Both the position numbers and the translations under genes were made by a program. 56,070 bases of DNA, from positions 1 through 56,070 of the IMG/VR virus record IMGVR_UViG_3300021197_001081; one strand, 5' to 3'. This document shows, piece by piece, positions 1 through 56,070 of the stretch. Below the pieces are notes generated by a model that was not told where the DNA came from, did no database searches, and saw nothing but the letters and a program-made list of their open reading frames with translations. Source of the DNA: a virus. The number at the start of each line of letters is the position of its first letter. Position 1 is the stretch's first letter.

Positions 1-1
1 G

Positions 2-151
2 TTAAAAAATGCAGCTGCTACAAAAAAACTTTGTATTATGGATGCTTTTGAAATTATTAAAAAAATACAAGAAGAAAAAGATTTATTAGAAGGAATTGAT
101 ACTAAAATAAATAATACACCAAAAGGATTTGCAGAATCAAGATCAAAATAA
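2..151 (+). CDS. C-terminal end of a gene cut by the window edge
   Basis: An open frame runs in from the left edge and stops at 149-151, giving 49 residues rich in Lys, Glu and Ile that look helical and end in SRSK. It overlaps the terminase start by 23 bases. Its position just before the large terminase would suit a small terminase subunit, but that is inference from gene order only. The start lies outside the window. Confidence 0.55.
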   Translation, partial: LKNAAATKKLCIMDAFEIIKKIQEEKDLLEGIDTKINNTPKGFAESRSK

Positions 152-2378
152 ACTATACACTGAGCTTAAAAATATAGTTCCTAAAAATGTTTTAAGTACA
201 AAAAACAAAGCAAAAACTTGGACTTATGGCTATAATGAAAAGTATAATTTTGTTGTTATATCAAAAACAGGTCAAATTCAAGACATTATTAATATTAGTG
301 GATTAACTGTTGCGCTTCCCAAACCTCCTAAAGACATTTTTAAAATATCTAAAAAAAAAGAAGATCAATACTGGAAACCTAAAATACTACCAAAACAATT
401 AACAAGAATTAAATCTATATTTCAATGGCATGACACTCCTTCGAGTTTTAAAAATGAGTGGGTAGATTATATTGAAAATGAATTTAATCTTAGAGAAGAA
501 GGTTTTTGGTTTATGAATAAAGGAGTTCCTACTTATATTACAGGAACTCATTACATGTATTTACAGTGGACTAAGATTGATGTTGGATTTCCAGATTTTA
601 GAGAAGCCAATAGAATATTTTATATTTTTTGGGAAGCCTGTAAGGCAGATAAAAGAAGTTTTGGAATGGACTACTTGAAAATCAGACGTTCTGGATTTTC
701 TTTTATGGCATCATGCGAGGGAGTAAACATGGGTACAATTACCAAGGACGCTCGTATAGGTATACTTTCTAAAACAGGATCTGATGCAAAAAAAATGTTT
801 ACAGATAAAATTGTTCCTATATCTAATAATTATCCATTCTTTTTTAAACCTATACAAGATGGTATGGATAAGCCAAAAACTGAATTAGCTTATAGAGTCC
901 CTGCTGCAAAAATTACTAAAAAAAATATGTATTTAAATGAAGAGCAGGAGCTTGAGGGGTTAGATACTACGATTGATTGGAAAAACACAGGAGACAACAG
1001 TTATGATGGTGAGAAGCTTCGATTATTATTACATGATGAAAGTGGTAAGTGGGAGCGTCCTGATAATATTTTAAATAACTGGAGGGTTACAAAAACTTGT
1101 TTGCGTTTGGGTAGTAAAATAGTTGGCAAGTGTATGATGGGATCTACATCTAATGCATTAGAAAAAGGTGGTGGTAATTTTAAAAAATTATATAACGATT
1201 CTAATGTGGGATCACGAAACTCTAATGGTCAAACTAAAAGTGGGTTATATTCACTTTTCATCCCAATGGAATGGAATATGGAAGGTTTTATAGATAGATA
1301 TGGAATGCCTGTATTTAATAATCCATCAAGTCCAGTATTAGGAATTGATGGTGAGATGATACATCAAGGCGCTATAGATTATTGGCAGAACGAAGTTGAT
1401 TCATTGTCAAATGATCCAGATGCTTTAAATGAATTTTACAGACAGTTTCCAAGAACAGAGTCACATGCGTTTAGAGATGAAAGTAAACAGTCACTTTTTA
1501 ATTTAACTAAAATATACCAACAAATTGATTATAACGATTCTTTAATAATGGGCCAAAATATAACTCAAGGATCATTTTCTTGGGAAAACGGAATCAAAGA
1601 TACCAGAGTTATTTGGAGTCCAGATAAAAGAGGAAGATTTTTTGTATCTTGGTTACCTGAAATGTCGTTGCAAAATAATGTGACATTAAAAAACGGTAGA
1701 AAATATCCAGGGAACGAACATATTGGTTCATTTGGGTGTGACTCTTATGACATTTCAGGAGTTGTGGTTGGTAAAGGTTCTAACGGTGCTTTACATGGTA
1801 TGACTAAATTTAATATGGATAACGCTCCGAGTAATGAGTTTTTTTTAGAATATATCGCACGTCCTCAGACTGCTGAAATATTTTTTGAAGAGGTACTAAT
1901 GGCTTGTGTGTTTTATGGTATGCCAATATTGTGTGAAAACAATAAACCTCGTTTGTTATATCATTTAAAAAATAGAGGTTATAGAGGGTTTAGTATGAAC
2001 AGGCCTGATAAACGATTTAATAAATTATCAAAGACAGAAAAAGAATTAGGTGGTATACCTAACTCAAGTGAAGATGTAAAACAATCTCACGCTTCTGCTA
2101 TAGAATCTTACATAGAAAAACATGTAGGTTTAGATTTAATTCAAAGTTATAGAGATAGTGACGAGATGGGTGTAATGTATTTTCAAAGAACATTAGAAGA
2201 TTGGGCGAAGTTTGATATTAACAACAGAACTAAGTTTGATGCTTCCATAAGTTCAGGATTAGCTATAATGGCTAATCAAAAACACTTGTACACACCATCT
2301 AAAGAAAAATCGAAAATAAGCATTAACTTTGCAAGATATAATAATAAGAATTCAGTTAGTCAATTACTTAATAAATGA
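129..2378 (+). CDS. terL: Terminase large subunit
   Basis: A 749-aa protein read as the DNA-packaging motor (ATPase plus nuclease) that docks on the portal. An atypical Walker A-like segment, RRSGFSFMAS, lies near residues 185-195. A Walker B-like LRLLLHDES follows near 297-305. The nuclease half begins around residue 534 with a hydrophobic strand and GCDSYD, where the first metal-binding Asp is expected. The length is at the long end for the family. The first codon of this frame is TTG at 129, overlapping the upstream gene, and no ATG occurs before well inside the protein, so TTG is accepted. Its stop overlaps the portal start as ATGA. The family assignment rests on motifs, length and position before portal and capsid genes; the exact lineage is not verified. 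Confidence 0.85.
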   Translation: MQNQDQNKLYTELKNIVPKNVLSTKNKAKTWTYGYNEKYNFVVISKTGQIQDIINISGLTVALPKPPKDIFKISKKKEDQYWKPKILPKQLTRIKSIFQWHDTPSSFKNEWVDYIENEFNLREEGFWFMNKGVPTYITGTHYMYLQWTKIDVGFPDFREANRIFYIFWEACKADKRSFGMDYLKIRRSGFSFMASCEGVNMGTITKDARIGILSKTGSDAKKMFTDKIVPISNNYPFFFKPIQDGMDKPKTELAYRVPAAKITKKNMYLNEEQELEGLDTTIDWKNTGDNSYDGEKLRLLLHDESGKWERPDNILNNWRVTKTCLRLGSKIVGKCMMGSTSNALEKGGGNFKKLYNDSNVGSRNSNGQTKSGLYSLFIPMEWNMEGFIDRYGMPVFNNPSSPVLGIDGEMIHQGAIDYWQNEVDSLSNDPDALNEFYRQFPRTESHAFRDESKQSLFNLTKIYQQIDYNDSLIMGQNITQGSFSWENGIKDTRVIWSPDKRGRFFVSWLPEMSLQNNVTLKNGRKYPGNEHIGSFGCDSYDISGVVVGKGSNGALHGMTKFNMDNAPSNEFFLEYIARPQTAEIFFEEVLMACVFYGMPILCENNKPRLLYHLKNRGYRGFSMNRPDKRFNKLSKTEKELGGIPNSSEDVKQSHASAIESYIEKHVGLDLIQSYRDSDEMGVMYFQRTLEDWAKFDINNRTKFDASISSGLAIMANQKHLYTPSKEKSKISINFARYNNKNSVSQLLNK

Positions 2379-4810
2379 AAGACGTAAAGATACAAGTAAA
2401 TGCCTCTGCATTTCCAGACCAATTTGTTTCTGACTCTGTAAAAGACACAATGGAGTTTGGACTACAGGTTGGGCAAGCAATACAATACGAATGGTTTAGG
2501 AGAGACAGTGGATCTTGTAGGTTTTATTCACAATGGGGTGATTTTAACAGACTAAGACTTTATGCTCGAGGTGAACAATCAGTTGCTAAATATAAAAACG
2601 AATTAGCTATAGATGGTGATTTAAGTTATTTAAATTTAGACTGGACACCAGTTCCTATTATTCCTAAATTTGTTGACATTGTTGTTAATGGAATGAATGA
2701 TAGACTTTTTAAAATAAAAGCTGTTGCTCAAGATGCTTTGTCAGCAGAAAAAAGAAATGAATATCAAGAAATGATTGAGGGCGAAATGCTCGCTAAACCA
2801 TTACTACAACAAATAGAATCAGATTTTGGTGTAAATGTGTTTCAAACAAAAGAAGAAGATTTACCAGAAACAGACGCAGAGTTAGAACTTTTCATGCAAA
2901 TGAATTATAAGCCTGCTATTGAAATTGCAACAGAAGAAGCAATTGATACTTTATTTCAAGAAAGTCATTATAGTGACACGAGAAAAAGAGTTGACATGGA
3001 CATTACTACGTTAGGTATTGGAATGGCAAAGCATATATTTCTTCCAGGAGAAGGCGTAAGAGTTGAGTATGTTGATCCTGCAAATGTAGTTTACAGCTAT
3101 ACTGAAGATCCTTATTTTAAAGATACATTTTATTGGGGTGAAATAAAAACAGTTCCAATAACTGAATTAATAAAAATAGATCCTTCATTAACTAATGAAG
3201 ACTTAAAAGAAATTTCTAAATATAGTCAATCATGGTACGATTATTATAATTCACAGCAGTTTTATGAAAATAGTATGTTTCATAGAGACACAGCTACATT
3301 GTTGTATTTTAATTATAAAACTACTCACACTTTTGTTTATAAAAAGAAAAAAACTTCTAATGGAACTTATAAAGTTGTAGAAAAAGATGATCAATTTAAT
3401 CCCCCTCAAGAAATGATGGATGAGGGTGATTTTGAAAAAGTAACTAAAACTATTGATGTTTGGTATGACGGTGTAATGGTTATGGGAACTAACATAATGC
3501 TTCAATGGAAGTTGGGCGAAAACATGGTTAGACCAAAATCAGCAAGTCAATATGCTATGCCAAACTATGTGGCGTGTGCGCCAAAAATGTATAAAGGACA
3601 ATTGGAGTCTTTAGTTAAACGAATGATTCCATTTGCTGACTTAATTCAAGTAAGTCATTTAAAAATTCAGCAAGTTGTTTCAAGAGTTGTTCCAGATGGT
3701 GTTTTTATTGATGCTGATGGTTTAAATGAAGTTGATTTAGGAACAGGAAACGCATACAATCCAGAAGATGCTTTAAGACTTTACTTTCAAACAGGTAGTG
3801 TTATTGGTAGAAGTTATACTCAAGACGGAGAATATAATAATGCGAAAGTTCCAATCACTCAATTAACAGCTAATAGTGGGGCGAGTAAGATGCAAATGCT
3901 TATCGGTAACTATAATCATTACTTAGATATGATTAGGTCTGTAACAGGTTTAAATGAAGCTCGTGACGGATCAAGTCCAGATCCTAACTCTTTAGTTGGT
4001 GTTCAAAAATTAGCTGCATTAAATTCAAATGTAGCGACAAGACATATTTTAAATGCAAGTTTATATATAACAAAAACTTTAGCTGAATGTTTATCTATAA
4101 GAACAGCAGATGTTTTAGAGTATGCGGATTTTAAAGATGAGTTTGCTATGCAGATTGGTAAATATAATTTATCAATATTAGATGATATTAAAAACTTGTA
4201 TTTACATGACTTTGGAATATTTATAGATCTTATGCCTGATGAAGAACAAAAAGCTATGTTGGAGCAAAATATACAAATGGCTCTGTCTAAAGAGAATATA
4301 AGTTTAGAAGACGCAATAGATATTAGAGAGATTTCTAATATAAAAATGGCTAATCAATTGCTTAAGGTAAAAAGAAAGGCTAAACAAGATAGGGAACAGC
4401 AGCAGCAAATGCAACAACAGCAAATGCAAGCGCAAATGCAAATGCAAGCGCAACAAGCTCAAGCTCAGTTGGCAATGCAGACACAGCAGGCTGAAACACA
4501 ATCTAAGATGGCCTTGAAAGAAGCAGAGGTTAGTTTTGATATACAAAAATTGCAAAGAGAAGCAGAATTAAAACAACAATTAATGCAAGTTGAATTCGAA
4601 ATGCAAATGCAATTAAAAGGTTTGGAAGCTTCCAATTTACAAACGAGAGAATCTGAAAGGGAAAAAGCAAAAGATAACAGAATAAGTCAACAGTCTACTC
4701 AAACATCTAAAATGATTGAACAGAAAAAAAGAGATTTACCAGCTATAAACTTTGAGTCTAATGAAGATAGTTTAGATGGTTTTGATTTAGCTGAGTTTAA
4801 CCCAAGATAA
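2375..4810 (+). CDS. Portal protein
   Basis: An 811-aa protein, placed directly after the terminase, that should form the dodecameric vertex through which DNA is packaged and ejected. The first 640 or so residues look like a folded alpha/beta portal body with a long helical stretch. The C-terminal part, about residues 670-760, is extremely rich in Gln, Met and Ala, is predicted coiled coil, and is encoded by CAAATGCAA-like tandem DNA repeats near 4397-4455. Such long Gln-rich tails occur in portals of Bacteroidetes phages. The start is fixed by the 4-bp ATGA overlap with the terminase. The assignment comes mainly from position, size and architecture. Confidence 0.75.
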   Translation: MKDVKIQVNASAFPDQFVSDSVKDTMEFGLQVGQAIQYEWFRRDSGSCRFYSQWGDFNRLRLYARGEQSVAKYKNELAIDGDLSYLNLDWTPVPIIPKFVDIVVNGMNDRLFKIKAVAQDALSAEKRNEYQEMIEGEMLAKPLLQQIESDFGVNVFQTKEEDLPETDAELELFMQMNYKPAIEIATEEAIDTLFQESHYSDTRKRVDMDITTLGIGMAKHIFLPGEGVRVEYVDPANVVYSYTEDPYFKDTFYWGEIKTVPITELIKIDPSLTNEDLKEISKYSQSWYDYYNSQQFYENSMFHRDTATLLYFNYKTTHTFVYKKKKTSNGTYKVVEKDDQFNPPQEMMDEGDFEKVTKTIDVWYDGVMVMGTNIMLQWKLGENMVRPKSASQYAMPNYVACAPKMYKGQLESLVKRMIPFADLIQVSHLKIQQVVSRVVPDGVFIDADGLNEVDLGTGNAYNPEDALRLYFQTGSVIGRSYTQDGEYNNAKVPITQLTANSGASKMQMLIGNYNHYLDMIRSVTGLNEARDGSSPDPNSLVGVQKLAALNSNVATRHILNASLYITKTLAECLSIRTADVLEYADFKDEFAMQIGKYNLSILDDIKNLYLHDFGIFIDLMPDEEQKAMLEQNIQMALSKENISLEDAIDIREISNIKMANQLLKVKRKAKQDREQQQQMQQQQMQAQMQMQAQQAQAQLAMQTQQAETQSKMALKEAEVSFDIQKLQREAELKQQLMQVEFEMQMQLKGLEASNLQTRESEREKAKDNRISQQSTQTSKMIEQKKRDLPAINFESNEDSLDGFDLAEFNPR

Positions 4811-4811
4811 T

Positions 4812-5189
4812 ATGCCTACAGTAAAGTTTAGAAGAAAAAAACACCTTAGAAATCTTGAACGAAATAAGTCAGGTAGAAATGCCACTGTAAAAATGGCAAC
4901 ATATACAGGAGAAACAAAAAGAACTGGTGTAAAAACTTTAGGCGGAGGACGAGCAAAAGTAACAAAACATTATGCAGCTCCTACAATTACATTCAAAGGT
5001 AAAGAAAAGGCAAGACCTCAAAGCTTTAATGAGGCTTTAGCGGCAGGCGAAGTTTATGAGTTTAAATCAAAAAAAAGAGCCGAAAGATTTGCAGCTGGTT
5101 CTTGGAAGAAAGGTAAGGCAAAAAGAGAGGCTATGAAGGCTTATAGGAGAAAGAAAAAAGAGAGAAAACAAGCCAAAAAAAATAAATAA
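4812..5189 (+). CDS. Small basic virion-associated protein of unknown function
   Basis: A 125-aa, very Lys/Arg-rich protein starting one base after the portal stop. Its middle has a conserved-looking segment (QSFNEALAAGEVYEFKSKK) followed by GSWKKG and a highly charged basic tail. I recognise this pattern as a small protein often found between portal and scaffold genes in Bacteroidetes and marine phages, without a known function. The strong positive charge suits DNA or RNA contact or packaging with DNA, which is inference. Confidence 0.7.
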   Translation: MPTVKFRRKKHLRNLERNKSGRNATVKMATYTGETKRTGVKTLGGGRAKVTKHYAAPTITFKGKEKARPQSFNEALAAGEVYEFKSKKRAERFAAGSWKKGKAKREAMKAYRRKKKERKQAKKNK

Positions 5190-5197
5190 ATAAGTAT

Positions 5198-5205
5198 TAA
5201 CTTTG
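5198..5205 (+). promoter_or_regulatory. Bacteroidetes-type minus-7 promoter box (TAACTTTG)
   Basis: TAACTTTG matches the TAnnTTTG consensus of Bacteroidetes housekeeping promoters and lies 16 bases before the scaffold gene. No clear minus-33 TTTG is seen at the right distance. It would give extra transcription of scaffold and capsid genes. Confidence 0.6.
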
Positions 5206-5221
5206 TTAAAAATAAAATCAA

Positions 5222-6370
5222 ATGGAATTTAAAGTAAAAGCAGTAGACGGAAATGTCGAAGAAAAATCAAAAGCGCAAGTTGAAGAAGCTTTATTAAAAG
5301 AACACGCTGAACAATTTGAAGAACAAAATACAGAAAAACCTATCGATAAGATAGATTTGTCTGAAAAACAAAATTCACCTGTCGAAGAAAAATCGACTGA
5401 TGAAACTAAGATTGAAGAACAATCATTGCCTGAGTTAAAAGATGATGATATTCTTTCATATATTAAAACAAGATATAATAAAGACATATCTTCGGTAGAC
5501 GAACTATTTTCTGAAAAAGAACTAAATGAGGAACTACCTGAAGATGTTTCTAAGTATTTAAAGTATAAACAAGAAACTGGACGTGGTATTGATGACTTTT
5601 ATAAATTACAAAAAGACATTGATAACATGGAGGATGACACCATACTTGCTAATTATTATGAATCTACTGAAGACGGTTTAGACTCAGAAGATATTCAAGA
5701 TATTATTGCAGACAAATTTTCTTATGATGAAGATTTAGATGATGAAAAAGATATTAGAAAAATAAAATTAGCGAAAAAAAGAGAACTTTCTAAAGCAAAG
5801 AAATTTCTTAATGAACAGAAAGACAAATATAAAGTTCCTCTTGAGTCAAGTGGGGGCGGATTGTCCGAAGATCAGCAAGATGATTTAGATGCATATAAAA
5901 AGTATATAGAGGAATCTAAAAGTATTGAAGAAGTAAATAGGAAGAGATACAATTATTTCTTAGATAAAACCGAGTCGGTTTTTAACAACGAGTTCAAAGG
6001 TTTTGAATTTTCAGTTGGTGATAAAAATATTTCTTTTAAACCAGGTGACGCACAAGAGCTAAAAAATGTCCAATCTGACGTTAACAATTTCGTTAACAAA
6101 TTTATGGATAAAGATGGTTTAATTAACGATCCTGTAGGATATCATAAAGCCTTTTCGGTTGCTATGAATCCTGATAAATTTGCTAAACACTTTTATGACC
6201 AGGGTGTTGCCGCAGCTGTAGATAATGTTTCAAGAAAATCTAAAAACATAAATATGGATGTAAGACAACAATCTCAATCGGTTTCTAAAAACGGAATCAC
6301 GATTAGACCTATGAATGTAAGTAATGATAGTGGAAGAGGACTCAAAATTAAAAGTAGAAAAAATAATTAA
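5222..6370 (+). CDS. Putative capsid scaffolding protein
   Basis: A 382-aa protein located immediately before the major capsid gene. The N-terminal half is strongly acidic (Glu/Asp/Lys rich, low complexity, predicted coiled coil). The C-terminal 90 residues turn basic and include GLINDPVGYHKAF and a final Lys/Arg-rich tail. An acidic helical body with a basic capsid-binding tail, coded just upstream of the capsid protein, is the normal layout of phage scaffolds. No protease is seen nearby. Its own promoter box precedes it. The function is inferred from position and composition. Confidence 0.65.
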   Translation: MEFKVKAVDGNVEEKSKAQVEEALLKEHAEQFEEQNTEKPIDKIDLSEKQNSPVEEKSTDETKIEEQSLPELKDDDILSYIKTRYNKDISSVDELFSEKELNEELPEDVSKYLKYKQETGRGIDDFYKLQKDIDNMEDDTILANYYESTEDGLDSEDIQDIIADKFSYDEDLDDEKDIRKIKLAKKRELSKAKKFLNEQKDKYKVPLESSGGGLSEDQQDDLDAYKKYIEESKSIEEVNRKRYNYFLDKTESVFNNEFKGFEFSVGDKNISFKPGDAQELKNVQSDVNNFVNKFMDKDGLINDPVGYHKAFSVAMNPDKFAKHFYDQGVAAAVDNVSRKSKNINMDVRQQSQSVSKNGITIRPMNVSNDSGRGLKIKSRKNN

Positions 6371-6385
6371 TAAAAAAACAAAATT

Positions 6386-7861
6386 ATGGCAGTAAATGTA
6401 ACTCCAGGATTTGACTTGCAGCCAAGTGCGCAGCAAACTCCTTTATCAACAAACTACATAACTAACTTTGACTTCTTGAATCAGTATCTTCCTGATACTT
6501 ATGAAAAGGAATTTGAGCGTTATGGAAATAGAACAGTAGCTTCATTCTTAAGAATGGTAGGTGCTGAAATGCCTTCTAATTCTGACCTTATCAAATGGGC
6601 AGAACAAGGAAGATTACACACTAAATATCAAGCTTGTACATCTGCAGCAGCAGCAGGTGCTGATGATGGTGTTTGGACTATTCCAAATAACATTACTAAC
6701 TTTAACCCAGCTTTAGGTGGAACATCAAGTCAAGCAGCTTTAAGAGCTGGACAGACTGTAATGATCTCAGATAACACGCCAGGTTCAACTTTACAGAACA
6801 AAGGTATTATTACTGTAGCTCCAACAGCTGCTAATCCAAACCAAGTAACAATTGCTTATTATGAAGGAGGAGGTCAAGCAATGGATGGTGTAGCTGGTGC
6901 AGGAGCTGTACCTTGTGATATATTTGTATATGGTTCTGAATTTGCAAAAGGAGTAAACGGAATGCAAGGTTCTTTAGAATCTGATGATTTTATCTTCCAA
7001 AACAAACCAATCATTATCAAAGACAAATATTCTGTTTCTGGTTCTGACATGGCTCAAATTGGATGGGTAGAAGTTACATCTGAAAATGGTGCATCTGGAT
7101 ACTTATGGTATTTAAAATCTGAACACGATACAAGATTACGTTTTGAAGATTACTTAGAAACAGCAATGATTGAAGCAGTACCAGCAGCAGCAGGTTCTGG
7201 TGCAGGAGACTACTTACAAGGTACAGCGGCAGGAGCTTCTGTAGCAGGAGAGTCTGGATCTGAAGGAATTTTCTATGTAGTTGGACAAAGAGGTAATGTA
7301 TTTGGTGGAGGAAATCCAACAACTTTAGCTCAGTTTGACAACATTATTCAAAGACTTGACAAGCAAGGATCTATTGAAGAGAATGTTATTTTTGTAGATC
7401 GTCAGTTTTCATTTGACATTGATGACATGTTAGCAGTACAAAACTCTTACGGAGCAGGCGGTACTTCTTACGGTTTATTTGACAATGACAAAGACATGGC
7501 TTTAAACTTAGGTTTCACAGGATTCCGTAGAGGATATGACTTTTACAAGTCTGACTGGAAATACTTAAATGATCCTACAATGAGAGGTGGTCTTAATGCA
7601 GGTAAAGTCAATGGACTTTTAGTTCCAGCTGGATCTACAACTGTATACGATCAAATTTTAGGCAAGAACGCAAAGCGTCCTTTCTTACACGTTCGTTACA
7701 GAGCTTCAGAGACCGAAGACAGACGTTACAAATCTTGGATTACTGGTTCAGCTGGTGGAGCAAGAACAAGTGACTTAGATGCAATGGAAGTAAACTTCTT
7801 GAGTGAAAGAGCTGTATGTACTTTAGGTGCAAACAACTTCTTCCTATTTCAAGATTCATAG
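6386..7861 (+). CDS. Major capsid protein
   Basis: A 491-aa protein forming the icosahedral shell, presumably with the HK97 fold. The N-terminal stretch LPDTYEKEFERYGNRT, then FLRMVGAEMP and EQGRLH, looks to me like the start of crAss-like and related Bacteroidetes phage capsid proteins. The central part is rich in Gly and Ala and could be a surface insertion. The gene uses more regular codons than its neighbours, which fits high expression, and a strong terminator follows it at 7878-7914. The next gene starts 76 bases on. Confidence 0.8.
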   Translation: MAVNVTPGFDLQPSAQQTPLSTNYITNFDFLNQYLPDTYEKEFERYGNRTVASFLRMVGAEMPSNSDLIKWAEQGRLHTKYQACTSAAAAGADDGVWTIPNNITNFNPALGGTSSQAALRAGQTVMISDNTPGSTLQNKGIITVAPTAANPNQVTIAYYEGGGQAMDGVAGAGAVPCDIFVYGSEFAKGVNGMQGSLESDDFIFQNKPIIIKDKYSVSGSDMAQIGWVEVTSENGASGYLWYLKSEHDTRLRFEDYLETAMIEAVPAAAGSGAGDYLQGTAAGASVAGESGSEGIFYVVGQRGNVFGGGNPTTLAQFDNIIQRLDKQGSIEENVIFVDRQFSFDIDDMLAVQNSYGAGGTSYGLFDNDKDMALNLGFTGFRRGYDFYKSDWKYLNDPTMRGGLNAGKVNGLLVPAGSTTVYDQILGKNAKRPFLHVRYRASETEDRRYKSWITGSAGGARTSDLDAMEVNFLSERAVCTLGANNFFLFQDS

Positions 7862-7877
7862 TAAATAGTAGTAATAT

Positions 7878-7914
7878 TTACCCTCGTTATAATGACGAGG
7901 GTAATTATTTTTTT
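7878..7914 (+). terminator. Rho-independent terminator after the capsid gene
   Basis: A 10-bp perfect stem (arms 7878-7887 and 7895-7904, core ACCCTCGT with ACGAGGGT) and a 7-nt loop are followed by a T-rich run to 7914. It sits 17 bases after the capsid stop, so capsid transcripts should mostly end here. Confidence 0.85.
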
Positions 7915-7937
7915 AAATCAAATTAAATTATATTATA

Positions 7938-8693
7938 ATGAAACCAAAAAAAGAACAGTATAAAGCGAAAGCTTATCGATTAAAAGGAGATAAATCTCCT
8001 CTATCTTACATGTTGTCTTCAAGACACTCACAAAGATCACCCTTATTACATTTTGACGAAGAACAAGGAAATAACAGACCTTTACGTTATGCTCGTAATC
8101 AAAAGTCACCTTTTGAAGATGAACAGGACGGTAATGCTATCTTAGAACCTATTGTGTTTGAAGATGGAATGCTTTCAGTTTCAAAAGAAAATCAAGTTTT
8201 GCAAAAATTTTTAGAACTACATCCAAGTAATGGATATGTGTTTGAGGAAATAAACCATGAACGTGATGCTGCTGTTGAGTTAGAGTGGGTTGAGTTTGAG
8301 TTGGAAGCTCAAATAGAAGCTAAAAAAATAACTAAAGATATTTCTAAACTTACACAAATATGCAGAGTATTAATGGGTAACGCTGTAGAAAAAATGACAA
8401 CAGCTGAATTAAAAAGAGACATATTAGTTTATTCTAAAAATAATCCTCATGACTTTTTAGATACTGTAAACGATCCTATGTTAGAGCTTATGGATGATGT
8501 TTACCAATTTTTTAATTTATCCTTTTTAACTTTAAGAAATAATGGAAAGGATGTATATTACAATCTTCCAAACAATAAAAAGAAAATGCTAACAGTTCCT
8601 TTTGGAGAAGATAAAAACTTTATTGTAGCATCTTTTATGAAAAGCGATGATGGTTTAGAAGTTTATAAACTATTAAAAAATAAATTAAAATAA
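7938..8693 (+). CDS. Conserved phage protein of unknown function, head region
   Basis: A 251-aa soluble protein between capsid and connector genes. The first 60 residues are basic and contain a motif RYARNQKSPFEDEQDG. The rest is acidic and helical with a C-terminal segment VPFGEDKNFIVASF. I have an impression of this motif in other Bacteroidetes or marine phages, but no function is known to me. It lies between two terminators, so it may be transcribed by read-through from the capsid gene. Possible roles are head decoration or completion, which is guesswork from position. Confidence 0.7.
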   Translation: MKPKKEQYKAKAYRLKGDKSPLSYMLSSRHSQRSPLLHFDEEQGNNRPLRYARNQKSPFEDEQDGNAILEPIVFEDGMLSVSKENQVLQKFLELHPSNGYVFEEINHERDAAVELEWVEFELEAQIEAKKITKDISKLTQICRVLMGNAVEKMTTAELKRDILVYSKNNPHDFLDTVNDPMLELMDDVYQFFNLSFLTLRNNGKDVYYNLPNNKKKMLTVPFGEDKNFIVASFMKSDDGLEVYKLLKNKLK

Positions 8694-8715
8694 AACTAAC
8701 TAACCAGAAAGAGAA

Positions 8716-8743
8716 AGTCACCTAATTAGGTGGCTTTTTTTTT
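8716..8743 (+). terminator. Rho-independent terminator
   Basis: An 8-bp stem (8716-8723 with 8728-8735, one G-U pair) with loop AATT is followed by a run of nine T. It is only two bases upstream of the promoter box at 8746. Confidence 0.85.
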
Positions 8744-8745
8744 AC

Positions 8746-8753
8746 TATCTTTG
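8746..8753 (+). promoter_or_regulatory. Bacteroidetes-type promoter box (TATCTTTG)
   Basis: TATCTTTG lies directly after the terminator T-run and 33 bases before the ATG of the 92-aa gene. It fits TAnnTTTG and gives that gene its own transcription unit. Confidence 0.75.
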
Positions 8754-8786
8754 TACTTTATTAACCCATTAAAAACTTTATATAAA

Positions 8787-9065
8787 ATGGCAAAATTTCT
8801 TAAAATTTCGAATGCTCCTATTACTGGTCAATTAATCAGTCTTGACGGAGTCAAAGCTATTGCTACAGCAACAGCAACAGCAACAGCAGTTACAATTGAT
8901 TATGTTGATGGAACTACTACTACAGTAACAACAGCGGCTCAAGTAGGTCATGATGTTTACAATTCTATATTAGATAATATGGAAGTAGCATTAGCTACAT
9001 CTTGGCAAAAACCTTACTTTGAGGTTTTATTACCAAAAGCTGTTACAAGTATTGTTAATGCCTAA
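8787..9065 (+). CDS. Small Ala/Thr-rich protein, independently transcribed
   Basis: A 92-aa protein starting MAKFLKISNAPITG. The open frame extends upstream to 8730, but that part overlaps the terminator and promoter, so the ATG at 8787 is chosen. The middle carries an alternating Ala-Thr run and a Thr-rich segment (DGTTTTVTTAA), suggesting beta strands; the end is LLPKAVTSIVNA. It is boxed by its own promoter and a strong terminator, which points to high or specially timed expression such as a decoration or other abundant virion protein. I do not recognise a function. Confidence 0.7.
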   Translation: MAKFLKISNAPITGQLISLDGVKAIATATATATAVTIDYVDGTTTTVTTAAQVGHDVYNSILDNMEVALATSWQKPYFEVLLPKAVTSIVNA

Positions 9066-9091
9066 TAAGCAAATTAACTAAAAAATACCTT

Positions 9092-9126
9092 AAGAGGCTA
9101 CAAAAAAAAGTAGCCTCTTTTTTTTT
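9092..9126 (+). terminator. Rho-independent terminator
   Basis: A 10-bp perfect stem (9092-9101 with 9110-9119, core GAGGCTAC and GTAGCCTC), an A8 loop and a T-run to 9126. It ends three bases before the next promoter box. Confidence 0.9.
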
Positions 9127-9128
9127 GC

Positions 9129-9136
9129 TATCTTTG
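9129..9136 (+). promoter_or_regulatory. Bacteroidetes-type promoter box (TATCTTTG)
   Basis: A second terminator-promoter junction with the same TATCTTTG box, here 15 bases before the connector gene ATG. The very short leader matches Bacteroidetes initiation without a Shine-Dalgarno sequence. Confidence 0.75.
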
Positions 9137-9151
9137 TAAAAAGAATTAATT

Positions 9152-10129
9152 ATGCCTATAAATGAAGTACGAAATACTGTATTAGCAATAGCCAATAAAA
9201 ATAATTACGGATATATATCACCATCAGATTTTAATCTTTATGCTGCTCAAGCACAAATGGATATGTTTGAAGATTATTTTTATCAATACAATAATCAATT
9301 AATAAAAGAAAACCAAAGGACTTCTGGCACTGGTTACGCAGATATAACAAAAGGTTTAGCAGAAGTTATTGATACTTTTTATGTAAACACACCTTTATTA
9401 AACTCTGCAACAACACAGCTGGGTGATATACAAACTAATTTGTATACGCTGCCATCTGATTATTATTTAATTAATAAGATGATGGTATATACAAAAGAGT
9501 TAGCGGCAGGTACTACAACTTCAACCAATGGTGGTGGTGTGTCTGTAGCTGATACTACAGCAGACTTTATTGCAGCAGGAGTAGCGGTTGGAGATATAGT
9601 CTCAACTATTACAGGCGGAGTGGTTTATAATACTATAGTTTCACAAGTAGTTAGTGCAACTAATCTTTTAGTATTTCCAACACCTGGAGTAATTGTGTGG
9701 AATGCTGTAGGAAAAACATACAACATATATTCAGCTAATCATATTATAGATGCTGAACGAGTTTCACAAGCCAAAATTACTTTGTTAAATAATTCTATTT
9801 TAACAAGGCCGACTTTAGGTTATCCTGCATATACTCAAGACGCTTTAGCAGCTCAAGCTTTTCCTATTACAATAAATAAAATAGGACAGCTTACCTCTCA
9901 ATATGTAAGGTATCCCCTTCCTCCAAACTGGACTTATGCTACATTATTAGAAGGTGAACCTTTATTTGATTCAACTGCAGCGGATTATCAAGATTTTGAA
10001 TTACCACTTTCTGATGAGCCTTCGTTAATAGCTAAGATATGTCAGTATGTAGGTATAGAAATAAGAGAAGCAGATGTGTATAATTTTGGCACACAAGAAT
10101 TAGTAGCAGAACAACAAACACAAGGATAG
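9152..10129 (+). CDS. Ring/head-tail connector protein with inserted beta domain
   Basis: A 325-aa virion protein. The N-terminus (MPINEVRNTVLAIANK, then YISPSDFNLYAAQAQ) is helical and looks like that of Bacteroidetes podovirus connector proteins. About residues 125-195 form a Gly/Thr/Val-rich module with VGDIVSTITGG and a final YNIYS. Similar modules appear in the proteins at 16922 and 49684, so this one looks inserted. The gene ends exactly where the next begins, in a block with the adaptor and muzzle-like genes. The role as one of the rings between portal and tail is inferred from order. Confidence 0.6.
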   Translation: MPINEVRNTVLAIANKNNYGYISPSDFNLYAAQAQMDMFEDYFYQYNNQLIKENQRTSGTGYADITKGLAEVIDTFYVNTPLLNSATTQLGDIQTNLYTLPSDYYLINKMMVYTKELAAGTTTSTNGGGVSVADTTADFIAAGVAVGDIVSTITGGVVYNTIVSQVVSATNLLVFPTPGVIVWNAVGKTYNIYSANHIIDAERVSQAKITLLNNSILTRPTLGYPAYTQDALAAQAFPITINKIGQLTSQYVRYPLPPNWTYATLLEGEPLFDSTAADYQDFELPLSDEPSLIAKICQYVGIEIREADVYNFGTQELVAEQQTQG

Positions 10130-11053
10130 ATGGCATATATAAACGATTACGCATACTACGCAAATTCAGGAAATAACCCAAGTGATGCAAACTGGGGTTC
10201 TTATCAATATGTTTCTTTAGCAGATATAGTCAACAACTTTATGTTAATGTATCAAGGAAACCACGAACTTATAAATAATATAAATCGTTATCAAGTTTTG
10301 TTTCATGCAAAAAGAGGCATACAAGAGCTGAATTATGATGCAATGAAGGAGATTAAAGTACTTCAATTAGACATAACACAGCAATTAAGATTTGTGTTAC
10401 CACAAGATTATGTTAATTGGGTAAGAATATCTATTTATGAAAATGGATATTTAAAACCTTTAACAGAAAATATACAAACTAACTGGTCTTCAGCTTATTT
10501 ACAGGACAATAATTCTAATATTTTGTTTGATCAAGACGGAAATGTGTTACAGCCTCAAGACTCTGAAGTAGATTTAGGAAGAATTTTGGGAGGATCTAAA
10601 AGCATATATTTAAATGCTTCAAGCCCATATAATGGCGCGGAAGGATACTGTTGTGATGGTCATTGGTATTTTGACTATGCCATTGGTTCACGTTTTGGAT
10701 TAAATACAGAAACAGCAAATTCTAATCCTACTTTTTCAATAGACAAACAATCAGGAGTTATCAACTTTAGTAATATAGGAGGCGCTGCATCTATTGTTTT
10801 AGAATATGTTTCTGATGGTATGGAAAATGGAGTTGATGCTGAAGTACAATTAAATAAATTATTTGAGGAATATATTTATGCTTATATTAGATACTCTATT
10901 CTTAATGGTAGATTGGGTGTTCAGGAATATGTTGTTAACAGAGCCAGAAAAGACAAGTCTTCTTTATTAAGAAATGCAAAAATAAGATTAAGTAATATAC
11001 ATCCTGGAAGACTTTTAATGAACTTAAGAGGACAAAATAAATTGATAAAATAG
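10130..11053 (+). CDS. Tail adaptor/ring protein (gp11-like)
   Basis: A 307-aa protein starting at the base after the previous stop. The segment YQVLFHAKRGIQELNYDA near residues 60-80 followed by LPQDYVNWVRIS is the pattern of tail tubular A / gp11-type adaptors, which sit under the portal and bind the nozzle. The end is basic. The large nozzle or muzzle gene follows one base later, the same order as T7 genes 11 and 12. The assignment is by motif recognition and synteny. Confidence 0.6.
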   Translation: MAYINDYAYYANSGNNPSDANWGSYQYVSLADIVNNFMLMYQGNHELINNINRYQVLFHAKRGIQELNYDAMKEIKVLQLDITQQLRFVLPQDYVNWVRISIYENGYLKPLTENIQTNWSSAYLQDNNSNILFDQDGNVLQPQDSEVDLGRILGGSKSIYLNASSPYNGAEGYCCDGHWYFDYAIGSRFGLNTETANSNPTFSIDKQSGVINFSNIGGAASIVLEYVSDGMENGVDAEVQLNKLFEEYIYAYIRYSILNGRLGVQEYVVNRARKDKSSLLRNAKIRLSNIHPGRLLMNLRGQNKLIK

Positions 11054-11054
11054 T

Positions 11055-14000
11055 ATGCCAATAACTACAACAAATTTTGTGGCTGGAAGAATGAATAAGT
11101 CAATAGACGAAAGACTTCTTCCAAAAGGAGAATATATAGACGCAATGAACGTTCGTTTAGGTTCAACTGAAGCGACCGAAATAGGAGCTGTGGAGAACTC
11201 AAGAGGGAATGAACAGTTAACTACACTACAATACAATGGAGTTAATTTAAGTTCGGCTGCAGTGTGTATAGGAGCATATGAAGACGGTGTTAGAGAGACT
11301 ATATATTGGTTTGTACATGATGGATCTAATACACAAGCTCCAGGAGGTGTTGTAGACTTAGTGGTTTCATATAACACCACTAATCAAATAGTTAATTATC
11401 ATGTTATCACAACAGAGCTTTTAAGTTTTGATCCGTTGTATTTAATTACAGGAGTTGATTTAATTGAAGATTTACTTTTTTGGACGGATGATAAAAACCC
11501 TCCTCGAACAATAAATATAAATAGAAGTTATCCAGAACCTGTTTCTAATGTAGATCAAATTATAGAAGAAGATATATCGGTTGTCGTTAAGCCCCCAGGC
11601 TTTGAAAATGTTGTTGGAAATAATAAACCTTTGCCAGCCCCTTTATTGTCTTTTTTAAATATTGCAGGGAACGAAAATTATATAGAAAATAGGTTTTTAT
11701 GTTTTGCATATAGATATAGATATGAGGACGGTCAATATAGTGCAACTTCTTTATTTACTAACCCTGCCTTTGTGCCTCGTCCTTTTCAGTTTAGCACTAA
11801 AAACTTTTGTAATGATGGTATGCTGAATTTATATAATGGAGTTGAAATTGAATTTTCCACAGGAAGTTCGAGAGTAAAAGAGGTAGACTTATTATTTAAA
11901 GATACTAACTCAACAACTTTAAATGTAATAGAAAGATTTAAAAAAGAAGATTTTGGCTGGGCTGACAATACAACTAAAAAATTTACGTTTACTAATAATA
12001 AAATATATACTGTTTTAGGTAATGATGAATTACTAAGACAATATGATAATGTCCCAAGATTAGCTAAAGCTCAGACAATACAGGGTAATAGATTGATGTA
12101 TGGTAATTATGTAGATGGATACAATATAACAAGACCAGATGAAAATGGAAGTAAAATTGCTATTGATTTTAACACAAGTGTTGTTAACACTCTTCTTGGT
12201 TTTTCAGAGCTTCCTTTAGGTCTTTTAAACAGTGGAATACCATACACTATAAATCCCAATCAAAGCGAAACAATTCTTAACTCAAAAGTCACAATAAATT
12301 TACAACCTATTGCGGATAAATTAAAGAAAAATGCATTATTTGGATTAACTTTTAACTTCGATAGTGATAAAAGAGTTTTTTTTCCATCCAACAGCGCTGA
12401 AGCAACTGCTAATATAGCTTTTCAAAATCAACCGTTTACCATATCTATAAACATTACATTAGATCAAGATTACTCAAGCCCTTATGATTTTTTTAATAGC
12501 CCTTTATTTGCTGAACGTATTGGTACGATTCTTAATACAAACTTCCAACCTATTGCTACAGCAGATCAAGGAAACTCATTAACAGATTTCTTTAATAATG
12601 AACTATCATCCCCAGGTGCAGGTAATTTCCCTTTTACAAAATTTAACAGCGGTATTACAGACGCAACAATTCAACAAGGGTTTAGACTTTCAAATTTTTC
12701 TCCAGGATCAAACACGTGTGATATACAAGCTATTGCAATGGCTTTTCAAACCACAGACACCACTGATCCAGCTGCTCCAGTTGTAACTACTTTATACGAA
12801 TACTTTAGATTTATATCTGTACAAGGAGCTTTTACTACAGACTTAGATACTGGTAGTTTACACAGTGACCGAGATTTTGAAACAGGCATTGTATACAGTG
12901 ATGAATACGGAAGATCTTCTACTGTTTTAGTCTCTCCATACAATACTGTGTATATAGAGCCTGGTAATAGTGTAACCGCAAATACTATACAGGTAGCGGT
13001 GTCTTCCAGAGCGCCATATTGGGCAGAACGATATAAGTTTGTAGTTAAGCCAAGTAAGGCAGGATATGAAACTATATTTTCTAACTTTTATTATATAAGA
13101 CCAAGTGATAACATGGTGTTTTTTAGGCTTGAGGGTGATAATGCAAATAAAGTGGGTAAAGGAGATTTATTAGTCGTAAAAGCAGATGTAAGTGGGCCTT
13201 TAAGTAGAGTTGAAACTTGTGAAGTTTTAGAAGTAAGTGCCGAGCCAACAAATTTTTTAAATGATGATAATGAATTAGGTTCTGACTCAAACCAGTTAAA
13301 GGGTTTGTATATGCAAATTAAAAATCAAAATTTTGATATTGTTATACCTGATGACTCTTTAATAGAATTTGGAAATTTAAGAAGGCGATCGAGTTCAAGG
13401 GGGTGTACAAATGGAAGAAAAATAGGGTATCCTTGTTTTACAACAGATCCTGATACTAATGTAACAACTAATTATACAGTTCCAGGGGGTTCTGTAATAA
13501 GAATAAAGGTGGTTATGTTTCGTAATGACACTTTTAATGGAAATAGCTGTCAAGAAATAAGATGGGAGTGGGAGCAAGAATATGTTGCAAGTAGAGATTA
13601 TACAGACATGAGAAGGTGGTGGATTGGAGACAATATAAACCCAAATCTTGCGCAACCAGGGGACTTGGCTGATTCGACAGATGCTATATTTAATTCAGCC
13701 TTAGTAGCTCCAGCAGCTGGTGGCCCTACAAGTGGTGTAGCTAATAACGTAGCGTGTACAACTTGGGATGTAACTTTTCAATGGATACAAGATAATGCTC
13801 AAGGCATTAATGATCCGTTATATTTAGGAGTTTCTTCTGGAGTAAAAGGATGTAATAGACCTTGGCCTCAAAGCGACAGGACTTCAGATTTAGATGTTGA
13901 ATTAGTGGTATTTAGAGCAAACACATTATGTGTGTTTGAAACAGAACCAGCTGATGCTAATGCAGAGTTGTATTATGACGCATCTCAATCTTTTGAGATA

Positions 14001-15845
14001 TCACAACCTGATGGGTTTCATTTATCTGGAAACAATACGGAAATGAATGATCAAGATCAAACTGCAACACAAGATGCTGTAGTTAACTTAAATTTTAGAG
14101 ATTGCTTTTCCTTTGGTAATGGCGTAGAAAGTTTTAAAATAAAAGATAGATTAGTAGGGAGACCATTTCAATTAGGTCAAAGAACATTAGCTGTTTCTAA
14201 TCAAGACTATAAAGAAGCCGACAGATTTGAGGGTATTACTTATAGTGGTGTATTTAGTAGTAACAGTGGTGTTAATAACCTAAATGAATTTAATTTAGGA
14301 TTAATAAATTTTAAAGATTGTGAAACATCTTTTGGTCCAATACAAAAAATGCATCCAAGAGAAACAGATATTTTAGTTTTACAAGAAGACAGAATTACCT
14401 ATGTATTATCATCTAAAAATTTAATTAGTGATAGTACTGGGGGTGGAGTTATTGCGTCTGTTCCTGAAATATTAGGAACACAGATTGCTCGTATAGAAGA
14501 GTATGGTATTAGTTATAATCCAGAAAGTTTTGTTGCTCATGGATATGATATGTTTTTTACCGATGTAAAAAGAGGTGCTGTTATTAGATTGAGAGGTACT
14601 TCAAAAAATAATGATTCATTAGAGGTTATTTCATCTTTTGGAATGCGTTCATGGTTTAGAGATGAATTTTATGAGTCTATTCAAACACAAAAATTAGGAG
14701 CGTTTGATCCTTATATGGATGAATATGTTTTAGGTATGAATTGCAAAACTATACCACTTCCTCCAGAAATATCTCAATGCGGATATAAGCTACAAAGAAA
14801 CGGATTACAAGTTGGTTCTAATAACGCTATTGTATCTGTTATAAATTATGGATCTTTAATTGGAACTGCTAATTTTAATTATAACATTACAGCTGGATCA
14901 ATAACTATTTCTGTATTATGGAATGGTGTTACAACCACAAGCTCTACCCTAACTGGTTCAGGCACATTTAGTTTTAATAAAACTTTAAATAGCCCCACAA
15001 ACGCAACTGTAACATTTACTGCAATTACAGCCGCTTCGTTTGTTGTGACAGCCGCATGTATTGAACCATTAAATATTACTGTAGTAAAAGTAGTAATGAA
15101 CTCACCAGAACAAAGTGGTAAATTTATTCATGCTGAGTATTTTTGGGAAGACACTGCTAATATTAGTCCAGTAGATTCAGATTTAGTTGAATTTGGTTCA
15201 AGTAATTTAGTACCTTCAAGTTATGATGCTCAAACAGGGGTAAGATCATTAGGTGTTTTTCCATATAATGGAATTGATTTAACAATTAGATCAAATAAAA
15301 TTAATTTTGATGATTATGATTGGGGTTATCCTGACGATAATTTTAAGTATTTATCAAGTAATACTCTTTATAGTAATAATCAAGCTGATACAGCGTCTTT
15401 ACTTGCGGCAGCTACAACTATACCAAACAGTAGTGTTTCAAACCCCTCATCTGGTCTTTATCAAGCAACTATAACAAATTTATCACTACCTACTAACAAT
15501 CAGTATTTATATTTAATATATGATTATAGATTAACAAGTTGTCAAGAATTTTGTTACGATGCAAGTTCAGCCTCTGCTGCATGTTGTGATTGTTCTTTTA
15601 CTTTTACATCATATCAAAGTAGTTCTGTATTTCAATCAGAGCCAGATGTATGTGGTCAACCTTTAAATATAACATACTATCACTCAGGAAGTAACGCACT
15701 ACCTGAATACGAAGATTTTGTTTACTCTTCTTCTGACGGTGAAGTAGGATCTCAATTAACTCAAGGTCTTTATAAAATAAGTGCAACAGATTATATAACA
15801 GTAAATGAATTTGGCTTAGTTACTGCGGTAACTACATGCCCATAA
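11055..15845 (+). CDS. Very large tail nozzle/muzzle-like protein
   Basis: A 1596-aa structural protein. The N-terminus FVAGRMNKSIDERLLP, then YIDAMNVRLGS and VENSRGN, is a pattern I know from the large tail stabilisation or muzzle proteins of crAss-like and marine podoviruses. The body is rich in Tyr, Asn, Thr and aromatic residues, as in beta-propeller and tail-tube folds. Cys residues cluster towards the end (residues 1220-1350 and the final 90). A segment near 1270-1330 has the alternating Thr/Val/Ile pattern of an Ig-like domain. It should form the distal tail channel. Exact homology cannot be tested here. Confidence 0.7.
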   Translation: MPITTTNFVAGRMNKSIDERLLPKGEYIDAMNVRLGSTEATEIGAVENSRGNEQLTTLQYNGVNLSSAAVCIGAYEDGVRETIYWFVHDGSNTQAPGGVVDLVVSYNTTNQIVNYHVITTELLSFDPLYLITGVDLIEDLLFWTDDKNPPRTININRSYPEPVSNVDQIIEEDISVVVKPPGFENVVGNNKPLPAPLLSFLNIAGNENYIENRFLCFAYRYRYEDGQYSATSLFTNPAFVPRPFQFSTKNFCNDGMLNLYNGVEIEFSTGSSRVKEVDLLFKDTNSTTLNVIERFKKEDFGWADNTTKKFTFTNNKIYTVLGNDELLRQYDNVPRLAKAQTIQGNRLMYGNYVDGYNITRPDENGSKIAIDFNTSVVNTLLGFSELPLGLLNSGIPYTINPNQSETILNSKVTINLQPIADKLKKNALFGLTFNFDSDKRVFFPSNSAEATANIAFQNQPFTISINITLDQDYSSPYDFFNSPLFAERIGTILNTNFQPIATADQGNSLTDFFNNELSSPGAGNFPFTKFNSGITDATIQQGFRLSNFSPGSNTCDIQAIAMAFQTTDTTDPAAPVVTTLYEYFRFISVQGAFTTDLDTGSLHSDRDFETGIVYSDEYGRSSTVLVSPYNTVYIEPGNSVTANTIQVAVSSRAPYWAERYKFVVKPSKAGYETIFSNFYYIRPSDNMVFFRLEGDNANKVGKGDLLVVKADVSGPLSRVETCEVLEVSAEPTNFLNDDNELGSDSNQLKGLYMQIKNQNFDIVIPDDSLIEFGNLRRRSSSRGCTNGRKIGYPCFTTDPDTNVTTNYTVPGGSVIRIKVVMFRNDTFNGNSCQEIRWEWEQEYVASRDYTDMRRWWIGDNINPNLAQPGDLADSTDAIFNSALVAPAAGGPTSGVANNVACTTWDVTFQWIQDNAQGINDPLYLGVSSGVKGCNRPWPQSDRTSDLDVELVVFRANTLCVFETEPADANAELYYDASQSFEISQPDGFHLSGNNTEMNDQDQTATQDAVVNLNFRDCFSFGNGVESFKIKDRLVGRPFQLGQRTLAVSNQDYKEADRFEGITYSGVFSSNSGVNNLNEFNLGLINFKDCETSFGPIQKMHPRETDILVLQEDRITYVLSSKNLISDSTGGGVIASVPEILGTQIARIEEYGISYNPESFVAHGYDMFFTDVKRGAVIRLRGTSKNNDSLEVISSFGMRSWFRDEFYESIQTQKLGAFDPYMDEYVLGMNCKTIPLPPEISQCGYKLQRNGLQVGSNNAIVSVINYGSLIGTANFNYNITAGSITISVLWNGVTTTSSTLTGSGTFSFNKTLNSPTNATVTFTAITAASFVVTAACIEPLNITVVKVVMNSPEQSGKFIHAEYFWEDTANISPVDSDLVEFGSSNLVPSSYDAQTGVRSLGVFPYNGIDLTIRSNKINFDDYDWGYPDDNFKYLSSNTLYSNNQADTASLLAAATTIPNSSVSNPSSGLYQATITNLSLPTNNQYLYLIYDYRLTSCQEFCYDASSASAACCDCSFTFTSYQSSSVFQSEPDVCGQPLNITYYHSGSNALPEYEDFVYSSSDGEVGSQLTQGLYKISATDYITVNEFGLVTAVTTCP

Positions 15846-15857
15846 ATAATTAAATAA

Positions 15858-16910
15858 ATGGCAACATTAGGAACATATTGTTTTGATGGATTAAATTTTT
15901 CTCAAGCTTCAGCTCTATTTACAGACTCAGGCTTAACTACACTTGCTCCAGATGGATATTATTCTCAAGGAGGAATTATAAGACAACAATTAAATGGATC
16001 TTTACTAAACGCACAACCATGTGGCACATGTTTAGTACCCTGTGGCTCAGGAATATCTGCAGCTTTTTCGGATAATGGTTTATTTACAGCTACAGTAGAT
16101 TTAGCGAACGATACAGGGGCTACTGTTATGTATTTTTATATGGGATCTTCAATCCCAGATGGCGTAGATGTAACATACAATGGAACGCATTACAATAGGT
16201 TAACTTGTCAAGGAAACCATGACACCACTACTATTGTAGATGGAGCTGGTGTACAAGTGGACTATGCAGGTAGGTTTAACCAGGGGACAGGATTGCCTAC
16301 GTATGTGGGAAGCGACACTCAAGTTCCTCAATTACTTGCTCAGTCACCTTTTAATAACACACCCAGCGGCGCATGTTCGCCCAGTGATCAACCACAGGAA
16401 TATACTTTGAGTGGAAGTCCAGCAACATATGTGGCTCAAGGAACATTTCAAACTGTTACTGCAGTATCGTCTCAAGTAGGCTGTAATCCAACTGGTAGTC
16501 AAGTTTTTACTTTAGTTGTCCCCAAAACAGCAGCGACTCCAACATCTATTAATGTTTTAATTAGTGCGCCTTTATGTGGCACGCTTTTTAGATGGGAGGT
16601 AGATTGTCCAGCAGATCTTCCAAGTTTTACAGGCTCACCCCTTCAAGGAGGACCTGGTTGTTTTACTCCGAATACAACTTATTATTTTGCACGAAATGCA
16701 ACAGGTACAGCCCCACCTTTTACTGTTGACACTAATGTGTTACCAGAGATAGGTAATTTTGTTTTTACAGCCTCTGATGGATCAGCGTATTTAAACGATA
16801 CAAATACACTTCAATACGTTATAATAGGAAATCCTGGGCCAAGCGGAACAACTGCTTTAGGAATTAGAAATGGAGTCGTTGTGTCTTCAGGACCTTGTAA
16901 TCCTACTTAA
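15858..16910 (+). CDS. Cys-rich virion protein, unknown (tail-associated)
   Basis: A 350-aa protein beginning MATLGTYCFDGLNFSQAS and containing APDGYYSQGG, then CGTCLVPCGSG around residues 55-65. It is rich in Ser, Thr, Gly and Pro and probably all-beta, with many Cys residues. It follows the muzzle gene by 12 bases. Surface-exposed tail or adhesin-like function is likely from composition and position, but I recognise no named domain. No signal peptide is visible, consistent with a virion rather than secreted protein. Confidence 0.6.
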   Translation: MATLGTYCFDGLNFSQASALFTDSGLTTLAPDGYYSQGGIIRQQLNGSLLNAQPCGTCLVPCGSGISAAFSDNGLFTATVDLANDTGATVMYFYMGSSIPDGVDVTYNGTHYNRLTCQGNHDTTTIVDGAGVQVDYAGRFNQGTGLPTYVGSDTQVPQLLAQSPFNNTPSGACSPSDQPQEYTLSGSPATYVAQGTFQTVTAVSSQVGCNPTGSQVFTLVVPKTAATPTSINVLISAPLCGTLFRWEVDCPADLPSFTGSPLQGGPGCFTPNTTYYFARNATGTAPPFTVDTNVLPEIGNFVFTASDGSAYLNDTNTLQYVIIGNPGPSGTTALGIRNGVVVSSGPCNPT

Positions 16911-16921
16911 AAATATATAAT

Positions 16922-17740
16922 ATGGCAACAAAATGTACATCAAATTATACCTTAACCTTTAGCGAAAGCTCAAAAGGATGGCCTTCTTTTTACTCTTTTT
17001 ACCCTGACTTTATGATAGGTATGAATAGTTTTTTCTATTCATTTAAAGGAGGTAATGTATGGAGGCATAACACAGGGGCTAATCGTAATACATATTATGG
17101 ACAGTTTGCTAATTCAACTATTACAAGTGTTTTTAGCCCTGAACCAACACTAAGTATTAAACTTTTTAAAACTCTTTCATATGAAGCCACAACAACTGTA
17201 GCTGACACTAATGAGGCAAGATGGGAATGTACATCACTTTTAACTGATTTAACAGATGGTAGTCCAGGCTCAATGCTTGACACTTATTTTGAGCAAAAAG
17301 AAGGAGAGTGGTTTAGTTTTATAAGAACTAATGCAGGCACTGTAAACTGGCAAATGAGATCAGCAAATGGTGTAGGTGTGTGTACAGCAGTTAGTGGAAC
17401 AGCAGCAGCTACTTTAATTGAGTTTGCAGGAGCTATTGGTTCTATATTAAATATTGGAGATAACGTATATGCCGCAACTTTAACAGCTGGTGTAGCTACT
17501 ACAGCTCCAATTTTTATTGGTCAAGTAACAGCTAAAACAAGCACAAGTATTACTGTAGACACTACAGTAACAGGCGGCTCTGTGCCGACAGTTGGTCAGT
17601 TTATTATGTTTATTAAAAATGCAGTTGCTGAGTCTCATGGCGCACGAGGGTATTACTTAGAATTTAAACTTGAAAATGACTCAACAGATCCTGTAGAGCT
17701 GTTTTCTGTCGGTAGTAGTGTGATGAAAAGTTTTCCATAG
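16922..17740 (+). CDS. Virion structural protein with inserted beta module
   Basis: A 272-aa protein. The first 150 residues show ESSKGWPSFYSFYPDFMIG, WRHNTG and YYGQF, a pattern common in structural proteins of Bacteroidetes phages next to the tail hub. About residues 155-225 form a Gly/Thr/Val-rich module resembling those in the genes at 9152 and 49684. The protein then returns to a charged strand-rich end. Function is structural by context; the specific role is unknown. Confidence 0.6.
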   Translation: MATKCTSNYTLTFSESSKGWPSFYSFYPDFMIGMNSFFYSFKGGNVWRHNTGANRNTYYGQFANSTITSVFSPEPTLSIKLFKTLSYEATTTVADTNEARWECTSLLTDLTDGSPGSMLDTYFEQKEGEWFSFIRTNAGTVNWQMRSANGVGVCTAVSGTAAATLIEFAGAIGSILNIGDNVYAATLTAGVATTAPIFIGQVTAKTSTSITVDTTVTGGSVPTVGQFIMFIKNAVAESHGARGYYLEFKLENDSTDPVELFSVGSSVMKSFP

Positions 17741-17748
17741 AAATTTAC

Positions 17749-17756
17749 TATCTTTG
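17749..17756 (+). promoter_or_regulatory. Bacteroidetes-type promoter box (TATCTTTG)
   Basis: TATCTTTG begins eight bases after the preceding stop and 17 bases before the next ATG. It would drive the GNAT-like protein and the ejection protein genes as a unit. Confidence 0.7.
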
Positions 17757-17773
17757 TTTCTAAATCATATTTA

Positions 17774-18181
17774 ATGGAATTAGACATACGAAGACTTGAA
17801 AGCGAGGATTGGGATACATTAGTTTCTTGGTGGGATACATGGCCAGATTGGCAAACCCCACCCAAAGATTTTTTACCAGACAATGGTAAAGGTGGTTTTA
17901 TGGTAGAAAAAAACAACACACCAATTGTCGCAGGTTTTATGTATTTTACTAATTCTGAAGGGGTTTTATTAGAGTGGATTGTATCTAACCCATCATACAG
18001 AGATCAAGACAGGCAAGATGCAATAGAGTTTTTAATTCTTACATGTGAAGAATATATAAAAGCAAATGGTAAAAAATATATATTTAGTATAGGAAGAAAC
18101 AAACACTTAATAGAAACGCATAAAAAATTAGGTTACCATGTAGATACAAAAGTGTCTCATGAAATAATAAAAAAAATATAA
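17774..18181 (+). CDS. GNAT-like acetyltransferase-family protein
   Basis: A 135-aa protein. The N-terminus IRRLESEDWDTLVSWWDTW, then PPKDFLPDNGKGGFMV, matches small GNAT-fold proteins found beside ejection genes in many phages. Residues 50-75 supply the central strands (IVAGFMYFTNSEGVLLEWIV), and the C-terminus carries the helix-strand NKHLIETHKKLGY typical of the last part of the GNAT fold. The canonical acetyl-CoA-binding Q/RxxGxG/A loop is not evident, so enzymatic activity is uncertain. The substrate is unknown. Confidence 0.65.
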   Translation: MELDIRRLESEDWDTLVSWWDTWPDWQTPPKDFLPDNGKGGFMVEKNNTPIVAGFMYFTNSEGVLLEWIVSNPSYRDQDRQDAIEFLILTCEEYIKANGKKYIFSIGRNKHLIETHKKLGYHVDTKVSHEIIKKI

Positions 18182-18182
18182 T

Positions 18183-19028
18183 ATGGCAGCAGCAACAGCA
18201 ATAGCAGCGACAGGAGTATTAGTAAGTGCAACATCAGCAGGAATGAGTTTTTCCCAAGCTGCAAAAGCAAAAAGACAAGGTGAAAAAGCTCAAGCTGCAA
18301 GTAAAAAATTAATGAAGGAAGCAGAGCGTAAAGCTGAGGTTGAGTTTTTTCAAAAACTAAATGTTCCTTTAGATGCTTATGGGAAAGAATATGAGCAAAA
18401 CTTACAAGTTCAACAACAAGGAATTCAAGCTTTACAAGAGGGGGACAGTCGTAACTTAGCCGCTGGAATTGGTAGAGTTGGAGCGGCAGCAACAGAGGCT
18501 AATGAAAACACTCGAATTGGAATGGGTAAAGAAATGTTTGAGTTAGAAAAAATGCAAGTTCAAGAACAGTCTGATATTAATCAAGACTTAAAAGACATGA
18601 AAGTGGGAGCTGCAGCTGATCAACAACAAATCGCAAGAGATGCAGATGAAGCCAGAGCTGCGGCAATGCAACAAGGTGTTGCGTCAGTTGGTAGTGCGGT
18701 ACAAGGAGCTGCGGCAGCTATACCCTTATTCCCTAAGTCAGCTATGGATAATCGTGCTAATAAATTAGCCGATCAAGTTATGGCTTCTGGAAATACAGAC
18801 ATTATGAATAAAACTGCGGTAAACCCTAATGCTAATAAAGCTGAATTTGATAGATTAACTGCTTTAGGAGATCCTAAAAAAGCATCATTGTTTGCTCCTA
18901 CAACTTCTGTTCCAAGAGGAAGATCTGAGATTTTAAATGCTATTACTCAAAATTATTCAAAAGATCAAATAAATAGAAAAGGTAGAGCTAATTTTGACAT
19001 GAATGCATTCCTTCAATATCTAAACTAA
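18183..19028 (+). CDS. Putative internal virion / ejection protein (gp14-like)
   Basis: A 281-aa Ala/Gln-rich, mostly helical protein. The N-terminus is a hydrophobic, Ala-rich segment (about residues 2-25) followed by long amphipathic helices and coiled coil. A second Ala-rich apolar stretch lies near 160-185 (SVGSAVQGAAAAIPLF). This profile, with two larger ejection-type proteins directly behind, matches T7 gp14-type proteins that form a channel in the outer membrane on infection. Assignment is by architecture and gene order, not by a signature motif. Confidence 0.55.
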   Translation: MAAATAIAATGVLVSATSAGMSFSQAAKAKRQGEKAQAASKKLMKEAERKAEVEFFQKLNVPLDAYGKEYEQNLQVQQQGIQALQEGDSRNLAAGIGRVGAAATEANENTRIGMGKEMFELEKMQVQEQSDINQDLKDMKVGAAADQQQIARDADEARAAAMQQGVASVGSAVQGAAAAIPLFPKSAMDNRANKLADQVMASGNTDIMNKTAVNPNANKAEFDRLTALGDPKKASLFAPTTSVPRGRSEILNAITQNYSKDQINRKGRANFDMNAFLQYLN

Positions 19029-19033
19029 CAAAT

Positions 19034-21325
19034 ATGGCAGAAGATACTTCAAGACCATCAGGCGCAAATAAATATTCAATCTATGCTCAAAGAAGTGTAG
19101 ATAGTACTCAGGTAGATTACAACAAGGTTCAAAAAGACCTTGTTACTGGACTTAATCTTATACAAGCTGACAGAGAAACGCGTAAAGCAGCCATTGAAAA
19201 GTCTACTCAAGATGCTATAGAACAGCTTAGTAAAGTTCCAGAAACAGGAACTCAAGATGCAGCATCATTATTAATAAATGCTTCTGCAATGTCTATAAAA
19301 GAAATACAAACACAAAACAACTTAATGAAGCGTGGGCTATCAAGTGTCCAGGATAATATGTTGTTTATGCAGCAGCAAAAAAATGGATACGCAAGTTTAA
19401 GCACAGCTGTAAAAGGTTGGGATGATTGGGCTGTTGAAGCGAGGGAAAGACTTCAAGCTGCAAAAGACGGAGGTGCAACAGCTTCTGAGCTGGAAATATT
19501 TACAAACTTATCTGTTGAAGCTTTAGGTAATTTAAAAAATAAAAAATTATGGTCTAACCCTACTAACGGTAAAATGCAGTTAGTAACGATGGGTAAAAAT
19601 GAAAAAACAGGTTTATATGATGTAATGCCTGATTATGAAGCCAGAAAACAAGACTATCAAAATCCTAACCAGATAGTAAATTTCATGAAGTATCAACAAG
19701 ACAGGATTGATGTTGATGATTTAGCAACTGCTCAAACTGCTCAAATAGCAGACATTATACAGATAACACTGGATGGAGATGAGTATAAAAGACTTACAGG
19801 TGGTGGAAGACAAATAAGTACAGAAGACTTTAGAAACCTTGGAGACTTTGGTACAGATGAAAGTGGACAAAAAATAACATATAACATGTGGAAATCTACG
19901 CAGTTAGATGCTATGATTGGAGCGCCTGGAGATAAAAATAATATGAATGCGGCACAGGTTTTAACAAACTCTGGAAGATTTTTCTTTGCAGAAACAGAAA
20001 GTCAATTTAAAGAACAACATCCAGGGATATCTACTGATTATATGATTAAAGTAGATATGAGTTCAGGACAACCAGTACCTGAAATGACTGAATCTCAATA
20101 CGAAGATGCTCGTAGGCTTGCTGATATTGCTGTTGAATCACAAGTTAGTCATATAGAGAAAGTTGCAGAGACCTCTAAATCAGCACAAGCACCACAACAA
20201 GACACACCTGCAACAATAGCAAACAAGGAAAAAGATAGAGCTTTAGTTGGCTTTATGGATGATGCAAATGCTCTTGTGTCTGATGATGAATCAGCATTTA
20301 ACTCAACAGCACAAGATAGAATAGTAGCTTTAAATAAAGCAATGGCTGGTGGTGATCCAAATAAATTGATTGATAGTATAACTCGTAATGATGAGACAAT
20401 TACTATTACTTTAGCCGATGGAACACCAGAAGTAATAAGAAGAGTAGATGAAAATGGAATTGTAAGACCTACTGAGGATGTTGTTAAAGAAGTGTACAGA
20501 TATATTACACCTCAAACATCTGAATATGATAACTCATATAAAGACGCTAAAATATTATATGAAGCCGAACCAGGTGGTGGCTTTAGAGGTGCAGATAGAG
20601 ATATGACTGAAGTAGAATTGGTTGCGGCAGCAGCTGAAAATAAGGCAAAACAACAGTTAGAAGCAGAGGGTATTAAACCAACTTTAACTGATGTTAATGG
20701 CAGAGAAACTGGTGCTAATCCAGATTACGAAGAACAACTTGCAGCTAAAATTGTTGATTTAACTGATGGAATTACAGATGAGGAAAAAGCAGCAGTTAAG
20801 AAAAGAGTTTTAAAGAATATAACTGGGGAGAAATACAGAGCTTTAGCTCCTCTTCCATCTATCAAACAAAATACTGCTAAAATTGGAGTTCTTACAGAAG
20901 ACGGTACACCAAAACCAGTTACTGGTACAGAACTTATTGAAGATAAAATAGGTGGTAGATTAGATGGACTATCGACAATAGGTGGTGACGATTCAGTAGA
21001 AGTTAATGATGTTTTAAGTCAGGTTATGAATGATTACCTTCCAAGTGAAATAAAGGGTGGTGCTAAAGTTGTACTTAAAAAAGATGATGTTGATGATAGT
21101 AAATGGGTTGTTGAAGTTTCTTATTTTGACAGAGCTGGAAAACAACAATCACTTCCTCCAATATATCCAAATGTAGGTACTGTAATTGGTCTTGACGGTT
21201 CAACACCGTCTGAGTTAAACGAAATCATGCATGGAGCAGCACAAAAAGTTTTAGACGAAGAAAACGCAAGACTTACAACAAGAAATCTAAAAGGTACTGG
21301 TAAAAACCGAAAAAAGTTTAATTAA
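19034..21325 (+). CDS. Putative internal virion / ejection protein (gp15-like)
   Basis: A 763-aa, charged, helical protein with few Cys or aromatic residues. It sits between a gp14-like and a giant gp16-like gene. The stop codon shares its last A with the next start (TAATG), so translation of the giant protein is probably coupled. I see no enzymatic motif. By synteny it would be the periplasmic tube component of the ejectosome. Confidence 0.5.
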   Translation: MAEDTSRPSGANKYSIYAQRSVDSTQVDYNKVQKDLVTGLNLIQADRETRKAAIEKSTQDAIEQLSKVPETGTQDAASLLINASAMSIKEIQTQNNLMKRGLSSVQDNMLFMQQQKNGYASLSTAVKGWDDWAVEARERLQAAKDGGATASELEIFTNLSVEALGNLKNKKLWSNPTNGKMQLVTMGKNEKTGLYDVMPDYEARKQDYQNPNQIVNFMKYQQDRIDVDDLATAQTAQIADIIQITLDGDEYKRLTGGGRQISTEDFRNLGDFGTDESGQKITYNMWKSTQLDAMIGAPGDKNNMNAAQVLTNSGRFFFAETESQFKEQHPGISTDYMIKVDMSSGQPVPEMTESQYEDARRLADIAVESQVSHIEKVAETSKSAQAPQQDTPATIANKEKDRALVGFMDDANALVSDDESAFNSTAQDRIVALNKAMAGGDPNKLIDSITRNDETITITLADGTPEVIRRVDENGIVRPTEDVVKEVYRYITPQTSEYDNSYKDAKILYEAEPGGGFRGADRDMTEVELVAAAAENKAKQQLEAEGIKPTLTDVNGRETGANPDYEEQLAAKIVDLTDGITDEEKAAVKKRVLKNITGEKYRALAPLPSIKQNTAKIGVLTEDGTPKPVTGTELIEDKIGGRLDGLSTIGGDDSVEVNDVLSQVMNDYLPSEIKGGAKVVLKKDDVDDSKWVVEVSYFDRAGKQQSLPPIYPNVGTVIGLDGSTPSELNEIMHGAAQKVLDEENARLTTRNLKGTGKNRKKFN

Positions 21326-24300
21326 TGGATAAATTTACAGAGTTATATAATTACTTAAAGGAAGAAGGATTAACAGATTTATCTGCAGAAGAATTCAAAG
21401 CTGAGTATGCAGCAGGTACTGCTAAAAATACTGAACTATATTCTTATTTAAAAGCTGAAAAATTAACAGATTTAGATGCGGAAAAATTTAATATAGAGTA
21501 TTTCCCTGGTGTTGAAAAAAAAAATCCAAACGACATTTCTCCTTCAAACACTCCAGAGGTTATTACGGACTCTACTACAGAAGCTCCAGAGGTCGTGGAT
21601 ACTTCTTCGGATACCACCACACTTGAAAAACCTTTAGGTGACAATACTGTAGTAGATGTACAGGAAGAAGACAATATGGTTACCGAATACCCTGCATACG
21701 ATCCTCGTGAGCAAGGTAAAGAAATAAATGCAAACCCAATTACATATAATTCCAGCGACTCTCAGTTTGACAAATCTTTGGCTTTTGTAACAGCTGATTT
21801 AATTGACAGAGAGGAAAGTGAAGTAGTCAACAGAATGAGATATCATTTTGAAGACTATGGTTTTGACTTTGAACAAGGTGGTGGCTTTATGAGTGGATTA
21901 GATGGAATGAAAGTTACATCTAAAGATGATCCCACTAAAAGCATAAACATTAATCTTGATCCTTTTTTTGGAGATATTTTTGGTGGTGAGTCAGGGCCTG
22001 CAAAAGAACTTAGAAAGTTTTTAAAAGAAAACAGAAGAACTGACCAGAGAATGCAAAGTCTGGATGCTTCGTATGATAAAAACAGAAAAAAATATTTTAG
22101 TGCAGAAGCAACTAAAGAAGATATTCAAGCTGTAAGAAATTCAGCTAAATCTTTAAATGAAGATTATAAAGTTTATCAAGACAGAAAAGCTATTCATGAA
22201 GCAGAAATGGAAGCATTAATGTCTCAAGGCAAGGATGTACAGAACACTCCTGAATGGAAGCTTAAATACCAACAAACTTTATTGGCAGGTAAAAGATTAA
22301 AACAATTTCAAAACAAACTTCAAAAAGACTATAGTAGTTACACACAATTTCAAAGTCAAGTAAATTCATCTGTTGGTAATTATATATCAATGAAAGAATC
22401 AGACGATAGTACATTTTTTGGCGGTTTAGTAAATGATTTTGTTGGCCCTGGTGTAAGTGAAGTTCTTGCGTCTGTTTGGGGTGCTGGTGTTGATGGGTTT
22501 TATAAAGTAGCTCAGTTTATTGACGAAGACTTTGGAATGACTGCTGAAGAAAAAAAAGATCGTTATATTGATATTGCAAAAGATCTTGGGTATCCAGTTC
22601 CTGAAAATATAGAAGACGATGCTGTTTACACAAAGTGGTTAGAAGGTTTGCAGGAGCAAGGGTTTGATGATGAAGAAGTAGAGTCAGAAAAAATAGGTGA
22701 ATTGTCAATTAATACGTTTCCTAAAGAAATAATGGAACGACTTGAAGCTGATGGTTTTGATTTAAGTAAGCCAACTTTAAATGGACAATACTTTAATAAA
22801 AATCAGTCAGGATTTAATAAATTTTTAAATGGACAATACATTGACCTTCCTGACTATGCTTATGATAAAACAAGAGGTGAGCGATTAAAAAGATTGGTAT
22901 TAGATCAAGAGGTAAAAGAAAATAAAAATCCACAAAAAGATTTAATAAAAAAATACTTTAACGAAATATTATCTGCAGATGATATCTCAGATGAAAAATA
23001 CGCTAAACAATCTAATAGCAATATTGTTTATACTGGACTTTCTGGTCTTGCTAAGTCTCTTCCATCTGTATTAGTTTCTTTTGCTTCAAGAGGAAAAATA
23101 GCTCCAGCTGTTGGAGTGGGAGCGGCAAAAAGAAATTTAGTTGCAAGAGGGTTAGGTCTAACAACAAAAGGAGGAATTGCCCAAACAATTTCATTTGCTA
23201 TGTTGCAAGCTGAAGCAATGAATGTTGAAATGAATAATGATCCTGATTTTAAGTATGTTACTGAGTCAGAAAGAAAAAACATAATTATTCCAACATCTAT
23301 TACAGTAGGTCTTTTAGAACGTTATGGTTTTAGAAATATAGCGTCAAACAAAGCTATAATGACTGGTTTAATGAACAGGGTAACTAATGCTTTACCTAAA
23401 GGAGCTACCGCGCAAATGTTCAAAAACAAGATGAATGATGTTATTCAAAGCAATATTGCTCGTGGCATTTTTTCAAACAAAGCTGTAAAAGCTGCTACAA
23501 CTTTTACTGGTCGAGTTACTAAAGCTGCTTTGGCAGAAGCAGAAACAGGTGGTCTTCAGCAAATAGCTGAGATGGGCTACAAAGATGTGTGGAACAACAT
23601 GAATAATAAAGACATGTTTGAACAGCCTGAATTATGGACTAAAGAGTTTTGGGGAACTGTTGGGCATGCTGCAGCTGCTGAAGCTGTAGGTGGTTTTGTG
23701 ATGGGTGTTCCTGGGGCAGTAATTGCGGCAGCTAAAAACAAAACAGAAGACTTGCTTTCTGATGATCTTGTTGACATGTTTGACATGATAAGAAATGATG
23801 AAATAACTGTAGAAGCTTATCAAGCACAATTAGATTTATCAGTTGCTAATGGTACAATAACAGCTGAAAAAGCAGCACAAGATTTATTAGATTTTAACAC
23901 ATTAAGTGGAGCTGCTAATACTTTACCAAGCGACTTAGATGTTAACTCAAGAAAAAAAGGATTATTATTGATTTTTGAGCAGCAGCAATTAGAAGCTGAA
24001 ATGGAAAAATTAAATAAGAATTTAAATTCTTATAAAACCAAAGAAGCCAGAGTTGAAGAAATAAAAAACGAAATTGGACAGCTTGGAACTAATCAAGCTC
24101 AAGCAAATACCAATTTAAGAAATGAGACTGAAGGAATTCAAGATTCTGTTTTAGTTACAGAAGAAGATGCCACAAAATCTTTACAAGATAAGGGGGTGCA
24201 AAACCCTACAGTTGAACAAATTAAAGCCGAACAAGATGCCTTACAAAAGCAAAGCACAACGAGCCTGGATGCACAAGAATCTTCCAGAAGTAGCGAAGAG

Positions 24301-27300
24301 GTGGGACAAAGCGTACCCAACAGCCAGTCTACCCAACAGAGCGAAACCGAAGACAAAGCTCAAGACAAGAAGAAGACCGAAGAGAAAGTAAGTAAAGACG
24401 ATCAAAATGACATTGATGATTTCTTTGGTGATGAAGTTTTAGATGACGTTGAAACCTCTTCAGATAATTTATCTATAAATAGAAAACAAGTAGAGGGAGA
24501 TACAGAAATAGAGAATACAACTTTAGCAGCAGCTGTAGTAAATAAAGCTAAAAAAGCTGCACGAGCAATTGCTAAAATAGCACCTGAAGTGAAGATAGTT
24601 TTGCACGACACTCAAGCAGAATACGAAAAGTACGCAACCAAGGGTAGTCGTGGGTATTACAATCCAAACAGTAAAGTTGTACATATTAATTTAACTAAGG
24701 CTAAAGGAAACACAGTAGCTCACGAAGTTTTTCATGCGGTATTTTTAGATAAAATATCAGGGGGTGATGTTCAAGCTCAACAAGCAGCTTTAAAACTGAT
24801 AACCTCTGTAAGAAAAACCTTACCAGCTGAATCATTGTTAGCTAAAAGAATAGATAATTTTGCTAAAAATTATGATGAAAATATTAAAAATGAAGAGAAG
24901 TTAGCAGAGTTATTCTCTTTGATGGCCACTGAATATAAAACATTAAAGAAGCCAGGGAAGAATAAAGTTATAGAATTTATAAGATCAATGGCGGCTAAAT
25001 TAGGCGTTAAAATCCCTGGTGGTTTTGGTAAAACAGACGAGTCAGTTATAGATTTTATGAATGCATTTTCTAAAAAAGTTAGAACTGGTACTGAAATAAC
25101 AGAAGGTGATGTAGATGTTTTAAATAAAATAAATGAAATGCAGGGCGGTGAAAACATTACCAATCCTGCAAATGCATTTAGAGAACAAAGGGTAGGAGGC
25201 TTTGATATTAAATATACCGAAAACGAAAAAATATCACAGTATATAAAAGATGGAAGAATTACTGAGCCAAAAAACCTTGAAAAATTTAGAGGAAATAAAA
25301 CTGCAATTACTTCACCTGATGACATGGTGGTTGGTGAAATATCTTTTAATGGTGAAAAAATATTTGAAGGACAAGGAGGTTTATTTTTTGTAACTAAGTT
25401 TGGAGATGTATGGGCTGCTGGAGATAAAACGACAGCAACTAAATTAGCAGACATGATTAATAGAAGTGTTGATGCTAATGGCGGAAAAGGATATCTTACT
25501 TTGACGAAAGGGACAGATAAAAAATTGATTAGTAGTGCCGCTGGAGTTAATTCAAGTCTTGGGGTAATTGATGTTTTGCTTAATCAAAATATTTTACCTA
25601 AATCAGTTGTAAGAACTGCTGTTAAAAAAGTTATAAGCGATTTCGGTGGTGGTAATATAGATTTAACTGGAACATCAAAACAAATGGTTTCACAGTTAAG
25701 AGATTTTTTTGGAGATAAAAAGAATGCCACTTTTGAAGCTCGTGGAACTGTAATGGAAAGAATAATTGCAGAGATAGGTATGGATAAAAGACTTGGAGAT
25801 TTAAAAAAGAAGAACTCTAAGTTAACTAAAATTTTAGGAGGTGATTCATCTAAAACTTTGGTGGGTGGTAAGACAAGTAGAACAGCAAATAGTTTAGTAG
25901 ACTTAGTTGCTTCATTAGCCGCAGAACAAATCACCAAAGGATTAAATACTGGAGATATTTATGGAGTGATTGAAGTGGATGGTAAAGTTGAATATTATCC
26001 AGGCACTCATCCAAGTTACCCTGCACATATAAGACAGGTTAACAAAAAACCTCCTACGCTGCACTTACCTAAAAACAGACCTGCTGCAAGGGATTACTTG
26101 ATGAGAGATAGTAATAAAATTTATAAAACTCCAGCTGTTAGTCCAACAGAATATGGATCATTTTATGAGTTAGATTCTAAAGTAGAAAGTTCTACTGAAT
26201 CAAAGACTGAGAAAAGACAAGGTAGAGAACAGTCTACTGAACAGCAAGTAAAAGATCAAACTGGAATGCCAGCAAGTGGCTTCTATAGCGCTCAAGCTAT
26301 GGTATCTGATATCCAACGCCAGTTTAATAGAATTGGTCCAGGATATGTGGCTAAAAGAGCCAAGCAAGGCGCTTATGGAGGCGGTGGCGGCGTATATGTC
26401 ATTGGCCCTAATAAGCGTATTGTAAAAAATCCTACACGAAAAGGACGTCAACAGGCAATGGATAATGAAAACGATTTGCTTAGAATTATAATAGCTGGCC
26501 GAGAAGAAGGAGGTTTTGAAGATGCAGCTATAAAAGATTATTTAAAGAGAAGAAAAAGAAAGGTTGATGGTAAAACAGCAAGTGCTTATAGTGCGAAAGA
26601 AATTAATGCTGCATTCAAAGTTTTAGAAAGCGAAGCTTTTGATTCTTACATGTTTAGAGAATACCCTACAAGTTTTAATGACATAAAAGGTGGTTTTCTG
26701 GCTGGTCTTAAATTAATGAAAGATGTTGATACTTACTATAAAAAATTAGTTGAAAAGAATAATTTAATTAAAGACAGAGTTGCAAAAAACAGGAAGACAA
26801 AACAAGTACCACTGACTGACGAACAAATTAATTTAAAAGTTTTAGATTACTTTATGTCGCTCCCTGGATACAAAAGCGTAGGGGTAAAAGGTAAAAGACA
26901 GACATCTCAACAGCTTGCTATGGAACGTGATATGTTAAACATACTGCTTCCTGATCCATTAAAGGCTAATCCTAAACGTATTGCAGCAATAAACAGAAGG
27001 ATAAAAAACATAAAGTTTACTGAAAGAAACCTTAAAGGTGTTCAGAGAGCTTTAAGAAATTACATAAGAACCGTACTACCAAGAGATTTATATACTAAAA
27101 AAGAAATAACTGATTTAATTGATAAGGTGAATAGAGTAAACGCTACAAACTTTGAATCAGTTAAAGATGAGGTTTTTAAAATAGTTACTACAAAAACAAA
27201 CAAAAGACTTGAGAGTGTTTTATTTAAGATGCTCGACAAAGGGTATACCACTATTCAAAGTGGTAGATTTAAAGGTGTAAAAATTGATAATGAAACTCGT

Positions 27301-30243
27301 AAAAAGTTAAATCGTATCAATAAATTAGTAGTGAACCCTAAGTCAACTGGAGATCAAATAATGGAAGCCAATGAAAAACTTTTAAAATTATATAATAAAG
27401 TTTCTACAGAAGAGGTGGTAGACGAAAAAGATAAAAAAAGTCGTAAGACTAAATCTACATTTAGTAAAAGTGATTTACAGCAGATGGCTGAAATTACATT
27501 AGCTATGCAGATAAACACATCTTTTACTCAAGAAATGAATGACTCTAATAAAACTACTCAGTTAAGCTCAGTAATCAATAGCTTAAAACAAATAGAAGAG
27601 TCTGGGAAAGCTAATTTTGAGTACGAATTACTACAAGACGCTATACAATACAGAGAGAATGAGAGAGCTGTATACAAGGATATGACAGGTATAGATATTG
27701 ATGCAAAACAATCACTTATTGACCAAGGTATACCTGAGAATGAAATTACTGAGTTTATGGTAAACGAAGAGTTTCAAAAAATTAAAAAAGATATTTCACT
27801 TGATGCTAAAGAATCAGGTGGCTTGAAAGTAGAAGGTGTTATAAAAAGATTTAAAGGTTCACTAAATAGTTTAGCCGCTAAAATTGAGCAAGGGTTATTT
27901 GGAAGTGCAGAAGATATGACAGGTTTGATAGATAGAATATCTACACAACCAGGGGAAATATTTGAAGGTGCAACTCAAGAGCTGACGCAGAAAAAAATAC
28001 GTTCTTCTTCAAGAGTTTATAAGTCAAGAATGATTGGACAGCAATTAAGTCTTTCTAATAAAATGACAGAATTATTTGGTGAGAAATGGGTTAAAATAAA
28101 CAGAAAAAACTCTCAGATGACTGAATCTATTGTTCGCAGTAAGGTCAAAGATGATTTACTACAAGGACAATTAAAAGAAGCTCAAGAAAATAAAACTCTG
28201 AAGAAAGGAGAACGAACAGCTTTAATTAATTCAATACAAAAGGAGATTGATCAAAACACAGTAAACTTAAGTCAAAACCAATTGCTTTATTATTACTCAC
28301 AGATGCAAGATCCTTCTTTAGAGGGGAGTATGATAAACACTTTTAATCCCACAAGAAAGGGGAATATAGTGTTTGATAATGAATTTAAGAGCAGAATAGA
28401 GCAAGAGATAAGCGATAAATTAGATGACAGATTAAAAGACCTGTCTGAGTGGATGATAAAAGATTATTATCCAACTTCTTATGACCACTACAATAATACT
28501 TACAAGAAGATTTACAGGACTGATATGCCTTGGAATCAAAACTATGCTGGTCGTGTGTATCGTCAAAACGAAAACGACATGGAGGCCTTAGATTTATTAG
28601 CCGACAGTCAATCATGGATTACAAACGTTGGTTCTGCAAGTACTAAAGTAAGAGTTCAAAACACAAACCCAATTGAAAAAGTAGATGGTATAGATGCATT
28701 ACTTAATTATACTAAGGATATGGAGTATTTTGCTGCATATGGTGTGGCTATAAGAGATATTAATAAAATATTTTCATCACCAATGATCAAAGAAACCATT
28801 AAAGAAAAATTTGGTTCTACTATTTACACATATATTGATGATTCTATAAAAAAAATAGCAAACAAGGGAATACAATCACAAAGACAAATACAAATAATAA
28901 ATACTTTTAATAATACATTTTTATTATCTCGTTTAGGTTTAAACCCAACACTTATATTAAAACAAATGACATCTTTCATCACTTATGGAAATGACATTGG
29001 TTATTTGAATTGGGTTAAAAATGCCGCTATGAGTACGACTCAAGCAAAAAAATTAGTAAACGAAGTTTTAGACAACTCAATTGTCCTACAAGACAGGTAT
29101 GGACAAACAATTAAAAGAGCTGTAGAAACATATGCTGATGAAAAGTTTGAAAAAATGAACGGTGGTTTATTAGAGCGTTTTGGATTGACAAACGCAAAAC
29201 AAGACAAGATTAGTAAAATTTTAATGTGGACCACAATGACAGGGGATAAAGGCGCTATACTTGTTGGTGGTGTTCCAAATTACTTATACTATAAAAATGA
29301 ATTTAAAAAGAAAAACCCTGAAGCATCAGAACAAGAGGTTATTGATCATGCAATAAAAAAGTTTGAAGCTGATACATTAAGAACTCAGCAGTCATCTGAT
29401 TTACAAGATAAAGATTACTTTCAAACTAAAGGGGCGCTTATAAGAGCCTTTAACATGTTCTTGACAACTCCAAAACAATATTTCCGTAGAGAAATTATTG
29501 CAGCAAGAAACATGTATAGAATTGTTAAAAGTGGTGGTAAGCAGGGTAAAGGGGTTATAAAAGATAATGGAGAATTAGATTACTGGAGAAGTTTAGGTAA
29601 ATCTGCAAGAAGTTTAGCAGTGTATCATGTGGTGATGCCAGTGGTATTCCAGTGGGTATCTGCTGGATTGCCAGGACTTTTAAGAGGGATGAATGAGGAG
29701 GACGAAAAAGATTTAGGAATAGCCGCTCTTTTAGGTAATTTAAATGCTTTGTTTATTATAGGAAAAGTAGCTGAGACTCTTAAAGATGTTGCGTTAGGCA
29801 AGCCTTGGGCAAAAACTCCATCAACAATTCCAATTTTAGGACAAACATCACAGCTGGCAGATTTATACATGCGTGCGCAAAAATCAAAAGGTGTAAAGAG
29901 AGAAGAAGCTATGAATAAATTTATGGCAGAAGCAATTGCTCTTACAGGTATACCAGCCCCACAATTAAGGAAGTTTATGAAAAACTTTTCTGAAATTGGT
30001 GACTCAAAATCTGCAGGGGAGTTTATCTTAAAACTTTTTAATTTTTCTGAATATCAGCAAAGAGGAGGTAAGAAAGGTAAAGGTTTTAAATTAACAAAAA
30101 CTGAACTAAAAGAATATTTCCCAGAACTATACCCAGAAACTGAAGAAGACGGTCCACTGGAAGATTATCTTAAATTACAGAAAGAAGCTAAAGCAGAACA
30201 AAAACGTTTAAGAAAAGAACTCCTTGATCAAATGTATAAATAA
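21325..30243 (+). CDS. Giant multidomain ejection/polyvalent-type protein with zincin motif
   Basis: A 2972-aa protein, the largest here. Two tandem repeats of about 35 residues open it (near 8-30 and 40-60, pattern LYxYLKxExLTDLxAExF). Apolar, possibly membrane-active stretches occur near 572-590, 785-800 and 2765-2815. A low-complexity Gln/Ser/Glu/Lys linker (about 970-1025) hosts the overprinted gene at 24236. A zinc-peptidase motif HEVFH lies at residues 1133-1137, preceded by VVHINLTKAKGNTVA. Another domain near 1540-1620 contains GDIYGVIE and HPSYPAHIRQ. The rest is long helical regions. Position after gp14/gp15-like genes suggests a gp16-like injected protein; the multi-domain zincin build resembles phage polyvalent proteins. 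The peptidase could trim peptidoglycan-linked or host proteins, which is inference. Confidence 0.6.
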   Translation: MDKFTELYNYLKEEGLTDLSAEEFKAEYAAGTAKNTELYSYLKAEKLTDLDAEKFNIEYFPGVEKKNPNDISPSNTPEVITDSTTEAPEVVDTSSDTTTLEKPLGDNTVVDVQEEDNMVTEYPAYDPREQGKEINANPITYNSSDSQFDKSLAFVTADLIDREESEVVNRMRYHFEDYGFDFEQGGGFMSGLDGMKVTSKDDPTKSININLDPFFGDIFGGESGPAKELRKFLKENRRTDQRMQSLDASYDKNRKKYFSAEATKEDIQAVRNSAKSLNEDYKVYQDRKAIHEAEMEALMSQGKDVQNTPEWKLKYQQTLLAGKRLKQFQNKLQKDYSSYTQFQSQVNSSVGNYISMKESDDSTFFGGLVNDFVGPGVSEVLASVWGAGVDGFYKVAQFIDEDFGMTAEEKKDRYIDIAKDLGYPVPENIEDDAVYTKWLEGLQEQGFDDEEVESEKIGELSINTFPKEIMERLEADGFDLSKPTLNGQYFNKNQSGFNKFLNGQYIDLPDYAYDKTRGERLKRLVLDQEVKENKNPQKDLIKKYFNEILSADDISDEKYAKQSNSNIVYTGLSGLAKSLPSVLVSFASRGKIAPAVGVGAAKRNLVARGLGLTTKGGIAQTISFAMLQAEAMNVEMNNDPDFKYVTESERKNIIIPTSITVGLLERYGFRNIASNKAIMTGLMNRVTNALPKGATAQMFKNKMNDVIQSNIARGIFSNKAVKAATTFTGRVTKAALAEAETGGLQQIAEMGYKDVWNNMNNKDMFEQPELWTKEFWGTVGHAAAAEAVGGFVMGVPGAVIAAAKNKTEDLLSDDLVDMFDMIRNDEITVEAYQAQLDLSVANGTITAEKAAQDLLDFNTLSGAANTLPSDLDVNSRKKGLLLIFEQQQLEAEMEKLNKNLNSYKTKEARVEEIKNEIGQLGTNQAQANTNLRNETEGIQDSVLVTEEDATKSLQDKGVQNPTVEQIKAEQDALQKQSTTSLDAQESSRSSEEVGQSVPNSQSTQQSETEDKAQDKKKTEEKVSKDDQNDIDDFFGDEVLDDVETSSDNLSINRKQVEGDTEIENTTLAAAVVNKAKKAARAIAKIAPEVKIVLHDTQAEYEKYATKGSRGYYNPNSKVVHINLTKAKGNTVAHEVFHAVFLDKISGGDVQAQQAALKLITSVRKTLPAESLLAKRIDNFAKNYDENIKNEEKLAELFSLMATEYKTLKKPGKNKVIEFIRSMAAKLGVKIPGGFGKTDESVIDFMNAFSKKVRTGTEITEGDVDVLNKINEMQGGENITNPANAFREQRVGGFDIKYTENEKISQYIKDGRITEPKNLEKFRGNKTAITSPDDMVVGEISFNGEKIFEGQGGLFFVTKFGDVWAAGDKTTATKLADMINRSVDANGGKGYLTLTKGTDKKLISSAAGVNSSLGVIDVLLNQNILPKSVVRTAVKKVISDFGGGNIDLTGTSKQMVSQLRDFFGDKKNATFEARGTVMERIIAEIGMDKRLGDLKKKNSKLTKILGGDSSKTLVGGKTSRTANSLVDLVASLAAEQITKGLNTGDIYGVIEVDGKVEYYPGTHPSYPAHIRQVNKKPPTLHLPKNRPAARDYLMRDSNKIYKTPAVSPTEYGSFYELDSKVESSTESKTEKRQGREQSTEQQVKDQTGMPASGFYSAQAMVSDIQRQFNRIGPGYVAKRAKQGAYGGGGGVYVIGPNKRIVKNPTRKGRQQAMDNENDLLRIIIAGREEGGFEDAAIKDYLKRRKRKVDGKTASAYSAKEINAAFKVLESEAFDSYMFREYPTSFNDIKGGFLAGLKLMKDVDTYYKKLVEKNNLIKDRVAKNRKTKQVPLTDEQINLKVLDYFMSLPGYKSVGVKGKRQTSQQLAMERDMLNILLPDPLKANPKRIAAINRRIKNIKFTERNLKGVQRALRNYIRTVLPRDLYTKKEITDLIDKVNRVNATNFESVKDEVFKIVTTKTNKRLESVLFKMLDKGYTTIQSGRFKGVKIDNETRKKLNRINKLVVNPKSTGDQIMEANEKLLKLYNKVSTEEVVDEKDKKSRKTKSTFSKSDLQQMAEITLAMQINTSFTQEMNDSNKTTQLSSVINSLKQIEESGKANFEYELLQDAIQYRENERAVYKDMTGIDIDAKQSLIDQGIPENEITEFMVNEEFQKIKKDISLDAKESGGLKVEGVIKRFKGSLNSLAAKIEQGLFGSAEDMTGLIDRISTQPGEIFEGATQELTQKKIRSSSRVYKSRMIGQQLSLSNKMTELFGEKWVKINRKNSQMTESIVRSKVKDDLLQGQLKEAQENKTLKKGERTALINSIQKEIDQNTVNLSQNQLLYYYSQMQDPSLEGSMINTFNPTRKGNIVFDNEFKSRIEQEISDKLDDRLKDLSEWMIKDYYPTSYDHYNNTYKKIYRTDMPWNQNYAGRVYRQNENDMEALDLLADSQSWITNVGSASTKVRVQNTNPIEKVDGIDALLNYTKDMEYFAAYGVAIRDINKIFSSPMIKETIKEKFGSTIYTYIDDSIKKIANKGIQSQRQIQIINTFNNTFLLSRLGLNPTLILKQMTSFITYGNDIGYLNWVKNAAMSTTQAKKLVNEVLDNSIVLQDRYGQTIKRAVETYADEKFEKMNGGLLERFGLTNAKQDKISKILMWTTMTGDKGAILVGGVPNYLYYKNEFKKKNPEASEQEVIDHAIKKFEADTLRTQQSSDLQDKDYFQTKGALIRAFNMFLTTPKQYFRREIIAARNMYRIVKSGGKQGKGVIKDNGELDYWRSLGKSARSLAVYHVVMPVVFQWVSAGLPGLLRGMNEEDEKDLGIAALLGNLNALFIIGKVAETLKDVALGKPWAKTPSTIPILGQTSQLADLYMRAQKSKGVKREEAMNKFMAEAIALTGIPAPQLRKFMKNFSEIGDSKSAGEFILKLFNFSEYQQRGGKKGKGFKLTKTELKEYFPELYPETEEDGPLEDYLKLQKEAKAEQKRLRKELLDQMYK
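24236..24391 (+). CDS. Overprinted small basic protein (KSKAQ-type) nested in the giant gene
   Basis: A 51-aa frame, +1 relative to the giant gene. It begins MPYKSKAQRAWMHKNLPE, continues VAKRWDKAYP and TASLPNR, and ends in a run of Lys/Arg. I recognise this as a widespread family of tiny phage proteins (start MPxKSKAQ, aromatic/His core, Leu-Pro near the end, basic tail) of unknown function. The open frame continues upstream to 24167, but only the ATG at 24236 gives the family-like N-terminus. By hand count 74 of its 156 bases are G or C, clearly above its surroundings. The giant frame over the same bases encodes only a low-complexity linker. Confidence 0.75.
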   Translation: MPYKSKAQRAWMHKNLPEVAKRWDKAYPTASLPNRAKPKTKLKTRRRPKRK

Positions 30244-30245
30244 AT

Positions 30246-30485
30246 ATGGTATTTAACGAACATCAATGCATGATAGATAGTTACAAGCTTTTGACAGGTA
30301 AGGAAACTTATACTCAAATGCTTGAACACAGGGAAAATGTGTATTTAGTGTTTAATCCTTCAGTTCCTGTTATTCCTATGGAAGATGATGTTTATGACAA
30401 TGTTAGAAAGTACTTTGAAGATATTGAAGACTACGAGAAGTGCGCTGAAATACACTGGGCTAAGTGTAAGGCTAAAAATTCTTAG
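30246..30485 (+). CDS. Small acidic protein of unknown function
   Basis: A 79-aa acidic protein (pieces LLTGKETYTQMLEHRENVY and DDVYDNVRKYFEDIEDYEKC) starting two bases after the giant gene. It closes the plus-strand virion block. Its stop overlaps the end of the convergent gene by 14 bases. I do not recognise it. Confidence 0.6.
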   Translation: MVFNEHQCMIDSYKLLTGKETYTQMLEHRENVYLVFNPSVPVIPMEDDVYDNVRKYFEDIEDYEKCAEIHWAKCKAKNS

Positions 30486-30792
30486 AATAATTTCTCCGTT
30501 CCGCTTCCAGTTTATAATATAAAAATGCTTGAAATCCATTTAAGTGTGAGTCCGTAGGAAAAAAGTATTTCCATCCTTTTGACCTTCCTTTATTTATGTA
30601 ATAAAAAAAAGCTACTGCAACTTTACCTCCTGTTTTAGAAAAATTAACGCAAGCGCTATGGTCGGATGTGGGGATTATTTCTTCTACAGTAAAACTTTCA
30701 TTATTTACGTTTCCTACTCTTTTTACATTAGAATATCGTTCTGCAATTGTTTCACAAAAGTTTTGTAATTCTGTAGCGATTCCTTTATTCAT
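30472..30792 (-). CDS. Conserved small phage protein, unknown
   Basis: A 106-aa protein with a strand-rich middle (DHSACVNFSKTGGKVAVAFFYY) and a Lys/Trp/Phe motif, KGRSKGWKYFFPTDSHLNGF. It is the last gene of the minus-strand replication block and overlaps the convergent plus-strand gene by 14 bases. Its 102-base upstream gap is A/T-rich with no clear promoter. Function unknown. Confidence 0.6.
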   Translation of the reverse strand: MNKGIATELQNFCETIAERYSNVKRVGNVNNESFTVEEIIPTSDHSACVNFSKTGGKVAVAFFYYINKGRSKGWKYFFPTDSHLNGFQAFLYYKLEAERRNYSKNF

Positions 30793-30894
30793 AATTTTTG
30801 TTGTAACTTTTTTATTTTTAATAAAACTTTTGGTGACTGGGGAAGTTTTTTTAATCTTAATATTTCAACAATTATAATTTTTTTTTCCTTGTCT

Positions 30895-31089
30895 TTAAAT
30901 TTCATCAGACAAAGATTTTATTAAGTCATTCATAAGTGTAATTATATATTTTGCTTTTTCTTTAGCAAGATCATGGTCTCTATCCATTAAATCTTCATAT
31001 AAATCATTAGTCAAAGAATGCATGCTATCAGCTACATAGGTAATATGATTTATAGCATTAGTATCATTCTCTGAAACTGGATTCGCCAT
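30895..31089 (-). CDS. Small helical protein, unknown
   Basis: A 64-aa acidic, all-helical protein (middle NDLYEDLMDRDHDLAKEKAK). Its start codon shares a base with the stop of the upstream gene, so the two are probably co-translated. No recognised family. Confidence 0.5.
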   Translation of the reverse strand: MANPVSENDTNAINHITYVADSMHSLTNDLYEDLMDRDHDLAKEKAKYIITLMNDLIKSLSDEI

Positions 31090-31325
31090 TAATCTATAGA
31101 TTTTAATATAAGACGCCCTACTGATGGATCAATTTTAGATATAGCTTTGTATAACTTTTTAGACTTAGACTTCGTAATATTTCTTTCTGTCTGAGTAGAC
31201 TCTGTACCCATGTTTGTGTAAAGTGAACAGTCTATAAAAAGCAAAGTGTCAACCTTCTTTTTTTGAGACCATGAAGTGAAATTCATGATTTTATCTAAAT
31301 CTTCAAACGTATATTTACATTCCAT
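31089..31325 (-). CDS. Small protein, unknown
   Basis: A 78-aa protein with a Trp-Ser-Gln-Lys-Lys helix start and a Ser/Thr/Lys-rich middle. It overlaps the upstream DnaA-like gene by 11 bases and the downstream gene by one base. It is retained because of the tight operon packing; function unknown. Confidence 0.5.
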   Translation of the reverse strand: MECKYTFEDLDKIMNFTSWSQKKKVDTLLFIDCSLYTNMGTESTQTERNITKSKSKKLYKAISKIDPSVGRLILKSID

Positions 31326-31830
31326 TTAATAAAGTATTTACTTTTTTCTTAAACTCGTCAAATCTATCTCCAACTCTAAAGCCCCACTCTTGACTCAATT
31401 CTAAGTATTTGTGATATTTACCTGTGTAGTTAGAAAGCTTTGTGTTTAGCTCGTCTACTTCCAAATTTAACATTTTATTTTGATTTATAAGGTATCTTAT
31501 CCTTGTTTTTAACTCTTGGTCTGAAACTTCAACAGAGTTATCAACATTTCCAAGCCACATATACATGATATTATTGTGCTTACTGGCTAAGTTTTTGTCA
31601 AATTTTAACAAGAAAGGTAGTTGTTTTAAGCTATGTAATACTGTTGCGTGGTTTTTGTTAAAAACTTTTGCAATATCACTTAGTGTCATATTTAAATGTT
31701 TTCGTAGAATTTTATATAACACAGCTCTTCCGAACACATATATTCTTTGTCTTCTTTTAGAGTTTTGAATTAAATCAATACCCAGCTCTTCGTTTATAAT
31801 TAATATTATATTGGCTATACTTTTATTCAT
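31315..31830 (-). CDS. DnaA domain IV-like DNA-binding protein with coiled coil
   Basis: A 171-aa protein. Residues 27-72 (RQRIYVFGRAVLYKILRKH, then LSDIAKVFNKNHATVLHS) match the helix-turn-helix of DnaA domain IV, including the signature Asn/Asp-His-Ala/Thr-Thr/Val-Val-Leu/Ile-His segment that reads the DnaA box. The AAA+ ATPase part is absent. The C-terminal 90 residues are a predicted coiled coil, probably for dimerisation. It lies in the replication block and could mark the phage origin or act as a regulator. A second protein of this type is coded at 38677. Overlaps its upstream neighbour by four bases. Confidence 0.7.
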   Translation of the reverse strand: MNKSIANIILIINEELGIDLIQNSKRRQRIYVFGRAVLYKILRKHLNMTLSDIAKVFNKNHATVLHSLKQLPFLLKFDKNLASKHNNIMYMWLGNVDNSVEVSDQELKTRIRYLINQNKMLNLEVDELNTKLSNYTGKYHKYLELSQEWGFRVGDRFDEFKKKVNTLLNGM

Positions 31831-32159
31831 TTTATATATAAATTTAAATTAATCAGATCAAGATATTCATTAACATCAATTAACTGAAAGTCAGTTAAAG
31901 TTAGCAGGCTTCCAGTGGTTTTTAAAATTTCTATGGCAAAATAAATTGACTCATTATTGTGCATCACAAAACCTCCAACCACGTATGTTGTAAATTTATT
32001 GTCTGGATATTCTGGTAAATTATTGTCTATGTAGTCTGATATTTTTATTTTCAAAAGTATATCATCAAGCTCAGACAATGAGTCGATGAAATCATCTTCA
32101 ACATCATATCTTCCAACACTCTCATCTTCAACCTTTATAAATCTCGGTTTTAAACCCAT
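31827..32159 (-). CDS. Acidic protein, unknown
   Basis: A 110-aa acidic protein. The N-terminus is charged (KVEDESVGRYDVEDDFIDS); a strand pair TTYVVGGFVMHN and IYFAIEIL follows. It overlaps the VRR-NUC gene upstream by 32 bases and the DnaA-like gene downstream by four. No recognised family. Confidence 0.5.
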   Translation of the reverse strand: MGLKPRFIKVEDESVGRYDVEDDFIDSLSELDDILLKIKISDYIDNNLPEYPDNKFTTYVVGGFVMHNNESIYFAIEILKTTGSLLTLTDFQLIDVNEYLDLINLNLYIK

Positions 32160-32367
32160 TCTTTTTTAATTCTTTTATTCTATATTTTTGTAACTCCGAC
32201 AAAACTCCCTTTGGTTTTTTTATTTCAGAAAAAAGAACATCACATCCTGGAGGAAGCGCTATTAAATCAGGTATACCATTTTTATTTGTAAGTTTTAGTT
32301 TTATAACATAATAGCCCTCTGCTTCAAGCTCTTTAATTCTTTTGTTCTGTATCTGTTGCTCTGTCAT
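32128..32367 (-). CDS. VRR-NUC domain nuclease
   Basis: A 79-aa stand-alone VRR-NUC domain, a PD-(D/E)XK-type nuclease fold acting on branched or single-strand/double-strand DNA junctions. The visible motifs are GIPDLIAL (catalytic Asp), SEIKKPKG (Glu-x-Lys) and LSELQ (conserved Gln). The family usually measures 80-100 residues, so it is complete. It belongs to the replication/recombination block and overlaps its neighbours on both sides. Confidence 0.85.
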   Translation of the reverse strand: MTEQQIQNKRIKELEAEGYYVIKLKLTNKNGIPDLIALPPGCDVLFSEIKKPKGVLSELQKYRIKELKKNGFKTEIYKG

Positions 32368-32482
32368 CCCATAAGTTGTTTTCTGTTAAATATGCTGGAT
32401 TCATCATTGGAATCCACATATTATAAGGCTCTCCAAATATCCAAATTGTTTGACAATATTCTCCTAATGTTTCTTCTGTCAT
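32333..32482 (-). CDS. Tiny coupled gene, unknown
   Basis: A 49-aa frame starting MTEETLGEYCQTIWIFGEP and rich in Trp, Met and acidic residues. Its ATG overlaps the stop of the upstream membrane gene as ATGA, and its end overlaps the VRR-NUC gene by 35 bases. Nested start/stop overlaps on both sides argue that it is translated. No recognised family. Confidence 0.5.
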   Translation of the reverse strand: MTEETLGEYCQTIWIFGEPYNMWIPMMNPAYLTENNLWDDRATDTEQKN

Positions 32483-32667
32483 TTTTTTCCGTTTTGTTTC
32501 CAATCAATCCAAAATCCAACTGCAACCATAACGTGTAAAAATATAGACAAAGCGTATTCATATAGGTCATGCCAGGTGGCAAAGTGTAAATGTACGTGTC
32601 CAATTACCCAAAAAGGTATTGCCATTTGTTGACTGTACCAAATTAAAAAAAATTTTATAAACTTCAT
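32479..32667 (-). CDS. Small membrane protein
   Basis: A 62-aa, very hydrophobic protein with one or two membrane segments (about residues 3-25 and 38-55, many Trp, Phe and His), ending in a charged WKQNGKK tail. Its start overlaps the helicase stop by four bases. Role unknown; small membrane proteins in early phage operons are often host-takeover factors, which is only a possibility. Confidence 0.5.
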   Translation of the reverse strand: MKFIKFFLIWYSQQMAIPFWVIGHVHLHFATWHDLYEYALSIFLHVMVAVGFWIDWKQNGKK

Positions 32668-33893
32668 AGCGACAATAAATCTCTTTTAAAATGTCTTAAT
32701 GTGTAATCCTTTTTCTTTGTAACCGCCTTGTATATGTCAGCTTCAATTCCTCCACGAGAAAATACCCAATACACATCATTCTCTAATCTTTCTTTAGTTG
32801 TCATACGATCCCTGGATTGCCAGTAACTGGTAGCTGAAAAATCTATATTGTAATAAACAAGAGCATCAGCTTTACGCAAACTAATTCCTTCTCTACCACT
32901 GACAATTTGTAGAGCTATAGTTTTATTAGTTTCATTAAACGTACTTAAATCTGTACATAAATCATCTCCGTAAACCTCTTTTAATGCATTCAACTCTTCT
33001 TTAAATTTATAAAATATACCGATTTTAGCATCAGCAAAGTTATCATGTATAAATTGTGCTTTACTTAAATCAATAATCATAGAGTTTCCTGATTCAAATT
33101 TTACAGTTCCTGAATACATTTGATGTAGCTTCATCATAAGTTTTACTGGAGTGTCGGCTAATATTACATCTTCACTTCCTTCAATAACTAAATGTTTTTT
33201 TAATTTATTTGTTAATTGATACGTCATCGGACTCATTTCCACCTCCAACACATGCTCTTTTGTATTAACTTTAAATCCAGCTTCTTTTTGAGTATAAGAA
33301 ATTGTATGTGGTTTCATTTTATCAATGATGGATTGTAGGCCATCAGAGTAATCGTTTATGTAAAGAGAATTGATTTTTCTTTGCTTAACATTTACGTATT
33401 GTTTAGAAAACTTATAAAAGTTTACATAATCACTAAATGGATGTTTACGAACTACTGAAACCTGGTGGTACATTTGACTAAATGATTCAGGTGTTGGTGT
33501 TCCAGATAAGAATATTACAAAAGGATTGTTTTCTAAGATCAAAGAACGTACTTGCATGGATCGTTTGTTTCTTTTTGGAAACGCTCCCATACCATGTGCC
33601 TCATCACAGATTACCATGTCCCAACCCTTCTGGTCTATTTTGTGTAGTGATTCGTAGTTAATAACTGTAATACTATAAGAAGGCTTAAGAAGTTTATAGT
33701 CATCTTGTATACTGCTAATGGCTTTTTTCTTAGTAATAAATAAAAGGTTAGAGACTGGCAAAAGCGCACTTACACCCAAGCTCGTGAGAGTTTTACCAGT
33801 TCTTACCTCCATCGCAAGATAAACAAATTTATCCTTTAGCAACAGAGGTTTAGCCTTATTAATTATTTCTTTTTGATAGTCTCTAAACTCCAT
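32664..33893 (-). CDS. SF2 DNA helicase
   Basis: A 409-aa ATP-dependent helicase of the DEAD/DEAH SF2 class. Numbered from the chosen start, it has a Q-motif-like FRDYQKEII near the N-terminus, Walker A EVRTGKT at about 29-35, DEAH at about 97-100, motif III SGTPTP at about 130-135, and a C-terminal RecA lobe with GREGISLRKAD and motif VI-like QSRDRMT. The open frame starts at a TTG at 33905, but the ATG at 33893 sits one base after the primase stop and is preferred. It probably unwinds DNA or remodels forks next to the primase-helicase. Confidence 0.85.
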   Translation of the reverse strand: MEFRDYQKEIINKAKPLLLKDKFVYLAMEVRTGKTLTSLGVSALLPVSNLLFITKKKAISSIQDDYKLLKPSYSITVINYESLHKIDQKGWDMVICDEAHGMGAFPKRNKRSMQVRSLILENNPFVIFLSGTPTPESFSQMYHQVSVVRKHPFSDYVNFYKFSKQYVNVKQRKINSLYINDYSDGLQSIIDKMKPHTISYTQKEAGFKVNTKEHVLEVEMSPMTYQLTNKLKKHLVIEGSEDVILADTPVKLMMKLHQMYSGTVKFESGNSMIIDLSKAQFIHDNFADAKIGIFYKFKEELNALKEVYGDDLCTDLSTFNETNKTIALQIVSGREGISLRKADALVYYNIDFSATSYWQSRDRMTTKERLENDVYWVFSRGGIEADIYKAVTKKKDYTLRHFKRDLLSL

Positions 33894-33894
33894 A

Positions 33895-36306
33895 TTAAAA
33901 ATCAAAATTTCCGTTAGTTTCTAATTCATGTTTGCTTCTAAAACGAATCCACCTTCCATGTTCATCTCTATCAGCTTCAGGCTTACAATCATATTTGTAT
34001 AAAGAATAGGCCACTAACCATTTATAAAATTTTGTTCTTGATACAGTCATTTTTGATTTAGGCGCAAAGTCAGGGTTGTCTTCTACAAAATCCAAATACA
34101 AATCGTTTTTATAAACCTTGTAGTTTTTCTTTAATTTTTGATTAGTATTATTAGTTCCAATCACACCACACCATTCTAAAAACTCATGGCAGGTTTCTGC
34201 AGACAACTGTCTTATTTTAAGATTTACAAATTTAGATTTTATCAATCCATGCATCATGTATTGTTGTAAACATCCTATCATATAATTATCAAACTGACAC
34301 CATTCATCATCATCCCACTCTCCAAACATAAGTTTACCAAACTCTTTTAGTGGAGTCAAATCTTTTGTATAGTGTTGAGCTAACTCAAGCTCCCATTTTC
34401 TTCTTTCAAATGAAGATCCCTTTCCTTTAATAGCGTAGTTCGTAGTTATTGCTACTTTTGGGGATTTGCTAAATGGTATTTTTATTGCATCCTTATTTTT
34501 CTTTTCAAGTGTAAGACCTTCTGTTACCACGCTAAATAATCTTTCAAAATCAAAATGTTTTTTGACGTCATCAAAGCACAGAATTTGAGTGTCTGCAGAA
34601 ACAAGTTGGTATGCAAAGCTCTTTTCAAAATTAAATGATTTACCATCAATTACAACTAACTTTTTCATATGCCCTAAAGCACTCATAAATAATCCTTTTC
34701 CAGTACCGCCTTCAGGGTTGTCTGATATTACCTCGTCATTTAAAATAGCGGCTGGGCAGTAGCTTAAGTTTTTCCAAGCATGTAGCAAATACCCTATTGT
34801 TGATTTCATTGATTTTGTTCTGCTTTCATCCTGACCACAAATGTTTGATATGAACTGCTGGTAGTCACATCCTTCTCCATCACATAGCTGAAAATTTCTA
34901 TCTATAACATGGTCTTTCCAAACATAACCACCTAAATCTAAGTAATCAATTTTAGTAATTTTATTATGTTTTACTTTTACAGCTCCATTTTTATAGTACA
35001 AATATGCTGTGTCTTTGTTGTCTTCAATAAAATAAACATCAATAGAGTTTAATAAAGTTAAAAACTCTTCCCTAAAATAACGTGTGTGTTCAGCGAAGTA
35101 ATTATAAACAGATAAATCATCTACCTCCAGCAAATAATTTAAAATAAAATCTTTGATTTCTTTTTCTGAGGTGTGGTCAATTAAATTGTTTGTGACCTTT
35201 ACAAACACATAATTTTTACTCCCTTCAGGATTAAATTTAAAGAAACCGTTTTCTTCTAAAAATTGTTTGAAAAGTATGTGAACTATTTTTATAACACCTT
35301 TGTCGTTTTTAGTCCAAAATTGATTGTTAGCGTTTTCTTGGTCTAATCTTGATAAAACATTTTCAATTGTGGTAGACTCTATATCAGAGTTCTCAAGCTC
35401 AACCCTGATATCTTTTTTTGCTACACCACGCTTTAATTTCATTCTAAGGTTATTTACCTTGTCTTCGTCTTCGTAATATTTAGTACCAAAATTATGTTTT
35501 TGAGCGTATGCACTTTGAATTGTTCTTTTAATCTCAGCTCTGTTAAAATTTTTAGTTTCGTAATTCATTAGCTGTGATTCAGCTAAAGACTGATATACAC
35601 CAAAATCATTAAACGCTGCAGCTAAAACATAAGCGTTATTATTTCTCTCTCCTTCATTCATGGGAAACTTTTTAGTCCACCACTTCACAAGAATCTCTAC
35701 AATTTTGTTTTCATCGGTTACAGGTATTGTTGGAATATCGTTATGTCTGTGAACCTCTGTGTACTGTTGTTCAATTATTTTATCCCACAAACTTGACTGT
35801 GCATTTATATAAATTAAGGGATCATATGACTCATAGCACACGCGTGAGACATTTTTACATGACTTGTCAAAGTAATCGCTGTCAAAATAATTTTGAAGGC
35901 TTAGAAAGTAATTTTTATGGTCTTCAGTTATTGGTGGAATTTTTACCAAAACTTTTAAACCATTACCACTGGGAGATATAAATACTGAGTAAACATATTT
36001 ATCTTTTGATAGTCGTTCTTTTTCCTGTAATAAATCTCTATTAGATTTATATCCATCAAAATCTAAACAAATAAAACCACTGTGTTCTTTTATTGAGTTA
36101 TCGTTTCTTTTTGAAAATTTACCACTAAAGCAAATAGCTGGTAACTTTTGTTTTAGGATGTTTCTATTGTCTTTGTCCTTCTCAGAACGAATCTTTTTTA
36201 CTATGTCTTTTGAGGCCCCTTCCTGAATCCTCGATAATACTAAATTAATGTTTCGGTAGAATGGTTGTGATGTTTGTTTAATATCTTTAAAAATAGTAAT
36301 GTCCAT
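33895..36306 (-). CDS. Primase-helicase (BT4734/VirE-like N-terminus, D5/SF3-type C-terminus)
   Basis: An 803-aa protein. The N-terminal part has CLDFDGYKS and FISPSGNGLKVLVKI, hallmarks of the BT4734/VirE-N domain found in Bacteroidetes mobile elements and phages. The C-terminal half holds an ATPase with Walker A EGGTGKGLF near residue 530, Walker B-like ILCFDDV, then AITTNY and ERRKWELE, the pattern of DUF5906/SF3 helicases. Together they make the phage replication initiator or primase-helicase. No catalytic primase motif is certain. The gene is first in its sub-block, and TGTCG/TGTCA repeats fill the 228 bases upstream. Confidence 0.85.
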   Translation of the reverse strand: MDITIFKDIKQTSQPFYRNINLVLSRIQEGASKDIVKKIRSEKDKDNRNILKQKLPAICFSGKFSKRNDNSIKEHSGFICLDFDGYKSNRDLLQEKERLSKDKYVYSVFISPSGNGLKVLVKIPPITEDHKNYFLSLQNYFDSDYFDKSCKNVSRVCYESYDPLIYINAQSSLWDKIIEQQYTEVHRHNDIPTIPVTDENKIVEILVKWWTKKFPMNEGERNNNAYVLAAAFNDFGVYQSLAESQLMNYETKNFNRAEIKRTIQSAYAQKHNFGTKYYEDEDKVNNLRMKLKRGVAKKDIRVELENSDIESTTIENVLSRLDQENANNQFWTKNDKGVIKIVHILFKQFLEENGFFKFNPEGSKNYVFVKVTNNLIDHTSEKEIKDFILNYLLEVDDLSVYNYFAEHTRYFREEFLTLLNSIDVYFIEDNKDTAYLYYKNGAVKVKHNKITKIDYLDLGGYVWKDHVIDRNFQLCDGEGCDYQQFISNICGQDESRTKSMKSTIGYLLHAWKNLSYCPAAILNDEVISDNPEGGTGKGLFMSALGHMKKLVVIDGKSFNFEKSFAYQLVSADTQILCFDDVKKHFDFERLFSVVTEGLTLEKKNKDAIKIPFSKSPKVAITTNYAIKGKGSSFERRKWELELAQHYTKDLTPLKEFGKLMFGEWDDDEWCQFDNYMIGCLQQYMMHGLIKSKFVNLKIRQLSAETCHEFLEWCGVIGTNNTNQKLKKNYKVYKNDLYLDFVEDNPDFAPKSKMTVSRTKFYKWLVAYSLYKYDCKPEADRDEHGRWIRFRSKHELETNGNFDF

Positions 36307-36310
36307 TTTA

Positions 36311-36478
36311 TGTCGTTTTTATGTCGTTTTTAATTTATCTAACTCTTTGTTTATTAACTATTTACATTAATTAATGTCGATAATGTCAATAATATATAAA
36401 GAAGTATAGATGAATAATAGTTGATTTAATTTTTTTTTATATGGTTCTGCTGAACCTATTTTTTATGACATTTGTCAT
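36311..36478. repeat. TGTCG/TGTCA repeat cluster upstream of the primase gene
   Basis: Two TGTCGTTTTT direct repeats start at 36311 and 36322, 11 bases apart. A 23-bp site at 36372-36394 contains TAATGTCG and TAATGTCA. The palindrome ATGACA-TT-TGTCAT lies at 36465-36478. A closely matching 23-bp site (20 of 23 identical) recurs at 45136-45158. They look like operator or origin-type binding sites; the protein is unknown. The gap 36307-36534 holds no gene. Confidence 0.6.
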
Positions 36479-36484
36479 TGTTAA

Positions 36485-36511
36485 GAGCAAAAGAAAGAGG
36501 GCAAAGCCCCC
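36485..36511 (-). terminator. Weak terminator-like hairpin after the SSB-like gene
   Basis: On the minus strand a GGGC-TTT-GCCC hairpin with flanking G and C residues is followed by TCTTTCTTTT. It lies 24 bases after the stop of the SSB-like gene. The stem is short, so it may only attenuate. Confidence 0.4.
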
Positions 36512-36534
36512 TTACCTCTTGTCTTGTTCATTGA

Positions 36535-36795
36535 TTAAAATGGTAAATCAGGCTCTAAATGTGTCTTTGTTGCATTTTCTAATTGAGCTGTATTATCTTT
36601 TTTGTATGGCTCTTGCATCTTACACGAAAAATAAGTTTTACCACCTTTAGACGTTGTAACCCACGCAGACACTTGGAATTCATTTCCATTCATGTCTTTA
36701 CCATTACCATTGTAATGTGGCTGATTGTTGTCATCAGTTCTGTTTTCATTTTTAAATAGAGAAAAAGTCCCTGGCTTAATTTCATAATTACTCAT
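36535..36795 (-). CDS. Putative single-stranded DNA-binding protein
   Basis: An 86-aa protein with KPGTFSLFKNENR, PHYNGNGKDMNG and a strand-rich middle (FQVSAWVTTSKGGKTYFSC), consistent with a minimal OB-fold as in DUF736-like proteins. The C-terminus EPDLPF resembles the acidic Asp-x-Pro-Phe tail by which bacterial SSBs bind their partners. It is coded beside exonuclease and annealing genes. ssDNA binding is inferred from this combination. Confidence 0.6.
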   Translation of the reverse strand: MSNYEIKPGTFSLFKNENRTDDNNQPHYNGNGKDMNGNEFQVSAWVTTSKGGKTYFSCKMQEPYKKDNTAQLENATKTHLEPDLPF

Positions 36796-36797
36796 AA

Positions 36798-36980
36798 TTA
36801 ATTTATTTTAATGTTTCGTTCCATTAGGTTTAGTGTAGTCATCATAATTTCATTTTTATGTTCTACGCTGTTACAGGACAGTGGAACTTCTACCCACATA
36901 ACAGTTTTCTTTGGTGTCAACTTAAACAAACTATAAAGTCTGCCTATGTATGTACGAATGTATATCTTCAGTCGCTTCAT
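36798..36980 (-). CDS. Small basic protein, unknown
   Basis: A 60-aa basic protein (start MKRLKIYIRTYIGRLYSLF) overlapping the end of the exonuclease gene by 50 bases and ending two bases before the SSB-like gene. The tight fit and the absence of another gene in this gap support it. Function unknown. Confidence 0.45.
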   Translation of the reverse strand: MKRLKIYIRTYIGRLYSLFKLTPKKTVMWVEVPLSCNSVEHKNEIMMTTLNLMERNIKIN

Positions 36981-37668
36981 CGCTAAAGTATTTTTGATAA
37001 ACTTCTACAGCTCTTTCTACCTTGTCAGCTCCACCTCTTAAAAAAGCATCAGAGCATTCAAAGATTCCTAATCTTGCAGTCAATTTATCTATTACTAAAA
37101 AAATAAGTGGTTTACCAAAAAGCCTTTGGTATATATAAGCTTGACTATCATAATTATAAGTTTTTGCACTGTACAAAAATTTATCGATATCAGAACTGGT
37201 TTTGATGTCAACCAGCAAACCTTTATTATGGTTTATAATATCAGCCTTACCCTTCCAATCTAAGCTCATTATCTTTTGAATCTCAGGAACTTCAAACTCA
37301 TTTCCATCATCATATATATAATCAAACATTTCCATATTTGATGTCATTTTAGTGCAAAGAAAATCTAAATGTTCTTGTTCTTTTTTAAGCAAAAGTATTT
37401 CTCCTTCGTTTATTGATTCTTTATAAATCTTAGTGTTTCTTGACGCCACATCAATTACATTAAACTCACTTAATTTTTGTGGTTCTAATATTTTGGTGTG
37501 AAAATATCTACCCTCAAGCATCGGCTTTGTCATTGTTTGACTTACTCTAAACTGGGTAGGATTCTTCAAAAGCTTGCCTATGTCAGAGTTTGATAAAAAT
37601 TGTTTACCAAACTCTCCATAGTATTTATCATCATCTTTTAACGCCTTTAATATAGATCCCTTATCCAT
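36931..37668 (-). CDS. PD-(D/E)XK exonuclease (recombination)
   Basis: A 245-aa nuclease of the phage RecE/lambda-exo-like PD-(D/E)XK group. It has LSNSDIGKLLKNP near residue 25, WKGKADIIN and LLVDIKTSSD (catalytic Asp and Asp-x-Lys) near 140-160, and YDSQAYIYQRLFG (motif with conserved Gln and Tyr) near 170-185. It should resect double-stranded ends for the annealing protein coded immediately upstream, whose gene it overlaps by eight bases. Exonuclease plus annealing protein is the usual phage recombination pair. Confidence 0.85.
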   Translation of the reverse strand: MDKGSILKALKDDDKYYGEFGKQFLSNSDIGKLLKNPTQFRVSQTMTKPMLEGRYFHTKILEPQKLSEFNVIDVASRNTKIYKESINEGEILLLKKEQEHLDFLCTKMTSNMEMFDYIYDDGNEFEVPEIQKIMSLDWKGKADIINHNKGLLVDIKTSSDIDKFLYSAKTYNYDSQAYIYQRLFGKPLIFLVIDKLTARLGIFECSDAFLRGGADKVERAVEVYQKYFSDEATEDIHSYIHRQTL

Positions 37669-38266
37669 TATTTATAGCTTTAGATATCTCTTTCTTAACT
37701 ATAGCTTTCATCTTGTATTTAGTTTGAAGATTTTCAGCAATCTTAGTCAAGCCTAAAGATTTATTAGAGGCTACGTATTTTAAAACTTTATCCCAATTAG
37801 CATCGCCAATATCTAAAGTTATTAAAGTTGCCTTAGATTCTTTCTTAGGCGGCTTTGCTGCCACATTAGTAGACTCTATTAAATCCTCTCCAGCATATAA
37901 ACTCAATCCTAATCCATGCATTGCAATAGCTTTTGCTGTAGCTCTTTGAATAGCTGTATTAACATCCATTGTAGTGATTTTGTCAATTCGTATAGAATTG
38001 TTTCTAAAATCTTTTATAGGAAGATAATCTATGTGTTCTAATTCATTAACTACAATTCCTACTTTTACATATCCAGTAACCCCATCAGTAAACCAGTTCA
38101 ATCCAGTCTCAGGAGATTCATAAACATTTCTTTGTGCATCTGCGTGTTCTAACTTTAAGTAAGCCCAAGCATTAGCCCATGATAAATAATCAAGGTTTCC
38201 CTTTTTTTCTACTTTACTTTTTACGTTGATACTTACCAACTTTTTGAAATAACTTTCTTTGCTCAT
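37661..38266 (-). CDS. Single-strand annealing protein (DUF1071/Sak3-type)
   Basis: A 201-aa protein with the DUF1071 signature: YLSWANAWAYLKLEH near residues 27-42, a strand block VTGYVKVGIVVN, LPIKDFRNNSI, then DVNTAIQRATAKAIAMHGLGLSLYAGED near 100-130. This family contains Sak3-type annealing proteins. It would coat resected single strands and pair homologous DNA. The C-terminal 60 residues are basic and may contact DNA. Neighbouring exonuclease and SSB-like genes complete the module. Confidence 0.85.
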   Translation of the reverse strand: MSKESYFKKLVSINVKSKVEKKGNLDYLSWANAWAYLKLEHADAQRNVYESPETGLNWFTDGVTGYVKVGIVVNELEHIDYLPIKDFRNNSIRIDKITTMDVNTAIQRATAKAIAMHGLGLSLYAGEDLIESTNVAAKPPKKESKATLITLDIGDANWDKVLKYVASNKSLGLTKIAENLQTKYKMKAIVKKEISKAINNG

Positions 38267-38267
38267 T

Positions 38268-38675
38268 CTATTTGATTTTAATTAATAATTGATTTAACTT
38301 TAATTTCAGCTCTGCATGTTTCTGCAGTGCTTTTTCTCTTTTGTTTTTTAAATTTTGAATATGCTTATCGTTTTTACGTGTATTAACTTCTTTTTTTATT
38401 CTCTCTTCAATTAACATAAGCTTGTGCTTACAGTTTTCTATGGAAAGAATTAAGCATCCAGTAGACCAGCCATTATACTTAAAAAAATCATACTCAAACT
38501 TGTTGCAAACTTTGTAATAAGAACCACCTTTACCTAAGTTCAGTATTTCTATCCTGTCATCAAATTTTTGAATCTTGACTCCATTATGTATAATACAAAT
38601 GCCCTTTGGCATTTCGCTTTTTACACTGTTGTTAGATTTAAAAGCTTGATTAAATATTTGCTCTAATGTATACAT
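38268..38675 (-). CDS. Coiled-coil protein, unknown
   Basis: A 135-aa protein. The first half has strands and aromatic residues (GGSYYKVCNKFEYDFFKYNG). The last 55 residues are a Lys-rich coiled coil. It lies between the second DnaA-like gene and the annealing protein with one-base gaps, so it belongs to the replication operon. No known family. Confidence 0.55.
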   Translation of the reverse strand: MYTLEQIFNQAFKSNNSVKSEMPKGICIIHNGVKIQKFDDRIEILNLGKGGSYYKVCNKFEYDFFKYNGWSTGCLILSIENCKHKLMLIEERIKKEVNTRKNDKHIQNLKNKREKALQKHAELKLKLNQLLIKIK

Positions 38676-38676
38676 A

Positions 38677-38970
38677 CTACTGTTCTAAAATATCGTTAAT
38701 CATACGCTTAAAATCAGAGTCGCTGTCTACAAGCTCTCTTGCTTTTCTGTAGCTGTAAATTATATTTGAGTGTGTAACTTGATGACCATTTTCTTCCATA
38801 AATCTTTTAATGTATGAAACTCTCATAGGTCTTTCCATACACAGATAGTAAAGCAACTGTCTTGCGTCAACAATGTCTCTTCGTCTTGTTTTAGTAAACA
38901 TCTCGTCCAAGGTAAGATGAAACTTTTTAGCTATTGTAGTAGCATAAATATCAAAAATATCTTTTTTCAT
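38677..38970 (-). CDS. Second DnaA domain IV-like protein
   Basis: A 97-aa protein. RRRDIVDARQLLYYLCMERP, followed by IKRFMEENGHQVTHSNII, resembles DnaA domain IV (Arg-x-x-(I/V)-x-x-Ala-Arg helix then the His-Ser/Thr recognition helix) with a short tail and no ATPase. It differs from the protein at 31315, which has a coiled coil. It may bind DnaA-box-like sites at the phage origin or compete with host DnaA. Confidence 0.65.
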   Translation of the reverse strand: MKKDIFDIYATTIAKKFHLTLDEMFTKTRRRDIVDARQLLYYLCMERPMRVSYIKRFMEENGHQVTHSNIIYSYRKARELVDSDSDFKRMINDILEQ

Positions 38971-39222
38971 TTATTTATTATTTAATTTGTTTAATTCAAA
39001 ATTCAAGTGATCTATAGCTTTTTGAATATCCTCATGAGGAGTCTCGTGTTTTTTATAGGCTCTCAAAATATAAGTACATGCTGTACCTAAATTGTAATTC
39101 AAATCAAAGTTTGTTACTACATCTATTGCAGTATAGTTTTTTTTACCATCGTAATAAGTTGGTGTGTCAACTTTTACTTCGTTTGTATTGGTGGTAGTCC
39201 AATGTTGTCTTTTTATTGCCAT
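38971..39222 (-). CDS. DUF3310-like protein
   Basis: An 83-aa protein with YYDGKKNYTAIDVVTNFDLN, then NLGTACTYILRAYKKHE and EDIQKAIDHLNFEL. This is the pattern of the DUF3310/SaV-like family often found in phage replication regions; function unknown. The frame is open to 39285, but that extension would cover a terminator hairpin, so the ATG at 39222 (MAIKRQHW) is chosen. Confidence 0.75.
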   Translation of the reverse strand: MAIKRQHWTTTNTNEVKVDTPTYYDGKKNYTAIDVVTNFDLNYNLGTACTYILRAYKKHETPHEDIQKAIDHLNFELNKLNNK

Positions 39223-39241
39223 TAGGTTATGTTTTGTACCA

Positions 39242-39269
39242 CAAAAACCCCCATGCGTAAACATGGAGG
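39242..39269 (-). terminator. Minus-strand terminator or attenuator
   Basis: A hairpin with arms 39262-39269 and 39248-39255 (one mismatch, core CCATG/CATGG) is followed on the minus strand by TTTTTG. It lies between the small genes at 39298-39593 and the DUF3310-like gene and could lower expression of the replication block. Confidence 0.6.
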
Positions 39270-39297
39270 CTATTGCTTGAATCAACTACAATTCAGA

Positions 39298-39411
39298 TTA
39301 AATGTTGAGTAACCAAGTTATAAACCTGTAGAATTGCCATCCAATTAGGATGGAAATTATGCCCATTACAGACCATACTGCAAGCTTTAAGTTTCTTTCG
39401 TCTCTATTCAT
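39298..39411 (-). CDS. Tiny single-membrane-span protein
   Basis: A 37-aa frame starting MNRDERNLKLAVWSVMG with one apolar segment (about 10-26) rich in Ile, Trp and Val. It starts two bases after the stop of the 59-aa gene. Function unknown. Confidence 0.45.
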   Translation of the reverse strand: MNRDERNLKLAVWSVMGIISILIGWQFYRFITWLLNI

Positions 39412-39413
39412 AG

Positions 39414-39593
39414 TTAAATGCCTAAAGGATATTCGTCTTCATCAATTTCTTCGTGCTGGACTTCAATAACTTTTTCTTCGTCATCATGTCCATTTATTAT
39501 ATTAAAACACGTTGCCATGTGGATGGCGTGATTCATTCTAACAGGGTTGTCAGGGTTCAGGGATTCAAAAAATTTTCTTAATTCTACGCTCAT
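39414..39593 (-). CDS. Small acidic protein, unknown
   Basis: A 59-aa frame: MSVELRKFFESLNPDNPVR, then NHAIHMATCFNI, with a C-terminal tail full of Glu and Asp ending EYPLGI. It is the first gene behind the minus-strand promoter at 39615-39646, with a leader of about 20 nt, which supports translation. Confidence 0.5.
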   Translation of the reverse strand: MSVELRKFFESLNPDNPVRMNHAIHMATCFNIINGHDDEEKVIEVQHEEIDEDEYPLGI

Positions 39594-39614
39594 GATTTAA
39601 TTATATTTAGTTTG

Positions 39615-39646
39615 TAAAGATATTATAAATAATTAATAAAAACAAA
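39615..39646 (-). promoter_or_regulatory. Minus-strand promoter for the replication block
   Basis: On the minus strand TTTG (39646-39643) is followed after exactly 20 nt by TATCTTTA (39622-39615), near the Bacteroidetes TTTG-N19-21-TAnnTTTG layout with one change in the last base. It points to the 59-aa gene and the replication genes behind it. Upstream, an ATCGTA/TACGAT hairpin near 39660-39685 may end transcripts of the preceding operon. Confidence 0.6.
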
Positions 39647-39701
39647 TAAAGATATGAAATCGTACCCAAAAAGATACGATATCATACCTAAAAAATGCTT
39701 G

Positions 39702-40304
39702 TTACGAATTAACAACAGAATTGGTTTCTAACACCATATCTATGAATTCTTTTATGTGTCTTTTCTCTGCATAATCATGCTCTTTCATAGCGTGTTCTAA
39801 CTCTTCTCTATCAGTTTCATCCTCGAAATTATAGTACAAGTTGTCCATCCAAGAATGAATGTCATCTTGGTATCTGTACTCATGATAAGTCATTTCTTGA
39901 TGGTCTGTTATTCCATGTTTGTCAAACTTAGCTATGCCAGCAAAATCCTCTCCACACTCTTCATACTCCATCTCAGCTGTTAAGCTGTAGTGTTGACATA
40001 TTTGTTTAACCAACCTTACTGGTGGACTCCATGCACTGTCTCCAGCAACAGTGAAAGTTTCTTCATCATCACATGGATAGTCATTTAGATTAAAGTCCCA
40101 CCAGCGTGTTCCGTAGTAGTAAAAATCCTTATACTTTTTCTCAAGCTCTTCTTGAGTAACTCCAATCTTACCCTTGTCAAGTACGAAGTCTCCAAACTCT
40201 AAAAAGTAATTGGTTTTATCATACTCCTTGAATTTGTTTCTTAGTTTTTTTAATGCAGCAGCGTTTCCATTAAACGTTACGTAATTCCAACAATTGTTTG
40301 CCAT
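39702..40304 (-). CDS. Api92-like / YubB-type ferredoxin-fold protein
   Basis: A 200-aa acidic protein. MANNCWNYVTFNGNAAAL at the N-terminus, YGTRWWDFNL in the middle and SAWSPPVRLVKQICQHY near residue 95 match the DUF1281/YubB-like (Api92-like) family seen in phages and plasmids; function unknown. It is the last gene of the structured-RNA operon. Its leader follows the tRNA-like minihelix at 40337-40378. Confidence 0.7.
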   Translation of the reverse strand: MANNCWNYVTFNGNAAALKKLRNKFKEYDKTNYFLEFGDFVLDKGKIGVTQEELEKKYKDFYYYGTRWWDFNLNDYPCDDEETFTVAGDSAWSPPVRLVKQICQHYSLTAEMEYEECGEDFAGIAKFDKHGITDHQEMTYHEYRYQDDIHSWMDNLYYNFEDETDREELEHAMKEHDYAEKRHIKEFIDMVLETNSVVNS

Positions 40305-40336
40305 TTTATTTAATTTAAGTTATGTGACTTATGTCG

Positions 40337-40378
40337 TGAATAGGGAGGAATCGAACCTCCCAAGCACCATGCTATTCT
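40337..40378 (-). ncRNA. tRNA-like minihelix 1 (acceptor plus T-arm, 42 nt)
   Basis: Read on the minus strand from 40378: a 7-nt 5-prime acceptor strand AGAATAG, an 11-nt connector CATGGTGCTTG, T-stem GGAGG, T-loop TTCGATT, T-stem CCTCC, then the acceptor 3-prime strand CTATTCA. Positions 2-7 pair with 66-71 (six pairs) and position 1 against 72 is A-A. D and anticodon arms are missing and no CCA is encoded. It starts four bases after the upstream stop codon. A GAC-ATAA-GTC hairpin follows one base after it, then an A/T-rich leader and the ATG at 40304. A copy at 41875 has the same build with different stem sequences, so the pairing covaries. Confidence 0.8.
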
Positions 40379-40382
40379 GTAA

Positions 40383-40748
40383 TTATTCTGCTGGTAGCAT
40401 CACTGTGATATTATTGTCCTCTACAACAATAGTACCTGTGTCTCCCCACTCTTCTCCTCTCCACTCAATTTCTCCAGTCAGCTTTAATCCCCATCCTTTA
40501 AAGATGTACTTGATTACGTACTCTAACCACTTTACGTACTCGTAGAATTTCTCTCCACCATCCCACTCTAAGCGATGTTCTCCGTTCTGCTCTATAATCT
40601 CCCACTGCAACCATATTGATGGCTTTCCGTTTGGCTGGTAGCCATCCTCGTGTCGCTGATTAGCAAACTTCTTATACGTTTCAACCATGTCCTTTGTCAA
40701 TGGTTTATCAAAATTTAAACTTCCTCTAAAATCTGTACTGTATCCCAT
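40383..40748 (-). CDS. Conserved phage protein, unknown
   Basis: A 121-aa protein. MGYSTDFRGSLNFDKPLT, PSIWLQWEI, EWDGGEKFYEYVKWLEY and the C-terminal strand pair GTIVVEDNNITVM form a pattern seen in many phage early regions, with no known function. It starts two bases after the previous stop and ends just before tRNA-like minihelix 1. Confidence 0.65.
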   Translation of the reverse strand: MGYSTDFRGSLNFDKPLTKDMVETYKKFANQRHEDGYQPNGKPSIWLQWEIIEQNGEHRLEWDGGEKFYEYVKWLEYVIKYIFKGWGLKLTGEIEWRGEEWGDTGTIVVEDNNITVMLPAE

Positions 40749-40750
40749 AT

Positions 40751-40984
40751 CTATTTATTTTTAATTATACTTCGATTAATAAACGTCACTATTGCATTCA
40801 GCTCGTGAATCTCATCACTACCTATTCTTTGACTCCAGTCCAGTATTCCTTTGACTGCAGCTCTGACTTCATTTAAGTCTCTGCGTAATGATTTTACTTT
40901 CTTTTGAGAATCTAAATAGTCTCCCATTAATTCAGTGATTCTGTTGAAATCTCTGTCTTTTTGTGTTTCTTGATAACTGCTCAT
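40751..40984 (-). CDS. Small helical protein, unknown
   Basis: A 77-aa charged helical protein (MSSYQETQKDRDFNRITEL) with probable coiled coil. Its leader comes after a double-hairpin element (41004-41045) and contains AACTTAAATTTAATACA, nearly the same as other leaders in this operon. Confidence 0.5.
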   Translation of the reverse strand: MSSYQETQKDRDFNRITELMGDYLDSQKKVKSLRRDLNEVRAAVKGILDWSQRIGSDEIHELNAIVTFINRSIIKNK

Positions 40985-41003
40985 TGTATTAAATTTAAGT
41001 TAT

Positions 41004-41045
41004 GGCATTATTGCCTTTTACCACCAAAACCCCACTCCGTTTTGG
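41004..41045 (-). other. Double hairpin in an intercistronic gap
   Basis: Minus strand: a 7-bp hairpin CCAAAAC/GTTTTGG (41045-41039 with 41030-41024, 8-nt loop), a short linker, then GGCA-ATAA-TGCC (41015-41004). The second hairpin has the same ATAA loop as those after both tRNA-like minihelices. The 95-base gap 40985-41079 contains no gene. It is a candidate processing or 5-prime stabilising element. Confidence 0.5.
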
Positions 41046-41079
41046 AAGTGAGGCAGGTGTGTTTAGGGATCAGTTGATT

Positions 41080-41304
41080 TTACTCTTTGCTCTCTGTTAT
41101 AGCTTGGTAAATATCATCAATTGTATTTTGTGAAAGTATGTCCCATATGCATACTCCACAGTGTGTGATAGCTGTAATACTTATCTCAGCTGGACTACCA
41201 CAATAATCATAAGTCTGAGGTTCAGCGTGTGCATACTCATAGTATACATCAAGCTCTATGTCATCCACTTTGTAAGTGAGTGTTTCTGAATTCCAAATGC
41301 TCAT
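41080..41304 (-). CDS. Small acidic protein, unknown
   Basis: A 74-aa acidic protein with DIELDVYYEYAHAEPQTYDY and Cys residues near 36, 49 and 52. Its start overlaps the previous stop by four bases. Unknown family. Confidence 0.5.
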   Translation of the reverse strand: MSIWNSETLTYKVDDIELDVYYEYAHAEPQTYDYCGSPAEISITAITHCGVCIWDILSQNTIDDIYQAITESKE

Positions 41305-41552
41305 ATAAGATTGTTTAATTGGTTAATACTCTCGCTGAAATCTACTCCAGCAATCACATTTGGATTTGGCTCTTCACATCCTTCCATTTCTACCCACTGC
41401 TCGTAACTTCTGTAGCTTGTGCGAACAAAAATAATAGACTCTAATGACTCTATGCTCCTGCCATTGATGTGGCATACTAATCTCATTTCTTCTTCGGTTG
41501 CGATGGTCATTACATCGTCCCATACTTGATTGAATTTATCTATCTTCCCCAT
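41301..41552 (-). CDS. Small acidic protein, unknown
   Basis: An 83-aa acidic protein (RLVCHINGRSIESLESI, then a YEQWVEMEGCEEP segment). It overlaps the lipoprotein gene upstream by 13 bases and the next gene by four. Unknown family. Confidence 0.5.
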   Translation of the reverse strand: MGKIDKFNQVWDDVMTIATEEEMRLVCHINGRSIESLESIIFVRTSYRSYEQWVEMEGCEEPNPNVIAGVDFSESINQLNNLI

Positions 41553-41707
41553 TTTGATTTTTTGTGTTTTTTGTTAGACTTCCAGTAATTTTTCTTTGCC
41601 CATTTCTTCTTCATCTTAGATGTCTTGCATCGCTTTGAAGTTCCACAGCTCGTTAACGTGGGTGTAGCTATAAGCATACACATCACAAACATTAAAATTT
41701 TCTTCAT
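41540..41707 (-). CDS. Small Lys-rich lipoprotein
   Basis: A 55-aa protein: Met-Lys-Lys start, an apolar signal segment (residues 4-18), a lipobox LTSC with Cys at residue 21, then a strongly basic tail rich in Lys, Trp and Ser. It should be exported and lipid-anchored. In a phage early operon a small lipoprotein often blocks superinfection, but that role is only inferred here. It starts 17 bases after the previous stop. Confidence 0.6.
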   Translation of the reverse strand: MKKILMFVMCMLIATPTLTSCGTSKRCKTSKMKKKWAKKNYWKSNKKHKKSKWGR

Positions 41708-41724
41708 AATTGTAGTTTTTTAGA

Positions 41725-41838
41725 TTAATCTTGGTCTTTGGTTTCTACGTAGAACTCTGCATGTTCATGGCAGTCTCCACATAAAGAATCACTAAGGAAT
41801 GATGGGGATGCCCCACAACAGTTACTGTACTTATTCAT
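41725..41838 (-). CDS. Tiny zinc-ribbon-like protein
   Basis: A 37-aa protein with a Cys-Cys pair at 7-8 and Cys-Gly-Asp-Cys-His at 20-24, a plausible zinc site (MNKYSNCCGASPSF, then LCGDCHEH). Tiny Cys4-type proteins of this look occur in many phages. It is the first gene after tRNA-like minihelix 2; its leader begins with a TGCA-ATAA-TGCA hairpin. Confidence 0.6.
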   Translation of the reverse strand: MNKYSNCCGASPSFLSDSLCGDCHEHAEFYVETKDQD

Positions 41839-41874
41839 AAATTATAGTTTTAAATATCTGCATTATTGCATTGA

Positions 41875-41916
41875 TACTGGAGAAGGAATCGAACCTTACT
41901 TACAACCATTCCAGTT
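41875..41916 (-). ncRNA. tRNA-like minihelix 2 (acceptor plus T-arm, 42 nt)
   Basis: Minus strand from 41916: acceptor strand AACTGGA, 11-nt connector ATGGTTGTAAG, T-stem TAAGG, loop TTCGATT, CCTTC, acceptor strand TCCAGTA. Positions 2-7 pair with 66-71; 1-72 is A-A and 49-65 is T-C. Every element has the same length as in copy 1 (7, 11, 5, 7, 5, 7), yet the acceptor sequences differ at most positions, so base pairing is conserved while sequence is not. Sixteen bases separate it from the upstream stop. After it come CAA-type spacer bases, a TGCA-ATAA-TGCA hairpin, a leader and the ATG at 41838. Confidence 0.8.
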
Positions 41917-41932
41917 AGTCGGACAGCGTGTG

Positions 41933-42427
41933 CTAAAGCTTGTAGCTATAGTTCTCTGCTACCCATGTGCATAAAGTCTCTCTATTGCCATCTGACAGCT
42001 CCATGAACAGGTTAAATACATTAGCAGTTCCACCATGACCATTTCTCTTGTTGAGGTTGTTCCATTTGGCTTCTATGTGATTAGCCAGTGACGTACCCTC
42101 ACCAAAAGCTTTTTGTATCCATCCAGCTGGGAAGTTATACGCAAAGTACATGAAGTTAGTAATTTGGTCAGCTGCAGCATCTCTTTTCTCTTCTGCTTCA
42201 TCATACTCGTCATACCATTCTGTCCATACGTACAGCTCCTGCTCATGTGCGTCATCCAGTATGAACTCATCAGAGCATTCAGCGTAGGCACATTTGTAGT
42301 TCTCTTTCAACCAATCCACCAAGCTGGATTCATCTTTAATGGTTTCGTCATTGTGAAGAAGAAATCCTTCATACATTCCTTCTCCAGTGATAATACATGT
42401 TCTTGGTTCTTTGTTTAAATTACTCAT
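41933..42427 (-). CDS. Acidic protein, unknown
   Basis: A 164-aa strongly acidic protein (CIITGEGMYEGFLL at the start, a Tyr/Trp/Glu-rich middle ELYVWTEWYDEYDEAEEK). It is the first gene behind hammerhead A, with a 22-nt leader after the predicted cut. The charge pattern could mimic DNA, which is speculation. Unknown family. Confidence 0.55.
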   Translation of the reverse strand: MSNLNKEPRTCIITGEGMYEGFLLHNDETIKDESSLVDWLKENYKCAYAECSDEFILDDAHEQELYVWTEWYDEYDEAEEKRDAAADQITNFMYFAYNFPAGWIQKAFGEGTSLANHIEAKWNNLNKRNGHGGTANVFNLFMELSDGNRETLCTWVAENYSYKL

Positions 42428-42443
42428 AATTGTAGTTTTTAAT

Positions 42444-42493
42444 GATTAAGACGCTTCACAGCGTTTCGACTATTGAAGTCTCGTCAGTTAATC
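42444..42493 (-). ncRNA. Hammerhead ribozyme A (type I)
   Basis: Minus strand from 42493: stem I GATTAA, core CTGACGA, stem II GACT with loop TCAAT and AGTC, core GAAA, stem III CGCT with GNRA loop GTGA and AGCG, then TC and stem I TTAATC. All conserved hammerhead core bases are present (C at the free position 7 is allowed). Cleavage is expected between 42450 and 42449. The stop codon TAA of the upstream gene lies inside stem I, and 22 nt remain before the ATG at 42427. Compensatory changes relative to hammerhead B occur in all three stems. Confidence 0.93.
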
Positions 42494-42820
42494 TATGTGC
42501 TGCTCCAGTGCCGACAGCACGTCATACATCATGTGTCTTTGTGTAGCATCATGAGTTACGTTCTTTTCGATTAGCTTGTACATAAGAAGTCCTACGTCTT
42601 CAGCATTCAAGCTATCTACTTGGTCTTGCCAGTCTGAGTTTGTAAGTTCAACTGAAGACATTAATTGTTTGATTTGTGGTTCTTTGAGCTGTGATACAGC
42701 ACTGTCAAGGTTATCAATACTTGCTTGACATGAGTCATGGTCAGGATTCCATTCTCCACTTTGTAACATTTCAAAATCTTTGATTGCTGTTACTACTTTA
42801 CTAATTACTTTGTAATTCAT
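42488..42820 (-). CDS. Acidic helical protein, unknown
   Basis: A 110-aa acidic, helical protein (ISKVVTAIKDFEMLQSGEW near the start, LMSSVELTNSDWQDQ in the middle). It starts 17 bases after the previous stop. Its own TAA forms part of hammerhead A stem I, so ribosomes finishing this gene would enter the ribozyme. Unknown family. Confidence 0.5.
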   Translation of the reverse strand: MNYKVISKVVTAIKDFEMLQSGEWNPDHDSCQASIDNLDSAVSQLKEPQIKQLMSSVELTNSDWQDQVDSLNAEDVGLLMYKLIEKNVTHDATQRHMMYDVLSALEQHID

Positions 42821-42837
42821 TGTGATTTAATTTAAGA

Positions 42838-43077
42838 TTAATATAATTGTGATTTTTCTATTTGTTTTACCTCTCTTGCTGGTAATTCACTGGTGTACTC
42901 TTCGTACTTGTCAAATGTCTTTTGACACAGATTATCGTACTTGGTATACATCTTTTCATTACCATCTCCATCAGCGTCATTACGCATGTCATTGGCAGTA
43001 TTATACTTGATTAGCCAGTAAACTGCTTTGTTTACTTTTGCTTGGTGTTTCTTGTTTAATGCTATTATTTTACTCAT
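42838..43077 (-). CDS. Small charged protein, unknown
   Basis: A 79-aa helical protein (KIIALNKKHQAKVNKAVYWL; then an Asp-rich NDADGDGNEK-like stretch and Tyr/Lys). It starts two bases after the stop of the 46-aa gene. Unknown family. Confidence 0.5.
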   Translation of the reverse strand: MSKIIALNKKHQAKVNKAVYWLIKYNTANDMRNDADGDGNEKMYTKYDNLCQKTFDKYEEYTSELPAREVKQIEKSQLY

Positions 43078-43079
43078 AA

Positions 43080-43220
43080 TTAAAATGGATTAGATGTTAC
43101 GAAATAGCTTAGTGCTATTACATTCTTTTTTACTTGTTCTAATTCGTACAGCTTTTGAGCTGTCTTGATTAATGCACAGTCAATACGTACATACTTGATT
43201 ACTGTTTTTGATTTACTCAT
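43080..43220 (-). CDS. Tiny protein behind hammerhead B
   Basis: A 46-aa frame (MSKSKTVIKYVRIDCALIK, helical, ending VTSNPF). It begins exactly 22 nt after the predicted cleavage site of hammerhead B and ends two bases before the next start. That placement supports it as a real gene despite its size. Confidence 0.5.
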   Translation of the reverse strand: MSKSKTVIKYVRIDCALIKTAQKLYELEQVKKNVIALSYFVTSNPF

Positions 43221-43237
43221 TGTAGTTGAATTTTAAA

Positions 43238-43285
43238 GTTAAGACGCCTCTCGGCGTTTCGTCCTATATGGACTCATCAGTTAAC
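43238..43285 (-). ncRNA. Hammerhead ribozyme B (type I)
   Basis: Minus strand from 43285: stem I GTTAA, core CTGATGA, stem II GTCC with loop ATATA and GGAC, core GAAA, stem III CGCC with GNRA loop GAGA and GGCG, then TC and stem I TTAAC; one more A-T pair extends stem I. This is a full match to the hammerhead consensus. Cleavage is expected between 43243 and 43242. The stop codon TAG of the upstream gene overlaps the first base of stem I, and 22 nt remain to the ATG at 43220. Confidence 0.95.
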
Positions 43286-43623
43286 TATGCATCGTGAACA
43301 CAGCCAACTGCTGAGTTCTGCCACTCGAAGTACAACCCATGCTTCTCCAGTGTTTCTTGTAGTTTCTTGCTGCCCCAGTACATTTCAGTATCGTAGTAAT
43401 CTAACCACTCTTCTGCATTATACTCTTCTGCTTTTATCCAAAAGTATCCTCTGTAGTCTTGGTAACCTCGCTGGTTTTGATACCATATGTCTATTGGGCA
43501 ACCAAGTTTTTTTAACTCGATAAACGCTTTGATTGATGCTGGAGTCATGTGGCTGATTTCTTCAGCAGAAAACTCATTGTTAAACATTTTTTTTGTGTAC
43601 TTCACTGTTGTTGAATTTGACAT
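43285..43623 (-). CDS. Acidic aromatic-rich protein, unknown
   Basis: A 112-aa protein with EEISHMTPASIKAFIELKKL and a Trp/Tyr-rich middle (YQNQRGYQDYRGYFWIKAEE). It is the first clear gene of this operon. Its leader follows the three-way junction at 43647, and its stop is merged with hammerhead B. Unknown family. Confidence 0.55.
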   Translation of the reverse strand: MSNSTTVKYTKKMFNNEFSAEEISHMTPASIKAFIELKKLGCPIDIWYQNQRGYQDYRGYFWIKAEEYNAEEWLDYYDTEMYWGSKKLQETLEKHGLYFEWQNSAVGCVHDA

Positions 43624-43646
43624 TTTAATTAAATTTAAAGATTAGT

Positions 43647-43694
43647 TATCGGTACGAGTATTGCTCTCGCTGGTCTGTCAATCAGATACCGATA
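43647..43694 (-). ncRNA. Three-way junction RNA before the first operon gene
   Basis: Minus strand: closing stem TATCGGTA/TACCGATA (8 bp, 43694-43687 with 43654-43647), hairpin TCTG-ATTGA-CAGA, linker CCAG, hairpin CGAG-AGCAATA-CTCG. It is 48 nt, the same size as hammerhead B, and ends 23 nt before the ATG at 43623. It lacks the hammerhead core GAAA and the tRNA T-loop. It may be a third processing or stabilising element; activity is unknown. Confidence 0.55.
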
Positions 43695-43704
43695 TTAGTG
43701 TCGT

Positions 43705-44140
43705 AAATTTCACTCTCAAGACTCGCACATTAACTCCATCCACAGATGGTTAAAGAGATGTCATTCGCTCTACAGAATCCTCAATTAAGGGATGCCAATA
43801 TTTTATCCTTGAAATCATTTTTACTTTATGTAAGACCTATGAACACCTTGGTGCTAACTACTTCGCTTGATAGATATGGATAGAGAGATAATCATAACAG
43901 AATCGTTAAATGATTGATTATCAGCAGTCTGCGTGAAGCACAGTTAAAGCAACACTTTAGATAATGTGTCGTAACTGCTTGATTCTCAGTAGTTTAGGTC
44001 AGAATGTCAATGAACGTGAGGTTTCCCCCCATGGCGAATATACAACTTTATGTTTATATAACAACTATAAATGACAAATAAAATGTAAATAATTTGTCAG
44101 TAACTATGCTTTGCTGGACAGCAGTTCTCTTTACTTACTA
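43705..44140 (-). other. Long non-coding leader of the structured-RNA operon
   Basis: About 435 bases without a convincing gene on either strand, downstream of the likely minus-strand promoter at 44145. It holds several potential stems: GATAATCA/TGATTATC (43887-43894 with 43915-43922), ACAC/GTGT inside AAGCA/TGCTT near 43948-43982, and CACC-TT-GGTG near 43845. A near-repeat, TTGATTATCAGCAGT and TTGATTCTCAGTAGT, lies near 43914 and 43980. It could be a structured leader RNA or an origin. Confidence 0.4.
44072..44099. repeat. Inverted repeat TGACAAAT/ATTTGTCA
   Basis: Perfect 8-bp arms (44072-44079 and 44092-44099) with a 12-bp A/T-rich spacer, about 50 bases downstream of the minus-strand promoter box. 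It shares TGACA/TGTCA with the repeats near 36465 and 45063-45241, suggesting one binding protein. Confidence 0.5.
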
Positions 44141-44144
44141 TCTA

Positions 44145-44152
44145 CAAATGTA
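44145..44152 (-). promoter_or_regulatory. Candidate promoter of the structured-RNA operon
   Basis: On the minus strand TACATTTG fits TAnnTTTG. No TTTG is found at the usual distance. It is the only good box upstream of the operon on this strand. Confidence 0.45.
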
Positions 44153-44244
44153 TATGGTACTTTTACTTTCTAATTACTAACGGATTACATCAAAGCTGTT
44201 GACTATGTTTTGTTTGGGGTTATAGAGACTCGTACTGGGGTTAA

Positions 44245-44271
44245 GGGAAGGCTCTGTCCTTCTCCTTTTTT
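44245..44271 (+). terminator. Terminator-like hairpin with duplicated 3-prime arm
   Basis: GGGAAGG (44245-44251), loop CTCTGT, CCTTCTC (one G-U pair) and a T6 run. The 16 bases from 44256 (GTCCTTCTCCTTTTTT) recur exactly at 44471-44486 without the 5-prime arm. It could stop plus-strand transcripts between the divergent regions. Confidence 0.5.
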
Positions 44272-44315
44272 AATGTGTGCAGAAAATGTGCAACAATGGT
44301 TTTTATGTTTGCAGT

Positions 44316-44471
44316 ATGAAAAACTATAATTGGTCAAACCTATCGGTACAGCAGAAAATAAATGTCAAACAATATGCAATCAACTTGTATGGAAAAAGAT
44401 GGCACACATCTAAACCAAACTTTTGCAGCAAACTGAACTACCTTGAAATCTACAGCATACTACATAGTTAG
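44316..44471 (+). CDS. Possible small gene, unknown
   Basis: A 51-aa frame starting MKNYNWSNLSVQQKINVKQ, basic and Tyr/Asn-rich with a helix-like pattern. The frame is open to 44277, but the ATG at 44316 gives the more ordinary start. A TATGTTTG box lies only five bases before it, too close for a normal leader. Composition is plausible for this phage; no family recognised. Confidence 0.35.
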   Translation: MKNYNWSNLSVQQKINVKQYAINLYGKRWHTSKPNFCSKLNYLEIYSILHS

Positions 44472-44488
44472 TCCTTCTCCTTTTTTGT

Positions 44489-44612
44489 GGGGTGGAAGGG
44501 GGGAGCAGGGGACATGTGTGCTGGAGCAGGGGCAATACGTGTAACTGGAGCTGGAGCTGGGAGATACTGCAGCTCTACCACCAGCTGGAGCTGGGGTTGG
44601 TACTGGAGCTTA
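44489..44612. other. G-rich island with possible G-quadruplex and CTGGAGC repeats
   Basis: Four runs of at least four G occur at 44489-44492, 44498-44503, 44508-44511 and 44529-44532. They are followed by repeated CTGGAGC/CTGGAGCTGG units and a hairpin GAGCTG/CAGCTC (44554-44559 with 44570-44575). This is far more G-rich than anything else in the window. Open frames across it give only Gly/Trp/Ser low-complexity peptides, so it is taken as non-coding. The A-rich stretch 44613-44756 also shows no gene. Confidence 0.6.
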
Positions 44613-44756
44613 ACGAATTCTCAAAAAATCCGAAAAAAAAACTTGAAAAAATCCAAAGACATCAAAAAAAAAACGACTTTCTGTGATCACAACACGACTG
44701 TATTAGCTACTATAGCCCTAAACCTATAAGTGTCTGAACGCAAAAAAAATTTTTAC

Positions 44757-44764
44757 TATATTTG
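44757..44764 (+). promoter_or_regulatory. Bacteroidetes-type promoter box (TATATTTG)
   Basis: TATATTTG lies 24 bases before the ATG of the 65-aa gene. It follows the A-rich stretch behind the G-rich island. Confidence 0.7.
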
Positions 44765-44788
44765 TAGGGAACTTTTAAAACGCTTATT

Positions 44789-44986
44789 ATGAATAAGAAT
44801 GACTTTATTAACGGACTGTATGTAAAAGATGGACGCTTAATTAATGCGCGCCCAGAATCTGAGTCTGGCATTGCAAAAGCTTGTGCTATTAAACGTTCTG
44901 TACGTAATGACAGAAAGGTTAATCAAATAGCTGAAGGCATGGAGCTTGCGGATAACAAGAAAAAATTTAGACAGTTAAATTTTTAA
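44789..44986 (+). CDS. Small basic protein, unknown
   Basis: A 65-aa protein (MNKNDFINGLYVKDGRLINA; Arg/Lys-rich middle; ending FRQLNF). It is a single-gene unit with its own promoter and terminator. It could be an early or regulatory protein. No recognised family. Confidence 0.6.
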   Translation: MNKNDFINGLYVKDGRLINARPESESGIAKACAIKRSVRNDRKVNQIAEGMELADNKKKFRQLNF

Positions 44987-45018
44987 AATGCTAATACATT
45001 TTATTAATTTTTAAATTA

Positions 45019-45046
45019 GAGGATCAATGTGATTCTCTTTTTTTTT
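45019..45046 (+). terminator. Rho-independent terminator
   Basis: GAGGATCA (45019-45026), loop ATG, TGATTCTC (one G-U pair), then nine T. It ends the single-gene unit upstream. Confidence 0.8.
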
Positions 45047-45062
45047 ATAACTACTGTTAATT

Positions 45063-45241
45063 ATTGACATTATTATGTCGATTATCCTGTCAATTTATTT
45101 TTACTAACTTATTGATTATTAATTACTTATTCTTTTAATGTCGAAAATGTCGAAAATAAATAGAATAATAATAAATAAAAATATAAAGAATAGTAAAAGT
45201 ATATATAAAGTAAGTGGAGTATTTTTCTTGACATTTGACAT
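45063..45241. repeat. TGTCG/TGACA repeat cluster upstream of groEL
   Basis: ATTGACA/TGTCAAT arms occur at 45063-45069 and 45088-45094, and inside them GACAT/ATGTC at 45066-45079. The 23-bp site 45136-45158 (TAATGTCG twice-like) matches 36372-36394 at 20 of 23 bases. TTGACAT is repeated in tandem at 45228-45241. All lie in the gene-free 45047-45306 gap directly before the chaperonin promoter, so regulation of groEL is plausible. Confidence 0.6.
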
Positions 45242-45277
45242 TTGTTTAGTTTTGTGTTTATTATAAATATATTTTAC

Positions 45278-45285
45278 TATATTTG
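45278..45285 (+). promoter_or_regulatory. Bacteroidetes-type promoter box (TATATTTG) for groEL-groES
   Basis: TATATTTG sits 21 bases before the GroEL start, with a TTTG at 45251-45254 (23-nt spacing, slightly long). The leader contains AAATTTAATACA as in the minus-strand operon. Confidence 0.7.
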
Positions 45286-45306
45286 TTCTAAATTAAATTT
45301 AATACA

Positions 45307-46923
45307 ATGAGCAATTATATTCCAAAGAACCTTGAGTTCGATCAGCCTGGTCGAAATAAATTAATAAAAGGGATTACAAAAATTTCTAAAGCAGTAAAGA
45401 GTACGTTAGGCCCACGCGGAAAAACAGTTCTAATAGAATCGCCTGAACATATCGGAGGTATGACAATAACAAAAGACGGTGTAACTGTAGCTAACTCTAT
45501 TTTTTTGGATGATCCTGTAGAGAACCTTGCGGTTCAAATGTTAAAAGATGCAGCACGTAGAACTGCTAACTCAGCTGGAGATGGAACGACTACAGCAATT
45601 GTATTAACCGAGGCTATTATAAAAGCTGGTGAAAGACTTCTAACAGAAAAAAATAATATAACTGAGGTTGTAAAATCAATAAACAGATTCAGTAAAATTA
45701 TTCTTAAAAAATTAAAAAAGAACTCACGAAAAATTACCAAGGCAAGGCTATTAGATGTTGCAACAATTTCAGCAAACAACGATAAGTCTTTAGGAAAAAT
45801 AATTGCTGATGCTTATAATAAAGTTGGAAAGAACGGTATTGTAACTGTAGAGCGATCTCAAAACCATGAGACATATGCCACAGTTACTAATGGAATAAAA
45901 GTTGATAGAGGTTATACTTCTAATTTATTTATCACTAATCAAAAAAACGATGAAGCAATCTTAGAAGATGTTTTAGTTTTAGTTTGTGACCAGGAGATAA
46001 GTAATATTCTACAAATAGAAAATGTTTTAAAACCAATCATTCAACAAAATAAAAAACTTCTCATCATTGGTCCATGCTCAGTCAATGTTGTGAATACCCT
46101 GGCGGCAAACGTAGTGCGTAACGGACTTAAGCTTTGTAATATTATACCACCACAATTTGGATATAAACAACACGAGCTTATGCAGGACATTGCGTTGTCG
46201 GTAGGGGCTAAATACTTTTCAGAAAAAACTGGAGATGATTTAAGTCTGTTAAGCATGGAAGATCTTGGTCATGCTGATAAAATTATTTCAGGAAAGAGTC
46301 AAACGGTTATCATTAAAAATAATCAAATGACTGAAGAGATAGAAAAAAGAATAACTGATCTTAAGGAACAACAAGAAAACACAGAAATAGTTTCAGATAA
46401 AGAGTTTATAAACGAGCGTATTGCAAGTTTATCAGGATCAATAGGAGCTATTTATGTTGGGGGTAATTCTGATATAGAGCAAAAAGAAAAGTATGACAGA
46501 GTAGAAGATGCTGTGTGTGCTGTTCGTAGCGCTTTGCAAGAGGGTATTGTAAGAGGTGGAGGACTTGCTTTATTTTATTCAAGAGAAGAACTTAGTTATA
46601 TTTCTAAGAAGACAGTTAATGATGACGAAAGTACAGCTATAGATATTCTAATGGAATCTTTATGTGCGCCATTAAGACAAATATTACAAAACGCTGGATT
46701 AAATCTTGATGAATACTACAATGTATCTACAACAAGTGATTCATGGATTCTTCAACAATTAGACGAGTACAATGTAAAGACTGAAGTAAAAGGAGATTTT
46801 TTTAAGATGGGTGTTATAGATCCTTTAAAAGTAACTAAGACTGCTTTTGAAAATTCAGTTAGTGTAGCAACAACTATTCTAACAACAAACGCAATAATAA
46901 CTCACGCGCGAGTAAAAGAATAA
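45307..46923 (+). CDS. groEL: Phage-encoded chaperonin GroEL
   Basis: A 538-aa group I chaperonin subunit, near the bacterial length of about 545. Nucleotide-site motifs are intact: LGPRGKTV at 34-41, TKDGVTVA with Asp57, AGDGTTTA with Asp92, and VEDAV with Asp401 next to EGIVRGGGLAL. These correspond to E. coli Asp52, Asp87 and Asp398, so ATP hydrolysis should work. The C-terminus lacks the Gly-Gly-Met repeats of bacterial GroEL. The apical domain is divergent. GroES follows three bases later. It probably folds phage proteins such as the capsid or giant ejection protein. Confidence 0.95.
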   Translation: MSNYIPKNLEFDQPGRNKLIKGITKISKAVKSTLGPRGKTVLIESPEHIGGMTITKDGVTVANSIFLDDPVENLAVQMLKDAARRTANSAGDGTTTAIVLTEAIIKAGERLLTEKNNITEVVKSINRFSKIILKKLKKNSRKITKARLLDVATISANNDKSLGKIIADAYNKVGKNGIVTVERSQNHETYATVTNGIKVDRGYTSNLFITNQKNDEAILEDVLVLVCDQEISNILQIENVLKPIIQQNKKLLIIGPCSVNVVNTLAANVVRNGLKLCNIIPPQFGYKQHELMQDIALSVGAKYFSEKTGDDLSLLSMEDLGHADKIISGKSQTVIIKNNQMTEEIEKRITDLKEQQENTEIVSDKEFINERIASLSGSIGAIYVGGNSDIEQKEKYDRVEDAVCAVRSALQEGIVRGGGLALFYSREELSYISKKTVNDDESTAIDILMESLCAPLRQILQNAGLNLDEYYNVSTTSDSWILQQLDEYNVKTEVKGDFFKMGVIDPLKVTKTAFENSVSVATTILTTNAIITHARVKE

Positions 46924-46926
46924 ATT

Positions 46927-47184
46927 ATGAAACCAGTTGGAAAATATATTGTCATAAAAACTATTGAGGAAGAGGTTAAAACTTCTTCAGGTCTTTTATT
47001 ATCTGCATCAGACGTTGATGAATTTAGATATAGAAAAGGATATGTTGTTAAAGAAGGAACAGATGTTTCTGTAGTTAAACCGAAGGATCTTATTTATTAT
47101 GATAAAAATTCTGGATTTACTATGTTGATTAAGGATGAGCCTTACACTATTATCCAGGAAAGAGACGTAGTTATTGTTCTCTAA
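46927..47184 (+). CDS. groES: Phage-encoded co-chaperonin GroES
   Basis: An 85-aa protein of the GroES fold. KPVGKYIVIK opens strand 1, EEEVKTSSGLLLSAS is the mobile loop that docks on GroEL, and RKGYVVKEGTDVSVVKPKD and YTIIQERDVVIVL match the later strands. It is about ten residues shorter than bacterial GroES, mainly in the roof region. It is co-transcribed with groEL and overlaps the convergent gene by 14 bases. Confidence 0.9.
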   Translation: MKPVGKYIVIKTIEEEVKTSSGLLLSASDVDEFRYRKGYVVKEGTDVSVVKPKDLIYYDKNSGFTMLIKDEPYTIIQERDVVIVL

Positions 47185-47635
47185 TTTCTTTATTCATTTC
47201 TTTAATCATATTACGATAAACTTTATCCATATATGATGCGTCATTTCTAAATAATGGATTGGCACACGCGGATTCTGCAATTTCCTCACCGTTTAACTTT
47301 TTGTAAATAGTATTTATTATTCTTTTGGCTTTATATGTCAATTCATATAAGGTCGTTTCATTACCTTTTCTTTTTCTCCAAACATGAATCCACTCTTCTT
47401 TAAGAAGTTTACTGAAACGATTTACATCCCAGGACATTATTTCTTCATACTCTTTGAATTGACTTTTATTAAAAATTTGTTCGCTGTACAAAAACAGTAA
47501 CATCTCTAAATCAGGAGTTCCTAAACCGTATTTAGCCTTTACCCAATATCTTATAACTCTCCAGTATTTTAGAAAATCATGATCAGGCAGTTTCCTGGTA
47601 GTATTTTTCCGCGGATAGACTCCTTTAAATTTCAT
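47171..47635 (-). CDS. Putative winged-helix protein
   Basis: A 154-aa basic protein. After KFKGVYPRKNTTRKLPDHD come helices LEMLLFLYSEQIF and MSWDVNRFSKLLKEEW, then a beta-wing-like hairpin VWRKRKGNETTLYELT, an order typical of winged-helix DNA-binding domains. It is the only minus-strand gene in this region and faces both neighbours, as a regulator often does. DNA binding is inferred from the pattern; target unknown. Confidence 0.6.
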   Translation of the reverse strand: MKFKGVYPRKNTTRKLPDHDFLKYWRVIRYWVKAKYGLGTPDLEMLLFLYSEQIFNKSQFKEYEEIMSWDVNRFSKLLKEEWIHVWRKRKGNETTLYELTYKAKRIINTIYKKLNGEEIAESACANPLFRNDASYMDKVYRNMIKEMNKEIREQ

Positions 47636-47648
47636 TGAATTAAATTCT

Positions 47649-47656
47649 TATATTTG
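47649..47656 (+). promoter_or_regulatory. Bacteroidetes-type promoter box (TATATTTG)
   Basis: TATATTTG lies 33 bases before the first of the small basic protein genes and 14 bases from the start of the divergent winged-helix gene, so that protein could control it. Confidence 0.7.
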
Positions 47657-47689
47657 TAAAGATAAAATAAATATTTAAAATCATAAGTT

Positions 47690-47920
47690 ATGCCAGATCC
47701 AGTTAAACAGAAGGATAAAAATAGATTAAGAGTAAGAACTCAAGTTTGCAAGACATCCAGAAGTGGAAAAACCAAATGTAAATACAAGATGGTTAAAAGA
47801 ACACCTAAGCAATTAACAGCTTATGATGAAATGAAAGCAAGAGGATCTAAAAGAAAATTAAGTGATCTTGACGTAAACTATCCTGTCAAAGTAATTGATA
47901 AAAGAAAAAAGAAAAAATAA
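47690..47920 (+). CDS. Small Lys/Arg-rich protein, MPDP type
   Basis: A 76-aa protein beginning MPDP with about one third Lys and Arg. It is one of three neighbours sharing the first codons ATGCCAGATCCA. Middle: KTSRSGKTKCKYKMVKR. No fold recognised. A DNA-condensing or virion-packaged role would fit the charge, by inference. Confidence 0.6.
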   Translation: MPDPVKQKDKNRLRVRTQVCKTSRSGKTKCKYKMVKRTPKQLTAYDEMKARGSKRKLSDLDVNYPVKVIDKRKKKK

Positions 47921-47931
47921 TATATACAACT

Positions 47932-48105
47932 ATGCCAACAGTAAGCTATAAGTGTGGAGACACAGGTAAAATTAAAAAAAGACAATTTCCTTACAACGCA
48001 GTAGGTAAAGCTCAAGCAACAGAATTTGCTAAAACAATGGGCGGTAAAGTAAAAAACAATCCAAACTATGGTAATGAAAAAGCTATGGGTAAAAAAATGT
48101 ATTAA
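47932..48105 (+). CDS. Small basic protein
   Basis: A 57-aa frame starting MPTVSYKCGDTGKIKKRQF and ending NYGNEKAMGKKMY. The last residues resemble a segment in the gene at 48804 (MSKKMY). It starts 11 bases after the previous stop and ends three bases before the next start, so it is part of the same train. Confidence 0.6.
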   Translation: MPTVSYKCGDTGKIKKRQFPYNAVGKAQATEFAKTMGGKVKNNPNYGNEKAMGKKMY

Positions 48106-48108
48106 ACC

Positions 48109-48384
48109 ATGCCAGATCCAATTACTAAAAAAGTTAAAGACTCTTTAAAAAGGGTAAAAGTTAGAAAAAAAATTGTAAAAGATTCTACAAGTAGAATGGC
48201 TATGGTCAATGTCTTAAAAAAAGAATTAGGCAAAGAAAACTACAATAAGATTAGAACTACAAAAGGTGTAAAACAAGTTAAGCTAACTTCTAAGCAAAAG
48301 AAATATATTAGCAGAATTAATCGTTTAGCTAAAACAGAGCAAAAGAATAGAAGAAAAATTAACAATAATCCAAGAAAAAGATAA
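48109..48384 (+). CDS. Small Lys/Arg-rich protein, MPDP type
   Basis: A 91-aa protein with the MPDP start and very high Lys content (VKVRKKIVKDSTSRMAMVN; LTSKQKKYISRINRL). It looks helical and DNA-binding in character. Function unknown. Confidence 0.6.
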   Translation: MPDPITKKVKDSLKRVKVRKKIVKDSTSRMAMVNVLKKELGKENYNKIRTTKGVKQVKLTSKQKKYISRINRLAKTEQKNRRKINNNPRKR

Positions 48385-48388
48385 AATT

Positions 48389-48754
48389 ATGCCAGATCCA
48401 AAATGTACATTTAAATATAATGGTCAAGTGATGACAGAGTTTTCAGGTACTGGTAAAAAAGAGTGCGAAGAAAAACGAAAAGCTTTTAATCAGTTTAAAA
48501 AAGAACGCGATGCGAGAGCAAGGGAGTTGCTGGGTATGGAAACTAAAGATACAACTTCTGGTAAAAGATCTAAAAGCGGTACTACTAAAAAGAAAAAAAG
48601 TAATTTTTTACAAAAAGTAAGTAAAACTTTAGGTATTAAAAAGAAAACTGAAGCTCAGAAAGAAAGAATAAAACAAAATAAAGCTAATCAGAAAAAAGCT
48701 AAAAACATTAGAAGAAGTAGAAGAAAAGGGCTTGATAGAAACGCCAGAAACTAA
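48389..48754 (+). CDS. Small Lys/Arg-rich protein, MPDP type
   Basis: A 121-aa protein, third of the MPDP set. The N-terminal 45 residues look folded (CTFKYNGQVMTEFSGTG), the rest is Lys/Arg-rich and probably disordered. It starts four bases after the previous stop. Function unknown. Confidence 0.6.
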   Translation: MPDPKCTFKYNGQVMTEFSGTGKKECEEKRKAFNQFKKERDARARELLGMETKDTTSGKRSKSGTTKKKKSNFLQKVSKTLGIKKKTEAQKERIKQNKANQKKAKNIRRSRRKGLDRNARN

Positions 48755-48768
48755 TTTATTAAATTTTG

Positions 48769-48776
48769 TATATTTG
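48769..48776 (+). promoter_or_regulatory. Bacteroidetes-type promoter box (TATATTTG)
   Basis: TATATTTG lies 27 bases before the gene at 48804 and just behind the previous stop; it probably boosts the second half of the small-protein train. Confidence 0.65.
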
Positions 48777-48803
48777 TGTTATTAATAACTTAAAATAAAA
48801 ATT

Positions 48804-48998
48804 ATGAAACAAGGTTATAATGATAGATTAGATGAGTCTTTAGGTTCAAGAAACGGAAAGAAGTCTCAGTCTATGAAGTCTCGTAGAAATGAAAGCAAGG
48901 CTATGTCTAAAAAAATGTATGGTCATGCTTACGGAGCTGACAAGTCAATGTCTTATAGACACGTTGCTAAAATAGTAAAGCACGATCATTTAAAGTAA
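48804..48998 (+). CDS. Small basic protein
   Basis: A 64-aa protein (MKQGYNDRLDESLGSRNG, Ser/Lys/Arg-rich middle, ending IVKHDHLK). The pattern YNDRLDESLGxR is one I associate with small marine phage proteins of unknown function. Confidence 0.6.
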   Translation: MKQGYNDRLDESLGSRNGKKSQSMKSRRNESKAMSKKMYGHAYGADKSMSYRHVAKIVKHDHLK

Positions 48999-49001
48999 GA
49001 T

Positions 49002-49160
49002 ATGAGTTTTAAAAAAGTAGCAGCAAAAATAGCAAGAAAAGGAGGTTATTCTAAAAAAGCTGCTGGAGCTATTTTAGCTTCTGCATCAAGAAAGGCAAGC
49101 GCTAAGGCTAAAAAGAAAAACCCTAAACTTAAAAAAGTAAAGGGTAAGGCAAGGCGATAA
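49002..49160 (+). CDS. Small Lys/Ala-rich protein
   Basis: A 52-aa frame: MSFKKVAAKIARKGGYSKK, an Ala-rich helix AAGAILASASRKA, then a Lys tail. It resembles histone H1-like or KGGYSKKAAGAI-type small phage proteins. DNA binding is plausible from composition. Confidence 0.6.
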   Translation: MSFKKVAAKIARKGGYSKKAAGAILASASRKASAKAKKKNPKLKKVKGKARR

Positions 49161-49176
49161 TTTAAATTTTAATCAA

Positions 49177-49332
49177 ATGGCAAAAAAGAAAGTAGTCAAA
49201 AAAGATGCTTCTAATAAAAAGAAGCCAGTAGTAAAAAAACCAGTGGATAAAAAAAAGGTTGTTGAGTTAGAGTTAAAAAGCTCTGTTCAGCACATAAATG
49301 TTTATCCAAAGTATAATCCTTTAAGAAAATAA
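49177..49332 (+). CDS. Small Lys-rich protein
   Basis: A 51-aa frame. The first 28 residues are almost only Lys, Val and Pro; the end VQHINVYPKYNPLRK may be a short ordered motif. Same train, 16-base gap upstream and two-base gap downstream. Confidence 0.5.
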   Translation: MAKKKVVKKDASNKKKPVVKKPVDKKKVVELELKSSVQHINVYPKYNPLRK

Positions 49333-49334
49333 AA

Positions 49335-49472
49335 ATGGGAAGATTATTAGTAAAATTAGGTCTATGGATGCAAGGGGTATGGTGTAAATTTCAATGTGGA
49401 TGGAACGCATTAATATCTAAGCTTTTATTTAAAGTAGAGTCTTGTCCAAACAAATTATGTACTTGTAAGTAA
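49335..49472 (+). CDS. Tiny Cys/Trp-rich protein
   Basis: A 45-aa frame (MGRLLVKLGLWMQGVWCKF and a CPNKLCTCK end). It has five Cys and an amphipathic or membrane-seeking helix, unlike its Lys-rich neighbours. Its stop overlaps the next start (TAATG). Function unknown. Confidence 0.5.
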   Translation: MGRLLVKLGLWMQGVWCKFQCGWNALISKLLFKVESCPNKLCTCK

Positions 49473-49648
49473 TGAAAAAAAATTTTACAAAAATACAGAC
49501 AATAAACAGATCCAGAGGATTTGGAGATACAGTAGAGAAATTTACAAAAGCTACTGGAATAAAAAAAGTTGTAGATACAGTTACTAAAGGTGATTGTGGC
49601 TGCAACAAACGTAGGGATTCACTTAACAGAATGTTTCCTTATAAGTAA
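49472..49648 (+). CDS. Small phage protein with GDCGC motif
   Basis: A 58-aa frame with GFGDTVEKFTKATGIKK and GDCGCNKRRDSLNRMFPYK. I recognise this as a small family frequent in Bacteroidetes and marine phages: a GDxxEKxTKATGIK helix and a Cys-Gly-Cys near the end followed by RRxxLNxxFPY. Possibly metal-binding; function unknown. Confidence 0.7.
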   Translation: MKKNFTKIQTINRSRGFGDTVEKFTKATGIKKVVDTVTKGDCGCNKRRDSLNRMFPYK

Positions 49649-49683
49649 ACAAACGAGATTTTTAACCCTCAAAAAAAAACAAA

Positions 49684-50217
49684 ATGGCATATCCAAAAAT
49701 TACTGTTAACACAGGGCTGGCGCAAAAAGTAATATCCAGCAACACATTACCAATACCATCACCAGACTTGGCACAATTAACTGGAACAACTACAGCAACT
49801 ACAGCAAATAAATTAGTAGATGTAGGGGCTGATTTTTCTAATGTAAGTGTAGGAGATATTATTTATAATACTACAGATAATACATCAGCAACAGTAACAG
49901 CAATAGATACTTCAACAATATTATCAATAAGTTCAGATATATTTACTTCTCCAGAAGCATATACTATATTTTTAGGTGGCCCTAATGGTTCGTCAAGAAT
50001 AGATTCTTCTGAAGGATGTTTATTATATGTAGGAAGTAATCTCACAACTATGGATATAGCTAAATCTTATGTTTTTATTAAAGTTCAAACAGTAGCAGGT
50101 AGTGATATAACATTTGAAAACTTTCCAGTAGGAAACTATCTTCCAATTCAAATAATAAAATTATACACCACAGGCACAGATGCTGCGTCTCGTAATAGTT
50201 GTATAGCAATTTGGTAA
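49684..50217 (+). CDS. Structural protein with Gly/Thr/Val module
   Basis: A 177-aa beta-rich protein. Residues 30-95 (LVDVGADFSNVSVGDIIYNT, then SATVTAID and YTIFLGG) match the module found inside proteins at 9152 and 16922. The C-terminal part (TFENFPVGNYLPIQIIKLYT) reads like a virion surface strand set. It lies between small basic genes and the lysis genes. Role inferred as virion-associated. Confidence 0.55.
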   Translation: MAYPKITVNTGLAQKVISSNTLPIPSPDLAQLTGTTTATTANKLVDVGADFSNVSVGDIIYNTTDNTSATVTAIDTSTILSISSDIFTSPEAYTIFLGGPNGSSRIDSSEGCLLYVGSNLTTMDIAKSYVFIKVQTVAGSDITFENFPVGNYLPIQIIKLYTTGTDAASRNSCIAIW

Positions 50218-50218
50218 T

Positions 50219-50386
50219 ATGAACTTTGATATGTCAGATATAAAATTATACGCTTTAAATGCAACGTCTCTTGTTGTATCATTTTCACAAATTGATATGG
50301 CTTTAAAAATAATTTTGCTCGCACTAAGTGTTGGGTATACCGCTCAAAAGTGGTACTTATTGAATAAAGAAAGAAAGAACAAATAG
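50219..50386 (+). CDS. Small membrane protein, holin candidate
   Basis: A 55-aa protein starting one base after the previous stop. One long apolar segment (about residues 13-44: ATSLVVSF, then MALKIILLALSVGYTA) is followed by a Lys/Arg-rich tail. Small proteins of this look sit beside lysis genes in many marine phages. A second holin-like gene is present at 52210. Confidence 0.55.
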   Translation: MNFDMSDIKLYALNATSLVVSFSQIDMALKIILLALSVGYTAQKWYLLNKERKNK

Positions 50387-50417
50387 TAAAAGTTCTAAAA
50401 TCTTAATTAAAAACATA

Positions 50418-50447
50418 AGAGGCACAGAACGACTGTGTCTTTTTTTA
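50418..50447 (+). terminator. Rho-independent terminator
   Basis: AGGCACAG (50420-50427), loop AACGA, CTGTGTCT (one G-U pair), then a T-run. It separates the small membrane protein from the amidase gene by 10 bases; no promoter box is seen behind it, so read-through or an unseen promoter must feed the amidase. Confidence 0.8.
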
Positions 50448-50457
50448 TATATAAAAT

Positions 50458-50886
50458 ATGAAAAAAGTTGAAAAAATCATTATTCATTGTTCTGCAACAA
50501 GAGAAGGTGATGACTCTATTAATGCTGAGGTTATAGATCGATGGCATAAAAAAAGAGGATGGAAAGGAATTGGATATCATTTTTTAGTTTTGATTGACGG
50601 ATCTATTGAGCCTGGAAGAATGATAAATAAGTGCGGTGCGCATACGAAAGGGTTGAACTGTAGTTCAGTCTCAATTTGTTATGTGGGAGGGGTAGAATCT
50701 GAAAGAGACTCAAAAGGAAAGTATCCTGCAAAGGATACAAGAACACCAGAGCAAAAAGAAACATTGTTAGAATTATTGCAAGTATTGCGTAAAATATATC
50801 CAGAAGCAAAAATCCATGGTCATCGAGACTTTGCGGCTAAAGCTTGCCCAAGCTTTGATGCAACAACAGAATATTGTAATATTTAA
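50458..50886 (+). CDS. N-acetylmuramoyl-L-alanine amidase (endolysin, T7 lysozyme-like)
   Basis: A 142-aa amidase_2/PGRP-fold enzyme that cuts the amide bond between N-acetylmuramic acid and the stem peptide. The zinc ligands are expected at His10 (IIIHCSAT), His122 and Cys130 (HGHRDFAAKACP). The sequence also has WKGIGYHFLVLIDG and INKCGAHTKGLN, both typical of the family. The length is close to T7 lysozyme. There is no signal peptide, so it needs a holin. Confidence 0.92.
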   Translation: MKKVEKIIIHCSATREGDDSINAEVIDRWHKKRGWKGIGYHFLVLIDGSIEPGRMINKCGAHTKGLNCSSVSICYVGGVESERDSKGKYPAKDTRTPEQKETLLELLQVLRKIYPEAKIHGHRDFAAKACPSFDATTEYCNI

Positions 50887-50898
50887 AAATAAATTCTT

Positions 50899-51057
50899 AT
50901 GGCAAAAAAAGGTAGAACTAAAGGAAATAAAATTTGTGCAGCAGGAATCTCCTGGGCTAAAAGAACATTTGATAAATACCCATCTGCCTATGCAAATATG
51001 GCGGCAAGTAAATATTGTAAAGATCCTAATTACGGAAAAGGTAAAAAAAAGAAATAA
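50899..51057 (+). CDS. Small basic phage protein (ICAAGISWAKR type)
   Basis: A 52-aa frame: MAKKGRTKGNKICAAGISWA, then KRTFDKYPSAYANMAASKYC and a Lys tail. I recognise the ICAAGI-Ala-Lys-Arg and YPSAYANxxAxKYCK pattern as a very common tiny phage protein of unknown function. It starts 12 bases after the amidase stop. Confidence 0.75.
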   Translation: MAKKGRTKGNKICAAGISWAKRTFDKYPSAYANMAASKYCKDPNYGKGKKKK

Positions 51058-51059
51058 AG

Positions 51060-51374
51060 ATGAATAAAGATAAAACTATAGTAACTACTGCTTCTGTTAC
51101 AAACGTAAAGAACGACAAAAAGAAAAGAAAAAGTCGTTCAACGTTTGAATCAAATAATAGAATCTCAAAAAAAGTAACTAATGGAAATGTTGTTAAGCGC
51201 AAGTCTGCAACCCTTCAAAAAGATGGATCTTTAGTAATTAGCGTTAACACTTCTAAAAAACCTGCAGGAAGAACAAGGATGGTAAGAAATAAAAAAAGAG
51301 CAGTTAAGAAATTAGATAGATTAAAGAATAGATTTAATAAACGACAAGATCGTTTCATAGACAACATAAGTTAA
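51060..51374 (+). CDS. Small Lys/Arg-rich protein
   Basis: A 104-aa, highly basic protein with Ser/Asn-rich segments (RKSRSTFESNNRISKKVTN) and a Lys/Arg C-terminal helix. It starts two bases after the previous stop and its stop overlaps the next start. Unknown family. Confidence 0.55.
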   Translation: MNKDKTIVTTASVTNVKNDKKKRKSRSTFESNNRISKKVTNGNVVKRKSATLQKDGSLVISVNTSKKPAGRTRMVRNKKRAVKKLDRLKNRFNKRQDRFIDNIS

Positions 51375-51604
51375 TGGGAGAACTAAAAGAATGGCGCGAT
51401 GAAAATTGGGTGCGCATAGGAACGGATGGAAAAATAAAAGGCCCATGTGGAACTTCTAAGAACAAAAAAAATCCTGATAGATGTTTACCTATGGCTAAAG
51501 CTAAAAGCCTCTCTAAAAGAAAGCTTTCAGCTACAGCTCGAAAGAAAAAGAAAGCAGGAGCAAAAGGAAAACAGTTTGTTAAAAATGTAAAAGGAGTAAG
51601 ATGA
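51374..51604 (+). CDS. DUF5872-like small basic protein
   Basis: A 76-aa protein: LKEWRDENWVRIGTDGKIKG, PCGTSKNKKNPDRCLP, MAKAKSLSKRKLSATARK, KKAGAKGKQF. This is the layout of the DUF5872-type family (W-x-x-x-x-W-V then G-PCG, CxP and a basic tail) known from phages and large eukaryotic viruses. Function unknown. The paired Cys could bind zinc. Confidence 0.75.
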   Translation: MGELKEWRDENWVRIGTDGKIKGPCGTSKNKKNPDRCLPMAKAKSLSKRKLSATARKKKKAGAKGKQFVKNVKGVR

Positions 51605-51918
51605 AAAAAACAATAAATAAAAAAAAGAAGTCTTCTAAGACACATGTTCGAACTAAGTCAAAGGTAAAGCTGAAAGGGAGGAAAAGAAAATATTCTGAAT
51701 CCTTAAAAAGCAGGTCTGTTATAAGCTCACCAAATAGCACCGCTACACTTAACCAACGTTTGAAAAGGGGAAAAGCATCGGCTGTTTTTAAAAAAGTGAA
51801 AAAAAATAAAAATGGTACTTATACTCTTGAGCAAGGTAGAGACGGAGGTAATTTTACTTCAAAAATAATAACTGCCGCTCAAGCTATGAGAATAAAAAAA
51901 CAAATGAATAAAAAATAA
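51601..51918 (+). CDS. Small Lys/Arg-rich protein
   Basis: A 105-aa basic protein overlapping both neighbours (ATGA and TAATG junctions). It has an N-terminal Lys-rich stretch, SPNSTATLNQRLKRGKAS, and a C-terminal folded-looking part (NKNGTYTLEQGRDGGNFTS). Unknown family. Confidence 0.55.
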   Translation: MKKTINKKKKSSKTHVRTKSKVKLKGRKRKYSESLKSRSVISSPNSTATLNQRLKRGKASAVFKKVKKNKNGTYTLEQGRDGGNFTSKIITAAQAMRIKKQMNKK

Positions 51919-52193
51919 TGGCAGTAAGAAGAACTACAAAAGGAAAAAACGCAAACTACCGATCTACAGCAAGTGGAGCTGGTATGACTGCACGTGGAGT
52001 AGCTGCATACAATAGAAAAACTGGAGGCAATTTAAAAACTGCTGTTACTGAAAAAAAACCAAGTAAGGGCAGAGCTAAAAGAAGAAAATCATATTGTGCA
52101 AGAAGTTTAGGTCAAATGAAGATGCATAATATAAGTTGTAAAAAAACACCTAACAAAAGAATTTGTAAAGCCAGAAAACGCTGGAAGTGTTAA
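51918..52193 (+). CDS. DUF6321-like small basic protein
   Basis: A 91-aa protein: GAGMTARGVAAYNRKTGGNLK, SKGRAKRRKSYCARSLGQ and an ending of RKRWKC. The GMTA-x-G-x-x-x-Y-x-R and AKRRKSFCAR motifs and the C-terminal Arg-Trp-Lys-Cys match the DUF6321-type family of phage proteins, function unknown. Confidence 0.75.
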   Translation: MAVRRTTKGKNANYRSTASGAGMTARGVAAYNRKTGGNLKTAVTEKKPSKGRAKRRKSYCARSLGQMKMHNISCKKTPNKRICKARKRWKC

Positions 52194-52209
52194 CTTAAAA
52201 TGTATAGAA

Positions 52210-52605
52210 ATGAAAAAAATAATTGACTGGTTCGGTGGTACTGTTGTTAAAGATTTAATGTCAGGACTTGATAAACTTTTTACATCTAAAGAGGAAAAAA
52301 TTATAGCTGAAAACGCTATCAAGCAAATTATAATTCAAAAGCAATTAGAGTTGCAGAAAATGCAAACTGAAATTATAGTTACAGAAGCAAAAGGTAATTG
52401 GCTTCAAAGAAGTTGGAGGCCAATACTAATGTTAGCTTTTGGTTTTATAGTAATCTATGTAAAGTTTCTTGCTCCCTTATTTGATTTAAAAATACCTGAA
52501 TTAGAAAATGAATTTTGGAACTTGCTACAATTAGGTATAGGGGGTTATGTTGTTGGTAGGAGTGCTGAAAAAATATCTAAGAATATCACCATTTCTAAAA
52601 AATAA
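52210..52605 (+). CDS. Holin-like membrane protein (3TM/GTA-type holin family)
   Basis: A 131-aa protein. A charged helical N-terminus (KLFTSKEEKIIAENAIKQI) is followed by EAKGNWLQRSWRPILMLAF, the signature of the Holin_3TMs family known from phages and gene transfer agents. Apolar segments lie at about 76-95 and 105-120, with a basic tail. Together with the amidase it would control lysis timing. Confidence 0.75.
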   Translation: MKKIIDWFGGTVVKDLMSGLDKLFTSKEEKIIAENAIKQIIIQKQLELQKMQTEIIVTEAKGNWLQRSWRPILMLAFGFIVIYVKFLAPLFDLKIPELENEFWNLLQLGIGGYVVGRSAEKISKNITISKK

Positions 52606-52623
52606 ACAAAGAAAAAAAAAGAT

Positions 52624-52631
52624 TAACTTTG
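52624..52631 (+). promoter_or_regulatory. Bacteroidetes-type promoter box (TAACTTTG)
   Basis: TAACTTTG lies 24 bases before the first tail fibre gene. Confidence 0.65.
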
Positions 52632-52655
52632 TATCTGTAAAAACAAGCAAATTAA

Positions 52656-53369
52656 ATGGCAAGAATAAGCACATATAAAAACGCAACACCTGTAGTAGCT
52701 TCAGATAAATGGATAGGTTCTGACTCTCAGAACAACATGCAGACTAAAAACTTTACAGCTCAAGCTGTTGCTGATTTTATAAATAAAACTGGAGGCCAAG
52801 GTCAAAACTTACGATATAGATACAATGAAACAAATGCTTATGAAACAGGAACTTTATCTTTTTCAGGTGGTGGATCAGACAGTGTTTTATTAAACAGCAT
52901 TTCCACTATAGATGCCTCAGTTTTTGACACAAGAAGTCCAACTATTGATATTTATGATTTTATTCAAAATGCTTTATTAGACTCAGACATATTATTAACT
53001 GATTGTAGTGATATTACTAACTGGGCTATATATACAGTTAATTCAGTCGTTAAAAAAGGCAGCAATGTTCAAGCGACTTTAGGCTTAACTTTTAAGGCAG
53101 GAGGTGGGAGCTTAATCGCAAATAAAGATTATTTCATATCTTTGCTAAAGTATGATGCAAACGCATCAGGAGATTTAAATTTCACAGTGGGAATACCTGG
53201 AAACAGCCTCACTTATTTAATAACTCACAATTTAAATAAATTCCCAGCAGTTTCTGTTTTTGAAGATGGAACTCAAAAGGAAATATTTGGAGAAGTAACA
53301 TATAATAATTTAAACCAGTGTACTTTAACTTTTACAAGTTTAGTTACTGGAACAGCAACATTTAATTAA
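52656..53369 (+). CDS. Tail fibre/spike-type protein
   Basis: A 237-aa beta-rich protein. The start MARISTYKNATPVVASDKWIG is a frequent N-terminus of attachment proteins in Bacteroidetes phages. The C-terminal 60 residues (LTYLITHNLNKFPAVSVFED and a strand-rich end) form a module also found at the end of the 848-aa fibre (VAYQINHNLGTRNVIVSCYR). A role in receptor binding is inferred from this and from position. Confidence 0.65.
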   Translation: MARISTYKNATPVVASDKWIGSDSQNNMQTKNFTAQAVADFINKTGGQGQNLRYRYNETNAYETGTLSFSGGGSDSVLLNSISTIDASVFDTRSPTIDIYDFIQNALLDSDILLTDCSDITNWAIYTVNSVVKKGSNVQATLGLTFKAGGGSLIANKDYFISLLKYDANASGDLNFTVGIPGNSLTYLITHNLNKFPAVSVFEDGTQKEIFGEVTYNNLNQCTLTFTSLVTGTATFN

Positions 53370-53380
53370 AAAAAAGAATT

Positions 53381-55927
53381 ATGGCAATAGGGTATTTAAC
53401 TAACATTGATCTTAACAATAATCAGGTCAAAGATTTTAAGATTGACAACGTAACCTCAGATCCAACAGGATTAGCTGGCGAAGGACAAATGATATATAGA
53501 ACTGATACTAATCAGATGAAATATCATACAGGTTCTAATAACTGGGTAGCATTTGGAACAAGCGGTGGTACAGTTACTTCCGTTAATTTAGGAAGTAGTA
53601 CATCTACAATTAGTGTATCTGGAGGCCCTATTACTACAAGTGGAACTATACAAGTTAATTTACCAACTTCTGGAGTTACACCAGGATCATACACAAGCGC
53701 AGATATTACAGTTAATGCTTATGGGATAATCACCGCTGCTTCTGATGGTGGTGCAGGAACAATGAGTAACTGGAAATTAACAGCTGATTCAGGAGGTGTA
53801 GCAACAATATCAAATAATGATACAGTTGATATTTCTGGTAACACTTATATAACTACAGCAAGAAGTGGAGACAATGTAAGTATAACTCACGATGCTACTT
53901 CAAGATCAAATACAACTTCTACTGGCGCGCCAGCTGCTGGAGCAACTTTTACTGCAATTGATGCTATAACGACAAACTCAACAGGTCACATAACTGCTGT
54001 TAATACAAAAACAGTTACTATGCCAGCTGATCAACAAGGGGTTATATCTGTTGCAACTGGTAACGGAATATCAGGTGGAACAATAACCTCAATAGGTACT
54101 TTAACTGTTGGAGCTGGACCTGGTTTATCACAATCGTCTACAGGATTATTAGTAGATTATTTAGGAACTGACAACGTTATATTAGCTGCTGCCGATGGTG
54201 TTACAACACCAATTACTGTAGCTGCTGGAGATAGAATAATTATAAGTGACGCTACAGATAATAATGTTAAATATGTAAATATATCACAATTAACCGCAGC
54301 TGTTGGTGGAGGTACAGTTACTTCTGTAAATGTAAAAACAGATGGTACTTCTTTAAATGTAGCCTCAAACACAATCACAGGATTTGGCACAATGACAATG
54401 GTTTGGCAAGGTAGCACTTCTCAGTATGTAAATGGTGAAGGAGATTTAGTAACTTTCCCAGCTATTCCAACAGTAGGAAATGGAACACTAACAGTTCAAG
54501 GAACTGGTGCTTTAGGAGGAACTGGAACATTTACAGCCAATCAATCAGGTAATACAACTATATCTGTAACTCATGATAGTTTTTCAGACACAGAAACTAC
54601 AGATGCTGCTACCTTATCATTTGGTGGAACATTTGATGCTTATACAGATGTAACAACTAATTCAACAGGACACGTAACAGGCCATGAGGTAACAACATTT
54701 ACACTGCCTGCTAATCCAAATGTAAATACAACATCTTTACCAGTTAAAAATAGTGGAGGAACTACACAGTTTACATCTACCGATTCAACAGGTATTAGAT
54801 TTGCAGCTTCAGGCTCTACATCAATAGCATTTGATTCTGGAACTCAAAAAGTTACATTTAGCTCAACTAATACAAACGAAACATATACTTTACCAGTTGC
54901 CGCAGGAGGTTCTAACTCTGCTGTTCTTAATTTAACAGCTGGAGGAACTGGATCAGGTATTAAGTCATCTGTGACGATAAATGGAACTTCAAGTGAAATA
55001 CAGGTTACGGAATCAACTGGAAATAACGGTAGTCTTACTATTGGCTTACCAGATGATGTTACAATCACTTCTGACTTAACAGTTGGAGATAATTTAACAT
55101 TAACAAGTGGTAACTTAAGTGTTACAGGTACAGGTTCTTTTACAGGACAAGTAACAATTCCTGTTACTCCAACTGCGTCAGCTCATGCAGCTTCTAAGAG
55201 TTATGTAGACTCTACGTTGGCAGGATCAGGAGCTTTAATATTCCAAGGTGGATATAACGCAGCAACTAATACGCCTGATTTAGATGTTAACCCAAGTGCA
55301 TCAATAAAACAAGGTTGGACATATGCAGTAACAGCAGCAGGACAATTCTTTGGGGAAACAGTTGAAGATGGTGATTTGCTTATTGCAGAATCAGACTCTC
55401 CAACAGCATTATCTGATTGGACAGTTGTTCAAAATAACATTGGAGTTGCTACAGCAGGTTCTACAGACGGAGGAACAACAAAAGGTATAGCAGGATTTGA
55501 TTCAGCTAACTTTACAGTAAGTACAAATGGTTGGGTTCAATTAAACAACCAGGGTACAGCAGGTAACTACGGAGATGCTAACGAAACAGTAACTCTTGCA
55601 ATTAATGCAGATGGTATTGTTACTTCAGCTTCAGAACAAGCAATTGCAATAACAGCATCTCAGGTAACTGATTTCTGTAATGCAGTTGATACTTGTGTTG
55701 CTGATAACGGAGTAACTGCAAATATTGGAGACGGAACTGCTGTTGCTTACCAAATAAATCATAACTTAGGCACAAGAAATGTAATTGTTTCATGCTACAG
55801 AAACTCTTCACCATACGATACAGTAATGTTAGATGTTGAGAGAACAAGTACAAATCAAGTTACTTTAAGAACAACAACTGCTTTAGCTTCTAACGCTGTT
55901 TCAGTTATTATTACAAAAGTAACATAG
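53381..55927 (+). CDS. Large tail fibre protein
   Basis: An 848-aa Thr/Ser/Gly-rich fibre. The N-terminus (GYLTNIDLNNNQVKDFKI, GQMIYRTDTNQMKYH) is an attachment head of the kind common in marine phages. The shaft has repeated units such as TTNSTGHITAVNTKTVTMPA and TTNSTGHVTGHEVTTFTLPA, a segment AHAASKSYVDSTLAG typical of phage fibres, and a C-terminal HNLG module. It should trimerise and bind host glycans. Repeats offer scope for recombination. Confidence 0.8.
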   Translation: MAIGYLTNIDLNNNQVKDFKIDNVTSDPTGLAGEGQMIYRTDTNQMKYHTGSNNWVAFGTSGGTVTSVNLGSSTSTISVSGGPITTSGTIQVNLPTSGVTPGSYTSADITVNAYGIITAASDGGAGTMSNWKLTADSGGVATISNNDTVDISGNTYITTARSGDNVSITHDATSRSNTTSTGAPAAGATFTAIDAITTNSTGHITAVNTKTVTMPADQQGVISVATGNGISGGTITSIGTLTVGAGPGLSQSSTGLLVDYLGTDNVILAAADGVTTPITVAAGDRIIISDATDNNVKYVNISQLTAAVGGGTVTSVNVKTDGTSLNVASNTITGFGTMTMVWQGSTSQYVNGEGDLVTFPAIPTVGNGTLTVQGTGALGGTGTFTANQSGNTTISVTHDSFSDTETTDAATLSFGGTFDAYTDVTTNSTGHVTGHEVTTFTLPANPNVNTTSLPVKNSGGTTQFTSTDSTGIRFAASGSTSIAFDSGTQKVTFSSTNTNETYTLPVAAGGSNSAVLNLTAGGTGSGIKSSVTINGTSSEIQVTESTGNNGSLTIGLPDDVTITSDLTVGDNLTLTSGNLSVTGTGSFTGQVTIPVTPTASAHAASKSYVDSTLAGSGALIFQGGYNAATNTPDLDVNPSASIKQGWTYAVTAAGQFFGETVEDGDLLIAESDSPTALSDWTVVQNNIGVATAGSTDGGTTKGIAGFDSANFTVSTNGWVQLNNQGTAGNYGDANETVTLAINADGIVTSASEQAIAITASQVTDFCNAVDTCVADNGVTANIGDGTAVAYQINHNLGTRNVIVSCYRNSSPYDTVMLDVERTSTNQVTLRTTTALASNAVSVIITKVT

Positions 55928-55960
55928 TAGTATGTAACCTTTTAAAATAAATTCAATAAT

Positions 55961-56070
55961 ATGGCCATTAGTTTTTTAACTGGAGAATCCGTAGATGGTA
56001 ACATCGCATTACCTGATAATAAAAAAATAATATTAGGGACAGGTTCTGACCTTGAAATATATCACGATGG
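55961..56070 (+). CDS. Start of another tail fibre gene, cut by the window edge
   Basis: The first 36 codons are visible: ISFLTGESVDGNIALPDNK, then ILGTGSDLEIYHDG. The LGTGSDLEIYHDG motif is characteristic of tail fibre N-terminal regions in marine and other phages. The rest lies outside the window. Confidence 0.7.
   Translation, partial: MAISFLTGESVDGNIALPDNKKIILGTGSDLEIYHD

Follow-up and report, generated by a model that had tools for sequence, protein, structure and literature searches.

Hammerhead ribozymes and tRNA-like minihelices as candidate RNA-processing devices between the genes of a phage operon

Results

An operon of a marine phage carries a folded RNA element in each of its longer intercistronic gaps. 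From sequence comparison we consider it probable that these gaps hold modular RNA-processing devices, by which a single early polycistronic transcript would be cut where one compact gene block meets the next. The operon lies on the minus strand of the window (the whole stretch of DNA analyzed, 56,070 nt) and comprises twelve small genes, A to L, with its structured gaps within 43.3-40.3 kb. Recomputing the gaps bore out the sequence-only reading that every gap above about 50 nt is structured and that the others are at most 17 nt or overlaps. Two type I hammerhead ribozymes (HHRs), two tRNA-like minihelices and one conserved hairpin are distributed over gaps A/B (64 nt), D/E (60 nt), E/F (94 nt), I/J (95 nt) and K/L (78 nt); the unstructured gaps are B/C (2 nt), C/D (17 nt), F/G (17 nt), G/H (-13 nt), H/I (-4 nt) and J/K (2 nt). 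The features are, from 5' to 3' on the minus strand:

43648..43693, minus strand: three-way junction that ends the leader of the operon, ahead of gene A (z = -2.2)
43285..43623, minus strand: gene A, ORF of 112 aa, first of the operon
43237..43286, minus strand: HHR1, type I, gap A/B (Rfam RF00163, 35.9 bits; gathering 34)
42838..43220, minus strand: genes B and C, ORFs 2 nt apart
42488..42820, minus strand: gene D, ORF of 110 aa
42444..42493, minus strand: HHR2, type I, gap D/E (RF00163, 25.8 bits, E 0.0054, below gathering 34)
41933..42427, minus strand: gene E, ORF of 164 aa
41875..41916, minus strand: minihelix T2 in gap E/F, made of a 6-bp acceptor stem, the linker ATGGTT and the T-arm AAGGTTCGATTCCTT (model R1, 37.1 bits)
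41859..41870, minus strand: leader hairpin TGCA-ATAA-TGCA right after T2 (from sequence)
41080..41838, minus strand: genes F to I, a block with overlaps or gaps of at most 17 nt
41020..41062, minus strand: long conserved hairpin, gap I/J (z = -3.6; sequence kept in 12 contigs)
41004..41015, minus strand: leader hairpin GGCA-ATAA-TGCC, 3' of the I/J hairpin (from folding, conserved)
40383..40984, minus strand: genes J and K, ORFs 2 nt apart
40337..40378, minus strand: minihelix T1 in gap K/L, made of a 6-bp acceptor stem, the linker ATGGTG and the T-arm GGAGGTTCGATTCCTCC (model R1, 28.9 bits)
40326..40335, minus strand: leader hairpin GAC-ATAA-GTC right after T1 (from sequence)
39702..40304, minus strand: gene L, ORF of 200 aa with a DUF1281_C domain (Pfam PF18406, E 7e-9)
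39650..39689, minus strand: long hairpin with a T-rich stretch on its 3' side, beyond gene L (gap z = -6.1)

The hairpin and T-rich stretch beyond gene L likely end the transcription unit, by termination. Family searches with the small operon proteins returned unknown functions for nearly all of them, the operon had no blastn match among isolated phages and gene L no tblastn match in phages, and promoter-like motifs in the window were no more frequent than expected by chance.

Both HHRs of the window have the CUGANGA and GAAA core, a cleavage triplet before stem I, and stems I-III with stem I open. HHR1 exceeds the Rfam gathering score, and HHR2 falls under it yet retains the full core and all three stems. 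The predicted cuts, between 43243 and 43242 in HHR1 and between 42450 and 42449 in HHR2, would leave 22-nt leaders for genes B and E, respectively, which agrees for the HHRs with leaders of about 20 nt as proposed from the sequence alone. The first six bases of HHR2 overlap the end of gene D and its stop codon, and in related contigs HHR2 is present with gene D and absent without it. HHR1 stems covary in relatives; across 18 HHRs, 98.9% of stem cells are paired and 55 are changed on both sides, versus 17 in shuffles. Contigs carry one to nine HHRs, always on a single strand within a contig, and the reversed control pattern gave none; in two related phages, one gap after another of the same operon is occupied by an HHR, nine in one phage and seven in the other. 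In a set of 89 HHRs, found with a pattern chosen independently of the upstream gene and stop codon, 83 lie 3' of an ORF end compared with 34 of 89 random positions, and the median distance from the cut to the next start is 25 nt. The two hammerhead-like cores seen in elemovirus NC_055853 (1-30,000) are both degenerate.

The two tRNA-like minihelices of the sequence-only reading were recovered by model R1, a covariance model built from other phages. Acceptor stem and T-arm stack over 11 bp in T1 and over 11 positions in T2, with one mismatch at the base of the T-stem, and the linker from acceptor to T-stem is 11 nt long. T2 is kept in more than 12 related contigs; T1 is lost along with gene K in three contigs (L014, L024 and L026). 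ARAGORN finds no tRNA in the window, whose minihelices have no anticodon arm, and the mascRNA-menRNA model (RF01684) has no match to the window elements at E<5. Minimum free energy folding does not form the acceptor stem of T1, nor that of T2 within its gap. Thermodynamics alone misses some structures (the E/F gap has a free energy z of -0.33, no better than shuffles); it is comparative evidence that carries the case.

This evidence indicates that the window minihelices belong to a widespread family, present in many unrelated phages and unrecognized by Rfam at its thresholds, with a common plan of acceptor stem, D-loop-like ATGGT and T-arm without an anticodon. The detector gave 136 distinct matches versus 2 on reversed sequence. 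With a pattern that ignores the acceptor, 49 of 104 non-tRNA matches have at least six acceptor pairs, where swapped flanks give 5.2 (maximum 11); the rows of alignment A1 were picked for pairing, and we relied on this acceptor-blind test instead of A1 covariation, which was excluded from the evidence. Combined acceptor and T-stem length peaks sharply at 12 bp, the length in tRNA (10 bp, 1; 11 bp, 17; 12 bp, 35; 13 bp, 14; 14 bp, 3), against a flat control. Over 80 distinct matches, 93.4% of cells are paired with 400 double changes versus 117, in an alignment fitted to the model, and 109 of 129 members fold alone into the expected structure. The linker GG and the T-loop letters TTCRA are present, part of the sample having been selected by these same letters. 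A hairpin follows the minihelix in 46 of 129 cases (10.4 in shuffles), with no such excess upstream, and the next start lies about 34 nt away. The CCA-like tail is substituted (ACTA, ACGA, ACAA). Single phages carry several minihelices in arrays, and some of the phages are integrated prophages. The minihelix of locus L173 scores weakly with the Rfam mascRNA model (30.9 bits; gathering 42.5). Among the closest named records, checked in part, there was no minihelix in MW202828 (36,000-60,850) or in elemovirus NC_055853 (1-30,000).

HHRs and minihelices alike lie 3' of a stop codon and 5' of the start that follows, and both co-occur in the same phage neighborhoods on the same strand. Minihelices are about 5-fold enriched near HHRs; in loci selected by minihelix, HHRs are rare (2/120). 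A gene preceded by an HHR in L087 has a homologue preceded by a minihelix in L173, and gene E, followed by a minihelix here, has a homologue in L140 followed by an HHR. Genes come and go as units with their devices (HHR2 with D, T1 with K), and there is exchange of genes around devices that stay in place. The exchange with self-cleaving HHRs suggests, from sequence, the same job for the minihelices. Positions, co-occurrence and exchange thus favor the view that the devices are interchangeable, while cutting by RNase P or Z, proposed alongside it, is something we infer.

The three-way junction, which the sequence-only reading had placed among the gap elements, actually lies at the end of the operon leader (43693-43648). 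All its pairs are kept in four distinct sequences, with four pairs changed on both sides, and a pattern scan outside the window's phage group gave no convincing further members. What had been described as a double hairpin probably corresponds to the structured I/J gap. It may be that the three-way junction and the I/J hairpin also process RNA, though the case for them is weaker. As the window HHRs have no leader hairpin, a hairpin of that kind is not a general feature.

Discussion

In the mechanism that we propose, hammerheads would cut themselves just after GUC, so that the upstream mRNA would end in a 2',3'-cyclic phosphate and the next mRNA would begin with a leader of about 22 nt bearing a 5'-OH. 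Since many ribozymes overlap the stop codon upstream of them, their folding is probably delayed by the terminating ribosome. The minihelices would mimic the tRNA half made up of acceptor stem, T-arm and elbow, and serve as substrates of host tRNA-maturation enzymes. RNase P would cut on the 5' side and, on the 3' side, RNase Z or a different 3' tRNA nuclease, to leave a 5'-monophosphate leader, whose new end the small hairpin often found 3' of the minihelix may shield. RNase P gauges the distance from elbow to cut along the T-stem/acceptor stack (PMC4919913), and in mascRNA, a substrate of RNase P and Z, the tRNA fold is held by two D-loop guanines docked into the T-loop (PMC11693755). RCCA has a role in contact with bacterial RNase P RNA (PMC12710915); the ACNA frequent 3' of the helix has no second C of RCCA, and this contact should consequently weaken.

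It is unlikely, to our mind, that the minihelices stay uncut, as stable mRNA ends against exonucleases or as ribosome-recruiting leaders, with the HHRs alone processing the transcript. The distance of about 34 nt to the next start would fit such a role, as would a substituted CCA-like tail, which suggests no need to work as a mature tRNA end; however, the sharp 12-bp length is what tRNA-maturation enzymes measure, a hairpin on the 3' side suits a new 5' end there, and exchange with self-cleaving HHRs speaks for a shared job. The joint coming and going of D with HHR2 and K with T1, and the swapping of genes around devices, could also mean that the devices are mainly recombination islands, i.e., conserved linkers for homologous swapping of small genes with RNA function secondary. 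Compensatory stem changes, which lower DNA identity yet keep RNA structure, and the strict bias in strand and position make this improbable.

Decay from tRNA genes, or from attachment sites within them, has very little probability as the origin of the minihelices: att sites derived from tRNA genes typically hold T-arm and 3' acceptor sequences, and some of the phages are prophages, but both acceptor strands are retained and covary, several minihelices stand arrayed in one phage at intercistronic gaps, and the window copies have neither an anticodon arm nor an ARAGORN hit. Least credible are chance folds in AT-rich gaps. The E/F gap, no more stable than its shuffles, would fit them, against the comparative results and the detector's near silence on reversed sequence; for HHRs and minihelices chance folding is ruled out by covariation, and for the I/J hairpin it may hold in part.

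The processing-device reading has precedents. Clustered prophage hammerheads flank single genes or short blocks and were proposed to divide phage transcripts into mRNAs of gene length; tandem copies are active in vitro, and the A. tumefaciens set also in E. coli (PMC3088659). As in the prophages of Perreault et al. 2011, several HHRs flank genes on one phage strand, but here up to nine occur in one early operon, mixed or exchanged with tRNA-like elements. The t-elements of plant mitochondria and Haloferax volcanii are tRNA-like elements of precursor RNAs and substrates of RNase P and tRNase Z (PMC4326828). They share the acceptor stem coaxial with a T-arm, about 12 bp in all (11 positions here, family peak 12), whereas the minihelices are encoded by phages, lie in arrays between protein genes and have a conserved ATGGT linker that resembles a D-loop, with cutting predicted from sequence. 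The mascRNA and menRNA of MALAT1 and MEN beta (RF01684) are tRNA mimics cut by RNase P and then RNase Z, with an elbow of two D-loop guanines and the T-loop, but they stand at the ends of human nuclear lncRNAs and most phage elements have no anticodon-like arm; a score with RF01684, below gathering, was seen for the L173 element only. In mitochondrial tRNA punctuation, too, tRNA-type units between genes are excised and mRNAs released, but those are working tRNAs and the minihelices cannot decode. The tRNA-like domain of tmRNA consists of an acceptor stem, a stemless D-loop and a T-arm; the minihelices differ in having no mRNA-like part and no sign of charging.

The sequence-only reading took the mixed ribozyme and tRNA-mimic system as new. 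Since earlier work had put forward the splitting of phage transcripts by HHRs and tested it in vitro (PMC3088659), novelty seems limited to the tRNA-mimic family and to the exchange of its members with HHRs. The chances seem to us evenly balanced that phages of several bacterial phyla share a general RNA punctuation system, in which unrelated devices serve as exchangeable gene-end cassettes that make separate mRNAs with set ends from polycistronic early transcripts. Its devices would comprise ribozymes that cleave themselves, mimics of the tRNA elbow that host tRNA enzymes cut, and perhaps also the hairpin and the three-way junction of this operon.

These results define a large unannotated RNA family of phages and prophages, and the proposal is directly testable because members adjoin phage genes of cultured strains. 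Synthetic operons in bacteria could also draw on the devices as compact parts with which to set mRNA ends. If the proposal is true, phage hammerheads, for which the 2011 study left the role open, gain a likely function, and many phages would use host tRNA-maturation enzymes, or ribozymes instead, for intergenic mRNA processing, an mRNA-level counterpart of mitochondrial tRNA punctuation.

Results

The 56-kb virus record encodes a terminase (74%) and a primase (66%) closest to those of the uncultured podovirus MW202828, followed by those of Flavobacterium elemoviruses and Cellulophaga phages, and is therefore most likely from a podovirus of Flavobacteriia. A phage-encoded GroEL is present, as in the elemoviruses. 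The operon and its surroundings contain the following features.

Features of the window
45307-46923, plus strand: phage-encoded GroEL (PHROG 5725)
43624-44152, minus strand: operon leader
43,623 down to 39,702, minus strand: operon of twelve small genes, A to L
43237..43286, minus strand: type-I hammerhead ribozyme HHR1, gap A/B
42444..42493, minus strand: type-I hammerhead ribozyme HHR2, gap D/E
41875..41916: tRNA-like minihelix T2, gap E/F
40337..40378: tRNA-like minihelix T1, gap K/L
39594-39701, minus strand: region 3' of gene L with a long hairpin and a promoter-like stretch

The gaps measure 64 (A/B), 2 (B/C), 17 (C/D), 60 (D/E), 94 (E/F), 17 (F/G), -13 (G/H), -4 (H/I), 95 (I/J), 2 (J/K) and 78 nt (K/L). 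As the sequence-only reading had claimed, all five gaps above 50 nt contain a structure and the others do not exceed 17 nt, therefore the operon divides into packed blocks (A / B-C-D / E / F-G-H-I / J-K / L) with an RNA device at each border. HHR1 scores above Rfam gathering, HHR2 has the same core with a lower score, and predicted cleavage 3' of GUC would give genes B and E leaders of 22 nt. In gaps E/F and K/L, a T-arm (GGTTCGATTCC) lies between the strands of an acceptor stem of 6 bp, and a linker of 11 nt includes ATGGT; the Rfam search of the window left these minihelices unnamed. Folding energy indicates a strong hairpin in gap I/J (z = -3.6) but by itself gives weak support in gap E/F (z = -0.33), and the T1 acceptor stem is absent from the MFE fold of T1. 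Although the three-way junction had also been placed in a gap, like the HHRs, minihelices and I/J hairpin, which do occupy gaps, folding locates it at the end of the leader, ahead of gene A.

The ~530-nt leader, strongly conserved in L058 and L059 (contigs with a homologous operon), may be a large structured RNA, without an Rfam match; its terminal three-way junction covaries, with an invariant loop AGCAATA. The hairpin after gene L (gap z = -6.1) appears to close the transcription unit and is followed by a promoter-like stretch, TTTG-N20-TATCTTTA.

Searches with four operon proteins gathered more than 40 contigs, and T1 and T2 are nearly letter-identical in most of them. Gene-order comparison showed modular genes and devices, with HHR2 present or absent together with gene D, T1 lost along with gene K (L014, L024, L026), HHR1 retained ahead of gene B where unrelated genes replace A, and T2 retained 3' of gene E where its downstream neighbour differs.

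L058 and L059 carry seven and nine HHRs in consecutive gaps of their homologous operon, where the window has a mixture. The stems of 18 HHRs (the window's phage group plus the contig L140) covary, with 98.9% of cells paired and 55 double changes versus 17 when shuffled. Matches are confined to one strand in each of 21 HHR-containing contigs, in which the reversed pattern gave no match. For 89 distinct HHRs, picked by a pattern that took no account of the upstream gene, an ORF end precedes 83 (34 at random positions). Most stops occupy one of three places: 7-10 nt ahead of CTGATGAG; -3, adjoining the core (11 cases); or +1 (16 cases), where the catalytic core's own UGA serves as stop. The predicted cut lies a median 25 nt from the start codon. 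A leader hairpin, CAGGCGAAAGCC or CAGTCGAAAGAC, recurs 3' of several HHRs in L058 and L059, and in the contig L534 comes after the three-way junction. A further ~100-nt structured gap (L058:7026-7126; GTGGTGG/CCACCAC stem) holds neither an HHR nor a minihelix.

The first HHR pattern places HHR starts at a median -2 nt relative to the upstream stop, a value partly imposed by a TAA within that pattern, and HHR ends 16.5 nt ahead of the next start codon; minihelices begin 16 nt past the stop and end 34 nt ahead of the start. Only 1/144 HHRs and 3/123 minihelices fall inside a same-strand ORF, compared with 266/797 random placements. Hairpins of at least 4 bp starting within 12 nt 3' of the minihelix occur in 46/129 cases (10.4 when shuffled), with no excess on the upstream side of the 129, which fits a new 5' end at the minihelix 3' side.

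Scanning with ATGGTN{4,12}GGTTCGATTCC, the acceptor stem being left unspecified, gave 129 distinct matches, including 25 ordinary tRNAs. Six or more contiguous acceptor pairs form in 49 of the 104 non-tRNA matches (swapped upstream flanks: mean 5.2, maximum 11, 200 trials). Allowing any acceptor/T-stem split, 35/70 helices total 12 bp and 66/70 fall within 11-13 bp, while the control is flat; in tRNA, acceptor plus T-stem is likewise 12 bp (7+5). RNase P measures from the elbow along this stack (PMC4919913). A model search yielded 80 distinct members (93.4% of cells paired; 400 double changes versus 117 shuffled), in an alignment that leans towards the model to which it was fitted. A sequence-only detector gave 136 distinct matches, mostly from loci chosen by the pattern, versus 2 on reversed sequence. 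Some members (L087, L173, L181, L239, L288) have a short D-stem or small extra arm, which supports ATGGT as a putative D-loop, and the Rfam mascRNA model weakly matches the L173 minihelix. ACTA, ACGA or ACAA often directly follows the helix, a CCA-like end with the second C substituted (NC[ATG]A 24/70, NCCA 3/70).

Minihelices also form arrays (about 8 in L210; 5-6 each in L271, L262 and L282; 4 in L178). In L085, L141, L177 and L178, from different phages, a CCCCC run ahead of the minihelix and a common GAACTG/CAGTTC acceptor suggest common descent or mobile copies. A genome scan found minihelices in bacteria, several adjoining phage early genes, such as anti-repressor and integrase (Lactococcus fujiensis) or a Sak4-like protein (Bacteroidales MAG).

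Discussion

The proposal that the devices are interchangeable is well supported as regards position and exchangeability. With the window family removed, 16/116 HHR-selected loci contain minihelices, which almost always share the HHR strand, versus 3/104 background phage loci (odds ratio 5.4, p = 0.004). L173 has the order gene X, minihelix, gene Y, whereas in L087 the minihelix after gene X is followed by a small gene and then an HHR before gene Y (55% identity of Y across 507 aa). L088 shares this arrangement, with a different small gene; thus the device immediately ahead of gene Y differs, apparently because a unit of gene plus HHR was inserted or lost. Downstream of the gene E homologue in L140 (39-41%), an HHR stands where the window has a minihelix. 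The reverse association is weak, with HHRs in 2/120 minihelix-selected loci.

The structure, position, covariation and modularity of the devices are established here. As to mechanism, we propose that the HHRs would cut themselves and that RNase P and RNase Z would process the minihelices, as they do the t-elements of Haloferax (PMC4326828) and mascRNA in human cells (PMC11693755); end protection and gating by the terminating ribosome may also contribute. Because the CCA-like end is altered and RNase P RNA pairs with RCC (PMC12710915), RNase Z or another 3' nuclease is argued for at least equally with RNase P.

Like the HHRs here, prophage hammerheads are clustered; transcript splitting was proposed for them and activity demonstrated (Perreault et al., 2011; PMC3088659), therefore the HHR half adds a new member to an already known kind. 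A search of the open-access literature turned up no description of tRNA-mimic minihelices located between phage genes, and the minihelices at the core of this system look like a new RNA family. Two cultured strains, Lactococcus fujiensis JCM 16395 (L395) and Enterococcus cecorum DSM 20682 (L405), carry a minihelix near phage-type early genes and are useful for experiments.
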